48,493 bases of DNA. Origin: Solirubrobacteraceae bacterium. Its GTDB lineage: Bacteria; Actinomycetota; Thermoleophilia; Solirubrobacterales; Solirubrobacteraceae. The stretch lies in contig JANJTP010000001.1 in the NCBI GenBank assembly GCA_024711025.1, positions 1 to 48,493 of the forward strand, read 5' to 3'. The stretch's first letter is position 1; every line of letters starts with the position of its first letter. The notes under the pieces are model-generated. The model did not search any database, was not told where the DNA came from, and was given only the letters and a program-made list of their open reading frames with translations. The position numbers and the translations under genes were made by a program. Shown in pieces: positions 1-48,493 of the stretch.

Positions 1-260
1 GACGTGCGTCGTCATCCATCCGCGAGCCCTCGCCCAGGGGGTCGGCGGGGACTTCGTGGCGGCAGATGCCACCCGCGGCCGGTCACCGTGCTGGCGCGCT
101 ATCGGCCGGTGACGTGCGTCGTCATCCATCCGCGAGCCCTCGCCCAGGGGGTCGGCGGGGACTTCGTGGCGGCTGACGCCACCCGTCGCCGGTCACCGTG
201 CTGGCGCACTATCGGCCGCCGACGTGCGTCGTCATCCATCCGCGAGCCCTCGCCCAGGGG
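1..260. repeat. 110-bp tandem direct repeat at the left window edge (about 2.4 copies)
   Basis: Copies start at 1, 111 and 221, each opening with GACGTGCGTCGTCATCCATC. Copies 1 and 2 are near-identical over 110 bp. Copy 3 matches only for about 40 bp and then diverges, so the array ends near 260. The period is not a multiple of three, so the repeat cannot be read as a protein repeat in one frame. It may continue left of the window. No gene is visible from 1 to 353 apart from this repeat and the leader of the next gene. Confidence 0.9.
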
Positions 261-353
261 AGTTGGGCGGTCGACGAGCCGCAACCGAGCGCCTCGACGT
301 ACCTCGTAGCCGGCCTCGGCAAGGCAAGCGGGCGCGTGGTAAGGATATGGAGC

Positions 354-845
354 ATGACGCGCCGCGTCCGGGTCATTGCCGGTGCCGGGGCAATCGCCCT
401 CGTCGCGCTGGTCGCCGGGGGGCCGGCGGAGGGTCAGCGTGAGACGGGGGTTCGGCTGACCAACGGGGGTCGGGAGGCCGTCGCCGAGCGAGTTTCCTGG
501 TGTCCGACCGCCGTGCCGCACGCCCGCACGTGCGGCGGGCTCGTCAAGCCCCCGAGGCGCCAGCTTCCGTACACCTCCGGCGCGATTCGCGCCGAGCTCT
601 CCCGACCGGCGCAGGCGGTGCTTGTCGCGCTGGCGAGCGCGCCCCGGCGGCGGCTCGTCCGGCGCACCTACTTCGAGCCGGCGAGGCGCACGGGCGACGG
701 CCGCGTCTGGCTGCTGAGCCCCGGGCTCGGGCGGCTGCATCGTCAGGGTACGCTCGTCCTGGAGATCGTGGTGATCGACGATCGGGGGACGGCGGAGCAC
801 GCCGTGCTGCTTCCGATGGCGGGCTATCTCACGCCGACGGGCTAG
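354..845 (+). CDS. Small secreted protein of unknown function
   Basis: The 163-residue product opens with two arginine pairs and a hydrophobic alanine/valine stretch to about residue 25, like a signal peptide ending near AEG. The rest is basic, with two cysteines (near WCPT and RTCGG) that could form a disulfide, and no domain I recognise. The ATG at 354 was chosen because AAGGA lies 8 nt upstream; the frame is open further up, but that extension runs into the 110-bp repeats. The stop overlaps by 4 bp the end of the convergent VOC gene. Function unknown; I infer an exported extracytoplasmic protein. Confidence 0.6.
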   Translation: MTRRVRVIAGAGAIALVALVAGGPAEGQRETGVRLTNGGREAVAERVSWCPTAVPHARTCGGLVKPPRRQLPYTSGAIRAELSRPAQAVLVALASAPRRRLVRRTYFEPARRTGDGRVWLLSPGLGRLHRQGTLVLEIVVIDDRGTAEHAVLLPMAGYLTPTG

Positions 846-1261
846 CCCGGCAGGCGCACCGACCCGTCGTCGTCGAGCGGCCAGCCCGGGTTGTGCGCCA
901 CCTCCCACGGGTGGCCGTCGGGATCGACGAACACCCCCGAGTAGCCGCCCCAGAAGGTCGCGGCCGGCTCGCGCGCGATGCGCGCCCCGGCTTCGCGAGC
1001 GGCCTCGACGACCGCGTCGACCTCCTCGGGCGAGCGCACGTTGTGCGCCAGCGTGACGCCGCCCCAGCCGCCGCCGTCGACGACGCCGCTGTCGCCGGCG
1101 AGGCTCTCCCGGTCCCACAGGGCGAGGACCATCCCGCCCGCCTGGAAGAAGACGACCTCCGGGGGGCCTGCCGCCGCTCGCCAGCCGAGGCGCTCGTAGA
1201 ACGAACGGGCGCGGTCGAGATCCCGGACGCCGAGCGTGACGAGGCTGACGCGTTGCTCCAT
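842..1261 (-). CDS. VOC (glyoxalase/bleomycin-resistance) superfamily protein
   Basis: The 139-residue product has the two beta-alpha-beta-beta-beta modules of a single-chain VOC protein. The first begins with VSLVTLGVRDLDRARSFYERLGW (described here as residues 4-26) and the second carries FWGGYSGVFVDPDGHPWEVA near residues 110-130. Such proteins bind a divalent metal and act as isomerases, dioxygenases or resistance proteins; the substrate cannot be read from sequence. The start MEQRVS fits the family's N-terminus; the open frame upstream reads as low-complexity non-coding. The gene stands alone and meets the preceding gene tail to tail. Confidence 0.85.
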   Translation of the reverse strand: MEQRVSLVTLGVRDLDRARSFYERLGWRAAAGPPEVVFFQAGGMVLALWDRESLAGDSGVVDGGGWGGVTLAHNVRSPEEVDAVVEAAREAGARIAREPAATFWGGYSGVFVDPDGHPWEVAHNPGWPLDDDGSVRLPG

Positions 1262-1480
1262 GGCGGCACCGAGCGTAGCCGCGCGGAGCGGCAGACGTCG
1301 ATCGAAAAGCTCTCCCCGGCGGCGCGCAAGACCCACCGCGGCCGCGCACGGCGGAACGCTCAAGGGCGCGCGGCTCACGGTCGATGTTGACGCTGGCGTC
1401 ATGCGCGCGGCCTGCCAGTCGGCCTGGCTGAGCGCGGTCGCCGGCTTGACCGACTTCATGACCACGAAGGAGCGTGCGAC

Positions 1481-2296
1481 TTGTACAAGCGGGCACTGAC
1501 CCGGATCTCACGCGAGCCGCTGGGCGTCGCCGCGCTCGCGCTCGCGCTGCTCGGCGGCGGCGGCGCGTTCGCCGCGGCGACGATCAACGGCGCGCAGATC
1601 AAGAAGGGGACGATCACCGGCGCCCACGTCAAGGGCGGCTCGCTCACCGGCGCCGATGTCAAGAAGGGAACGCTCACCGGCGGCCACGTCAAGGACGGCT
1701 CGCTCGGGTCCGCGGATCTGGCGCCGTCGCTGCGGAGCGCGATCGAGGCGCCCGGCTCTGCCGGGCCGCGCGGCGCGCAGGGCCCCCGAGGCGCCCAGGG
1801 TCCGTCCGGCCCGGGCACGGACGTCGATGGCCTTGAGTACGGAGTCGCCGTGCTGTGGCACGATCCCGCCGGCCCCGAGCCGCCGACCCCGGTCACGACG
1901 CTCTACAGCTCCAACGTCCCCGACGACGGGAGGACCGGCGCGCAGGCGTCGACCACGGTCCTGGTCGACGTCGTGGACGGTGACCGGCTGTTCATCACCG
2001 CCGCGATGAAGACCGCCGAGGCGCCTGACCCCGCCTCCGGGGCCAGCGGCCATGCGGGTGCGTTCATGACCGTCACCCAGAAGGACACGAGCGACATGTT
2101 CGGCTTCGCCGGGACGGACCCGTCGCTCGATCCGGAGTCCTTGGGCTCGAGCACGCTTCGCATCGGCGGCTACCCGCTGGGGCAGCCCGGGCCGTATCCG
2201 GACGATCCCAAGCTCGCCGACATCGACCTGACCGCCACATCGACCGGGATGATCGTCGTGACCGCGACGGCGCAGTTCTTCGACCTCTTCCAATGA
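1481..2296 (+). CDS. Collagen-like secreted or anchored protein with decapeptide repeats
   Basis: The 271-residue product has a TTG start 8 nt after GAAGGAG and an N-terminal hydrophobic helix (about residues 15-33). Next come four 10-residue repeats of the type A-x-V-K-K-G-T-L-T-G (about 37-80), then a short Gly-X-Y collagen-like tract (about 90-112). A C-terminal beta-rich domain of about 155 residues follows, with no motif I know. This arrangement is common in Thermoleophilia surface proteins; I infer a stalk carrying a globular head outside the cell. The head might bind a ligand or be a C1q/TNF-like trimeric fold, but no signature proves that. It is monocistronic, followed at once by a hairpin terminator. 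Confidence 0.75.
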   Translation: MYKRALTRISREPLGVAALALALLGGGGAFAAATINGAQIKKGTITGAHVKGGSLTGADVKKGTLTGGHVKDGSLGSADLAPSLRSAIEAPGSAGPRGAQGPRGAQGPSGPGTDVDGLEYGVAVLWHDPAGPEPPTPVTTLYSSNVPDDGRTGAQASTTVLVDVVDGDRLFITAAMKTAEAPDPASGASGHAGAFMTVTQKDTSDMFGFAGTDPSLDPESLGSSTLRIGGYPLGQPGPYPDDPKLADIDLTATSTGMIVVTATAQFFDLFQ

Positions 2297-2300
2297 GCCG

Positions 2301-2328
2301 TGCCGCTGTCGCCGCGGCGACAGCGGCA
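2301..2328. terminator. 28-bp perfect palindrome between convergent genes
   Basis: TGCCGCTGTCGCCG is followed directly by its exact reverse complement. It lies 5 bp after the collagen-like gene and 40 bp from the end of the opposing helicase gene, so it can form a stem on either transcript. There is no T tract, as is usual for hairpin terminators in GC-rich actinobacteria. Confidence 0.75.
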
Positions 2329-2368
2329 GTAGTGGGCCGTGGGCGGCGCCGGGCCGGGCTCGCCGCCG

Positions 2369-5300
2369 TCAGCGCTCCGCCGCCGGGCACATGATCCGGT
2401 AGTCGCACATCGCGCACACCGACGGGCTCGGCGTCGGCTCGAAACCCTGCGCGCGGATCCCGTCCGCGACCTCGAGGACCGTCTCGGCGATCCAGTCGCG
2501 GTCGACGTCGTCGGACGGGACCGGCACCTTCTGGTCGTCGAGCACGTACAGGTAGCTCTGGGCCCGCGACTCGACGTCCCACGCCTCACGGGCCGCGAGC
2601 GCGTAGAGCGAGAGCTGCACGTCGTCGCGCAGCTGCTCGCGGCTCTTCGGGCGGCCGGTCTTGTAGTCGATCAGCTCGTAGCCGCCGTCGGGCAGGCGGT
2701 CGACCCGATCGACCCGTCCGCGCAGCGTGTGCGGCCCCATCCGGAACTGGAACGAGCGCTCCAGCCAGACCGGCTCGCCGTCCTCCTCCGCGCGGCGCGC
2801 GACGTAGCGGCGCAGCGCCGCCTCCGCCTTCGCGCGAAGCTGGCGCTCCTCGTCGCCGGCCCCGAAGCCGCTGCGACGCCAGCCGGTGTCGAGCAGGCCG
2901 AGCAGCTCGTCGAGCGACCCGCTCCCCGCGTGGTGGTAGCGCTCCAGCACCTGGTGGACGACGATCCCGAACCGCTGGTTCAGCGTCGGCTCGCTGGGGA
3001 TCCGGAAGACGCGCGCGAACTTGTAGCGCAGCGGGCAGCTGCGGTAGGTCTCGATGTCCGAAGCGCTCAGCAGCAGACCCTCGCCCCGGCGCGGCAGGAA
3101 CGCCTCGAGCGACGGCTCGGCGCGGCGGGCGATCGCCGCGGCGCGCGCGCCGGCGTCGCGCTCGGCGGCGACGATCACGTCGTCCAGCGGGCTCGACTCC
3201 AGCACCTCCCGCTGCTGCGCGGTCGTCACCTGTGAGAGGACCGCACCCACCTGGGCGAGCGTGTCGGCGACCGGCTGCCCGTCGCGCCGGCCGATGACCG
3301 CCGCGAGCTTGACCAGCTCCAGGTATCGCACGACCCCGTGCGTGATCTCCAGATCGGTGTCGAGCCGCAGCTCGCCGAGCGCGCCGGCAATCCGCGGCAC
3401 GTCGCGCAGCAACTCGTCGCGCAGCTCGGTGAACGCCGCATGGAGCGCCTCGTCCGGGCCGAACAGCTCCTCGGCCCGCTCCTCCCACGGCGCGGCCAGC
3501 GCGGCGCGCGCCTGCTCGACGAACGGTGACGGAGACTGCCGCGCGCCGCGGTCGGTTCGCTCGACGAAGGCCAGGACGAGCGACTTCCGAGCGCGTGTCA
3601 GCGCCACGTGCAGCAGGCGGGCCATGGCCTGTGCGTGCGCGGCGCGCGGGTCGCCGAGGAGGTCGTCGTGGCGAAGCTCCGCCGGGATCGGATCCGCGGC
3701 GACGCGCTGCGCGCCCGGCATTCGCGAGGACTGCAGGCCGAGTGCCAGCACGTGATCGAACTCGCGGCCCCTCGCGGCGTGCATTGCGAGCACCTCGACG
3801 GCGGCGGCTCGTGCCTCGACCGGGGCCTCCTCGTCGGGTAGCCCCGCCTCCGCGACCGCCGGAAGGTGCCGCGCGAACTCGCGCCCGGTCGCCTGCGGCG
3901 AGCGGCGCGCCTCACGGGCCGCCAACTCGCCCAGCCGGGCGAGCGAGACGAGCCGCTCGACGACGTCCGCCTGCGCGCTGAAGAGCTGCTGGCGGCGCAG
4001 GCCGAGGCGGTCGATCAGCCGGTGGACGAACAGGTCCGGCCGGGTGTCGAGCTGAGCCGCGATCTGCCGGTGCAGCTTGAGGAACGCGAGGACCCGCTCG
4101 CGCGCCTCCGGCGGCAGCTGCGGGGACTCCGTCGCGGCGACGAGCGCGGAGACCATGTCGAGCTTGCGCCTGCGGGCGATCTGGACGACGCGCGCCACGT
4201 CGACCGAGCGCAGCTCGACCGGCGGCCGCGACAGCGCTCGCACGACGGCGCTGGCGTCCCCCGAGTCGACGAGCAGCCGCAGCCAGGCCAGCACGTCCTT
4301 GACCTCGGCGCGGTCGAACAGCTCGGCCGCACCCGACAGCCGGTAAGGGACGGCCCGCTCCTCGAGCGCCGCCGCGACGGCCCTGCCCTCCTGGCGGACC
4401 GAGCGAACGAGGACGGCGATCCGGCCCGGCTCCGCTCCGGCGCGGACGAGCCGCTCGGCCTCGGCGGCGGCGGCCTGAGCCTGCGCCCGCGAGCTCGTGC
4501 AGCGCCAGAACGCCACCGAGCCGCCCGCCCGCGCCGCGTCGGGCTCGGTCGCCGTCGTCGCGTCGCGCTGGTCGGCGACGACGGCTCGTGCGGCGCGCAG
4601 CACCCGCTCGGGCGCGCGCAGCGAGCCGTCCAGCCGGATCGTCGTCGCGTCCGGCAGTCGATCGGCGACGTCGAGCAGGCTCGTCCCGGCGGCCCCCCGG
4701 GCCGTCGAGATCTCGCTCAGCGGATCGCCCGCCGCCGTCAGCCCGCGGTGCTCCGACGCCAGCGCGAGGACGAGCTGAAGCGGTCCGGGAGCGAGGTCCT
4801 GCGCGTCGTCGACGAGCACGTGGGCGACGCGCCGGCACACGCGGGCGCGCACATGCGGGCGCCGGAGCAGCTCGAGCGAGAGCAGCACGAGGTCTCCGTG
4901 GTCGAGCGCCCCCTGCTCGCGCAGCATGCGGTCGTGGGCGCGGAAGACCTCGGCGAACTCGCGCTCACGGCCCGCGGCGGGATCGTCGTCCGGAAGCTCC
5001 GCGGCCCAGGCGGCGAACCGCTCGACGTCCACCAGCGACTTCTTCATCGCGTCGATCCGCCCGAGCACTTGCGCGAGCAGGGCGCCGGGGTCGCCGCGGA
5101 AGTCGTGCAGGCGCAGGGTCAGCTCGTCGACGCGCTCGAGCAGCATCGCCAGCCGATCGGCGGGCGAGAGCACGACGACGAAAGGATCCAGCCCCGCCTC
5201 CGCGGACTCGTCGCTGAGCAGCCGCGTGCAGAAGCCGTGCACGGTGTGGACGTGGAGCTCTCCGAACCCGCCGTCGACGCTGCGCTCGACCTCGGCGCGC

Positions 5301-5503
5301 AGGGCTCCGGCCGCGGCGACCGAGTCCGTCAGCGACAGGACCGACCCAGGCTCGAGCCCTCCCGCCCCGGCCAGCCAGGCGTGGCGCGCGGCGAGCGCCC
5401 ACGTCTTGCCGCTGCCCGCCTCGCCGAGCACGAGAAGCGGTCCGTCGGCGTGCGTCGCGACCTCGCGCTGACGCGAGGTGAGGCCCTCGAGCGGATCCCG
5501 CAC
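2369..5503 (-). CDS. UvrD/Rep-family ATP-dependent helicase with C-terminal PD-(D/E)XK Fe-S nuclease domain (AddAB/AdnAB-like)
   Basis: This 1044-residue SF1A helicase-nuclease should unwind and resect DNA ends in recombination or repair. Visible motifs are the Q-motif-like LTSRQREV, Walker A GEAGSGKT (27-34), Walker B DDAQD, and motif VI-like HVALTRARKSLV. The C-terminal RecB-type nuclease starts near LSASDIETYRSCPLRYKF and has the catalytic IDYKTGRPK. The single Cys in that helix plus the end cluster CAMCDYRIMC give the four cysteines of an AddB-type iron-sulfur staple. Mycobacterial AdnA/AdnB are each built this way and work as a pair; no partner gene lies in this window. The GTG start at 5503 has a Shine-Dalgarno-like AGGAG only 1 nt away, so a leaderless start is more likely (see the shared promoter entry). 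Confidence 0.85.
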   Translation of the reverse strand: MRDPLEGLTSRQREVATHADGPLLVLGEAGSGKTWALAARHAWLAGAGGLEPGSVLSLTDSVAAAGALRAEVERSVDGGFGELHVHTVHGFCTRLLSDESAEAGLDPFVVVLSPADRLAMLLERVDELTLRLHDFRGDPGALLAQVLGRIDAMKKSLVDVERFAAWAAELPDDDPAAGREREFAEVFRAHDRMLREQGALDHGDLVLLSLELLRRPHVRARVCRRVAHVLVDDAQDLAPGPLQLVLALASEHRGLTAAGDPLSEISTARGAAGTSLLDVADRLPDATTIRLDGSLRAPERVLRAARAVVADQRDATTATEPDAARAGGSVAFWRCTSSRAQAQAAAAEAERLVRAGAEPGRIAVLVRSVRQEGRAVAAALEERAVPYRLSGAAELFDRAEVKDVLAWLRLLVDSGDASAVVRALSRPPVELRSVDVARVVQIARRRKLDMVSALVAATESPQLPPEARERVLAFLKLHRQIAAQLDTRPDLFVHRLIDRLGLRRQQLFSAQADVVERLVSLARLGELAAREARRSPQATGREFARHLPAVAEAGLPDEEAPVEARAAAVEVLAMHAARGREFDHVLALGLQSSRMPGAQRVAADPIPAELRHDDLLGDPRAAHAQAMARLLHVALTRARKSLVLAFVERTDRGARQSPSPFVEQARAALAAPWEERAEELFGPDEALHAAFTELRDELLRDVPRIAGALGELRLDTDLEITHGVVRYLELVKLAAVIGRRDGQPVADTLAQVGAVLSQVTTAQQREVLESSPLDDVIVAAERDAGARAAAIARRAEPSLEAFLPRRGEGLLLSASDIETYRSCPLRYKFARVFRIPSEPTLNQRFGIVVHQVLERYHHAGSGSLDELLGLLDTGWRRSGFGAGDEERQLRAKAEAALRRYVARRAEEDGEPVWLERSFQFRMGPHTLRGRVDRVDRLPDGGYELIDYKTGRPKSREQLRDDVQLSLYALAAREAWDVESRAQSYLYVLDDQKVPVPSDDVDRDWIAETVLEVADGIRAQGFEPTPSPSVCAMCDYRIMCPAAER

Positions 5504-5523
5504 GCTCCTAGGATACGGCGGGG
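5504..5523. promoter_or_regulatory. Twenty-base divergent promoter region with interlocked -10 hexamers
   Basis: Only 20 bp separate the GTG of the helicase-nuclease (minus strand) from the ATG of the phosphatase (plus strand). TAGGAT at 5509-5514 is a -10-like hexamer 9 nt before the plus ATG. On the other strand TATCCT (5515-5510) lies 6 nt before the GTG. Both share the CCTAGG palindrome, so polymerase could occupy only one direction at a time, and both transcripts would be leaderless or nearly so. This is inferred from sequence. Confidence 0.5.
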
Positions 5524-6372
5524 ATGGCAGAGCTCGGGCTCCCCGATCACGAATGGCTCGGCATGTGCCGTCGCAGCGCCGAGGGCGTGCTCCGGCTGCT
5601 CGCCGCGAGCGCTCCGGGGCGCGGGCGCCTCGAGGAGACCGGCCAGGTGGGCAGCGGCGGCGACCGGACGCTCGTCATCGATCGCGACGCCGAGGACGTC
5701 GTGCTCACCGAGCTCGAGCGCCTGTACGACGCGGGTGCGCGCTTCACCGTGATCACCGAGGAGCGCGGGATCGTCGACTTCGGCGGCGGGGACCTGCTCG
5801 TGATCGTCGACCCCATCGACGGCTCGCTCAACGCCAAGCGGGGTCTGCGCCACCACGCCCTCTCGATCGCCGTCGCGGACGGGCCGACGATGGCGGACGT
5901 CGCGTTCGGCTACGTCTACGACGCGGGCCCGCGCGAGGAGTGGCGGGCGCGCCGAGGCGTCGGCGCGTGGCTCGACGACGCGCCGCTGCGCGACGTCCCG
6001 CCCGAGCGGCGACGGCCGGACGGGCGCCTGGAGATAGTGGCGCTGGAGGCGGCGCGCCCGCGCCACCTCGCGGCGAGCTCAGCGGCCCTCGAGGCACACG
6101 TACATCGCGTCCGGGCGATCGGCGCAGTGGCGATCGCCCTCTGTCAGGTCGCCGCCGGACGCGTCGACGCGATGGCCTCGCTGGCGCCGTGTCGCTCGGT
6201 CGATGCGGCGGCGGCACAGCTCGTGGTACGCGAGAGCGGCGGGCTCGTCGCCTTCACGACCTGCGACGAGCCGCTCGGCGCGCCGCTGGCCGATCTGCGC
6301 GCGCTCTCCCCGGTCGTCGCCGCACGCACCGCGCGCGGGCTCGCCGACGTGAGCGCGCTGCCCGTCTCCTGA
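5524..6372 (+). CDS. Inositol monophosphatase / FBPase superfamily phosphatase
   Basis: The 282-residue product is a Li+-sensitive-type Mg2+ phosphatase. It shows GGDRTLVIDRDAE (45-57), the metal-binding EE of TEERG (79-80), and DPIDGSLNAKRG (96-107) with the two catalytic aspartates. Near residue 225 is a degenerate third site, RSVDAAAAQLVVRESGG, where the usual Trp-Asp reads Val-Asp and the AAG reads AAA. Substrates in the family include inositol phosphates, fructose 1,6-bisphosphate and PAP; the exact one is unclear. Archaeal-type bifunctional IMPase/FBPase is an alternative. It is divergent from the helicase gene and monocistronic. Confidence 0.85.
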   Translation: MAELGLPDHEWLGMCRRSAEGVLRLLAASAPGRGRLEETGQVGSGGDRTLVIDRDAEDVVLTELERLYDAGARFTVITEERGIVDFGGGDLLVIVDPIDGSLNAKRGLRHHALSIAVADGPTMADVAFGYVYDAGPREEWRARRGVGAWLDDAPLRDVPPERRRPDGRLEIVALEAARPRHLAASSAALEAHVHRVRAIGAVAIALCQVAAGRVDAMASLAPCRSVDAAAAQLVVRESGGLVAFTTCDEPLGAPLADLRALSPVVAARTARGLADVSALPVS

Positions 6373-6439
6373 GCACGATCGACGGCGCGAGGCGCCCGCG
6401 CTCTCATCTGTCTCAGGGCCATGGCGCGACCAGGGCGCG

Positions 6440-6455
6440 CGGCGGCGCGCCGCCG
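6440..6455. terminator. GC hairpin after the phosphatase gene
   Basis: CGGCGGCGCGCCGCCG is a 16-bp perfect palindrome about 67 bp downstream of the phosphatase stop and upstream of the LexA-box promoter. It could end phosphatase transcription. It has no T tract. Confidence 0.4.
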
Positions 6456-6500
6456 TCCCGCATGATCGCTGTGCATTTGCCGGTGCGAACACCCGTACGT

Positions 6501-6530
6501 CGAACATCTGTTCGCGCGACGTGCTACGGT
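6501..6530 (+). promoter_or_regulatory. LexA-type SOS box overlapping a promoter
   Basis: CGAACATCTGTTCG at 6501-6514 has perfect inverted arms CGAAC/GTTCG around four bases, the core of the Gram-positive and actinobacterial LexA operator. A -10-like TACGGT lies at 6525-6530. A 17-bp spacer puts the -35 position at about 6502-6507, inside the box. The only gene it can control is the coiled-coil protein starting 35 nt downstream at 6565. Confidence 0.65.
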
Positions 6531-6564
6531 GTGTCAACCGCATTCCACAGAGAGGTTGGTCGCC

Positions 6565-7047
6565 ATGGCCGAGAAGACCACACCCACCCGTAAGAGCGCA
6601 GAGCGTGCCAGTGCCGAGGGCGCCGCGAAGACCGCGGCCGCTCGATCGACCGCGGCACGCAAGGCCGCTGTGACCCGCGGCGTCCATCGCACGGAGGCCG
6701 CAGCCGACAAGGTCAGCGTCGATCGTGGCGCGCTGCGCGCCGACAACCAGCGGCTCGTCGAAGCCGTCGTATCGACCGGCCGCTCCGTGATCGGTCTCGC
6801 CGGCAACTACGCCGAGCGCGCCGCCGACGTGCAGGTCGGCGCCGTGCTGACGGCGACCGACGCCGTCGGCGGGACGATCGTCGACCTTCGCGCCAGGCTC
6901 GGCAGCCGCCAGACGGCCGAGGTCGAGCTCCGCAGGCTCGAGCGTCGCGGCGAAGCCGCGCGCCGCCGGGCTCGACGCGAGGCCGGGCGCACACGTGCCC
7001 GCATCGAGAGCGAGCTTCGCCGCCTGACGCCTCTGCCGGGCGCCTGA
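6565..7047 (+). CDS. Basic Ala/Lys-rich coiled-coil protein, phasin- or histone-H1-like
   Basis: The 160-residue product has an N-terminal 45 residues of Lys/Ala/Arg/Ser repeats resembling the H1-like or HbhA C-terminal tails of actinobacteria. A predicted long helix follows (about 65-120, with the apolar patch VEAVVSTGRSVIGLAGNYAER typical of phasin-like helices), then a highly basic helical tail rich in RR. The ATG at 6565 follows AGAGAGG; the upstream in-frame ATG at 6529 lies within the promoter. It could coat PHA granules, tether them to DNA, or bind nucleic acid. The LexA box upstream suggests a DNA-damage role. Its last codons and stop lie inside a 20-bp tandem repeat. Confidence 0.7.
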   Translation: MAEKTTPTRKSAERASAEGAAKTAAARSTAARKAAVTRGVHRTEAAADKVSVDRGALRADNQRLVEAVVSTGRSVIGLAGNYAERAADVQVGAVLTATDAVGGTIVDLRARLGSRQTAEVELRRLERRGEAARRRARREAGRTRARIESELRRLTPLPGA

Positions 7048-7080
7048 CGCCTCTGCCGGGCGCCTGACGGCCTCCGCGGG
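7021..7080. repeat. 20-bp tandem repeat containing the stop codon
   Basis: CGCCTGACGCCTCTGCCGGG occurs exactly at 7021-7040 and 7041-7060, with a diverged third copy at 7061-7080 and a fragment after it. The first copy is read through in frame by the coiled-coil gene; in the second copy the shift of 20 bp brings its TGA into frame as the stop codon at 7045-7047. Confidence 0.9.
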
Positions 7081-7224
7081 CGCCTCGTGTTACCCGCCGG
7101 CCGGCCGGGCCGGGCCGCTGTGGTCCGCGCCATCGGCCGGCCGCGGGCGTCGCGATTCGGTCCGCGGCCGCTCGTCGGGGGATGGCAGTCCGATCATCCA
7201 GATCGGATTTGCGACAATGGTCCG

Positions 7225-8379
7225 ATGCCGACGCGTGACGAGATCATGAAGGCCCTCGAGGTTGTCATCGACCCGGAGCTGAGGCGCTCGATCGTCGAGC
7301 TCGGCATGGTTCGCGACATCGTCCAGCACGACGACGGCGCCGTCGACGTGACCGTCTCGCTGACGACGCCCGGCTGCCCGATCCGCAGCCACTTCGAGAC
7401 CGCGGTCGCCAAGGCCGTCAGCGGGCTTGAGGGCGTTACGCGCGTCTCGGTGACGTTCGACGTGCTCAGCGAGCAGGAGAAGGGCGACCTCCAGAAGAAG
7501 CTCGGCCGCAGCTCGCTGCCTGCCGGGGCGCTCGCCCAGGTCTCGAACGTCGTCTGTATCGGCTCCGGCAAGGGCGGCGTCGGCAAGTCGACGATAACCG
7601 CGAACCTCGCCGCCGCGCTCGCGGCCGATGGCAGGCGAGTCGGCGTGCTCGACGCCGACGTCTGGGGCTACTCGATCCCGCGCATGTTCGGCACCGGTGG
7701 GCGCCCGCCCGTCTCGGCCGAGCGCAAGATCCTGCCGCTCGAGGCGCACGGCGTGAAGGTGATGTCGATCGGCTTCTTCGTCGAGGAGGACGCCGCCGTC
7801 GTCTGGCGGGGGCCGATGCTCCACAAGGCCCTGGGTCAGTTCCTCGAGGACGTCGAGTGGGGTGAGCTCGACGTGCTGCTCGTCGATCTGCCGCCCGGCA
7901 CCGGCGATGTCGCCATGACCCTCGCCCAGATGCTGCCACTGGCGAGGTTCGTCGTCGTCACGACGCCGCAGCCGACGGCCCAGCGGGTCGCCCGCAGGTC
8001 GGCCGAGATGGCCCATCGGGTCGACCTCGACGTCGCCGGCGTGATCGAGAACATGGCCGGCTTCGTGACCCCGGACGGAGAGCGCTACGCGATCTTCGGC
8101 GAGGGCGGTGGCCAGGAGCTCGCCGACGAGCTCGACGTCCCGCTGCTCGGCAAGGTGCCGCTCACGATGCCGTTGCGCGAGCAGTCCGATGCCGGCGTGC
8201 CGCTGGTGCTCGCCGACCCGGACGATCCCGCCAGCCAGGCGATCCGCCATGTCGCTCGGGGGCTGCAGGCGATGTTCCCGGTCGAGCTGCCGGTGCTCCA
8301 GGCGACCGGTAGCCCGGGCGCCCATGGGGGGCCGGGCGAGGGGCCCACGCCGCTCGGCATGAGCCTGCCGATGGCATAA
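7225..8379 (+). CDS. mrp: Mrp/ApbC-type iron-sulfur cluster carrier ATPase
   Basis: The 384-residue product is a P-loop scaffold/carrier that delivers Fe-S clusters to apoproteins in the cytosol. An N-terminal MIP18/DUF59 domain (about 1-80, with TPGCPIRSHFE) is followed by the NBP35/ApbC ATPase with the deviant Walker A GKGGVGKST (near residue 115), DADVWGYSIPR and LLVDLPPGTGD. The CxxC of many Mrp proteins is not visible in the C-terminal part (it reads IENMAGFVTPDGERY), so cluster binding may differ. The ATG at 7225 was chosen because the DUF59 domain begins directly there; there is no Shine-Dalgarno sequence. It stands alone. Confidence 0.92.
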   Translation: MPTRDEIMKALEVVIDPELRRSIVELGMVRDIVQHDDGAVDVTVSLTTPGCPIRSHFETAVAKAVSGLEGVTRVSVTFDVLSEQEKGDLQKKLGRSSLPAGALAQVSNVVCIGSGKGGVGKSTITANLAAALAADGRRVGVLDADVWGYSIPRMFGTGGRPPVSAERKILPLEAHGVKVMSIGFFVEEDAAVVWRGPMLHKALGQFLEDVEWGELDVLLVDLPPGTGDVAMTLAQMLPLARFVVVTTPQPTAQRVARRSAEMAHRVDLDVAGVIENMAGFVTPDGERYAIFGEGGGQELADELDVPLLGKVPLTMPLREQSDAGVPLVLADPDDPASQAIRHVARGLQAMFPVELPVLQATGSPGAHGGPGEGPTPLGMSLPMA

Positions 8380-8466
8380 GGTCCCGCGGAATGGCGTAGG
8401 CGCTACGCGCACAGCGCATGCCACGCTGAAGCATCGCGCGGCAGGCGCCGATAAGCAGGGGAGAGA

Positions 8467-10818
8467 ATGGCGACCTCCGAGCACCACGACCTGCGCCGCG
8501 AGGCGCTCGACGCCGCCCGAAGCCTGACCGCCGGCGACGAAGCTCTCGTGGCGGTCCTGCGGGATCTCGAACGCGACCGCGGCCCGACGACGCAGACCGC
8601 CGATGCGGTCGTGCGTGCGCTCGCCGCCACGCTCCACGCCCGCGACGGATACGCCGCGGGACGGGCCGACGCCGTCCACGACCTCTCGATCGCGGTCGGC
8701 TCGCGGCTCGGCCTCGGCGAGCGCGAGCTCGTCGAGCTGGCGGCCGTCGCCATGCTGCACGACGTCGGGAAGATCAGCATTCCCGAGGAGATCGTGCGCA
8801 AGAAGGGCCGGCTCAACGCGGCCGAGTGGAACATGATGCGCGAGCACCCACTCGTCGGCGAGCGGATCGTCTCCTCGGTTCAGGGGCTCGAGGACGTCGC
8901 GCGAGCGGTGCGCCACGAGCACGAGCGCTGGGACGGCGGGGGCTATCCCGACGGGATAGCGGGCGAGGAGATCCCGATCACCTCGCGCATCGTCCACGCG
9001 TGCAGCGCCTGGCACGCGCTGATCAGCGCTCGCCCCCACCGCGCCCCGCTGTCGATCGAGCAGGCGATCGCCGAGCTCGGGGCGGGCGCCGGGACCCAGT
9101 TCGACCGGCGGGTGGTCGAGACGCTGCTGGCCGTCGTCGTCGAGTCCGACGTCGATCCCGCGGTCGAGCCGCCCTCGCGGCGGTCGACGAGCGTCCACGG
9201 CGACGGCGGATCGAAGCTCGAGCAGGAGCTGATCGCCCTGATCGCCGTGGCCTCCGCGGTCGCGGCCGCGAACCGGGTGGAAGAGGTCGTCGACGTCGCC
9301 GCCGAGCACGCGTGCGAGGCGATCGGGGCGTCGAGCCTGTCGATCGATCGATACCACCCCGACCAGCAGATCCTGCGGACGGTCGTCAACGTCGGCGACC
9401 TCGCCGAGGGCGAGGAGCGTCATCCGGCCGACGAGGTCTACCGGCTCGACGAGGGCCGGGTGATGCGCACCGTCCTCGAGCAGGGCGGCGTCCATTGGTG
9501 CTCCCTCGACGACGCCTCGATCGGCGAGCTCGAGCGTGGCCTGCTCCAGTCCTTCGGCAAGCACTCCTCCGTGGCCGTGCCGATCATCCGGGGCGGCGAG
9601 ACGTGGGGGCAGATCTGGGCCTCGCGGCGGGCTGATCAGCCGCCGTTCAGCGAACGCGACGCGCGCTTCCTGCACGCGATGGCGAGCCAGGTAGGAGCAG
9701 CCATCGGGCGCGCGGAGCTGTTCGCGCAGCTCTCCGAGCTGGCCCGCACCGACGGCCTCACCGGGCTGGCGAACCGGCGCGCGTTCGACGAGGCGCTGGA
9801 GCCGGCCGTGTTGGATGCGCGGGCCGCGAAGACCGACCTCGCGCTCGTGCTCTGCGATCTGGACGACCTGAAGGAGATCAACGATCACCAGGGCCACGAG
9901 GCGGGGGACGCCGCGCTGAAGACCGTCGCCGCGGCGCTCACCAGCGTCGCCGCGACGTGCGACGAGGCGCTCGTCTACCGGATCGGCGGCGACGAGTTCT
10001 GTCTGCTGGTGAGCGGCTGCGGTGCGGAGCGAGCGCGCTCGCTGGCGGGCGCCGCCGTGCGCCGTGCGGCCGCCGCGGACCCGCCGGCCGGCGTCTCATG
10101 CGGCGTCGCCGTGCTGGAGGCCGGCCGCGGCAGGCCGGCCGACCTGCTGCGTGCCGCCGACGCGGCGCAGTACGCGGCGAAGCGCTCCGGCCGTGGTCGC
10201 GTGTGCGTCGCCGGCGAGCCGTGCGAGGGCTCCGGTGCGCCGTGGCCGGGCCGCGGGCGGGCGCTGCGCGACGCCGCCGGGGATCGCGACCCGGTGGCGC
10301 TGCTCGGGGAGGTCCTGACCTTGCTCGACACGACGCTCGGCGATGCCGAGCCGGCCGACCGTCTGGCCGGGATCGTGCGGCGGATCGCGGACCGCCTCGG
10401 CGTGCCGAGCTGGTCGGTTGCGTGGCTGGCGCCCGGCGAGCCCGCTCGCGCCGTCTCCGCGGCGGGTCGCATGGGCGATCTCGGCGATCTGCGCCGTCGT
10501 GGCCCGTGGCTCACCCGCGACGACCTGCTCGACCTCGAGCTGACCCGCGAGGGCTTCGCCGAGTCGGGCGCGACGGTAGTCGGCGTCGGCGATCGCGGGC
10601 TGCCCGAGTCGCTGTCCGCGCGCATGCGCGACACCGGCTTCGAGGCCATGCTCGTCGTGGTCGCCGACGACTCGCGGGGCGCGTGGCTCGTGGAGCTCGG
10701 CGCGGACGGTCACAGCGCCTCGCTGGACCGGTTTCCGCCGGTCCTCCGGGTGCTCGTAGGCGAGGCGCTGCGTCCGCATCTGCTGGCCGTCGGGCGGGCA
10801 CGCCGGCCGGTCGACTGA
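8467..10818 (+). CDS. HD-GYP / GAF / GGDEF / GAF-like cyclic-di-GMP protein
   Basis: The 783-residue soluble protein combines c-di-GMP breakdown and synthesis modules. An HD-GYP domain comes first (about 40-215), with LHDVGK near 98 and GGGYPDGI near 158. A GAF domain (about 255-418) and a GGDEF domain (about 425-585) follow, with DGLTGLANRR and an intact RIGGDEF signature. A second GAF-like segment ends the protein (about 610-775). No RxxD inhibitory site is seen just before GGDEF. Having HD-GYP at the N-terminus and no membrane helix is unusual. GGGGAGAGA precedes the ATG. It lies just upstream of the PHA operon, which may be coincidence. Confidence 0.88.
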   Translation: MATSEHHDLRREALDAARSLTAGDEALVAVLRDLERDRGPTTQTADAVVRALAATLHARDGYAAGRADAVHDLSIAVGSRLGLGERELVELAAVAMLHDVGKISIPEEIVRKKGRLNAAEWNMMREHPLVGERIVSSVQGLEDVARAVRHEHERWDGGGYPDGIAGEEIPITSRIVHACSAWHALISARPHRAPLSIEQAIAELGAGAGTQFDRRVVETLLAVVVESDVDPAVEPPSRRSTSVHGDGGSKLEQELIALIAVASAVAAANRVEEVVDVAAEHACEAIGASSLSIDRYHPDQQILRTVVNVGDLAEGEERHPADEVYRLDEGRVMRTVLEQGGVHWCSLDDASIGELERGLLQSFGKHSSVAVPIIRGGETWGQIWASRRADQPPFSERDARFLHAMASQVGAAIGRAELFAQLSELARTDGLTGLANRRAFDEALEPAVLDARAAKTDLALVLCDLDDLKEINDHQGHEAGDAALKTVAAALTSVAATCDEALVYRIGGDEFCLLVSGCGAERARSLAGAAVRRAAAADPPAGVSCGVAVLEAGRGRPADLLRAADAAQYAAKRSGRGRVCVAGEPCEGSGAPWPGRGRALRDAAGDRDPVALLGEVLTLLDTTLGDAEPADRLAGIVRRIADRLGVPSWSVAWLAPGEPARAVSAAGRMGDLGDLRRRGPWLTRDDLLDLELTREGFAESGATVVGVGDRGLPESLSARMRDTGFEAMLVVVADDSRGAWLVELGADGHSASLDRFPPVLRVLVGEALRPHLLAVGRARRPVD

Positions 10819-11044
10819 GCCCCGCCGGGCGGCGGCGCTTCGCCCGGCGCGCCACCGCGTCGCCGGGCCGGCTGCGGCCGGGCGGTAGGGCCGGCGAGAG
10901 CCTTGGGCGAACGGTCGGGCCGAGGCGTCGGCGGGCGGACACGACCGTCTGGCCCGGCAGCGAAATCCCCCGCAATGCAACTGAGCGCTCTATGGTGGAG
11001 ACACGTCGTCGGCGGTGACAAGGAAGGCAGCCGGAGGTCGGCAG

Positions 11045-11464
11045 ATGAGCGACGCGAGCCCCGATGAGCAGGTGCGACGCCTGTACGAGGAGGCGGAGGG
11101 CCGTACGGCGGAGGCGATGGAGCAGCTCGTCGGCGGCCACGGCTTCGGCGAGCTCCTTGCGCGCACGACGGAGAACGTCGTCGCTTTGACGCGGATCGGC
11201 GCCGACGTCGGCGATCTCGTGCTGCGCAACCTGCGGATCGTCGGGCGCTCCGACATCACGCGCCTGGCGCGCCAGCTTGGGCGCACCGAGGACAAGCTGG
11301 AGCGAGTGCTCCAGGAGGTCGAGGCGCTGCGCGACGAGCTGCGTGAGCAGCACGTCGCCGGCAGCCGCCCCGCCGCGAAGGACGAGCGGCGCGCCGGCGC
11401 CGGCTCTCTGGCGGCAACGGAGCCCGTGCCGCCGGGGAGGGGCACGCGTCGGAGCGGGCGATGA
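11045..11464 (+). CDS. PHA synthase accessory subunit, PhaE/PhaR-like (inferred)
   Basis: The 139-residue acidic-then-basic helical protein has a central hydrophobic helix around LVLRNLRIVGRSDITRLARQLGRTEDKLERVLQEVEALRDEL (residues about 63-103), ending in a coiled coil. A disordered Ala/Arg-rich tail follows. Class III and IV PHA synthases need a helical partner (PhaE or PhaR) encoded next to phaC, and this gene overlaps phaC by ATGA. I infer that role from position and architecture, as the sequence is much shorter than known PhaE. GGAGG is 7 nt before the ATG at 11045, which favours it over the GTG at 11015. A -10-like TATGGT lies at 10991-10996. Confidence 0.6.
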   Translation: MSDASPDEQVRRLYEEAEGRTAEAMEQLVGGHGFGELLARTTENVVALTRIGADVGDLVLRNLRIVGRSDITRLARQLGRTEDKLERVLQEVEALRDELREQHVAGSRPAAKDERRAGAGSLAATEPVPPGRGTRRSGR

Positions 11465-12513
11465 GCGTTCTGTCCGGCCTCGCACGGCTCCCGTGGGCCG
11501 CGGTCGAGACGGCGAACATCCTGCTGACGACCGATGACGCCCGCATCGCCGTCACGCCTCGCGACCCCGTCTGGACCCATCGCAAGACGACTCTCTACCG
11601 CTACCGGTCGGCCGACCGTCGCCATGCCGTGCCGCTGCTGCTTGTCTTCGCGCTGATCAACCGGCCCCATATCTTCGACCTGCGGCCCGGCCACTCGCTC
11701 GTCGAGTTCCTGCTCTCCGAGGGGTTTGACGTCTACCTGCTCGACTGGGGCGTCCCCGACGACGAGGACGCCGACACCGGGCTCGAGCACTACGTCTGCG
11801 ATGCGCTTCCCTGGGCGATGCGCGAGGTCCTGCGCTCGTCCGGCGCCGAGGAGCTGACGCTCGTCGGCTGGTGCATCGGCGGCACGCTGTGCGCGATGCA
11901 CGCGGCGCTCGCAGGCGCCGACAGCCCGGCACGCAACCTCGTGCTGCTGACGACGCCGATCGACACGAGCGACTCGCTGTACGCGCGCTGGGTCGGCATC
12001 GATGCGTTCGACGTCGATGCGGTCGCCGACGCGTGGCCGTCCGTCCCGGGGCGCGCGATCGACTTCGCGAACAAGACGATGAAGCCCGTGACGAACTTCT
12101 GGACCGTCTACCGACGGCTGGCCGAGGGGGTGTACGACGGCACCGCGAGCCGCGAGGCCTATCAGGCGATGGCCAAGTGGGTGGCCGACAACCCACCGTT
12201 CCCGGCGCGCGCCTACCGCGAGTGGATCACATGGATGTACAAGGAGAACCGGCTCGTCCACGGCCTGCTGAGGATGCGCGGCCGGCCCGTCGACCTCGGT
12301 CGCCTGGAGCAGAACCTGCTGGTCATCACGGCCGGCGCGGATCACATCGCACCGCGCTCGAACACGGTCCCGCTGCTCGACCTGGTCGGCAGCGAGGACA
12401 TCACGCACTTCGATCGTCCGGGCGGACACATCGGGCTGATCGCGGGCTCCCGCGCCCGTCTGGAGATCTGGCCCGAGCTCGCGGGATGGCTCGCCGAGCG
12501 CTCGGAGCGCTGA
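11461..12513 (+). CDS. phaC: Class III-type polyhydroxyalkanoate synthase
   Basis: The 350-residue alpha/beta-hydrolase-fold enzyme polymerises 3-hydroxyacyl-CoA into PHA on the granule surface. The lipase-box-like GWCIGG places the catalytic Cys at 138, with Asp in AGADHIAP (294) and His in GGHIGL (323). The length matches class III/IV catalytic subunits (about 355 residues) rather than class I (about 590). The start overlaps the stop of the preceding helical protein (ATGA), so the two are probably translated together. A reductase gene follows 21 bp later, making a synthesis operon. Confidence 0.92.
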   Translation: MSVLSGLARLPWAAVETANILLTTDDARIAVTPRDPVWTHRKTTLYRYRSADRRHAVPLLLVFALINRPHIFDLRPGHSLVEFLLSEGFDVYLLDWGVPDDEDADTGLEHYVCDALPWAMREVLRSSGAEELTLVGWCIGGTLCAMHAALAGADSPARNLVLLTTPIDTSDSLYARWVGIDAFDVDAVADAWPSVPGRAIDFANKTMKPVTNFWTVYRRLAEGVYDGTASREAYQAMAKWVADNPPFPARAYREWITWMYKENRLVHGLLRMRGRPVDLGRLEQNLLVITAGADHIAPRSNTVPLLDLVGSEDITHFDRPGGHIGLIAGSRARLEIWPELAGWLAERSER

Positions 12514-12534
12514 TCCTCGGAATCGGAGGAGAGA

Positions 12535-13350
12535 ATGGTCACTCAGACAGAGCACGAAGCCGGACCGACGGGTGACAAGCTCGACGGCCGCGTCGCGTTC
12601 GTGACGGGCGGCAGCCGCGGCATCGGCGCGGCGATCTGTCACAGCCTTGCCGCCCAGGGGGCCGTGGTCGCCGCCGGCTATCACGCCGGGCGCGAGGAGG
12701 CGGAGCGGATCTGCCGCGAGCTCGAGCGGCTCGGCGTCGCCGCCTCTGCCCACCAGGGCAACGTCGGGTCGGCAGATGACTGCCGGCGCACCATCGGTGA
12801 GGTCATCGAGCGCCACGGACGGCTCGACATCCTCGTCAACAACGCCGGCATCACCGCCGACAAGACCGTGCTGAACCTGACCGACGAGGACTGGTACAAG
12901 GTGATTGCGGTGAACCTATCGGGCGCCTTCTTCATGTCGCAGGCGGTGCTGCCGCACATGCTCGAGCGCGGATCGGGCCGGATCGTCAACATCTCCTCGA
13001 TCATCGGTCAGCGCGGCAACATCGGGCAGGTCAACTACGCGGCGTCGAAGTCGGGCCTGTTCGGGCTGACGAAGTCGTTCGCCCGCGAAGCGGCCTTCGC
13101 GCTCAAGCGCGCGGGAAAGGATCAGAGCGGGCTGGGCGTGACCGTCAACACCGTGGCGCCGGGCTACGTCGAGACGGAGATGGTGCAGTCGGTTCCCGAG
13201 AAGGCGCTCGACCGGATTCGTGCGCAGATCCCGCTTGGGCGGCTCGGGCAGCCTGAGGAGATCGCTCGGGTGGTCCACTTCCTGTGCGCCGACGGCTCCT
13301 CCTACATCACCGGACAGGTGTGGGGGGTCAACGGCGGGATGGACATGTGA
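12535..13350 (+). CDS. phaB: Acetoacetyl-CoA reductase-type short-chain dehydrogenase (PhaB/FabG-like)
   Basis: The 271-residue classical SDR has TGGSRGIG (near 24-31), NNAG, the catalytic Ser in NISSI, and YAASK. It would use NAD(P)H to reduce acetoacetyl-CoA to (R)-3-hydroxybutyryl-CoA, the PHA precursor; FabG-type acyl-carrier-protein activity is the alternative. An extra 12-15 residues with KRAGKDQSG sit between the active-site helix and VTVNTVAPG compared with usual FabG proteins. CGGAGGAG lies just before the ATG. It is the third gene of the phaE-like/phaC operon; no thiolase (phaA) is nearby. Confidence 0.85.
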   Translation: MVTQTEHEAGPTGDKLDGRVAFVTGGSRGIGAAICHSLAAQGAVVAAGYHAGREEAERICRELERLGVAASAHQGNVGSADDCRRTIGEVIERHGRLDILVNNAGITADKTVLNLTDEDWYKVIAVNLSGAFFMSQAVLPHMLERGSGRIVNISSIIGQRGNIGQVNYAASKSGLFGLTKSFAREAAFALKRAGKDQSGLGVTVNTVAPGYVETEMVQSVPEKALDRIRAQIPLGRLGQPEEIARVVHFLCADGSSYITGQVWGVNGGMDM

Positions 13351-13360
13351 GCGACTCGTC

Positions 13361-13726
13361 GTGACCGATCCTGCGTCCCCGCTGGGGGACTTCATCCGCC
13401 GGCAGCGAGAGCTCCAGGAGCTCTCGCTGCGGCAGCTCGCCGATCTGGCCGGCATATCGAATCCCTATCTCTCGCAGATCGAGCGCGGCTTGCGCGAGCC
13501 GTCCGAGCGCGTCGTCGACGCGCTCGCCCGGACGCTCGAGGTCTCGGCGGACACGCTCTACGAGCAGGCCGGCCGTACGCGCCGCGCACAGGGCGACGAG
13601 AACGAGGGGGAGCCGCAGGTCGTCACCGCGATCAAGGCCGACGGCGCGCTCACTGCGCGCCAGCGGCAGGCGCTGCTCGAGGTCTACGAGGCCTTCACGG
13701 CCCGCGGGCGCCGGGGCCGAAGCTGA
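13361..13726 (+). CDS. XRE-family helix-turn-helix regulator
   Basis: The 121-residue product has an N-terminal HTH_3 domain, with LGDFIRRQRELQELSLRQLADLAGISNPYLSQIERG covering helices 1-3, then a short linker and a C-terminal helix (ALTARQRQALLEVYEAF). GTG at 13361 is the first start compatible with the domain and follows the reductase stop by 10 bp, so it is probably co-transcribed with the PHA operon. I infer a regulator of PHA genes; the phasin palindrome at 15982-16018 is a candidate target. Its last 43 bp overlap the 3' end of the opposite-strand phaC-like gene. Confidence 0.8.
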   Translation: MTDPASPLGDFIRRQRELQELSLRQLADLAGISNPYLSQIERGLREPSERVVDALARTLEVSADTLYEQAGRTRRAQGDENEGEPQVVTAIKADGALTARQRQALLEVYEAFTARGRRGRS

Positions 13727-14874
13727 GAGCGCTCGGCGACCTGAGCCATCAACGGCGTCCAGTGATCGCGTAGCGAGGCGTGTCCCATGAACAGGCCGAG
13801 ATGGCCGCCGGGGGCGATTCGCCTGGTCACCTGTGCGGGCGGGGTCGAAGCATGCTCGGCGAGCTCGAAGACCTGCGCAGGCGGCGTGATGTGGTCGGTC
13901 TCTCCGGCCAGCAGGTAGAGCGGCACCGCGATCTCCGAGAGCCTCAGCCGCCGCCCGTCGACCTCGATTCGCTCCTTGATCAGCAGGTTGTCGCGAAACA
14001 GCTTCTCGACGATCCACAGGTAGAAGCGCCCCGGGATGTCCTGGGTGTGCTTGAACCAGTCCTCGAACTCGCGGTAGCGCCGGACGTGCTCCTCGTCGTG
14101 GATGTTCGCGAGCAGCGTGATCTGGCGCTCCACCTCGTTCTGTGGGCGCAGCGCGATGAAGCCGCGGATCATCTCCTCGCCGCGCAGCACCCCGCCCCCC
14201 GCGGCGACGAGCGTCTCATACAGGGCGAGCGACCCGCCCGGTGTGCAGCTCTCCACCCAGCGGTGGATCACCGGCTCCCCGGCATGGAAATCGATGGGCG
14301 CTCCGGCGATCGTCAGCGTGTTCACGGCGTCAGGCGCCAGCGCCGCGAACATCGTGGCCAGCCAGCCGCCCTGGCAGTCGCCGACGAGGTTGACGTGGCC
14401 GCCGAGGTCGTCGACCGCGCGTCCGACGACGGCGAGGTAGTCGGCGATCCCCGCATCCTTCGTCTCGGTGCGGGCGCCGATCCAGTCGAGCGTGAAGACT
14501 CGAGGCAGCCCTGCCGCGCGGATCGTCTGCATCTGGCTCTGCTGCGCGTTGTAGTCGACGATGCACGAGTCGTGGCCGGCCTGCGGCGGCAACACGAGCG
14601 TGGGCACGACCCGCGCACGCGACCCCTGGCTGAAGTCGCGCAGGCGTGCGACGCCGGCCTCCCAGACGACCTCGTTCGGCGTCGACCACGACGGGCGCTC
14701 GCGCCGGGTCGCCGTCCGCCACCAGCGGCACGCGTCGACCACGACCTCCACCGGCGTGGCGTGACGGCGCAAGGCGCCGGCCCAGTACTCGGTCAGCCCG
14801 GTGAGCGCGCTCTCCCATGAGCCGGCCATGTCATCGACGATGATGGGCCCGACGGGAGCCGACGCGCAGGTCAT
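13684..14874 (-). CDS. PhaC-family alpha/beta-hydrolase (second PHA synthase-like protein)
   Basis: The 396-residue product has a PhaC-style catalytic set: Cys in GDCQGG (167), Asp in AGETDHITPP and His in PGGHLGLFMG. It is distinct from the class III protein encoded nearby and has no helical partner. A long N-terminal region with WWRTATRRERP precedes the hydrolase core. It could be a polymerase with other chain-length preference or an intracellular PHA thiolase/depolymerase-like enzyme. Start choice is uncertain: ATG at 14874 or at 14829 (MAGSWE), neither with a Shine-Dalgarno. It is divergent from bdhA with 31 bp between starts and overlaps the XRE gene tail to tail. Confidence 0.75.
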   Translation of the reverse strand: MTCASAPVGPIIVDDMAGSWESALTGLTEYWAGALRRHATPVEVVVDACRWWRTATRRERPSWSTPNEVVWEAGVARLRDFSQGSRARVVPTLVLPPQAGHDSCIVDYNAQQSQMQTIRAAGLPRVFTLDWIGARTETKDAGIADYLAVVGRAVDDLGGHVNLVGDCQGGWLATMFAALAPDAVNTLTIAGAPIDFHAGEPVIHRWVESCTPGGSLALYETLVAAGGGVLRGEEMIRGFIALRPQNEVERQITLLANIHDEEHVRRYREFEDWFKHTQDIPGRFYLWIVEKLFRDNLLIKERIEVDGRRLRLSEIAVPLYLLAGETDHITPPAQVFELAEHASTPPAQVTRRIAPGGHLGLFMGHASLRDHWTPLMAQVAERSQLRPRRPRAVKAS

Positions 14875-14905
14875 GACGGATATCTGATCACGGGAGGATG
14901 ACGGC

Positions 14906-15652
14906 ATGTTCACGAATCGGCGGGCCGCGCTCGTCACCGGAGCCGCATCCGGCATCGGACGGGCGATCGCGGAGCGCCTGGAAGCCGACGGGATCGATGT
15001 CCTGGCGGTCGATCTACGGCCCGACCCGGATGGGCCCGGCGTGCCCTGCGCCGCTGATCTCACGACGCGCGAGGGCAACGGCGACGCGGTCCGCGAAGCG
15101 CTGGAGCGCTTCGGGCGGCTCGATGCGATCATTCCCAGCGCCGGCTTCCAGCACGTCTCGCCGATCGGCGAGTTCGACGAGGACCGCTGGGACGAGCTCG
15201 TGGCGCTGCTGCTCACCTCGCCCTTCCTGCTGGCGCGCTACGGCTGGGATGCGCTCGCGGCGTCCGGTGCGGGGCGGTTCGTCGCGATCGCGTCGGTTCA
15301 CGGCGTCGTCGCCTCGCCGTTCAAGGCCGGCTACGTCTCGGCCAAGCACGGCGTGATCGGGCTTGTACGCACGCTCGCCCTGGAGGGCGCCGCGCACGGC
15401 ATCTCGGCGACGGCGCTGTGCCCCGGCTATGTGCGAACGCCGCTGATCGAGCGACAGATCAGCGCGCAGGCCCGCGCTCACGGGCTGCCGGAGGATCGGG
15501 TGCTCGAAGAGGTGATCCTCGAGCCACACGCGGTCAAGCGGCTCATCGAGCCGCAACAGGTCGCCGACGTCGTGGCGTTCCTCCTCGGCCCGAGCGGGGC
15601 GCCCTTCACGGGCGCCCCGCTCGTCATGGACCAGGGCTGGACGGCGCGCTGA
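14906..15652 (+). CDS. bdhA: 3-Hydroxybutyrate dehydrogenase
   Basis: The 248-residue SDR oxidises (R)-3-hydroxybutyrate to acetoacetate with NAD+, the step after PHA depolymerisation. It has TGAASGIG (11-18) and the family-diagnostic HGVVASPFKAGYVSAKHG with YxxxK, which separates 3-hydroxybutyrate dehydrogenases from FabG-like enzymes. One oddity is that the usual NNAG reads PSAG. GGGAGG lies 9 nt before the ATG. Its place in the PHA island supports a mobilisation role. Confidence 0.87.
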   Translation: MFTNRRAALVTGAASGIGRAIAERLEADGIDVLAVDLRPDPDGPGVPCAADLTTREGNGDAVREALERFGRLDAIIPSAGFQHVSPIGEFDEDRWDELVALLLTSPFLLARYGWDALAASGAGRFVAIASVHGVVASPFKAGYVSAKHGVIGLVRTLALEGAAHGISATALCPGYVRTPLIERQISAQARAHGLPEDRVLEEVILEPHAVKRLIEPQQVADVVAFLLGPSGAPFTGAPLVMDQGWTAR

Positions 15653-15664
15653 GGCGCCGCCGGG

Positions 15665-15949
15665 CTACTTGATCAGCTCGCGGGCGGCGCTCGTGTAGGC
15701 GCCGGTGAGCTCGCGCGTCAGGCCGGCGTGGGCGGACGCGGTGGAGGCGACCCAGTCGATCTTCGTCGCGCCGGCGACCTTCTCCTCGAAGTCGGCGTAG
15801 CGGGCGGCGGCCGTGTCGACGGCGTCGAGGTAGGCGGCGCTCAGCTTGCGGCCGGCGTCTGCGACCTTCTCGTTGAAGTCGAGCACGCGCTCGGCGGCCT
15901 CGGCGACCGGCTCGGCGAACGGGCTCTCGGGCTTGACGGCGGTGGCCAT
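15665..15949 (-). CDS. Phasin-like PHA granule protein
   Basis: The 94-residue protein is almost wholly helical and amphipathic, as expected of a small phasin. It has a Pro-rich start, ERVLDFNEKVADAGRKLSAAYLDAVD as a first helix and further Ala-rich heptads to the end. AAAGGAG precedes the ATG at good spacing. It meets bdhA tail to tail (12 bp apart), and its promoter carries a strong palindrome. I infer that it coats PHA granules; the family is too divergent for sequence alone to prove this. Confidence 0.7.
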   Translation of the reverse strand: MATAVKPESPFAEPVAEAAERVLDFNEKVADAGRKLSAAYLDAVDTAAARYADFEEKVAGATKIDWVASTASAHAGLTRELTGAYTSAARELIK

Positions 15950-15981
15950 ATCGGGCTCCTTTGGGGAGGGATCTACGAACC

Positions 15982-16019
15982 TGCTGCTTGCAGATTAGCA
16001 GCGATCTGGCAAGCAGCAA
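15982..16019 (-). promoter_or_regulatory. Phasin promoter overlapped by an operator-like inverted repeat
   Basis: On the minus strand -35 TTGCTG (16019-16014) and -10 TAATCT (15997-15992) are separated by 16 bp. TGCTGCTTGC at 15982-15991 is exactly inverted as GCAAGCAGCA at 16009-16018. The pairing continues as AGAT (15992-15995) with ATCT (16004-16007), leaving one unpaired base and an 8-base centre. The palindrome covers the whole promoter. The CTGC/GCAG elements resemble sites described for the PHA-sensing repressor PhaR; which protein binds here is unknown. Confidence 0.6.
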
Positions 16020-16063
16020 GCACCGTGGGGCCGGTGGGGCGGCCGGCTGCGGGCTCAGGTCGC

Positions 16064-16199
16064 CGTGCGCCCGATCACGCCGCGCGCCCGATCACGCCGT
16101 GCGCCCGATCACGCCGTGCGCCCGATCACACCGTGCGCCCGATCACACCGTGCGCCCGATCACACCGTGCGTCCGATCACACCGTGCGTCCGATCACAC
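16064..16199. repeat. Eight 17-bp tandem repeats reaching into the carbonic anhydrase stop codon
   Basis: Eight units of the form CGTGCGCCCGATCACAC follow without gaps, with ordered changes along the array: CACGC in the first three, CACAC with GCGCCC in the next three, CACAC with GCGTCC in the last two. The last unit supplies the TGA stop of the carbonic anhydrase gene on the minus strand (16194-16196), and the gene's final codons continue the unit. Confidence 0.92.
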
Positions 16200-16691
16200 C
16201 GTGCACGAGACCTCGACCAGGCGGCCTACCTCGACCTCGTAGACGAAGCCGCGCACGTTCTTGTGCAGGATGAACGGGCTGGCCTCGATGCGCGCCATCG
16301 AATGGCGCACGTCGTCGGCGGCGTCGCCGACCCAGTCGACGCTCCACTGCGGCTCGAAGCCGGTCTCCGCGCGCAGCATCAGCCGCAGCTCGGGGTCGCT
16401 CATCTTCAGCATCCCGCAGTCGGTGTGGTGGATCAGCATGATCTCGCGGGTGCCGAGCAGCCGCTGGGAGATCGCCAGCGAGCGCTCCACGTCGGGGGTG
16501 ATGATGCCGCCGGCGTTGCGCAGGATGTGCGCCTCGCCCTTGCGCAGGCCGAGCATCGCGAAGAGCGAGAGCCGCGAGTCCATGCAGGCGACGATCGTGA
16601 GCTGCTTGGTCGGGCGCAGCGCGAGGCCGCCCTTGTCGAAGCCCTGCGCCCAGGCAGTCGCGTTCTCGACCAGCTCGTCGATGGCGGACAT
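16194..16691 (-). CDS. Beta-class carbonic anhydrase
   Basis: The 165-residue zinc enzyme interconverts CO2 and bicarbonate. The zinc ligands and active-site dyad are visible as CMDSR (residue 36 on) and HTDCGM (near 90), with GGIITPDVERSLAISQ between. The length and spacing match the small actinobacterial type represented by Rv1284. It is 42 bp downstream of the ferredoxin gene on the same strand, so the two may be co-transcribed. Its C-terminal codons and stop lie in the 17-bp repeat array. Confidence 0.9.
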   Translation of the reverse strand: MSAIDELVENATAWAQGFDKGGLALRPTKQLTIVACMDSRLSLFAMLGLRKGEAHILRNAGGIITPDVERSLAISQRLLGTREIMLIHHTDCGMLKMSDPELRLMLRAETGFEPQWSVDWVGDAADDVRHSMARIEASPFILHKNVRGFVYEVEVGRLVEVSCTV

Positions 16692-16733
16692 CCGTGCTTC
16701 CTCCTCCTCGCTCCGCCGACCGGCGGGGCGACG

Positions 16734-16997
16734 TCAGCGGTTGGCGTAGTAGTCGGCGTTCACCTGCGCGAAGCGCTGCCACTCGTCCGGCAGCTGGTCC
16801 TCGGCGAAGCAGGCGTCGACCGGGCAGGCCTCGACGCATGCATCGCAATCGATGCACTCCTCCGGATCGATGAAGAGCTGATCGACCTTGTCGTAGTCGG
16901 GCTCGTCCGGCGTCGGATGGATGCAGTCGACGGGGCAGACCTCGACGCAGGAGTTGTCCTTGACGCCGATGCAGGGCTCAGCGATGACGTAGGCCAT
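16734..16997 (-). CDS. fdxA: Seven-iron [3Fe-4S][4Fe-4S] ferredoxin
   Basis: The 87-residue electron carrier has the cysteine pattern of FdxA/FdxC-type bacterial 7Fe ferredoxins: C-x7-C-x3-CPVDC in the first half and CIDCDACVEACPVDAC in the second. An acidic C-terminal tail ends in DEWQRFAQVNADYYANR. The ATG at 16997 starts the typical MAYVIAEPC. The partner is unknown; the carbonic anhydrase gene follows. Confidence 0.92.
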   Translation of the reverse strand: MAYVIAEPCIGVKDNSCVEVCPVDCIHPTPDEPDYDKVDQLFIDPEECIDCDACVEACPVDACFAEDQLPDEWQRFAQVNADYYANR

Positions 16998-17091
16998 GTG
17001 GGAACTCGTTCCTGGTGGTGCGCGGGGCGGGTGAAAGCGGCTCGCAAGATTACCGGCCGTCGTGCTCGCGCGCGGTACGCTGGCCGACGCG

Positions 17092-17973
17092 ATGCTGCTG
17101 CTCACCGGCGCCACCGGCATGCTCGGCTCGACGCTCCTGCCCAGGCTGACAGCCGCTGGGATCCCGGTCCGCTGTCTGGTGCGCGACCCGCGGCGGCTGG
17201 GACCCGAGCGGGTGCGGGTGCAGATCGCGCTGGGCGATCTCGCCGACCCCCCGTCGTTCCGGCACGCGCTGCGCGGCGTGCAGACCGTCGTGCACCTCGC
17301 CGCAACCGTCCGCGATCAGCCGGGCGGCTCGATCGAGGAGCTTGGTGGGATCGCGACCTGGCGGATGGTCGAGGCGGCCGAGCGCGCGGGCGCCGAGCGC
17401 TTCGTCTTCAGCTCGGCGCTCGGCGCGACGGCACACGATCGCACGCGCCTGCTGCGCTCCAAGGCACTGGCCGAGGACGCCGTCGCCGGGTCGCGTCTGA
17501 CGACGACGATCATCGCGTGCTCGCTGCTCCACGCGCCGGGAGCCGGCCTTGTCAGGATGCTCGAGCGGCTGTCGCTGCTGCCGGTGGTGCCGCTCGTCGG
17601 TCACGGGCGGGCGCTCGTGCAGCCGCTCTGGGCCCAGGACGCCGCCGACTGCATCGCGGAGTGCCTGCGCCGCGAGCCGCGAGTCCGTCACGAGCGCTTC
17701 GAGCTCGCCGGCCCCGAGACGCTCAGCTACGCGGCGCTGACCCGCATCGTGACGGGCGCCCTGGGACGCCGGCGCCCGCTCGTGCCGGTTCCGGAGGGGC
17801 TCGTACGCGGCGCGCTGCGCACGAGCGAGCTGCTGCTCGACGGTCGTGCCCCGGTCACCTGGGACGAGGCGGAGATGGCGACGGTCTCGCTCACGACGCC
17901 GCGCGGCGCCGCCGATGCGCGCATGCTCGGGGTCGAGCCGCGTCGTCTCGTGAGCGTGCTCGGAGCGGGCTGA
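17092..17973 (+). CDS. NAD(P)-binding atypical SDR (NmrA/NDUFA9-like)
   Basis: The 293-residue product begins with a Rossmann fold, LLLTGATGMLGSTL, giving the GxxGxxG nucleotide loop at 6-12. VVHLAATVRD and RFVFSSALGAT match the atypical extended SDR/NDUFA9 group, while the catalytic YxxxK is not evident. Members act in quinone biosynthesis, complex I assembly or redox sensing; no specific role is readable. ATG at 17092 begins the Rossmann strand at once. A TACGCT hexamer at 17076-17081 and no Shine-Dalgarno suggest a leaderless mRNA; GTG at 17062 is the alternative. Confidence 0.78.
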   Translation: MLLLTGATGMLGSTLLPRLTAAGIPVRCLVRDPRRLGPERVRVQIALGDLADPPSFRHALRGVQTVVHLAATVRDQPGGSIEELGGIATWRMVEAAERAGAERFVFSSALGATAHDRTRLLRSKALAEDAVAGSRLTTTIIACSLLHAPGAGLVRMLERLSLLPVVPLVGHGRALVQPLWAQDAADCIAECLRREPRVRHERFELAGPETLSYAALTRIVTGALGRRRPLVPVPEGLVRGALRTSELLLDGRAPVTWDEAEMATVSLTTPRGAADARMLGVEPRRLVSVLGAG

Positions 17974-18052
17974 GCCCCGGGCTCGCCGGGCTCGCGGGCC
18001 GGCCCATAGCGCGGCGCGGCGGGCGATCCACCGCGGCGCGGGCGCGCCCCGA

Positions 18053-18109
18053 GCCGAGCGGCGCGCCTGCAGCCGAGCGGCGCGCCTGCAGCCGAGCGGC
18101 GCGCCTGCA
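18053..18109. repeat. Three exact 19-bp tandem repeats
   Basis: GCCGAGCGGCGCGCCTGCA occurs three times without gaps at 18053, 18072 and 18091. Confidence 0.95.
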
Positions 18110-18115
18110 GGAGTT

Positions 18116-18158
18116 GTGGCTGCAGAAGCTCAGGTATGGGTTGTGTTTCTGCAGCCAC
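18116..18158. repeat. 12-bp perfect inverted repeat with 19-nt loop
   Basis: GTGGCTGCAGAA at 18116-18127 is exactly inverted as TTCTGCAGCCAC at 18147-18158. It may be a structured RNA, a protein site, or the termini of a small non-autonomous element; nothing in the loop identifies it. Confidence 0.85.
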
Positions 18159-18277
18159 GTTCCCGTCGCGGCGGCGACGGCACGGAGGCGGCGCGCTTCT
18201 GTCGCAGAGCGTGCGCGATCCGCAGGCGTAGCGGGTCTCGCTGGAGGTCGGACGATGAGACGTGGAGACGATCGGAA

Positions 18278-18297
18278 CGCCGCTCTGCTGAGCGGCG
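18278..18297. terminator. GC hairpin between convergent genes
   Basis: CGCCGCTC and GAGCGGCG form a perfect 8-bp stem around a TGCT loop. It lies between the SDR gene and the opposing amidase gene, so it may serve either. There is no T tract. Confidence 0.45.
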
Positions 18298-18330
18298 GCC
18301 TTCATCACCCGGAAGCTGGTCCAGTTAGGT

Positions 18331-18366
18331 CGCCGGCGACGCCGGCGACGCCAGCGACGCCCGCGG
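18331..18366. repeat. 9-bp tandem repeat adjoining the amidase stop
   Basis: Two exact CGCCGGCGA units and two diverged copies run from 18331 to 18366, ending 3 bp before the TAG (18370-18372) of the minus-strand amidase. Confidence 0.8.
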
Positions 18367-18369
18367 CGG

Positions 18370-19821
18370 CTAGGCGACCGCCACCGGTGCGCGGCGCTCC
18401 GCCCAGGGACGCGCCTCCTCGAGCTGCGTCGCGAGCGCCAGCAGCGCGCCCTCGCCCTCCGGCTGGCCGATCAGCTGGACCCCGATCGGCAAACCGTGCA
18501 GCTCCTCGTGGAACAGCGGCACGCTGATCGCCGGCGAGCCGGTGAGGTTCGAGATCGGCGTGAACGGCGTGAAGAGCGACGAGCGGTCGAAGGCGGACAT
18601 CGGCTGGCCCTCGTCGCAGGTGTCGATCGTTCCCAGCGGCACCGGCAGCTCCGCGAGCGACGGGCAGAGAACCGCGTCGAAGCGGGCCGTCCAGTCGACC
18701 ATCCCGCGAGCGACCGCCTGCAGCATCATCTCGACTCCGAGGTACGTCACCGCGTCGATCTCCTTGGCCATCCGCCACAGCGCCATCGTCAGCGGCTCGA
18801 GGTCCTCGTCGGTCGGCTGGCGACCGGTGAGCTGCACCCCGAACGCGGTCTGCGTGGAGATCATCGGCGCCCAGAGCACCGCGAACTGCTCGATCAGACC
18901 GGGGATCGCCCACGGCGGGTCCTCCTCGACGACCTCGTGGCCGAGCTCGCGAAGCAGGCTCGCGGCCCCGTTCAGCGCCTCGAGCACCGGCCCGTGGACC
19001 TGTGCGCCCTCGACCGGTGGGAGCGATGTCATGGCGATGCGCAGCCGCGCCGGCGGCGTCCGCGCCTGGTCGGCGAACGGCGCGCTCGGCGGGGCGGCCC
19101 AGGCGACGTCGCCGAGCTGGTGGCCGGCGAGCACGTCGAGCGCCAGCGCGGTGTCCTGCGTCGTGCGCGAGAGGACGCCGTCGACGCCGAGGAAGGAGTA
19201 GCCGACGAACGGCCCCTGGGTGATCCGCCCGCGCTGCACCTTGAGGCCGACCAGGCCGCAGCAGGCCGCCGGGATCCGGATCGACCCGCCGCCGTCGTTC
19301 GCGTGTGCCAGCGGCACCATCCCGGCGGCGACCGCTGCCGCCGAGCCGCCGGACGAGCCGCCGGTCGTGCGCTGCGGGTCCCACGGGTTGCGGCTCGCGC
19401 CGAAGCGCCGCGGCTCGGTCGTCGCGACGATCCCGAGCTCCGGCAGGTTCGTGCTGCCGACGACGATCGCGCCGGCCCGGCGCAGTCGCGTCACGAGCGT
19501 CGCCTCGGCCGGCGCCGCGAAGTCGCCGAAGAACGACGAGCCGAACGTCCAGCGCCTGCCTGCCACGGGCCGGTTGTTCTTGATCGCTATGGGGACGCCG
19601 GCGAGGGGCCGCTCGTCGCCGGGCGCGATCGCGTCGGCCTCGGCGAGCGCGTCGTCCGGGTACACGTCGATGAACGCGTTGTACGTCGGGTTCAGCAGCT
19701 CGATCCTCCGCAGCGAGGCCTCGACGAGCTCGCGTGCGGACAGCTCGCCTCGACGGACCAGCCCGGCGAGCTCGCCCGCCGGGCGGAGCATCAGGTCGGC
19801 GTCGGCTGCTGCTCGGGGCAT
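18370..19821 (-). CDS. Amidase-signature family amidohydrolase
   Basis: The 483-residue serine amidase has the Ser-cisSer-Lys triad: Lys81 in IAIKNN, cis-Ser156 in [15 protein letters not shown] and nucleophile Ser180 in [10 protein letters not shown]. It lacks GatB/GatC neighbours and so is more likely a stand-alone catabolic amidase than GatA. The C-terminal half ([21 protein letters not shown]) is complete. AGGAG lies 7 nt before the ATG. It is divergent from the citrate synthase at 19934; the substrate is unknown. Confidence 0.88.
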
Positions 19822-19933
19822 CGTCGTCTCCTATCGCTGGTCGGGCCCCAGCCTATCCACGACGACGAGGCGCGCATGATGCGTACCTGACAACCTTCGT
19901 CGCTGTCGATCCCACCCGTGCAGGGAGCATCAC

Positions 19934-21040
19934 GTGAGCGACGTCCAGTCCGGACTCGAGGGCGTAGTCGCCTTCGCCACAGAGATCGCCGAGCCCGACA
20001 AGGCAGGCGGCGCGCTGCGCTATCGCGGCGTCGACATCGAGGACCTGGTCGGCACGGTGCCGTACGAGAAGGTGTGGGGTCTGCTCGTCGACGGCAGCTT
20101 CGACCCGGGCCTGCTTCCGGCTGAGCCGCACCCGCTGCAGATCCGATCGGGCGATCCGCGTGTCGACGTCCAGTCGGCGCTGGCGATGCTCGCGCCGGCG
20201 TGGGGGATGGGCCAGCTCCTCGACATCACCGACGAGCAGGCGCGGATCGACCTGGCCCGGTCCTCGGTGATGGCGCTGAGCTTCGTCGCGCAGTCGGCGC
20301 GCGGGCTCGGCCGGCCGTGGGTGCCGCAGAGCCTGATCGACACCGGGACCACGATCGCCGAGCGCTTTCTGCTGCGCTGGCGCGGCGAGGCGGACCCGCG
20401 ACACGTACGCGCGGTCGACGCGTACTGGATCTCCGCCGCCGAGCACGGGATGAACGCCTCGACGTTCACGGCGCGTGTCGTCGCGTCGACCGGCGCCGAT
20501 GTCGCGGCGGCGCTGTCGAGCGCCGTCGGAGCGCTCAGCGGCCCGTTGCACGGCGGTGCTCCCCTGCGCGTGCTGCAGATGCTGGACGAGGTCGAGGCGA
20601 GCGGCGACGCCGAGGGCTGGGTGCGCGCCGCACTCGACCGCGGTGAGCGGCTGATGGGCTTCGGCCACCGCGTCTACCGCGCGGAAGACCCGCGCGCGCG
20701 GGTGCTGCGCCGCACCGCCCGCGATCTCGGCTCGGAGCGCTACGAGGTCGCCGAGGCGCTGGAGAAGGCGGCCCTCGCCGAGCTTCGCGCGCGCCGTCCC
20801 GACCGTGTGCTGGCGACGAACGTCGAGTTCTGGTCGGCCGTCGTGCTCGACATGGCGCAGGTGCCGGCGGAGCTGTTCACGAGCATGTTCACCTGTGCGC
20901 GGGTCGCCGGCTGGTCGGCGCACATCCTCGAGCAGAAGCGCGAGGGGCGGCTGATCCGGCCGACCGCGAAGTACGTGGGCCCCGGGCCGCGGCCGGTCTC
21001 CGCCGTCGGCTCCGCGGCGTCCGGCGTCGCGCAGACGTAG
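19934..21040 (+). CDS. citA: Citrate synthase, short CitA type
   Basis: The 368-residue enzyme condenses acetyl-CoA (or propionyl-CoA) with oxaloacetate. The conserved histidines are in AEHGMNASTF, GPLHGGAP and GFGHRVYRAEDPRA. The third catalytic position is in NVEFWSAVVLD, with Glu where most citrate synthases have Asp; I recall the actinobacterial CitA group also having NVEFW. GTG at 19934 follows CAGGGAG. A second, longer citrate synthase lies at 45138-46466. 2-Methylcitrate synthase activity cannot be excluded. Confidence 0.85.
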   Translation: MSDVQSGLEGVVAFATEIAEPDKAGGALRYRGVDIEDLVGTVPYEKVWGLLVDGSFDPGLLPAEPHPLQIRSGDPRVDVQSALAMLAPAWGMGQLLDITDEQARIDLARSSVMALSFVAQSARGLGRPWVPQSLIDTGTTIAERFLLRWRGEADPRHVRAVDAYWISAAEHGMNASTFTARVVASTGADVAAALSSAVGALSGPLHGGAPLRVLQMLDEVEASGDAEGWVRAALDRGERLMGFGHRVYRAEDPRARVLRRTARDLGSERYEVAEALEKAALAELRARRPDRVLATNVEFWSAVVLDMAQVPAELFTSMFTCARVAGWSAHILEQKREGRLIRPTAKYVGPGPRPVSAVGSAASGVAQT

Positions 21041-21107
21041 CCCGGGGCCGCGCCGCGGAGCGCGGCGCTCCCTCGCGTGAGCCTCGAGCGGCTTCCCCTG
21101 CCACGCG

Positions 21108-21241
21108 CGGCTCCATGTCACGCACCCGGCTCCACGTCACGCATCCGGCTCCACGTCACGCGCGCGGCTCTACGCCACGCGCGCGGCTCCACGCCACGCA
21201 CCCGGCTCCACGCCACGCCGCCCGGCTCCACGTCACGCGCG
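21108..21241. repeat. Seven 19-bp tandem repeats
   Basis: Units of the type CGGCTCCACGTCACGCGCG start at 21108, 21127, 21146, 21165, 21184, 21203 (20 bp) and 21223. They vary at ACGTCAC/ACGCCAC and in the last three bases. A degenerate eighth unit may precede at 21089. Confidence 0.9.
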
Positions 21242-21292
21242 CGGCCTCACCTGCGCCCGGCGCGGCCCACGCGCCCCTGCCCGCGAAAGCGC

Positions 21293-21322
21293 GAGGGCCC
21301 GGCGCGTCGGCGCCGGGCCCTC
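21293..21322 (-). terminator. Strong hairpin terminator of groES-groEL
   Basis: GAGGGCCCGGCGC and its exact complement GCGCCGGGCCCTC form a 13-bp stem around a GTCG loop. It lies 32 bp beyond the groEL stop. The trailing T tract is weak (GCTTTCGC). Confidence 0.85.
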
Positions 21323-21353
21323 GTCGAGACGACTCGTCCGGGGACGAGCGTCC

Positions 21354-22982
<1,629 letters not shown>

Positions 22983-23008
22983 GTCTTCTCTGGTTTCTCC
23001 TGGTGGGC

Positions 23009-23302
23009 CTAGGACTCGACGACCGCGAGCACGTCGCTCTCGCGCAGGACCAGCAGGTCCTCGCCGTCGACCTTGATCTCGGTGCCGCCGTACTTGCTGT
23101 AGAGGACGACGTCGCCGGTGGCGACGTCGAGCGGGATCCGCTTCTCGCCGTCCTCGTCCCAGCGGCCTTCGCCCGCGGCGACGACCTCGCCCTTCTGCGG
23201 CTTCTCCTTCGCGGTGTCGGGGAGCACGAGGCCGCTGGCCGTCGTCTCCTCCTCGTCGATCGCCCGCACGATCAGCCGATCGCCAAGGGGCTTGAGCTTC
23301 AT
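23009..23302 (-). CDS. groES: 10-kDa co-chaperonin GroES
   Basis: The 97-residue lid of the GroEL chamber begins [16 protein letters not shown] and contains the mobile loop [19 protein letters not shown]. The C-terminal strand [27 protein letters not shown] is also typical. GGAGG lies 8 nt before the ATG at 23302. It is the first gene of the groES-groEL operon, about 85 bp downstream of the predicted transcription start. Confidence 0.97.
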
Positions 23303-23356
23303 CTGGTGAACCTCCGTCAGAGGGTTCGTGGGTGAACGTCCAATGTGCCGAGCATG

Positions 23357-23383
23357 TTGGCACTCGCAGGGGGGGAGTGCCAG
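23357..23383 (-). promoter_or_regulatory. CIRCE operator 1 (HrcA site), in the leader
   Basis: TTGGCACTC, nine bases, then GAGTGCCAG: the CIRCE arrangement bound by the heat-shock repressor HrcA. It lies just downstream of the predicted transcription start. Confidence 0.85.
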
Positions 23384-23396
23384 GCCAGCGGGCCGG

Positions 23397-23426
23397 ATGA
23401 TAGCGGCACGGTGAGGCCGCTGTCCA
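23397..23426 (-). promoter_or_regulatory. groES-groEL promoter
   Basis: On the minus strand -35 TGGACA (23426-23421) and -10 TATCAT (23402-23397) are 18 bp apart, giving a start near 23390. It lies between two CIRCE sites. Confidence 0.7.
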
Positions 23427-23434
23427 GCGTCTTG

Positions 23435-23463
23435 CTCGGCACTCGCCACGCGAGAGTGCCGAG
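23435..23463 (-). promoter_or_regulatory. CIRCE operator 2 (HrcA site), upstream of -35
   Basis: CTCGGCACTC and GAGTGCCGAG are exact inverted arms around nine bases. It lies just upstream of the groES -35 element. Confidence 0.8.
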
Positions 23464-23552
23464 CGGTGCGAGAGTCGGCGCCCCGGAGGCAGGCTGTGCC
23501 CGGGGATGCCCGCCGCGGCCGCCCTGCCCGCCGCGCCGCACGCGCGCGCCGA

Positions 23553-23951
23553 TCAGTTCTGCGCGCCGCCGATTCCGAGCCGCGCGTCGGTGTACGACTG
23601 AGGGTTCTCGATGATCTGCGAGAAGCGCACGACGGTGACGATGTCGTCCATCGTCACCGGCCGGCCGTAGATCTGCTCCAGGAAGTGGATCATCTCGTCG
23701 TGACGGCGGAACTCGGGGTTGTCGTGCTCGATGTCGCGCGGGCTGAGGTCGCGGACGCGCTTGACCTCGACCTGGTCGATGACCGCCTCGAAGATCTTCT
23801 CGCGCGGCGAGTACTGGTAGCCGATCGTGACGAGGACCGCCTGGTTCTTGCGGTACTTGTGCGACTTGTCGCCGAGTCGGATCGTGGCCGACTTGCGCCC
23901 GCGACGGAGCTGGTCGGCGAAGATCGTCGAGTAGAAGTTGAGGACCTGCAT
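23553..23951 (-). CDS. ASCH-domain protein
   Basis: The 132-residue protein is one ASCH (PUA-like beta-barrel) domain, with [12 protein letters not shown] near residues 21-32 as the family signature and later [19 protein letters not shown] strands. ASCH proteins are thought to bind RNA; some are amidohydrolases or nucleases. ATG at 23951 was preferred to GTG at 23963 because a -10-like TAGGGT covers 23967-23962, suggesting a leaderless transcript from about the ATG. Function in this organism is unknown. Confidence 0.75.
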
Positions 23952-23964
23952 CGGCGCGCCCACC

Positions 23965-24435
23965 CTACCGGCCCGCGTGCCGCAGCGACAGCTCGAGCGC
24001 GACCATCTCGCGCTCCCCGGCGTAGCTCAGCTCGTCGCCGGCTCGCTCGAGGTCGAGCCAGCGCGCCTCCTCGATCTCGGCGTCGCGATGGCTCGCCGGA
24101 TCGCCGGCGCGGGGCGTGAAGCGGAAGAAGACGACCCGCTTCGCAACCCGGCGCCCGCCCCGTCGATACCAGTAGCGCACCTCACCCAGGCGCCCCCGCG
24201 GCTCGGCGTCGACGCCGGTCTCCTCGCGAACCTCCCGCCGTGCCGCCTGCTCGGGGCTCTCGCCCGGCTCGGGGTGGCCCTTGGGGAGCGTCAGCACGCG
24301 CCGGCCGGCGGCATCGCGGCGCGTCGGCACGATCACGAGGCACTCCGGGCCGGCGGGCGCCTCGCGAACGACGACGCCGCCGGCCGACAGCTCGCGCTCG
24401 ACGGCGCCGACTGCGACCTCGCCGCCGGTCTCCAC
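23965..24435 (-). CDS. Nudix hydrolase
   Basis: The 156-residue pyrophosphohydrolase carries a complete Nudix box, GHPEPGESPEQAARREVREETGVD, near residues 55-78. The glutamates coordinate Mg2+ for cleaving a nucleoside diphosphate linked to X. The GTG start at 24435 lies one base after the stop of the Crp-type gene (TGAC-GTG), so the pair is translationally coupled. The N-terminal strand GAVERELSAGGVVVRE fits this start; a longer frame upstream overlaps the Crp gene and is not used. Substrate unknown. Confidence 0.87.
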   Translation of the reverse strand: METGGEVAVGAVERELSAGGVVVREAPAGPECLVIVPTRRDAAGRRVLTLPKGHPEPGESPEQAARREVREETGVDAEPRGRLGEVRYWYRRGGRRVAKRVVFFRFTPRAGDPASHRDAEIEEARWLDLERAGDELSYAGEREMVALELSLRHAGR

Positions 24436-24436
24436 G

Positions 24437-25138
24437 TCAGTAGACGTAGCCGGAGAGCGCCCCGGGGTCGTGGACGAGGATCCTGCCGCGCCCCTGGCGC
24501 ACGACGCCGGCGCGCTCCAGCGTCTTGAGGAAGCGGCTGGCCGACTCGCGCGAGGAGCCTGCCAGCTTGGCGACGTCGGCCTGCGTGATGCGCAGCAGAA
24601 CGTCGCGCTCGCCCACCCGCGGGTCGGCCTCTCGCTCACGCTCGACGAGGTCGGCGATCGCCGTGGCGACGCGGCTCTGCACCGTCTGGAAGGACTGGCG
24701 CGCGAGCCGCTCGTTCGCCAGCCGCAGCCGCCGTCCCAGCGAGATGACGAGCTTTGTCGCTATCTCGCTGTGGTCGCGCATCAGCCGCCGCATGTCGCGC
24801 CCGAGAATCGCGATCGCCTCCACGTCGTCGAGCGTCTCGACCGTCGCCGAGCGCTTCTCGTCGTCGAACATCGCCAGCTCGCCGAACGTGTCCCCGGGGC
24901 CGAACTGGGCGAGCGTGATCGTCCTGCCGTCGGGGTGCTCGCGCACCGCGCGAGCGTTGCCGACCCGCACGATGTAGCAGGTGTCGCTGGGGTCGCCCTC
25001 GTGGAAGATCCGCTGGCCCGGCGCGAACGAGCGCCGCACCGCCACCTCCGCTACGCGAAGCAGGTCTTCCTCGCCGAGCGCCTCGAAGACCGGGATCCGC
25101 CCGAGCAGCCGCGCGGTCTCTTCGTCGGCCGTCGACAT
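24437..25138 (-). CDS. Crp/Fnr-family transcription regulator
   Basis: The 233-residue product has a cyclic-nucleotide-binding domain (about 10-130) with FGPGDTFGELAMFDDEKRSATV as the phosphate-binding cassette. A dimerisation helix follows, then an HTH_Crp domain (about 165-225) with DVAKLAGSSRESASRFLKTLE as the recognition region. The R-S-A pair of the cassette is kept, consistent with cAMP-type ligands. It lacks the cysteines of Fnr. It sits between the glycerophosphodiesterase gene (12 bp away) and the coupled Nudix gene in one run on this strand. Confidence 0.9.
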   Translation of the reverse strand: MSTADEETARLLGRIPVFEALGEEDLLRVAEVAVRRSFAPGQRIFHEGDPSDTCYIVRVGNARAVREHPDGRTITLAQFGPGDTFGELAMFDDEKRSATVETLDDVEAIAILGRDMRRLMRDHSEIATKLVISLGRRLRLANERLARQSFQTVQSRVATAIADLVEREREADPRVGERDVLLRITQADVAKLAGSSRESASRFLKTLERAGVVRQGRGRILVHDPGALSGYVY

Positions 25139-25150
25139 GGCCGGGCCAAT

Positions 25151-25912
25151 CTAGCGGCGCGGCGTCGCGTCGAACAGGCGTGGATCGTTGGTGATGATCC
25201 CGGTCACGCCGAGCTGCTCGAGCGCGGCGATCCGCTCGGCATCGTCGACCGTCCAGACGTAGAGCTCGCCGCCGGCGGAGCTGACCGCCGTCGCGAGCGC
25301 GGGCGTGACGAACGCCCAGTGGGCCATCAGCGCATCGACCTCGCCGGCGCGCAGCTGGGAGCCGATCGCCGCCGGCAGGCGCCGGCGCCACCAGGCGATC
25401 ACCGCGTACGCCGGCCAGCGATAGACCGGGTGCCGGGTCAGGTCCCTGCGCACGCGCGGGAACGAGCGGCCCAGACGGAGCTCCGGGGCGACCCGCCGCA
25501 CCACGCGCAGGGACTCGGGCTCCATCGTCGAGATCAGCGAGCGGTCCGCCAAACCGTGCGCGCGCAGCGCGGCGACGACCCGCTCCTCGTAGCCGGGGAG
25601 CTTGAGGTCGACGTCCAGCTCGACACCGTTGTAGGCCTCGTGGGCGAAGTGCTCGAGCCCCTCGGCGAGCGTCATCGGGCGGCGCGCCGAGGCGTCGAGG
25701 TAGTCGTGCGCCAGCAGCAGCTCGCCGCTGCCGTCGAGCCGCTGGGGCAGGACGTCGAACTCGATCATGTCGACGCCGTGAGCGAGCGCGGCGCGGAAGC
25801 TCTCAGCGGTGTTGCCCGGTGCGATGTGGTCGGCGCCCTTGTGCCCGACGCGCTTCGGACGCGCTCGGTCGCCGACGTCGTCGAGCCCGCTCAGCTCTGG
25901 CAGCCCGGGCAT
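25151..25912 (-). CDS. Glycerophosphodiester phosphodiesterase family protein
   Basis: The 253-residue TIM-barrel enzyme would release glycerol 3-phosphate from deacylated phospholipids. Visible are the catalytic His24 in VGHKGADH, the metal pair Glu51/Asp53 in IEFDVLP, and the second His in LLLAHDY. Also present are ELDVDLK and the terminal VYVWTVDD-like strand (here ELYVWTVDDAERI). The usual HRG...PENT loop reads HKG...PGNT, a departure to note. No signal peptide is seen, so it acts in the cytosol. It is the first gene of the run with the Crp-type regulator and Nudix. Confidence 0.85.
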   Translation of the reverse strand: MPGLPELSGLDDVGDRARPKRVGHKGADHIAPGNTAESFRAALAHGVDMIEFDVLPQRLDGSGELLLAHDYLDASARRPMTLAEGLEHFAHEAYNGVELDVDLKLPGYEERVVAALRAHGLADRSLISTMEPESLRVVRRVAPELRLGRSFPRVRRDLTRHPVYRWPAYAVIAWWRRRLPAAIGSQLRAGEVDALMAHWAFVTPALATAVSSAGGELYVWTVDDAERIAALEQLGVTGIITNDPRLFDATPRR

Positions 25913-25986
25913 CGCTGAGCTCTCCGACCGCGGCCGCCCGCAGGCAGTGTCGTCCTTGCCGGCATGGCCTGACTGTACGCCGCGGG

Positions 25987-28900
25987 CTAGGCGCTGAGCG
26001 TCAGCCGCCGCGGCCCCTGGCGGAAGCCGGCCTCGACGAGCCGCGGCTCCCAGTCCGAGCCGACGACCGGCTCGCCGTCGACGCGCTCTATCGAGAGTCG
26101 CAGCCGCGCCGGCCCGTCGGTGACGAATCTCGCCAGCGCTTCGAGCGCCGCACCCGCTCGCGGGTCGCCACCGGCGACCAGCAGCGTCAGCCCGCGCCCG
26201 CCGCGCTCGACGTACAGGACCGGCTCGGCTCCGATCAGCACGACGTACGCCCCGGCAACCCGCTGCGGTCGGCGGGCCCGCTGCCCGTCCTCGGTCTCGC
26301 CGCGGGGCTCCGGCCAGCGCAGCGCCGCGCCGTACGGCTGGGCGGGGTCGGTTGCCGCGATGACGAGCGCCGTCGCCCCGTGGTCGCCGTCCGGCGCGCC
26401 GGCGACGCCCTGGGCGCGGAGGCGCTCGACCGCCCCGGGCAGCGCGAACTGCGCGCCGCCGAGCCCCTCCACGAAGTAGCCGCGCCGGCAGATGCCGAGA
26501 GTCTCCAGGTCGCAGAGCGCGTCGTAGAGCGCGGCGAAGCCGCCGGTGACGCCCTCGGCAAGCACCTGCTCGCGCGTCACGACGCCGTAGCGCTCGAGCA
26601 GCAGCTCCGCGAGCGCGCGGCGCCGCCCGGCGGGCTCGGGCCCCGGCTCGAACAGCGCCGCGCTCAGCGACCAGCGGCCCTGCGCCGTTGCCTGGGCGCC
26701 TGGGCGGCGTCCCGCGAAGCGTCGTGCGGCTCGCGACCTGCGGTCGACCGGACCCCGGGCCCGCGCCAGTGCCAGCCGCGGGGCACGCAGCGGCGCGAAC
26801 GCGTCGTTGGTCGCCTCACCCGCCCAGACGAGATCCCACAGGCCCTCGTGCAGCTCGTCGGGCGAGAACTCCGCGAGCTGCGCGATCAGGTCGGTGAAGA
26901 AGCACGACGCGGAGCCGAGCGCCTCGCGGATGGCCTGGTGCACGGGATCGCCGGGCGGCTCGGGGGCGGGGCCGCGCGCGCCTGGCCGGCCGATCAGCGC
27001 GGCGTCCTCGCGAAACAGCAGCGCGACCCGCCCGCTCGCCCGGCCGAGTGCGCCCGCACCGACCCAGACGAGCTCCCCGCTCGCCGTGAGCTGGTCCAGC
27101 CACGTCGGCGAGTACGCCCCAAGGCGTCGCGGCAGGACGTCGCGCTCCCAGACCTCGACCGGAAGGGCCAGGCCCTGCAGCGCGACGAGCACCTCGCGCA
27201 GGCGGTCGACGCCGGCGCCCGCCGGCGGGTGGCGATCGACGCCCTGCCAGCTCGGCAGGAAGGCCGCGAGCGCCCGTGCGTCGACGGCCTCGATCTCGCG
27301 GCGAAGCACCGCCAGCGAGGCTCGCCGCAGACGGCGCAGCACGTCCGGGTCGCACCACTCGCGCTCGCTGCCGCCGGGGCGCAGCTCGCCGCGCACGAGC
27401 TCGCCGCGGCTCTCGAGCGCGGCCAGCGCGCTCGACGGGTCGACCGCCCAGCGCCTGTGGGCCTGCGCCGTCGTGAACGGGCCGTGGGTGCGCGCCCAGC
27501 GCGCGAGCAGCGCCTCCAGCGGCCGCTCGCTCTCGACCAGGAACGCCGCGGGCAGCCCGCCCGGCGGCACGGCGCCGAGCGCGTCGCGGTAGAGGCCGGC
27601 GTCGTCGGCGGCGATCCATCGCGGCTCGCCGGCGAGCCGCACCGGGATCGCTCGGCGCTCGCGCCGCAGTCGCTCGAGCAGCCCTCCGGCATCGATCCCC
27701 GCGAGCACGCGGCCCGCGGCCTCCTCTGCGGTCAGGTCGCCGACGCGCCGCAGCACCTCGTGCAGGGCGTCGCTCGAGCCGGCGCGGGTGCGAGCGGAGC
27801 GGTGCTGGAGGTCCGCCTCGAGCTCGTCGAGCGCACCGGGGTCGATGAGCTCGCGCAGCTCCTCCTGGCCAAGCAGCTCGCGCAGCAGCTCGCGGTCGAG
27901 CGAGAGCGCCGCCGCGCGCCGCTCCGCGCTCGGCGTGTCGCCCTCGTACATGTACGTCGCGACGTAGTCGAACAGCAGCGAGGAGGCCAGCGGCGAGGCG
28001 GTGGGGGTCTCGACCTCGACCAGCGACAGCTCGCGGCGCTCCAGCGCCGTCAGGATCTCGCGCAGCCCGGGGACGTCGAGCACGTCGCGCAGGCATTCGC
28101 GGTAGGTCTCGAGGACGATCGGGAAGTCCGGGTAGCGCCGTGCGACCTCGAGCAGCGACTGGGCCTTGAGCCGCTGCTGCCAGAGCGGCGTGCGCCGACC
28201 CGGATAGGCGCGCGGGATCAGCAGCGCGCGGGCGGCGTTCTCGCGGAAGCGGGCGCCGAACAGCGCGGAGGACCCCAGCTCGGCGACGACCTGGTCCTCG
28301 ACGGTCTGCGGGTCGAGCCGCACGAGCTCGGCGCCCGGCGGCTCGTCGGCATCGGGGAGGTGGACGATCACGCCGTCGTCGGACCAGATCGCGTCGGCCT
28401 GCAGGCCGAGCTCGTCGCGCAGCCGAGCGCCGAGCGCCAGCGCCCAGGCGGCATGGACGCGCCCGCCGTAGGGGGAGAGCACGCAGAGCCGCCAGTCGCC
28501 GATCTCGTCGCGGAAGCGCTCGACGACGATCGTCCGGTCCGAGGGGATCACGCCGGTGGCGTCCTGCTGCTCGCGCAGCAGCTCGAGCAGGTTGCGCGTT
28601 GCGCGCTCGTCGAGGTCGTACTCGGCCCGCAGCCGCTCGGCGCCGAGGTCGAGCGCGGTGCGGGCGAAGGCGCCGATCTCGCGGCCGAGCTCCTTCGGGC
28701 GTCCGACGCCGTCGCCACGCCAGAACGGCACGGCGCCCGGAAGCCCCGGAGCGGGGGTGACGATCACGCGGTCGCGGCCGATCTCCTCGATCCGCCACGT
28801 CGAGGCGCCGAGCAGGAACGTCTGCCCGGGCCGCGCCTCGTAGACCATCTCCTCGTCGAGCTCGCCGACGCGCCTGCCGTCGGGCAGCACTACGGCGTAG

Positions 28901-30456
28901 AGGCCGCGGTCGGGGATCGTGCCCGCGTTGGTCATCGCCAGCCGGCCGGCGCCCCTGCGCGGCCGGATCGTGCCCGACACGCGATCCCAGACGATCCGCG
29001 GGCGCAGCTCCGCGAACTCCGACGACGGGTAGCGCCCGTCGAGCATGTCGAGCACGTTCTCCAGCAGCTCGCGGCTCAGCTCGGCGTACGAGTGCGTGGC
29101 GCCGACCAGGCGCGCCAGCTCGTCGACCGCCATCGGCTCGTCCTCGCCGGCCGCCGCGGCGATCGCCACGATCTGCTGCGCGAGCACGTCGAGCGCGTTG
29201 CGCGGCACGACCGTCGACTCGATCCGTCCCTCGCGCATCAGCCGCGCGACGACCGCGCACTCGAGCAGGTCGGCGCGGAACTTGGGGAAGATCCGCCCGG
29301 AGCTGCGCTCGCCGACTCCGTGCCCGGCGCGGCCGATCCGCTGCAGCCCGCGCGAGACCGACTTCGGCGACTCGACCTGGATCACGAGGTCGACGGCGCC
29401 CATGTCGATGCCCAGCTCGAGCGACGAGGTGGCCACCAGGCACGGCAGCCGTCCGGCCTTCAGCAGCTCCTCGACGACCTCGCGCTCCTCGCGAGCGAGC
29501 GAGCCGTGGTGGGCGCGGGCCACCTCGCGCGGGGGCTCCTCGGGCGCGAGCTCGGCGTTCGCCAGCTCGTTGAGCCGCAGCGCGAGGCGCTCGGCGCCGC
29601 GGCGGTTGTTGACGAACACGATCGTCGACGCGTGCCGCTCGACGAGCCGCAGGATCTCGGGGTAGATCGCGGGCCAGATCGAGCGGCGCGTCGGCTCGCC
29701 GCCCGGCACGTGCTCCAGTGCGATCACGTCGCCCGTGGCCTGCTCGGGCTGGGTCATCGACTCGACCGGCACGTGGATGCGCAGGTCGAGGTCCTTGCGT
29801 ACGCCGGCGTCGACGATCCGCGCCGTGCGCCGGGGACCGACCAGGAACCGGCCGATCTCCTCGAGCGGGCTCTGGGTCGCCGACAGGCCGATCCGCTGCG
29901 GGTCGCGTCCATCGTCCTGCAGCGCGGCGAGGCGCTCCAGGCTCAACGCCAGGTGGCTGCCGCGCTTGGTCCCGGCGACGGCGTGGATCTCGTCGACGAT
30001 CAGCGCCTCGACCCCGGTCAGCGTCTCGCGCGCGCCGCTCGTCAGCAGGAGGTAGAGCGACTCGGGCGTCGTGATCAGGATGTCCGGCGGCCGGCGGCGC
30101 ATGGCGGCGCGCTCGCGCTGCGGCGTGTCGCCGGTTCGCACGCCGATCCGCACGTCGGCGCCGATGCCCCGGACCGGCGCGACGAGGTTGCGGTCGACGT
30201 CGTAGGCGAGTGCCTTGAGCGGCGAGACGTAGACGATTCTCGTGCGGCGCTCCCCGTCGGCGAGCGGCTCCGCGACGAGCCGGTCGATGCCCCAGAGAAA
30301 CGCCGCGAGCGTCTTGCCCGATCCGGTGGGCGCGCTGATCAGCACGTGCTCACCGGCGGCGATCCGCGGCCACGCCTGCGCCTGGGCGGGCGTCGGCGCC
30401 GCGAACGCGCGCTCGAACCAGTCGCGTGCCTGCGGGGTGAAGGGCGATAGCGGCAT
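25987..30456 (-). CDS. lhr: Lhr family ATP-dependent helicase
   Basis: The 1489-residue SF2 helicase matches full-length bacterial Lhr (about 1500). It has Walker A SAPTGSGKT with Lys48, DEIHAVAGTKRG near residue 152, and the SF2 motif VI QRIGRAGHG near 367. The Lhr winged-helix and core follow to about 850, then the long C-terminal Lhr-CTD. Bacterial Lhr is a 3'-5' DNA helicase linked to repair, especially of alkylated or uracil-containing DNA. The ATG at 30456 precedes FTPQARDWFERAF, the Q-motif region; the frame upstream overlaps the UDG gene in another frame. A uracil-DNA glycosylase gene lies 58 bp upstream on the same strand. Confidence 0.95.
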   Translation of the reverse strand: MPLSPFTPQARDWFERAFAAPTPAQAQAWPRIAAGEHVLISAPTGSGKTLAAFLWGIDRLVAEPLADGERRTRIVYVSPLKALAYDVDRNLVAPVRGIGADVRIGVRTGDTPQRERAAMRRRPPDILITTPESLYLLLTSGARETLTGVEALIVDEIHAVAGTKRGSHLALSLERLAALQDDGRDPQRIGLSATQSPLEEIGRFLVGPRRTARIVDAGVRKDLDLRIHVPVESMTQPEQATGDVIALEHVPGGEPTRRSIWPAIYPEILRLVERHASTIVFVNNRRGAERLALRLNELANAELAPEEPPREVARAHHGSLAREEREVVEELLKAGRLPCLVATSSLELGIDMGAVDLVIQVESPKSVSRGLQRIGRAGHGVGERSSGRIFPKFRADLLECAVVARLMREGRIESTVVPRNALDVLAQQIVAIAAAAGEDEPMAVDELARLVGATHSYAELSRELLENVLDMLDGRYPSSEFAELRPRIVWDRVSGTIRPRRGAGRLAMTNAGTIPDRGLYAVVLPDGRRVGELDEEMVYEARPGQTFLLGASTWRIEEIGRDRVIVTPAPGLPGAVPFWRGDGVGRPKELGREIGAFARTALDLGAERLRAEYDLDERATRNLLELLREQQDATGVIPSDRTIVVERFRDEIGDWRLCVLSPYGGRVHAAWALALGARLRDELGLQADAIWSDDGVIVHLPDADEPPGAELVRLDPQTVEDQVVAELGSSALFGARFRENAARALLIPRAYPGRRTPLWQQRLKAQSLLEVARRYPDFPIVLETYRECLRDVLDVPGLREILTALERRELSLVEVETPTASPLASSLLFDYVATYMYEGDTPSAERRAAALSLDRELLRELLGQEELRELIDPGALDELEADLQHRSARTRAGSSDALHEVLRRVGDLTAEEAAGRVLAGIDAGGLLERLRRERRAIPVRLAGEPRWIAADDAGLYRDALGAVPPGGLPAAFLVESERPLEALLARWARTHGPFTTAQAHRRWAVDPSSALAALESRGELVRGELRPGGSEREWCDPDVLRRLRRASLAVLRREIEAVDARALAAFLPSWQGVDRHPPAGAGVDRLREVLVALQGLALPVEVWERDVLPRRLGAYSPTWLDQLTASGELVWVGAGALGRASGRVALLFREDAALIGRPGARGPAPEPPGDPVHQAIREALGSASCFFTDLIAQLAEFSPDELHEGLWDLVWAGEATNDAFAPLRAPRLALARARGPVDRRSRAARRFAGRRPGAQATAQGRWSLSAALFEPGPEPAGRRRALAELLLERYGVVTREQVLAEGVTGGFAALYDALCDLETLGICRRGYFVEGLGGAQFALPGAVERLRAQGVAGAPDGDHGATALVIAATDPAQPYGAALRWPEPRGETEDGQRARRPQRVAGAYVVLIGAEPVLYVERGGRGLTLLVAGGDPRAGAALEALARFVTDGPARLRLSIERVDGEPVVGSDWEPRLVEAGFRQGPRRLTLSA

Positions 30457-30514
30457 GGGGCCCGCGGTCGAGACTACCCCTGCGCCTGCGCGCCGCCCGC
30501 GGAGCCTCCGCGAG

Positions 30515-31255
30515 TCAGCTCGCGTCTGCGGCGGCCAGCGCCTTGGCGCGTCGCAGCAGCGCGTCGAGCATCGCCGGCGTGAGCCTTCCGGTGAACGTGT
30601 TCTGCTGGCTGGGGTGGTAGCAGCCGAGCAGTGTCGGCCCGCCGTCCGCGCCGGGCTGCCAGAGCGCGTCGTGGCCGAAGCGCGGCCTTGGCCGCGGCAC
30701 GGCGAGCCCCGCGAGCGTGCGAAGACGGAGCGCGGCGTCCCACGCGAAGCCGCCAAGGCACACGATGACGCTCACCCGCTCGAGCAGCGGGAGCTCCGCC
30801 GCCGTCCAGGGCAGGCAGTTGTCGCGCTCGCCGGCGGTGGGGCGGTTGCCGGGCGGAGCGCAGCGCACCGCCGAGGCGATCCACACGTCGCGCAGGCGCA
30901 GGCCGTCGTCGGCGCCGACGCTGTGGGCCTGGCTCGCGAGCCCTGCGCGGTGCAGCGCGGCGACCAGCACGTCGCCGGAGCGGTCGCCGGTGAAGATCCG
31001 TCCCGTGCGGTTCGCCCCGTGCGCCGCCGGCGCGAGCCCGAGCAGCAGAAGGCGCGCGGCCGGGTCGCCGAAGCCGGCGACCGGACGGCCCCAGTAGGTC
31101 TCGTCCGCGAACGCGGCGCGCCGCTCGCGCGCGACCTGCTCGCGCCAGGCGACCAGTCGCGGACAGCGCCGGCAGGTGACGATCCGCCGCTCGAGCGCCG
31201 CGAGCGCGGGCGGAAGCTCGGTGAGGTCCACGCCGGGCGGATCGGGCGTCGGCAC
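30515..31255 (-). CDS. Family 5 uracil-DNA glycosylase (UDGb), iron-sulfur type
   Basis: The 246-residue enzyme removes uracil (and in this family also hypoxanthine and other deaminated bases) from DNA. The signature [19 protein letters not shown] distinguishes family 5 from family 4. The active-site motif 2 is [14 protein letters not shown]. The N-terminal CRRCPRLV and later cysteines (RCAPPGN, IVCLGG) can supply the [4Fe-4S] cluster. GTG at 31255 is 7 nt after TAGGAT, a leaderless-type start. It lies upstream of lhr, which suggests a joint repair role. Confidence 0.9.
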
Positions 31256-31318
31256 ACGCTCGATCCTATGCGTGCGCCGCGACCACCGCGGGCGCGCCTT
31301 GCGCGGCGCGGTTGTCGC

Positions 31319-31351
31319 ACGCGCGGCACCCCGCCGCGGCACCCCGCCGCG
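31319..31351. repeat. Short 13-bp direct repeat upstream of the lipoprotein gene
   Basis: The unit CGCCGCGGCACCC recurs about 2.5 times (CGCGCGGCACCC, CGCCGCGGCACCC, CGCCGCG). It lies between two divergent starts and may just be slippage in GC-rich DNA. Confidence 0.7.
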
Positions 31352-31386
31352 TGTGCTCGCGCCGCGCCCGCTACGCTCCGTCGCCG

Positions 31387-31821
31387 ATGCGTCGCGCCGC
31401 CACGATCGTCCTGCTCGCCGTACCGCTCGCCGCCGCCGGATGCGCCGGCCAGCAGACGACGAGCGTCGACTCCACGAAGGACTTCTCGGGCGCCGAGAAG
31501 CAGGTCGCGACGACGATCGAGCAGCTCCAGTCCTCGACGAAGGACCGCGACGGCTCGCGGATCTGTCGCGATCTGCTGACCGCGAAGCTGCAGCAGAGCA
31601 TCGCCGCCCACGCGGGCGCGCGGGGCTGCGCGCAGGCGGTGAAGGACGCGATACGCGACACCGACCAGGTCGACCTGATCGTCAAGAAGATCGAGCTGTC
31701 CGGCTCGACCGCGCGAGCCACCGTCGCCGAGGAGACGAGCAAGGACCGCACCCGCACGCGCACCGTCCTGCTGGAGAAGCAGGGCCCGCGCTGGCGGATC
31801 TCCGAGCTGCCGGCCGCCTAG
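31387..31821 (+). CDS. Small lipoprotein of unknown function
   Basis: The 144-residue protein begins with RR, a hydrophobic helix and the lipobox LAAAGC (Cys19), so it should be lipidated and held on the outer face of the membrane. The mature part has helices with two cysteines (ICRDLL and RGCAQAV) and an ending with ARATVAEE...PRWRISELP, which resembles the NTF2-like/DUF4878 lipoproteins common in actinobacteria. TACGCT at 31372-31377 lies 9 nt before the ATG with no Shine-Dalgarno. Function unknown. Confidence 0.8.
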
Positions 31822-31866
31822 GCGCGGCTGCCCGCGGTCGCGGCCCGCCGACGCCGCCGGCAATCG

Positions 31867-32041
31867 TCCTACGCCTGCTTGTCGTCCTACGCCTGCTTGT
31901 CGCCCTACGCCGGCTCGTCGTCCTACGCCGGCTCGTCGTCCTACGCCGGCGGCCGTCCTACGCCGGCTCGTCGTCCTACGCCGGCGGCCGTCCTACGCCG
32001 GCGGCCGTCCTACGCCGACGGCCGTCCTACGCCAGCGGCCG
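31867..32041. repeat. Ten 17/18-bp tandem repeats copied from the rmlB end
   Basis: Ten units of the types TCCTACGCCGGCTCGTCG (18 bp) and TCCTACGCCGGCGGCCG (17 bp) run from 31867 to 32041. Each carries CTA, which is TAG on the minus strand. The unit at 32025-32041 is the end of rmlB itself: its last codons and its TAG stop (32029-32027). Copies closest to the gene are the 17-bp form; distal copies are mostly the 18-bp form. Confidence 0.93.
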
Positions 32042-33010
32042 TCCGTACTGGCGCTCGTAGTACTCGCGATACGCGCCCGAGCGGATCGGCTCCCACCAGT
32101 CGCGGCTGTCGCGGTACCAGGCGACGGTATCGGCCAGCCCCTGTGCGAAGCGCACCCCCGGCTCCCAGCCGAGCGCGCGCACCTTGTCCGAGGAGAGCGA
32201 GTAGCGCCGGTCGTGGCCGGGGCGGTCGGTGACGTGCTCGATCAGGCTCTCGTCGGCGCCGGTCAGCTCGACGATCCGCCGCACGACGTCGATGTTCGCG
32301 CACTCGTCGGGACCGCCGGCGTTGTAGACCTCGCCCGGCTTGCCGTGGGCCAGCACGTGCGAGATCGCCGCGCAGAAGTCGCTGACGTGGATCCAGTTGC
32401 GCACCTGCAGCCCATCGCCGTAGACAGGCAGCGGATCGCCGTGCAGCGCGTTCAGCACCATCAACGGGATCAGCTTCTCGGGATACTGGCGCGGCCCGTA
32501 GTTGTTCGAGCCGCGGCAGATGACGGCGGCCATCCCGTACGTCAGCGCGTAGGACTGGACGAGCAGGTCGGCGCCGGTCTTCGTCGCGCTGTACGGCGAG
32601 GAGGGCTCGAGCGGGCTCTCCTCGGTGAACGAGCCCTCCTCAATCGAGCCGTACACCTCGTCGGTCGAGACCTGCAGGTAGCGCAGGCCTCGCTCGCGCG
32701 CGGCCTCGAGTAGCACGAACGTGCCCAGCGCATGGGTGCGCACGAATGCGTCCGGCTCGGCGATCGAGCGGTCCACGTGCGTCTCGGCGGCGAAGTTCAC
32801 GACCGCCTCGCAGCCGTCGATTGCCCGCGCCACGCTCTCCTGGTCCTCGATCGCGCCGTGCACGAACACGTGCTCGACGTTCTCGAGGTTCTCGCGCCGG
32901 CCCGCGTAGGTGAGCTTGTCGAGGACGACGACCTCGTCGCCTCGCTCGGCGCGCTGACGGACGAACGTGGAGCCGATGAAGCCGGCGCCGCCGCAGACGA
33001 GGAGCCTCAC
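32027..33010 (-). CDS. rmlB: dTDP-glucose 4,6-dehydratase
   Basis: The 327-residue extended SDR makes dTDP-4-keto-6-deoxyglucose. It shows GGAGFIG (7-13), STDEVYGS with the catalytic Asp/Glu pair, YSATKTGAD with YxxxK, and RGSNNYGPRQYPEKLIP. GTG at 33010 overlaps the rmlD stop by 4 bp (GTGA) with GGGAGG 7 nt before it. Length matches the family. It is the third gene of rmlA-rmlD-rmlB. Its last codons and TAG stop are the founding unit of the downstream repeat array. Confidence 0.95.
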   Translation of the reverse strand: MRLLVCGGAGFIGSTFVRQRAERGDEVVVLDKLTYAGRRENLENVEHVFVHGAIEDQESVARAIDGCEAVVNFAAETHVDRSIAEPDAFVRTHALGTFVLLEAARERGLRYLQVSTDEVYGSIEEGSFTEESPLEPSSPYSATKTGADLLVQSYALTYGMAAVICRGSNNYGPRQYPEKLIPLMVLNALHGDPLPVYGDGLQVRNWIHVSDFCAAISHVLAHGKPGEVYNAGGPDECANIDVVRRIVELTGADESLIEHVTDRPGHDRRYSLSSDKVRALGWEPGVRFAQGLADTVAWYRDSRDWWEPIRSGAYREYYERQYGRPLA

Positions 33011-33867
33011 GGAGTACCTCCCGGAGTCGGTGATCGGATGTCGGCGAGGTGGCCGCGCAGACCCTCGCGCCAGTCGGGCAGGCACACGGCGTCGGCGCCG
33101 CGCTCGCTCGCCAGGACGCTGAACGCGGGGCGGGCCGCCGGGCGCGGAAACTCGGCGGTCGTCGTGGACTCGACCCGGCAGTGCGATCCCGCGAGCGAGA
33201 GCGCCTCGCGGGCGAGCTCGAACCACGTCGCGCGGCCGCCGCCGGCGGCGTGGAAGACGCCGCGGGCCCCGCCTGCGGCCAGCGCGACGAGCGCCGGCGC
33301 GAGGTGTCCGGTCCAGGTGGGGCAGCCGATCTGGTCGTCGACGACGCGCAGCTCGTCGCGCTCCGCGCCGAGGCGCAGCATCGTGTCGACGAAGTTCGCC
33401 CCGCCTGCGCCGAACAGCCACGCCGTACGTGCGATCGCGTGGTCGGCGCCGGCCGCCGCGACGGCGACCTCGCCGGCGAGCTTCGAGCGTCCGTAGGCAG
33501 TGCGCGGCCCGACCGCGTCGGACTCGACATAGGGATCGCGTCCGTCGCCCGGGAAGACGTAGTCGGTCGAGACGTGCACGATCCGCGCCCTCGCGACGGC
33601 GGCGCCGGCCGCGACGTTGCCGGCGCCCGCGCCGTTGACCGCGGTCGCCTGCGCCTCCTCGGTCTCCGCCCCGTCGACGTCGGTCCAGGCCGCGCAGTTG
33701 ACGACCGCATCGGGCCGCGCAGCGACCAGCCGCTCGCGGCAGGCAGCCGCGTCGGTGACGTCGAGCGCCACGCGGTCGAGTGCCAGCACCTCGTGCCCGG
33801 CGGCGCGGGCGGCGGCGCAGACCGCGCCGCCCAGCATGCCGCCGGCGCCGGTCACGACCAGGCGCAT
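33007..33867 (-). CDS. rmlD: dTDP-4-dehydrorhamnose reductase
   Basis: The 286-residue NAD(P)H-dependent SDR performs the last step to dTDP-L-rhamnose. It has VTGAGGMLG (5-13), NCAAWTDVDGAE, VSTDYVFPGDG, YGRSKLAGE with YxxxK, and RTAWLFGAGG, all typical of RmlD. Start and stop overlap its neighbours (1 bp with rmlA, 4 bp with rmlB), so it is translated as part of one operon. No fused RmlC domain is present. Confidence 0.93.
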   Translation of the reverse strand: MRLVVTGAGGMLGGAVCAAARAAGHEVLALDRVALDVTDAAACRERLVAARPDAVVNCAAWTDVDGAETEEAQATAVNGAGAGNVAAGAAVARARIVHVSTDYVFPGDGRDPYVESDAVGPRTAYGRSKLAGEVAVAAAGADHAIARTAWLFGAGGANFVDTMLRLGAERDELRVVDDQIGCPTWTGHLAPALVALAAGGARGVFHAAGGGRATWFELAREALSLAGSHCRVESTTTAEFPRPAARPAFSVLASERGADAVCLPDWREGLRGHLADIRSPTPGGTP

Positions 33868-34931
33868 CAGACGATCCCGATCTCCGACCGGTCGCCGACG
33901 AGGAAGCGGAAGGCGCGCGGCTGGCCGAGCGATCGCCGGATGGCAACGTCGCGGCCGAGCAGCGAGGACTCCATCCGGGCCGGCAGATCCCGCACCGAGG
34001 AGCCTTCGAGCAGGATCGAGTGCTCGACCTCGGCGCGCTCGACCCGGCAGCCCGCTCCGACGGCCGTGTAGGGGCCGACGTAGGCATCCACGAGTCGCGC
34101 GCCGGCACCGACGATCGCCGGCCCGCGGACGGTCGAGCGCTCCAGCACGGCGCCCGGCTCGATCACGACGCGCCCCTCGACCTGCGAGTCCGTCAGCTCG
34201 CCCTGGACCCGGCGCTCGATCGTGTCGAGCACCAGCCGGTTGGCCTCGAGCATGTCCTCCAGACGCCCCGTGTCCTTCCACCAGCCGCGCACGACGTGCG
34301 GCTCGACGCGCCGGTCCTGGTCGACCAGCCACTGGATCGCGTCGGTGATCTCGAGCTCGCCGCGAGCCGATGGCGAGATCGCCCGGGCGGCCTCGTGGAT
34401 GCCGGGGGTGAACATGTAGACGCCGACGAGCGCGAGGTCGGTCTTCGGCTCGGCGGGCTTCTCCTGCAGACGCGTGACGCGGCCGTCGTTCAGCTCGGCG
34501 ACGCCGTAGTGCTCCGGGTCCGGAACCGGGGTCAGCAGGATCAGCGCGTCCGGCGAGCCGGTCCGGAACGCCTCGACCAGCTCGGTGATCCCGCCCTGCA
34601 GCAGGTTGTCGCCGAGGTACATGACGAACGGGTCGACGCCGAGGAAGGGCTCCGCCGTCAGAACCGCGTGCGCAAGCCCTGCCGGCTCGTCCTGCACGAT
34701 GTAGGTGATCCGGACGCCGAAATCGGAGCCGTCGCCGGCGGCCGCACGGATCTCCTCGCCGGTCTCGGGCGCGATGATGATCCCGACCTCGTCGATGCCG
34801 GCTTCGGCCATCGCCTGGATGCCGTAGAACAGCACCGGCCGGTTGGCGACCGGTACGAGCTGCTTGGCGCTCGTGAACGTGATCGGGCGCAGCCGCGTGC
34901 CGCGGCCGCCCGAGAGGATCAGGCCCTTCAT
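33867..34931 (-). CDS. rmlA: Glucose-1-phosphate thymidylyltransferase, long type with left-handed beta-helix
   Basis: The 354-residue nucleotidyltransferase has GGRGTRLRPITFTSAKQLVPVANRP as the nucleotide loop at 8-32, YLGDNLLQGG, and LQEKPAEPKTDLALVGVYMF. From about residue 250 it has hexapeptide-like repeats that form a left-handed beta-helix, as in the long RmlA variants of antibiotic clusters and many actinobacteria. It makes dTDP-glucose. A TACCGT hexamer 8 nt before the ATG suggests a leaderless operon start. It is the first gene of rmlA-rmlD-rmlB. Confidence 0.93.
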   Translation of the reverse strand: MKGLILSGGRGTRLRPITFTSAKQLVPVANRPVLFYGIQAMAEAGIDEVGIIIAPETGEEIRAAAGDGSDFGVRITYIVQDEPAGLAHAVLTAEPFLGVDPFVMYLGDNLLQGGITELVEAFRTGSPDALILLTPVPDPEHYGVAELNDGRVTRLQEKPAEPKTDLALVGVYMFTPGIHEAARAISPSARGELEITDAIQWLVDQDRRVEPHVVRGWWKDTGRLEDMLEANRLVLDTIERRVQGELTDSQVEGRVVIEPGAVLERSTVRGPAIVGAGARLVDAYVGPYTAVGAGCRVERAEVEHSILLEGSSVRDLPARMESSLLGRDVAIRRSLGQPRAFRFLVGDRSEIGIV

Positions 34932-34965
34932 CGCGTGGGACGGTATCCGGTCGGCCGAGCCGCGG

Positions 34966-35457
34966 TCAGTACGCGCCGGCGAGCTTGCGGTGATCCCAGC
35001 TCACGCGCCGGCGCTCGACGAACTGGAGGGCGATGCGCTTCGCCGCCTGCGATTCGACCATCGCGATCGTGCCGTCGTCGAGCTCGCCGGAAGCGGTCCC
35101 CGCATAGCGGCGGAAGACGTCGAGGCCGACACCGCGCACCGTCTCGACGTCTCGATGGATCACCGCCTCCGTCTCGAGCATCACGCCGCGCAGCTCCGCG
35201 TAGTGCTCGCCGGCATCGACCTGCAGCGTGACGCGCCGGTCGCGCTCGACGTTGCGCGCCTTCTGCGACTTGGCGAAGGTCCAGGCCCAGACCTCGCCGG
35301 CGGCGCCGGGTCCGGTCGGGCGGCGGACGTACCACAGCGGCATCAGGTGCGGCCAGCCCCCGACCCCGTTGGATGCGCAGATCACCGTCCGCTCGCCGTC
35401 GAGGAACGCGTCGGATTCCTCGCGGCTCATCCTGATCTGCTCGCGGCGGCTCGGCAT
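34966..35457 (-). CDS. PPOX-fold (pyridoxamine 5'-phosphate oxidase/F420-type) protein
   Basis: The 163-residue protein has a split-barrel flavin- or F420-binding fold: an N-terminal helix MSREESDAFLDGER, ICASNGVGGWPHLMPLWYV, VWAWTFAKSQKARNVERDRRVTLQVDAG, and the ending ISWDHRKL-like strand (VSWDHRKLAGAY). This matches the F420-dependent PPOX class common in actinobacteria, which reduces or oxidises small cofactors and xenobiotics. The ATG at 35457 starts 24 bp after the stop of the WYL regulator gene on the same strand, so it may be co-transcribed. Substrate unknown. Confidence 0.82.
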   Translation of the reverse strand: MPSRREQIRMSREESDAFLDGERTVICASNGVGGWPHLMPLWYVRRPTGPGAAGEVWAWTFAKSQKARNVERDRRVTLQVDAGEHYAELRGVMLETEAVIHRDVETVRGVGLDVFRRYAGTASGELDDGTIAMVESQAAKRIALQFVERRRVSWDHRKLAGAY

Positions 35458-35480
35458 CGGCGCGGGCAGGTCCGGCTCGC

Positions 35481-37553
35481 TCAGGCGGGCGCCGGCTGAC
35501 GCAGGCGGCGCGCGGCGGCGAGGACCGCGGCGCGGGCGTCGGTCGGCTCCAGGATCGCGGCGTCGCCGGCCTCCTCCAGAACCTTGCGCACGAGCCAGTC
35601 CTCGCCGGCGAAGCTCAGCTGGACGACGATCGAGCCGTCGCCCAGCTCCTCGGCGACCGGTCGCTCCTCGCGCACCCAGCGCGCCCGCTCGGACGAGAAC
35701 CAGACCCGCGCGGTCCGCGACGCCGGCACCTCGCCGGTCCGCGGCCAACCCTCGACGTCCGCGGCGGGATCGACCTCCGGACGGCGCTTGAACCGCGTGC
35801 GGCTCGCCTCGGCGTGGCGGATGCGGTCGAGGCGGAAGTGGCGGACGCCGTCGCGCTCGGGGTCGAACGACGCGACGTACCAGCCCTCGCGGCCGTTGAC
35901 CAGCGCGTAAGGCTCTACGACGCGCTCCACGAACTCGTCCTCGTTGGCCTTGTAGTAGTCCAGGCGCAGCAGTCGCCGGTCGGCGATCGCCTTGGAGACG
36001 ACCCGCGCGATGCCCGAGTCGTCGGCGCCGGAGTCCGCGACCTGCAGGCCCTGCTCCATCGGATCCGCGCCGAGCGCGGCGACGATCTTCTCTCTCGCGC
36101 TCGTCAGCGAGCCCTCCGGCAGGTGGTCGCCGATCAGGTCGATCGCCGCCACGAGCGCCTTCGCCTCGACCGGCAGCAGCCGCGCCGGGCGGTCGAAGTT
36201 GTCGGCGTACGGCTCTGGGTCGACCTCGATCGTGCCGTCGTCGCGGATCTCGGCGTAGAGGACGTACGAGCCGCCGCCGAAGTTGACGACGTTAAGGACG
36301 TCGACGTCCTCGCGCAGCTCGGCCTCGCTGACCTGGATCGCCTCGCGCACCTCCTCGACGGCGAGCAGTCGACCCTCGCGGCCGGCGTCGATCAGGATCG
36401 ACGCGAGCGTCACGAGACGGGCGAAGCGCTCGGGCCTGATGCCGGGGTCGCGCCGCCCGCGCTCCTCGGCGGCCTCGCGGGCCGCGCTCTCCTCGTCGCG
36501 CCGGGCCGGGCGGTCGACGACCGCGGCAAGCTGCAGCTCGCCCTCGTGGCGGCGCTCCAGCAGGCCGATCCGCTGCTCGGCCTCGGCGACCAGCTCCGGC
36601 GGCCCGGCCAGCCGCGCGTGCTCACCGAGCCCGAGGACCCAGGAGACGATCTGGCGCGCGGAGGCGTACGGCGTCGAGAGGACGATGTCGCCCGAGTCGT
36701 TCTGCCGGCGAACCTCGCCGAAGCGACCGAAGTGCCGCTCGACATGCCACGCCAGGCGCTCGCCGACGACGATCTCCGCCACGCCCCGCTCGTCGCCGAA
36801 CTGCCAGTCGGCGCGGTGTGCGTACGAGCGCGGGTCGAAGTCCTCGGGCCGCTTGAAGTCGTGCTCGGCCTTCGTCGCGTAGGCGACCTTGCCGCGCATC
36901 CGCGAGAGGCGGAACACGCGGACGGCGTCGCGCTCGTGCGAGTGGCCGAGGAGGTAGAACTGGCCGCCGCGGAACAGCAGGTGGTAAGGGTCGACCCTGC
37001 GCGGCTCGGTCTCGTCGCGCTCGATCGTGTGGTACTCGAAGGTGATCGTCTTCTGGCGGAAGATCGCCGTCTCGACCTTGGCGAGTCGCTGCGAGAGCTC
37101 GTGGCCGCCCGCCGAGGCCGTGACGCCGAGCGCGAGCGAGCGCTGGTCGGGCGAGTCGAGCGGGCTCGGCCGGCCCCAGGAGATCTGCTGCAGCGCGAGC
37201 CGCAGCGGCTCCGCGTAGGCGAACTCGCCGTCCAGCAGGCCGAGCGCGAACTGCAGCGCCGCGAGCTCCTCGTCGGTGAACGCGATCGCCGGCAGATGGA
37301 AGTTCTCGCGGCGCAGCGAGTAGTTCTCCTGCTCGGCCGCCCCGTCGGACGGGCGGTCGACGGTGAGCTGGATCCCGAGCGCGTCGAGCTCGGCGCGGTC
37401 CGCGTAGAAGCGCCGTGCGAACGCGTCCTCGTTCATCCCGCTGTACCCCTCGACGTCACGGCGGATCTCGAGCGCAGTGACCGGCCGGCGCTCGGCCATG
37501 AGGTAGGAGATCAGCGAGAGCTGACGGATCAGCTTCTCGGTGTCCTTCGCCAT
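35481..37553 (-). CDS. pafBC: Fused PafBC-type WYL-domain regulator
   Basis: The 690-residue protein holds two HTH-WYL-WCX units in tandem (about 1-330 and 385-690). Each has a winged helix (RQLSLISYLMAERRPVTALEIR; LVTLASILIDAGREGRLLAVEEVR), a WYL core (EPRRVDPYHLLFRGGQFYLLGH; ERVVEPYALVNGREGWYVASF) and a C-terminal extension. In most actinobacteria PafB and PafC are separate and activate the LexA-independent DNA-damage response; natural fusions are known. TACGGT lies 7 nt before the ATG, overlapping a possible G-rich Shine-Dalgarno. The pup-proteasome genes usually nearby are not in this window. Confidence 0.88.
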   Translation of the reverse strand: MAKDTEKLIRQLSLISYLMAERRPVTALEIRRDVEGYSGMNEDAFARRFYADRAELDALGIQLTVDRPSDGAAEQENYSLRRENFHLPAIAFTDEELAALQFALGLLDGEFAYAEPLRLALQQISWGRPSPLDSPDQRSLALGVTASAGGHELSQRLAKVETAIFRQKTITFEYHTIERDETEPRRVDPYHLLFRGGQFYLLGHSHERDAVRVFRLSRMRGKVAYATKAEHDFKRPEDFDPRSYAHRADWQFGDERGVAEIVVGERLAWHVERHFGRFGEVRRQNDSGDIVLSTPYASARQIVSWVLGLGEHARLAGPPELVAEAEQRIGLLERRHEGELQLAAVVDRPARRDEESAAREAAEERGRRDPGIRPERFARLVTLASILIDAGREGRLLAVEEVREAIQVSEAELREDVDVLNVVNFGGGSYVLYAEIRDDGTIEVDPEPYADNFDRPARLLPVEAKALVAAIDLIGDHLPEGSLTSAREKIVAALGADPMEQGLQVADSGADDSGIARVVSKAIADRRLLRLDYYKANEDEFVERVVEPYALVNGREGWYVASFDPERDGVRHFRLDRIRHAEASRTRFKRRPEVDPAADVEGWPRTGEVPASRTARVWFSSERARWVREERPVAEELGDGSIVVQLSFAGEDWLVRKVLEEAGDAAILEPTDARAAVLAAARRLRQPAPA

Positions 37554-37666
37554 CCCCCCAACCGTAGCCGTGGGCCGCGGTCGCTGGGACGCATCGAGCC
37601 CAGTCCGGCGTGGTTTGCGTCGATTTTCCGATGTTCCGGGGGGTGCTCGCGTGTTCCGAGGGCCGC

Positions 37667-37830
37667 TCAGGTCGTGCCCGCGTGCGTCCCGGAGCGCCGC
37701 TCAGGCGGCGTGTCCGGCGTCGATCGGCGGCCCTTGCGTGTCGTTCAGGCGGCGTGCCCGGCGTCGCTCGACGGCCCTTGCGTGTCGTTCGGGCGGCGTG
37801 CCCGAGCGATCGCGCGGCCGCTCAGGCGGC
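37667..37830. repeat. 34-44-bp tandem repeat ending at the YhaM-like gene stop
   Basis: Units starting TCAGGCGGCG begin at 37701 and 37745 (44 bp each, near-identical). A diverged unit starts at 37789 (33 bp) and a 34-bp relative at 37667. The same ten bases at 37822-37831 are the end of the YhaM-like gene and contain its TGA stop on the minus strand. The 268-bp gap from 37554 to 37821 holds nothing else I can support. Confidence 0.85.
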
Positions 37831-38805
37831 GGCCGGCCGCGCGTCGTCCTCGGCCGGGGGCGACGCGGCGCCGAAGTACGCCCCGCCGCCGATCGCGCGG
37901 TCGAAGGTCGACCAGCTCGCGCCCGGCGCCAGCTCCTTCTCCAGGCGGTCGAAGCTGCCCAGGCGGCCGCCCAGGTTGTCGATCATGTGCACGAGCGTCG
38001 CCTCGCGCGTCGCGGGAACGATCGGGCTGCCGTGCTCGAGCGTGCCGTGGTGGCTGAGGATGATGTGCAGCACGGCCTGGGCGAGCGACGCGGGGAACCC
38101 GGGCAGATCCTCGATCGCGCGTCGCACCTGGTAGTAGCCGAGCGGGATCTCGCCCTGCAGGCGGCCGGCGTCCGTGAGGTCGATGACCTCGCCCTGCTCG
38201 CCGTACGCCTCGAGCTTGCCGATGTCGTGGAGCAGCGCGCCGGTGATCGCGACGTCGCGATCGATTCCGGGGAACGTCGCACTGATCGCGCTGACCGACT
38301 GGGCGACCGTCAGCGCGTGCTCCAGCAGCCCGTGGCGGTAGGCCTGGTGGAAGTGCTTGGCGGCCGGGGCCTCCCGGAACCGCGCCCACGTGGCCGAGCC
38401 CTCGCCGAGCAGCAGGTCGAGCAGCCGGCGCAGGTGCGGCTGGCGGACCGTTGCCACGAGCTCGCGCAGGTCCGACTCCATCGCCGCGGCCGAGCGCGGC
38501 GGCCCGTCCCGCAGATCGGCCTCGTCGTAGCTGCCGGGCTCGGCGGGGCTGAGCCGGCAGCGCGCCTGCGCGCCCCACTTCGGATGCAGCTCGAACACCC
38601 CGCGGGCGTGCACGACGGCGCCGGCGGCGCACACCTCGAGGTGCGTCTCGACGTCGTCCCAGAAGTTGACCGTGAACGCGCCTGTGCGATCGCCGAGCAC
38701 CAGGCGCAGGAACCGGCCGCCGTCCTTCTTCTGGCGCAGCTCCGCCGCGCGGACGACGAAGGCCTGATCGATCTGCTGGCCGTCGGTGAAGTCGCGGACG
38801 AGCAC
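37822..38805 (-). CDS. YhaM-like 3'-5' exoribonuclease (OB fold plus HD domain)
   Basis: The 327-residue protein starts with an OB-fold nucleic-acid-binding domain (about 8-110, with QKKDGGRFLRLVLGDRTG). It continues with a metal-dependent HD phosphohydrolase domain (about 150-310), with GALLHDIGKLEAYG and HIILSHHGTLEHGSP. This is the architecture of Bacillus YhaM/CbfM exonucleases acting on RNA and single-stranded DNA. GTG at 38805 is 7 nt after TACGGT and starts directly with the OB strand; the open frame upstream is low complexity. The last codons lie in the tandem repeat. Family membership is clear; the nucleic-acid target is not. Confidence 0.85.
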   Translation of the reverse strand: MLVRDFTDGQQIDQAFVVRAAELRQKKDGGRFLRLVLGDRTGAFTVNFWDDVETHLEVCAAGAVVHARGVFELHPKWGAQARCRLSPAEPGSYDEADLRDGPPRSAAAMESDLRELVATVRQPHLRRLLDLLLGEGSATWARFREAPAAKHFHQAYRHGLLEHALTVAQSVSAISATFPGIDRDVAITGALLHDIGKLEAYGEQGEVIDLTDAGRLQGEIPLGYYQVRRAIEDLPGFPASLAQAVLHIILSHHGTLEHGSPIVPATREATLVHMIDNLGGRLGSFDRLEKELAPGASWSTFDRAIGGGAYFGAASPPAEDDARPAAA

Positions 38806-39007
38806 GCGGCGAACCGTAGGCCCGCAGTCGGACGGGATCGGCGCGTGCTCGGAGTCGGTCGATGAGATTCGCCTGGCAGAGGTTCGCGTCCGGCATTGAC
38901 GGAAACATCGCCGGCCGACCGATGCCCGGCGGGGCGACGGCCCGGCGGGGCGGCCCAGGTGCAGGCGCGACGCTCGCGCGCCGGGGCGACGGCTAGCCTC
39001 GACCCAC

Positions 39008-40012
39008 ATGTCAGCCCGAGTCGCTCGCCGGACCGTCGCCCTCGGCCTCCTGCTCGCGGCGCTGCCGTCGGCCGCGCGCGCGCAGGATCCGCCGCCGCTC
39101 GTCGCACCGGGCGTCGTGGCGGCGGGCGTCGACCTGTCGGGCCTGACGGCGCAGCAGGCCGCCGCGCGACTGCAGGAGCAGCTCGCGTCGCGGCTGGCGG
39201 CCCCGGTCGTGGTCCGCGTGGCGGGTCGGCGGTTCGAGCTCGGCTCCGGGCGCTCGCAGCTCCAGCTCGACGCGACGGCGACGGCGCTCGCCGCGCTCGC
39301 CGCCGAGCCTCCGGCGCCGGGCCTGGAGGGTGGCGGGGTCCCGCTCGTCCTGCGCCACTCGGCGTCGGCCGTGCGGGCCTTCGCCGCCGATGTCGCCGTG
39401 CACGTTCGCCGCTCCCCGCGCAACGCGACCCTGCGGATCGGGCTCAAGCGCATGCAGGTTCGCCGCGCGGTCGTCGGCCTGAGGGTCGACGCCGGTGCGC
39501 TCGCGACACGGATCGACGCGATGCTCGACGGCGATCCCCGGCTTTCGCGGCTCGTCGCGCTGCGTGCCCGCAAGGTCTATCCACCGGTCAACGCGAACGA
39601 CCTGCGCCGCATGTACCCGACGGTGCTGACCGTCAGCAAGAGCGAGCTGCGACTGCGGCTGTTCAAGCGTCTGAAGTGGGTGAAGACCTATCGGGTCGCG
39701 ATCGGGCAGCCCGCCTATCCGACGCCGAGCGGGCGCTTCCGGATCACGAGCAAGCAGGTCAACCCCGTCTGGTCGGTGCCGAACAGCCCGTGGGCCGGCG
39801 AGCTCGGCGGGTCGACGGTGCCCGGCGGCTCTCCCGCCAACCCCCTGAAGGCGCGCTGGATGGGGATCGTCGACGGCGTCGGGATCCACGGCACCGGCGC
39901 CGACTGGTCGATCGGCACGCGCGCGTCGCACGGCTGCATCAGGATGCACGTCGGCGACGTCGTCGAGCTCTACCCGCGGGTCCCGATCGGTACGCCGATC
40001 GTCATCCGCTGA
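39008..40012 (+). CDS. L,D-transpeptidase (YkuD) with signal peptide
   Basis: The 334-residue exported enzyme should cross-link peptidoglycan at diaminopimelate residues or attach lipoproteins to it. It has a signal peptide ending ARAQ (about 1-26) and a central alpha/beta segment resembling the peptidoglycan-binding/DUF4124-like region of actinobacterial LDTs. The YkuD domain (about 205-334) ends in HGTG...SHGCIRM with catalytic Cys near 315. TAGCCT at 38994-38999 is 8 nt before the ATG and there is no Shine-Dalgarno. It stands alone. Confidence 0.9.
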   Translation: MSARVARRTVALGLLLAALPSAARAQDPPPLVAPGVVAAGVDLSGLTAQQAAARLQEQLASRLAAPVVVRVAGRRFELGSGRSQLQLDATATALAALAAEPPAPGLEGGGVPLVLRHSASAVRAFAADVAVHVRRSPRNATLRIGLKRMQVRRAVVGLRVDAGALATRIDAMLDGDPRLSRLVALRARKVYPPVNANDLRRMYPTVLTVSKSELRLRLFKRLKWVKTYRVAIGQPAYPTPSGRFRITSKQVNPVWSVPNSPWAGELGGSTVPGGSPANPLKARWMGIVDGVGIHGTGADWSIGTRASHGCIRMHVGDVVELYPRVPIGTPIVIR

Positions 40013-40069
40013 CGGTCTCGGCACGCGTCATCCGGCGGCGCCCTCTGACCATCCGTAATTCGCCGGGGC

Positions 40070-40097
40070 TTGCGCGACGGCGCCGTTCTGGTATCCC
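40070..40097 (+). promoter_or_regulatory. Promoter of the sterol-desaturase-family gene
   Basis: TTGCGC (40070-40075) and TATCCC (40092-40097) are 16 bp apart. The start would fall near 40104, only about 7 nt before the ATG at 40111. Confidence 0.5.
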
Positions 40098-40110
40098 ATG
40101 AGGCAACACC

Positions 40111-40776
40111 ATGAGCGTGCTCGACGGCCTCAAGGATCCACCGCGGCCGGACCCGGCGTCCATGCCTCGCCAGGAGTACCTGCGCGCCTCGCCGCCGATG
40201 TTCGCCTCCCCGGTCGTCGATCGGCTGACGCGGGTTCCGGTCTGGGTGGTGCCGGCGATCTACGTGCCGGCGATCCTGGCCGCGCTGGTCCTGGCACTGC
40301 GCGGCCAGCCGGTCTGGGCGGCGCTCCTGTGGATCGCCGGCGGCTATCTGACGTGGACGCTCGCCGAGTACTGGCTGCACCGGATCGTCTTCCACTTCGA
40401 GCCCGACGAGGGCATCGGCCTGCGGCTGCACTGGATCGTCCACGGCGTCCACCACGACCACCCGAACGATCCGCTCCGGCTCGTGATGCCGCCGTCGGCG
40501 TCGATCCCGCTCGCCGCGGCGTTCGTCGCCCTGTTCCACCTGCTGCTCGGGGCGCCTGAGGCGTGGGCGCTGGCAGTCGGCTTCCTCGGCGGGTATCTCG
40601 CCTACGACCTCACGCACTACTACCTCCATCACCGTCGCCCGCGAGGCCCGCTCGGCCGGCGGCTGCGCGAGCTGCACATGCGCCACCACTTCCAGGACCA
40701 CACTCGCGGATACGGCGTCAGCGCGCCGTGGTGGGACCGCGTGTTCGGCACGACGCCGAGCGCGCGGCACGACTGA
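40111..40776 (+). CDS. Fatty acid hydroxylase / sterol desaturase superfamily membrane protein
   Basis: The 221-residue integral membrane di-iron oxygenase has about four helices and the full set of histidine clusters: EYWLHRIVFH (near 88), HGVHHDH (near 112), YDLTHYYLHH (near 168) and HMRHHFQDH (near 190). Related proteins hydroxylate fatty acyl chains or carotenoids and sterols; this short form resembles fatty acid 2-hydroxylases without a cytochrome b5 domain. The substrate cannot be told. It is followed by a hairpin terminator and is monocistronic. Confidence 0.88.
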   Translation: MSVLDGLKDPPRPDPASMPRQEYLRASPPMFASPVVDRLTRVPVWVVPAIYVPAILAALVLALRGQPVWAALLWIAGGYLTWTLAEYWLHRIVFHFEPDEGIGLRLHWIVHGVHHDHPNDPLRLVMPPSASIPLAAAFVALFHLLLGAPEAWALAVGFLGGYLAYDLTHYYLHHRRPRGPLGRRLRELHMRHHFQDHTRGYGVSAPWWDRVFGTTPSARHD

Positions 40777-40788
40777 TCCACCGCGTCC

Positions 40789-40809
40789 GAGGATCGTCAC
40801 GCGATCCTC
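40789..40809 (+). terminator. Hairpin after the sterol-desaturase-family gene
   Basis: GAGGATCG and CGATCCTC form an 8-bp perfect stem around TCACG, 13 bp after the stop codon. There is no T tract. Confidence 0.6.
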
Positions 40810-40847
40810 ACCTGGGCTTCACCTCACGTTGAGGGAGTCGCTCGATG

Positions 40848-40881
40848 ATCTGCGGCGTGAGCGACGAGAGGATCCGCAGAT
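40848..40881 (+). promoter_or_regulatory. Possible hairpin covering the start codon of the zinc-ribbon gene
   Basis: ATCTGCGG (40848-40855) can pair with CCGCAGAT (40874-40881). The second arm includes the first two bases of the ATG at 40880, and the GAGAGG ribosome site lies in the loop. It could restrict translation; this is sequence inference only. Confidence 0.35.
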
Positions 40882-41134
40882 GCATCTGAGCCTTGTCACG
40901 TGGGAGGTCCGCAGGCTCGAGTCCGAGCGCGCGGCCCGGCCGAGGCGCTGCCCGCGCTGCCGCGGCTCGGCGGAGTGGACGGCGGTCCAGGAGCGTCGGC
41001 GGCTGCAGTTGCTCGGCACCGGCGTCGGGCCGGTTCGCCGCCGCGACCTCGTCTCCTGCCGGACCTGCGGCTGTGCGCTGCCGGCCGGCTGGCGCGACGC
41101 GTCTTCGCCGCCGCTGGCGCCGCTGGCGGCCTGA
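40880..41134 (+). CDS. Small zinc-ribbon protein of unknown function
   Basis: The 84-residue product has two CxxC knuckles, CPRC and CRTCGC, 36 residues apart, enough for one zinc ribbon. It is otherwise basic with no known domain. GAGAGG lies 8 nt before the ATG; a TTG at 40829 would extend it by 17 residues. It stands alone between a terminator-like hairpin and the convergent Sua5 gene. That it is expressed is not certain. Confidence 0.55.
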   Translation: MHLSLVTWEVRRLESERAARPRRCPRCRGSAEWTAVQERRRLQLLGTGVGPVRRRDLVSCRTCGCALPAGWRDASSPPLAPLAA

Positions 41135-41218
41135 GCCTGCCCCGGCCGGGTCGCCGGCTCCCTCCGCGCGCTCCCCCGCGCGAGCTCGCGCAGGCGGCGA
41201 TCGAGATCCACGCGCTCC

Positions 41219-42196
41219 TCACGACCGGCGACCGGCCGCGGCGCGCAGCAACCGGTCGTGAACAGCGAGCCCGATACCGCGTGGATCGGGTGCGATCGCC
41301 AGGACCACGTCGAGGTCGAGCTCGTCCGCGCGATGCAGCGCCTCGTAGAGCTCGCGCGCATACGCGTCGGAGGTCGATGGCCGCGATAGGACGACGGCGC
41401 CGTGCGGCGGCCCGGCGGCGAGCTCGGGGACGATCGCGCCGACGCGCTCGCCGCGGGCTGCGGCCGCGCCGGCGAGGGCGGCGAGCTCGTCGGCGTCGCG
41501 GGCCAGCACGACCCGTGCGCGCGGCGCGTAGTGCGCGGCGAGCATGCCCGGCGCGCGAGCAGGCCCGCGATCCGTCTCGGGCAGGGCGCCGAGCGTCTCG
41601 GCGAGCGCCTCGGCCGGTACGCCTCCGGCGCGCAGCAGGCGCGGCACGGTCGGGTCGCTGAGGTCGACGATCGTCGACTCGACGCCGATCCGGCACGGCC
41701 CACCGTCGAGCAAGAGGTCGACGTCGGGTCCCAGGCCCGCTCGGACGTGGGCGGCCGTCGTCGGCGACACCTGTCCGAAGCGGTTCGCGCTCGGCGCGGC
41801 GATGCCACCGCCGAATGCCGCGAGCAGGGCCAGCGCGACGGGCTGGTCGGGAACGCGCAGGCCGACGGTCGCCCGGCCGCCGGTGACTGCGTCCGGCACC
41901 GACGCGGCGCGGTCGAGGACGAGCGTCAGCGGTCCCGGCCAGAAGCGCTCGGCGAGTGCCGCGGCCGCTGGCGGCACCGTGGCGGCCCAGTCGCCGAGGC
42001 GGTCGGCGCCGGCCAGGTGGACGATCACCGGATGGTCGACCGGGCGGCCCTTGACCGCGTAGAGCCGCGCGAGCGCCGCCGGGTCGCGCGCCGCGGCGCC
42101 GAGGCCGTAGACGGTCTCGGTCGGGAAGGCGACCAGCCCGCCGGCGCGGAGGACTCGTACCGCGCGCTCGATGTCGGCTCGCGTCACGGCGGGCAT
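41219..42196 (-). CDS. sua5: L-threonylcarbamoyladenylate synthase (Sua5 type)
   Basis: The 325-residue enzyme makes threonylcarbamoyl-AMP from threonine, bicarbonate and ATP for the t6A modification of tRNAs reading ANN codons. The YrdC-like domain (1-200) has GGLVAFPTETVYGLGAAA, VKGRPVDHPVIVH, APSANRFGQVSPTTA and ESTIVDL. The PGMLAAHYAPRA linker and a C-terminal Sua5 domain separate it from short TsaC. TAGGCT 9 nt before the ATG suggests its own start although the membrane gene ends 13 bp upstream. Confidence 0.95.
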   Translation of the reverse strand: MPAVTRADIERAVRVLRAGGLVAFPTETVYGLGAAARDPAALARLYAVKGRPVDHPVIVHLAGADRLGDWAATVPPAAAALAERFWPGPLTLVLDRAASVPDAVTGGRATVGLRVPDQPVALALLAAFGGGIAAPSANRFGQVSPTTAAHVRAGLGPDVDLLLDGGPCRIGVESTIVDLSDPTVPRLLRAGGVPAEALAETLGALPETDRGPARAPGMLAAHYAPRARVVLARDADELAALAGAAAARGERVGAIVPELAAGPPHGAVVLSRPSTSDAYARELYEALHRADELDLDVVLAIAPDPRGIGLAVHDRLLRAAAGRRS

Positions 42197-42208
42197 CGCC
42201 GGGCGAGC

Positions 42209-42886
42209 CTACGCGGCACGGGCGCGCCCGCGCCCGCGCACCGACCAGAGCAGCAGCGCCGCGGCCTGCGCCAGCACGAGCGCCGCGAGCGCGCCGGCCG
42301 CCCAGCTCCAGAAGGCGTCGGGGTAGAGGCTGCGCAGCGTGTCGCCGCTGGCGAATCGCCACGAGTCGCCGCTGAAGAAGAGCTCGTGGAAAGCCGTGAA
42401 GGCGCCGCTGAAGTCGGCCAGCATCGCGAGGCCGACGGCGCCGAACGCCCCGAGGGTGAGCAGCGCCCCGGCTCGTGTGCCGCGCCGCAGCGCCCCCGCG
42501 CGACGCGACGCCGCCAGCGCCGTGCCGGCGAGCAGCGCCGCCGCCAGCAGCCAGGCGACGAGCAAGCCGCGCACCAGTCGCCTGACGTCCTCCATGTGGC
42601 TCACCTCGCGCGCGTCGAACGCCTGCCCTCCGGAGGGCAGGCGCGCCCCGCGCAGCTGCTCGACGCCGTCCCCCGCCCACGGCTGGATCGAGCGGACCCC
42701 GGTGACGCCGAGCGCCCGGCGCTCCTCGCCGCTGATGTCGATGCTCGGCCCGGGAACTCCGGGCGCCGCGTAGACGGCGCCGACCAGCCACGGCTGGGCG
42801 ACGGCCAGCAGCGCGTTTCCGAGCAGCACCGGCGGGATCGCGAAGGCGAGCAGCGCCACGAGCAGCGGGGCGGCGCGTCGGCGCAC
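42209..42886 (-). CDS. DUF1461 (TIGR01906-type) integral membrane protein
   Basis: The 225-residue protein has about four membrane helices, an extracytoplasmic loop after helix 1, and the family's conserved features SHMEDVRRLV and FTAFHELFFSGDSWRFASGDTLRSLYPDAFW. The biochemical role of the family is not known. The GTG at 42886 lies 7 bp inside the end region of the cytochrome gene's spacer (start 6 bp after its stop), so it is the last gene of the oxidoreductase-dsbB-cytochrome run. Context suggests an envelope redox or electron-transfer role. Confidence 0.82.
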   Translation of the reverse strand: MRRRAAPLLVALLAFAIPPVLLGNALLAVAQPWLVGAVYAAPGVPGPSIDISGEERRALGVTGVRSIQPWAGDGVEQLRGARLPSGGQAFDAREVSHMEDVRRLVRGLLVAWLLAAALLAGTALAASRRAGALRRGTRAGALLTLGAFGAVGLAMLADFSGAFTAFHELFFSGDSWRFASGDTLRSLYPDAFWSWAAGALAALVLAQAAALLLWSVRGRGRARAA

Positions 42887-42892
42887 CGGCGC

Positions 42893-43240
42893 TCAGCCGC
42901 CCGATGCGCGCGAGACGTACTCGGCGACCCTTCGGATCTCGGCGTCTGTCAGCTGGTCGTCGTACGACGGCATCCGGCCGCGACCGGCCTGCACCGTCCG
43001 CGCAACCGTGTCGACGCTGAGCTTCTTGCCGTCGAGGCTCGGGCCGACGTGGCCGACCGCCCCGGCCTGGGAGAGCCGGTGGCAGCCCGCGCAGCCGGTC
43101 TGCTGGAAGAGCTGCTCTCCGCTGAGACCCGGCTTGGGCGGGGCCATCGCCTGGTCGCTGCCGGGGCCGTCCCCGCCGCAGCCGGCGAGCAGACCCAGAG
43201 CCGCGCATGTCAGCGCGGCGGCGATCGTCGCTCGGCTCAT
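42893..43240 (-). CDS. Lipoprotein cytochrome c
   Basis: The 115-residue class I cytochrome c begins with a signal peptide and lipobox LLAGC (Cys21), so it is tethered outside the membrane. The heme motif is CAGCH (about 50-54) and the axial Met is in GRMPSYDDQLTDAEIRRVAEYV. Its start overlaps the dsbB-like stop (ATGA). I infer that it passes electrons between the DsbB-like protein or another dehydrogenase and a terminal oxidase. Confidence 0.92.
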   Translation of the reverse strand: MSRATIAAALTCAALGLLAGCGGDGPGSDQAMAPPKPGLSGEQLFQQTGCAGCHRLSQAGAVGHVGPSLDGKKLSVDTVARTVQAGRGRMPSYDDQLTDAEIRRVAEYVSRASGG

Positions 43241-43845
43241 GTCGCCAGCACCTCCGGCTCGCGCTCGTCGCGATCGGCGGTCCCGTCGTCACGCGTGCCC
43301 CACGCGGCGACCAGCAGCACCGCGATCGTCGCGAAGGCGCTCAGCGCGAGCATCGGGATCGTCACGTAGCCGAACTCGTCGATCCACTTCGTCGAGCACG
43401 GTGCGCCGATCTTGCAGCTCGCGCTCTCGGCGCCGGGATTGGCCTCGATGTAGAGGTGCCAGATCGACACGGCGCCGCCCACGAGCGGAAAGGCGATCGC
43501 GTAGAGCAGCGCCTCGCGCGAGCTGCGCCGCAGCGCTGCGATCAGCAGGATCACGGCCAGCGGGTACATCGCGATCCGCTGGTACCAGCAGAGCCGGCAG
43601 GGGATGAAGTGCGAGACCTCGGAGAAGAAGAGGCTGCCGAGCGTCGCCGTCAGCGCGAGCGCCCAGGCGAGCCAGATCGCCCTCGTGCCGAGCAGGTCGC
43701 GCATGTCGGCTAGGAAGTCGCGCGCCGGGCGCCAGGCCAGCGAGAGGAGCGCGAGCACGAGCAGCGCGCCGAGCGTGACCTGCAGCACGACGGCGCCGGC
43801 CGCGAGGAGGGTCGAGACGAGGTCGGTCCAGTCGCTGCGGCTCAC
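43237..43845 (-). CDS. DsbB-family disulfide bond formation protein
   Basis: The 202-residue four-helix membrane protein has both redox pairs of DsbB: CRLCWYQRIAMYPL at the end of one helix (CxxC) and ASCKIGAPCSTKW in the second external loop. It would reoxidise a DsbA-like thiol oxidase and pass electrons to quinone. No DsbA gene is in the window. GTG at 43845 overlaps the oxidoreductase stop (GTGA) and its own stop overlaps the cytochrome start. Confidence 0.88.
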   Translation of the reverse strand: MSRSDWTDLVSTLLAAGAVVLQVTLGALLVLALLSLAWRPARDFLADMRDLLGTRAIWLAWALALTATLGSLFFSEVSHFIPCRLCWYQRIAMYPLAVILLIAALRRSSREALLYAIAFPLVGGAVSIWHLYIEANPGAESASCKIGAPCSTKWIDEFGYVTIPMLALSAFATIAVLLVAAWGTRDDGTADRDEREPEVLAT

Positions 43846-45104
43846 GCTGGGGCGGGACGGTAGCGGTCCAGCGGGCCGTATCGGAACCGCCCCGGTCGCA
43901 GCGGGTGCGGGTCGTCGCTCGGCTGCGTGCCGCTGAGCAGCTCGGCGACGATCCGGCCGGTGACCGGCGCGAGCTGCAGCCCCCACATGCCGTGGCCGGT
44001 CGCCAGCGTGACGTTGTCGAGCGACGGGCTGCGTCCGACGATCGGGAGCCCGTCCGGGCTGCACGGCCGTAGGCCCCGCCACACCTCCAGGACCGGGCGG
44101 CGGTCGAGGCCGGTTAGCAGCTCTCGCGCCTGCCGGTCGATCGCGTCGACGCGCCGCTGGTCGACCCGCAGGTCGGTGCCCGCGATCTGCAGTCCGCCGG
44201 TGAGGCGCAGCCGGTCGGCCAGCGGCGTGACGACCACGCGCCGGTCCAGGAACCAGGTCGGGATCTCGAGGTCGCCTGCCGCCGGTGCGAGGTCGACGTG
44301 GTAGCCCTTGCCGCCCTGGACGGGGAGGCCCGGGATCAGCTCCGGCGCCCACGCTCCGGTGGCGAGCACGAGCTCGCCGACGGCCAGCTCGCCGGCGCTC
44401 GTCGCGAGGGAGGCCACGCGTCGCCCGCCGCCGCGGCGCAGCGCGTGGACCTCGACGCCGGTGCGGAACGTCACCCCGGCCCGGCGCGCCTCGTCGGCGA
44501 GCGCCGTCACGAAGCGCTGTGGGTCGCAGTGCGCGTCGCCCGGCGTGAACAGGGCGCCGGCGGGCGTCGCGGCGATCTGCGGGCAGGCGGAGCGCACCGC
44601 TTCGCCGTCGAGGACCTCGACGCACACGGCCGGGGAGATCTGCTCGCGCGCCGCGTCGAACGACTCGTGGGACCCGTAGACGCTGAGGAAGCCCCGCTGC
44701 GCGAACCCGGTGTCCAGGCGCTCGCCGAGCTCGCGGTGCATCGCGAGGCTCCTCATGGCGAGCGAGCCGAGGGTGGCCGCGGCGGCGCGCTCGCGCGCCG
44801 GCGAGGTGGCGGCGAGGAAGCGGGCCAGCCAGGGGAGGACCGATGGCCGAGGCGCGATCGAGAACGCTCCGGCTCGGTCGAGCATCGACCGCAGGCCGAA
44901 GCGCACCGCCGCTCGGCTCGCCAGCGGCGTGACGTGGGTGGCGCCGACGATGCCCGCGTTCCCCTGCGAGCAGGCGGCGCCGACCTCCGCCATGCGCTCC
45001 ACCACCGTGACGGTGGCGCCGCGGCCGGCGAGCTCGAGCGCCGTCGCCACGCCGATGACGCCGCCACCGACGACGACGACGTCGCTCGCCGCCGTCTCAG
45101 CCAT
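43842..45104 (-). CDS. FAD-dependent oxidoreductase, D-amino-acid dehydrogenase (DadA)-like
   Basis: The 420-residue DAO-fold enzyme begins with the dinucleotide-binding VVVGGGVIGVATALELAGRGATVTVVER (9-36). Later it has LVLATGAWAPELIPGLPVQGGKGYHVDL and the flavin-binding end LRPCSPDGLPIVGRSP...NVTLATGHGMWGLQLAPVTGR, as in DadA. It probably oxidises a D-amino acid, sarcosine or proline-like amine and feeds the respiratory chain. ATG at 45104 is next to an in-frame GTG at 45107; neither has a Shine-Dalgarno. It heads the run that includes the DsbB-like protein and cytochrome c. Confidence 0.87.
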   Translation of the reverse strand: MAETAASDVVVVGGGVIGVATALELAGRGATVTVVERMAEVGAACSQGNAGIVGATHVTPLASRAAVRFGLRSMLDRAGAFSIAPRPSVLPWLARFLAATSPARERAAAATLGSLAMRSLAMHRELGERLDTGFAQRGFLSVYGSHESFDAAREQISPAVCVEVLDGEAVRSACPQIAATPAGALFTPGDAHCDPQRFVTALADEARRAGVTFRTGVEVHALRRGGGRRVASLATSAGELAVGELVLATGAWAPELIPGLPVQGGKGYHVDLAPAAGDLEIPTWFLDRRVVVTPLADRLRLTGGLQIAGTDLRVDQRRVDAIDRQARELLTGLDRRPVLEVWRGLRPCSPDGLPIVGRSPSLDNVTLATGHGMWGLQLAPVTGRIVAELLSGTQPSDDPHPLRPGRFRYGPLDRYRPAPA

Positions 45105-45137
45105 CACGTGGGTCCGTGCGCCCCACCGGATCCGCGC

Positions 45138-46466
<1,329 letters not shown>

Positions 46467-46661
46467 GCTGTCTCGTGCCACTCCACGTCGTCGAAATGTC
46501 GTCGCGTCCATCCTAGGCGCCGTTTCGTACCGGCGCCCTCTGGGCGCTCACCGGCTTGTGCCCATCGGCATATGATCGCGGCGCCCGACCGCGGAGCGCG
46601 CTGCGCCGCGTCGCGCGTATCCGACCGACGTCGATCCGGCAGGAAGGGGAAGGGAGAAGCG

Positions 46662-47315
46662 ATGAGAGTCGAGGAGGTCATGTCGCACGAGGTCACCACC
46701 GTGGGTCCTGACACGTCGCTGAAGGAGGCGGCGCGCCTGCTCGCCGGGCGCCGCGTGTCCGGGATGCCCGTCGTCGACGGCGACGGTGCGGTGGTCGGCG
46801 TCATCTCCGAAGCCGACGTGCTGGCCAAGGAGCGCGCACGGCCGCGGGAGCACGCCAGCATGCTCGCGCGGCTGCTCCAGCGCCCCGACCCGCAGGAGGA
46901 GGAGAAGCTGGAGGCGCGGCTGGTCGGCGAGGCGATGACGTCGCCGGCGATCACGATCGAGCCCTTCTGGTCGGTCTCGGCAGCCGCCGAGCGGATGCTC
47001 GACGAGGAGGTCAACCGCCTGCCGGTCGTCTCGCTCGACGGCCGGCTGCTCGGCATCGTCACGCGCGCCGACATCGTCCGCGCGTTCGCCCGCAAGGACG
47101 CGGACATCGAGCGCGAGATCCGCGAGCAGCTCGAGCTTCAGCAGGCGCTGGCCGGCGATCGCCAGCCGCTCGACGTGCGGATCGCCGCGGGTGAGGTGAC
47201 GCTCAAGGGTCGCGTACGCAGGCGGATGGACGCCGAGGCGCTGCCGCAGGTGATCGCCCGGGTGACCGGGGTCGTCGGGGTGCGCAGCGAGATCGACTGG
47301 GACGAGGACCTCTAG
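46662..47315 (+). CDS. CBS-pair and BON domain protein
   Basis: The 217-residue soluble protein has two CBS repeats (about 1-60 and 85-140: MRVEEVMSHEVTTVGPDTSLKEAARLL and VGEAMTSPAITIEPFWSVSAAAERML). A BON domain follows (about 150-215) with DVRIAAGEVTLKGRVRRRMDAEALPQVIARVTGVVGV. CBS pairs sense adenine nucleotides; BON domains bind membranes or surfaces. The combination is common in actinobacterial stress/hypoxia regulons, but function here is inferred. GAAGGGGAAGGGAG gives a strong Shine-Dalgarno and TATGAT lies at 46571-46576. Confidence 0.9.
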   Translation: MRVEEVMSHEVTTVGPDTSLKEAARLLAGRRVSGMPVVDGDGAVVGVISEADVLAKERARPREHASMLARLLQRPDPQEEEKLEARLVGEAMTSPAITIEPFWSVSAAAERMLDEEVNRLPVVSLDGRLLGIVTRADIVRAFARKDADIEREIREQLELQQALAGDRQPLDVRIAAGEVTLKGRVRRRMDAEALPQVIARVTGVVGVRSEIDWDEDL

Positions 47316-47327
47316 CGGGCGGCGGGA

Positions 47328-47352
47328 GCGGCGCCGAGCCCGGCGGCGCCGC
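47328..47352. terminator. GC hairpin between convergent genes
   Basis: GCGGCGCCG (47328-47336) and CGGCGCCGC (47344-47352) form a 9-bp stem with a 7-base loop, filling the gap between the CBS-BON gene and the opposing membrane-protein gene. Confidence 0.55.
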
Positions 47353-47580
47353 CTACTCGGCGACGATGACGGCGAGCGCCATCGCCGCTACGGCGAGCAG
47401 CAGCGACACCGCGTAGATCGCGATGCCCGCCCCGCGCCCCCCCGGAAAGGCCGGCAAGCGCATGCCGGCGATGCCGATGAAGACCGCCCACGCCCCGAAC
47501 GCGACGCCGACGAGGTAGAACGGCGTGTGGTCTCGGCCGCCCTCGGCCGCCAGGACGAGCAGCGCCTGCGCGAGCTCCAT
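47353..47580 (-). CDS. Small two-helix membrane protein of unknown function
   Basis: The 75-residue protein has a first hydrophobic segment FYLVGVAFGAWAVFIGIAGM (about 21-40), a basic, glycine-rich turn PAFPGGRGAG, and a second helix IAIYAVSLLLAVAAMALAVIVA. No family is evident. TACCGT ends 6 nt before the ATG at 47580, another leaderless-type start; an in-frame GTG-type extension to 47631 is less likely. It lies between the dcd gene upstream on the same strand and the convergent CBS-BON gene. Confidence 0.65.
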   Translation of the reverse strand: MELAQALLVLAAEGGRDHTPFYLVGVAFGAWAVFIGIAGMRLPAFPGGRGAGIAIYAVSLLLAVAAMALAVIVAE

Positions 47581-47691
47581 CCCGCGACGGTACCCGACCG
47601 GCCGGGCCGTGGGCAAGCGCCGGCCGCGCACTCGACGGGGGCGACCTCGACCGGCGGTGGCGCGCGCCGCAGCGTGCGCCGAGGCCGCGTG

Positions 47692-48297
47692 CTACCCGAT
47701 CGACTCGTCCAGGGGAAGGCGCGCCGCGGGACCGCCCTCGTAGCGCGACTCGGTCGCCTCGACCTGGCCGTGGTAGTGGCTGCCGAGCTCTGGGTGGCCG
47801 TAGGGGCGCTCGGCCGGGCGGTCGAGCGTCATGAAGCTGAGCTGGGCGACCGGCAGCCCGGGCCAGAGCTTGATCGGCACGCGCGTCAGGTTGTTCAGCT
47901 CCAGCGTCAGCGTGCCCTTCCAGCCGGGGTCGCAGAAGCCCGCCGTGGCGTGGACGATCAGCCCGAGTCGGCCGAGCGAGCTCTTGCCCTCGATCCGGGC
48001 GACGATGTCGTCGGGCAGCTCGACCCACTCCTCGGTGCGCCCGAGGCAGAACTCGCCGGGATGGATGACGAACGGTTCGTCCTGCTCGACGACGACCTGC
48101 TCGGTCAGGTCGCGCGGCGGGTCGCGAAGGTCGATCGCCGTGACCCGGTGGTTGTGGAAGACGCGGAACGACCGCCCGAGCCGTACGTCGACGCTTGCCG
48201 GCTGGACCATGCCGGGGTCCCACGGCTCGATCCGCAGGCGCCCGTCTTCGACCAGGCGGCGGATCGTCGCGTCGGATAGGACCGAGCTGACCTCCAT
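47692..48297 (-). CDS. dcd: dCTP deaminase (probably dUMP-forming)
   Basis: The 201-residue trimeric dUTPase-fold enzyme converts dCTP to dUTP, or to dUMP in bifunctional forms. Features are VQPASVDVRLGRSFRVF, the catalytic EGKSSLGRLGL, HATAGFCDPGWKGTLTLELNN and LWPGLPVAQLSF. The TAGF turn resembles the bifunctional dCTP deaminase/dUTPase of mycobacteria rather than the E. coli enzyme (TAHR). It ends with YEGGPAARLPLDES. The gene stands alone on the minus strand; supply of dUMP for thymidylate synthesis and keeping uracil out of DNA fit the UDG nearby. Confidence 0.92.
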   Translation of the reverse strand: MEVSSVLSDATIRRLVEDGRLRIEPWDPGMVQPASVDVRLGRSFRVFHNHRVTAIDLRDPPRDLTEQVVVEQDEPFVIHPGEFCLGRTEEWVELPDDIVARIEGKSSLGRLGLIVHATAGFCDPGWKGTLTLELNNLTRVPIKLWPGLPVAQLSFMTLDRPAERPYGHPELGSHYHGQVEATESRYEGGPAARLPLDESIG

Positions 48298-48404
48298 GGG
48301 CGCCAGTCTGCCACCTGGCGGCGACGCGCCGCCTGCTCGCCCGGCTCGACGGCGCGAGGCTCTGGCGGCTCTCGGCCGCGGCGCCGTGCCGGCTCGCCCG
48401 GCGC

Positions 48405-48493
48405 TCAGCGCTCGCCGCCCGCCTCCGGCTCGCGCTCGCCGTGGTGGGCGAGCGCCCCCGCGGGCCGCGTGCGCGGCGGCGCCGGCGGGCGCG
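48405..48493 (-). CDS. Possible C-terminal end of a gene cut by the window edge
   Basis: A minus-strand frame without stops enters from the right edge and ends in TGA at 48407-48405. It would encode 28 residues, Pro/Ala/Arg-rich then ALAHHGEREPEAGGER, resembling the flexible charged tail of many actinobacterial proteins. The stretch is too short to name and may be chance in GC-rich DNA. Confidence 0.35.
   Translation of the reverse strand, partial: RPPAPPRTRPAGALAHHGEREPEAGGER

What the first reader, a model, noticed from the sequence alone, without database searches (positions are those of the whole stretch)
6501..7047. LexA-type SOS box in front of a phasin/H1-like coiled-coil protein
CGAACATCTGTTCG overlaps the -35 position of a promoter whose only downstream gene encodes a basic, Ala/Lys-rich coiled-coil protein. 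SOS control of such a protein is not usual and suggests a nucleoid-protecting or DNA-tethering role during damage.
Basis: partly seen in the sequence, partly recalled or inferred. Interest (0 to 1): 0.62.

Follow-up and report, generated by a model that had tools for sequence, protein, structure and literature searches.

The report
SOS-controlled histone-H1-like coiled-coil protein
A small, strongly basic protein found in one order of soil and freshwater bacteria sits behind a DNA-damage (LexA) switch that has been conserved across dozens of genera, which points to an undescribed DNA-damage-response protein that probably binds the chromosome.

Summary
CGAACATCTGTTCG (6501-6514) is a perfect actinobacterial-type LexA site, with a second near-perfect site abutting it (6486-6499), in front of a 160-aa basic protein gene (6565-7047). 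The same genome has LexA, and its lexA, imuB-like, dnaE2 and uvrA genes carry the same box. The gene family occurs in 189 of 232 searched genomes of the order (Solirubrobacterales, by named relatives) and is nearly confined to it. A box with at most one mismatch lies just upstream in 69 of 79 loci and 29 of 34 genera, against 6 of 414 control windows. lexA itself bears the same box in 26 of 28 genomes.

The protein has a Lys/Arg/Ala-rich N-terminal tail, a conserved ~80-aa helical domain and a basic coiled coil. It matches no Pfam or NCBIfam family. 'Phasin' is not supported: 26 of 42 near-complete genomes with the gene have no recognisable PHA synthase. Best reading: a LexA-repressed, H1-like chromosome-binding protein made during the SOS response. 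The regulation is well supported; DNA binding and function are inferred. Damage induction was not tested.

The parts
6501..6514 (+). LexA-type SOS box CGAACATCTGTTCG (perfect match to CGAACN4GTTCG)
   Evidence: conserved upstream in 69/79 orthologous loci
6486..6499 (+). second, abutting LexA-like box CGAACACCCGTACG (1 mismatch); tandem boxes 15-16 bp apart also in L021, L031 and L200
6525..6530 (+). presumed -10 element TACGGT; with CGAACA (6501-6506) as -35 the spacer is 18 bp; in close relatives the same position reads TACTCT/TACAGT
   Evidence: sequence; promoter alignment
6565..7047 (+). SOS-controlled H1-like coiled-coil protein, 160 aa, ATG start
6565..6798 (+). N-terminal basic Ala/Lys/Arg-rich tail (about residues 1-78)
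6799..7023 (+). conserved helical domain (A2 profile; YAER..VQVGAVL ... LERRG ...)
   Evidence: G000:C47:6799-7023, E 8.4e-27
7225..8379 (+). mrp/NUBPL-type Fe-S carrier ATPase, conserved downstream neighbour (synteny marker, not claimed as part of the unit)
5524..6372 (+). inositol monophosphatase-family gene, conserved upstream neighbour (synteny marker)

Best explanation
The gene is a member of the LexA (SOS) regulon of Solirubrobacterales. In undamaged cells LexA sits on the box(es) over the -35/spacer region and keeps the promoter closed. When RecA filaments trigger LexA self-cleavage, a small, very basic protein is made. Its Lys/Arg/Ala-rich tail and basic coiled coil bind DNA without sequence specificity, while the conserved helical domain makes it self-associate or bind a partner. 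The result would be bridging or compaction of the nucleoid, or holding of broken or stalled chromosome regions, during repair. Shown: the box, its position, its conservation, LexA in the genome and the shared box at lexA and other SOS genes. Inferred: repression, induction, DNA binding, oligomerisation and the compaction role.
For: Box conserved in 69/79 loci, 29/34 genera and three of four families sampled, against 6/414 control windows. Identical motif at lexA in this genome and in 26/28 relatives. Own-genome box set contains an imuB-like gene, dnaE2 and uvrA, classical SOS genes. G231 (genus g54) lacks the box both at lexA and at this gene, as expected if LexA specificity changed or was lost. 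In most relatives the box overlaps a TTTACA -35-like hexamer and precedes a TAnnnT -10. Motif agrees with the LexA ChIP-seq/SPR consensus tCGAAC-N4-GNNCGa of Streptomyces venezuelae (PMC9380542). Protein: pI 10.4-12, tail net charge mostly +10 to +21, coiled-coil C-terminal half. KPAA-type H1-like tails bind DNA in AlgP/PhaF (PMC9239181).
Against: No expression, LexA-binding or DNA-binding data. The box is missing in f3 (0/3), although f3 has lexA with a normal box, and in single members of f1, f2 and f4, so SOS control is not universal. The structure models are of low confidence overall (pLDDT 67-69) and the window model has no PDB match. The conserved domain has a moderately hydrophobic helix that does not obviously fit a pure DNA-binding role. 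The window copy has the weakest tail (net charge +7) and a shorter C-terminus than its relatives.
Confidence: 0.6

Rival explanations
1. LexA-controlled, but the protein acts at the envelope or division site as an SOS checkpoint factor (works like SulA, YneA, DivS or ChiZ), the basic tail being only a localisation or charge feature.
For: Lineage-specific SOS-induced small proteins are often division inhibitors (general knowledge). The conserved domain has a moderately hydrophobic helix (AVLIPVGAALIA). C-termini of orthologues end in small nonpolar residues (LSLV, KLAA, KVTA), which could serve as protease tags for a short-lived product.
Against: No transmembrane-strength segment: best 19-residue hydropathy mostly 1.1-1.7, maximum 1.96. 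No LysM domain matched. The strongly basic tail fits DNA better. The gene is next to mrp, not to lexA or division genes.
Confidence: 0.2
2. It is a phasin or granule-tethering protein (works like PhaF or AlgP), linking PHA or polyphosphate granules to the nucleoid, with SOS control as an added layer.
For: H1-like tail plus helical domain resembles PhaF/AlgP architecture with the order reversed; PHA-synthase-like genes lie 4.4-8.2 kb downstream in this window; one of 25 members hits PF05597 Phasin at E 0.01.
Against: 26 of 42 near-complete genomes with the gene have no PHA synthase by PF07167 or relaxed TIGR01836, including three of the same genus. No family-level match to phasins. A polyphosphate role was not tested.
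Confidence: 0.12
3. The box is a fixed promoter palindrome bound by another regulator, not LexA.
For: No binding data; f3 keeps LexA and its box at lexA while losing the box here.
Against: Same 14-bp motif at lexA, an imuB-like gene, dnaE2 and uvrA of the same genome and at lexA across the order; co-absence at lexA and here in G231.
Confidence: 0.05

Closest known systems
LexA regulon of actinobacteria (Streptomyces venezuelae ChIP-seq/RNA-seq, PMC9380542)
   Same: Same operator core CGAAC-N4-GNNCG, same core genes (lexA, dnaE2, uvrA)
   Different: The text searched there has no mention of 'nucleoid', 'histone' or 'coiled', and the target table read lists no such gene; its recA has a box, whereas recA of this genome has none upstream
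PhaF / AlgP of Pseudomonas (H1-like tail plus helical domain; PMC9239181)
   Same: Lys/Ala-rich DNA-binding-type tail joined to a helical, probably oligomerising domain
   Different: Tail is N-terminal here, no shared domain found by family scans, no PHA linkage, LexA box present
Deinococcus DdrC (damage-induced, DdrO/IrrE regulon; PMC8533742)
   Same: Lineage-restricted, small, damage-regulon protein; DdrC is a DNA-binding/compacting protein (compaction from general knowledge)
   Different: Different regulator and unrelated sequence as far as known (not compared here)
RecN-dependent DNA supercompaction in the E. coli SOS response (PMC12462666)
   Same: Shows that chromosome compaction is part of a known SOS response
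   Different: RecN is an SMC-like ATPase; this is a small basic coiled-coil protein without a nucleotide-binding domain
Mycobacterial HbhA (helical domain with Lys/Ala-rich tail; from memory, not tested)
   Same: Similar composition and helical domain
   Different: HbhA tail is C-terminal; not known as an SOS gene; no comparison was run here

Membership tests
LexA (SOS) regulon | LexA-type operator in the promoter | tested here: met
LexA (SOS) regulon | Cognate LexA in the genome, with the same operator at lexA | tested here: met
LexA (SOS) regulon | Operator conserved at orthologues | tested here: met
   69/79 loci, 29/34 genera; absent in f3
LexA (SOS) regulon | RecA/LexA-dependent induction by DNA damage | not testable with these tools
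   needs RNA-seq/ChIP
Phasin (PF05597/PF09361/PhaP) | Significant match to a phasin family model | tested here: not met
   (best 0.01 in 1 of 25 members for PF05597; NF047773 phas_rel 0.036)
Phasin (PF05597/PF09361/PhaP) | Co-occurrence with PHA synthase | tested here: not met
   absent in 26/42 genomes with the gene
Histone H1-like / PhaF-AlgP type basic tail | Disordered Lys/Ala-rich tail with high net positive charge | tested here: met
   weakest in the window's own copy, whose tail the model draws as low-confidence helix
Histone H1-like / PhaF-AlgP type basic tail | DNA binding | not testable with these tools
   needs gel shift or ChIP
SOS division inhibitors (SulA/YneA/DivS/ChiZ) | Membrane segment or FtsZ-interacting fold | tested here: inconclusive
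   no strong transmembrane segment; no known family match

The most novel reading that the evidence does not exclude
A LexA-regulated, order-specific nucleoid protein family (H1-like tail, new helical domain, coiled coil) that remodels the chromosome during the SOS response, for which the session's searches found no described sequence relative.
Probability: 0.5. Interest if true: 0.72.

Novelty: new variant of a known kind. Interest (0 to 1): 0.58.

Why it matters
It adds to the SOS regulon of a large, barely studied bacterial order a protein type that is not usual there: a histone-H1-like chromosome protein rather than a repair enzyme, polymerase or division inhibitor. If it compacts or bridges DNA, chromosome packaging becomes a LexA-programmed step of the damage response outside Deinococcus. 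The family has no Pfam or NCBIfam model, and the prediction is directly testable in cultured Solirubrobacterales.

Tried and rejected
Close relatives of P0001 in viral contigs: none. Rfam in 6300-7300: none. Sigma-70 promoter/terminator scan: none. Profile against PDB sequences: only weak hits, best E 0.057. Foldseek of the window model against PDB: no match. The second conserved match about 108 bp further upstream in genus g18 (CGAACGCATGTTCC) was read as incidental: it lies in the 3' end of the zincin gene (L030), where the bases would spell Glu-Arg-x-Phe in one frame; I read this by eye and did not compute it. A PHA-granule role as the conserved function was rejected. Remnants of the missing C-terminus behind the stop were sought; none convincing was found.

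Full report
Observation. The window lies in a 3.14-Mb, 72-contig genome (contig C47). CGAACATCTGTTCG is at 6501-6514 and is the only exact CGAACN4GTTCG in the window. Directly before it, with one base between, stands CGAACACCCGTACG (6486-6499), one mismatch from the same pattern. The reading frame that follows starts best at ATG 6565 (GAGAGG shortly upstream) and ends at 7047: 160 aa, pI 11.5. The longer GTG start at 6529 in the ORF list would sit inside the promoter.

Same genome. CGAACN4GTTCG occurs at 10 places against 3 for the reversed pattern. LexA is encoded at C29:447 and its own gene has CGAACACGTGTTCG shortly before its ATG. The other sites include one in front of an imuB/DNA-polymerase-Y-like gene (C29:5302; the protein hits DNA polymerase IV models), one in front of an error-prone dnaE2 (C29:8721) and one before uvrA (C20:3507). 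One more abuts the start of an HTH-domain gene (C13:975). Four remaining sites (C6, C14, C53, C56) fall inside or beside called coding regions and were not pursued. recA has no box upstream. The motif agrees with the LexA consensus measured in Streptomyces venezuelae, tCGAAC-N4-GNNCGa (PMC9380542).

Orthologues. A profile of the conserved domain (A2) finds the gene in 189 of 232 genomes of the order, in four families. Named relatives are labelled Solirubrobacterales, Solirubrobacteraceae or Thermoleophilaceae, with some labelled only Actinobacteria. In the class-wide search every listed genome with a hit belongs to the same order. In 396 phylum-wide genomes 24 had a hit, of which 23 are in this order and one is marginal, E 7e-5. 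The neighbourhood is conserved: inositol-phosphatase and/or a zincin-like gene upstream, mrp downstream, and a UvrD-like helicase with a PD-(D/E)XK domain divergent further upstream.

Phylogenetic footprint. Of 79 non-duplicate loci, 69 have a box with at most one mismatch in the 500 nt before the domain: f1 56/59, f2 6/7, f4 7/10, f3 0/3; 29 of 34 genera. The same criterion on 414 other 500-nt windows of the same loci gives 6. These loci are related by descent, so the counts are not independent events, but the operator persists while the four middle bases and the rest of the promoter vary. In many relatives the arrangement is TTTACAAACAnnTGTTCGnTGnTAnnnT: the box overlaps the -35 and fills the spacer, a repressor position. 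lexA carries the same box in 26 of 28 genomes examined. In genus g54, G231 has no box at lexA or at this gene, and G229 has only a weak match inside the lexA coding region; the locus of this gene in G229 was not fetched. f3 keeps the lexA box but has lost it here. A second, non-syntenic copy in G002 also has a box; those in G195 and G167 do not. Tandem boxes 15-16 bp apart occur here and in L021, L031 and L200.

Protein. Layout: an Ala/Lys/Arg-rich tail of variable length, a conserved domain of about 80 aa with invariant or near-invariant E84, V91-G92-A93-x-L95, L122, E126, R128-G129 and E148 (window numbering), and a basic coiled coil often ending VQERxxSLV. It has no Pfam or NCBIfam match; scans of 25 members give only scattered coiled-coil-type hits. 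Models of the window protein and of L030 show long helices with a short break in the conserved domain; the L030 tail is drawn disordered, the window tail as low-confidence helix. Overall confidence is low and the window model has no Foldseek match in the PDB.

Function. DNA binding is inferred from charge and from the reported DNA binding of KPAA-type tails of AlgP and PhaF (PMC9239181). The phasin reading was tested by co-occurrence: 26 of 42 near-complete genomes with the gene show no PHA synthase by PF07167 or relaxed TIGR01836. The two PHA-synthase-like genes in this window (11461-12513 and 13684-15216) are therefore probably coincidental neighbours. A precedent for SOS-linked compaction exists in E. 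coli RecN (PMC12462666). A division-checkpoint role remains possible and is listed as a rival.

Verdict. The chromosome-binding role is a reasonable but untested inference (about 0.6 for the whole explanation).

Noticed in passing
G000:C4, recA (L195): recA of this genome has no LexA box upstream, although lexA, an imuB-like gene, dnaE2 and uvrA do.
   Followed up: partly
L021-L027, L029, L031, L032, L034, L041, about 32-42 nt before the start codon: A palindrome TTAGTTCTAA/TTAGAACTAA lies in the 5' leader of these orthologues, close after the presumed -10; absent in the window. Possibly a second operator.
   Followed up: no
window 7024-7068: The stop codon of the window gene lies in two tandem copies of a 20-bp unit plus a partial third; the protein is shorter at its C-terminus than its relatives.
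   Followed up: partly
window 11015-15949: Cluster of two PHA-synthase-like genes and small coiled-coil ORFs that may be phasin-like or PhaR-like (the small ORFs have no NCBIfam match).
   Followed up: partly
G229, G231 (genus g54), lexA loci L188 and L194: lexA lacks the usual box in its promoter, suggesting changed LexA specificity or loss of autoregulation in this genus.
   Followed up: no
G000:C13:975 (L012:350-988): An HTH-domain gene beside dnaG starts right at a perfect CGAACACTAGTTCG; possibly another SOS gene.
   Followed up: no
window 2369-5503 (-): UvrD/Rep-type helicase with a C-terminal PD-(D/E)XK nuclease domain, divergent from the inositol-phosphatase gene; the arrangement is kept in many relatives.
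   Followed up: no
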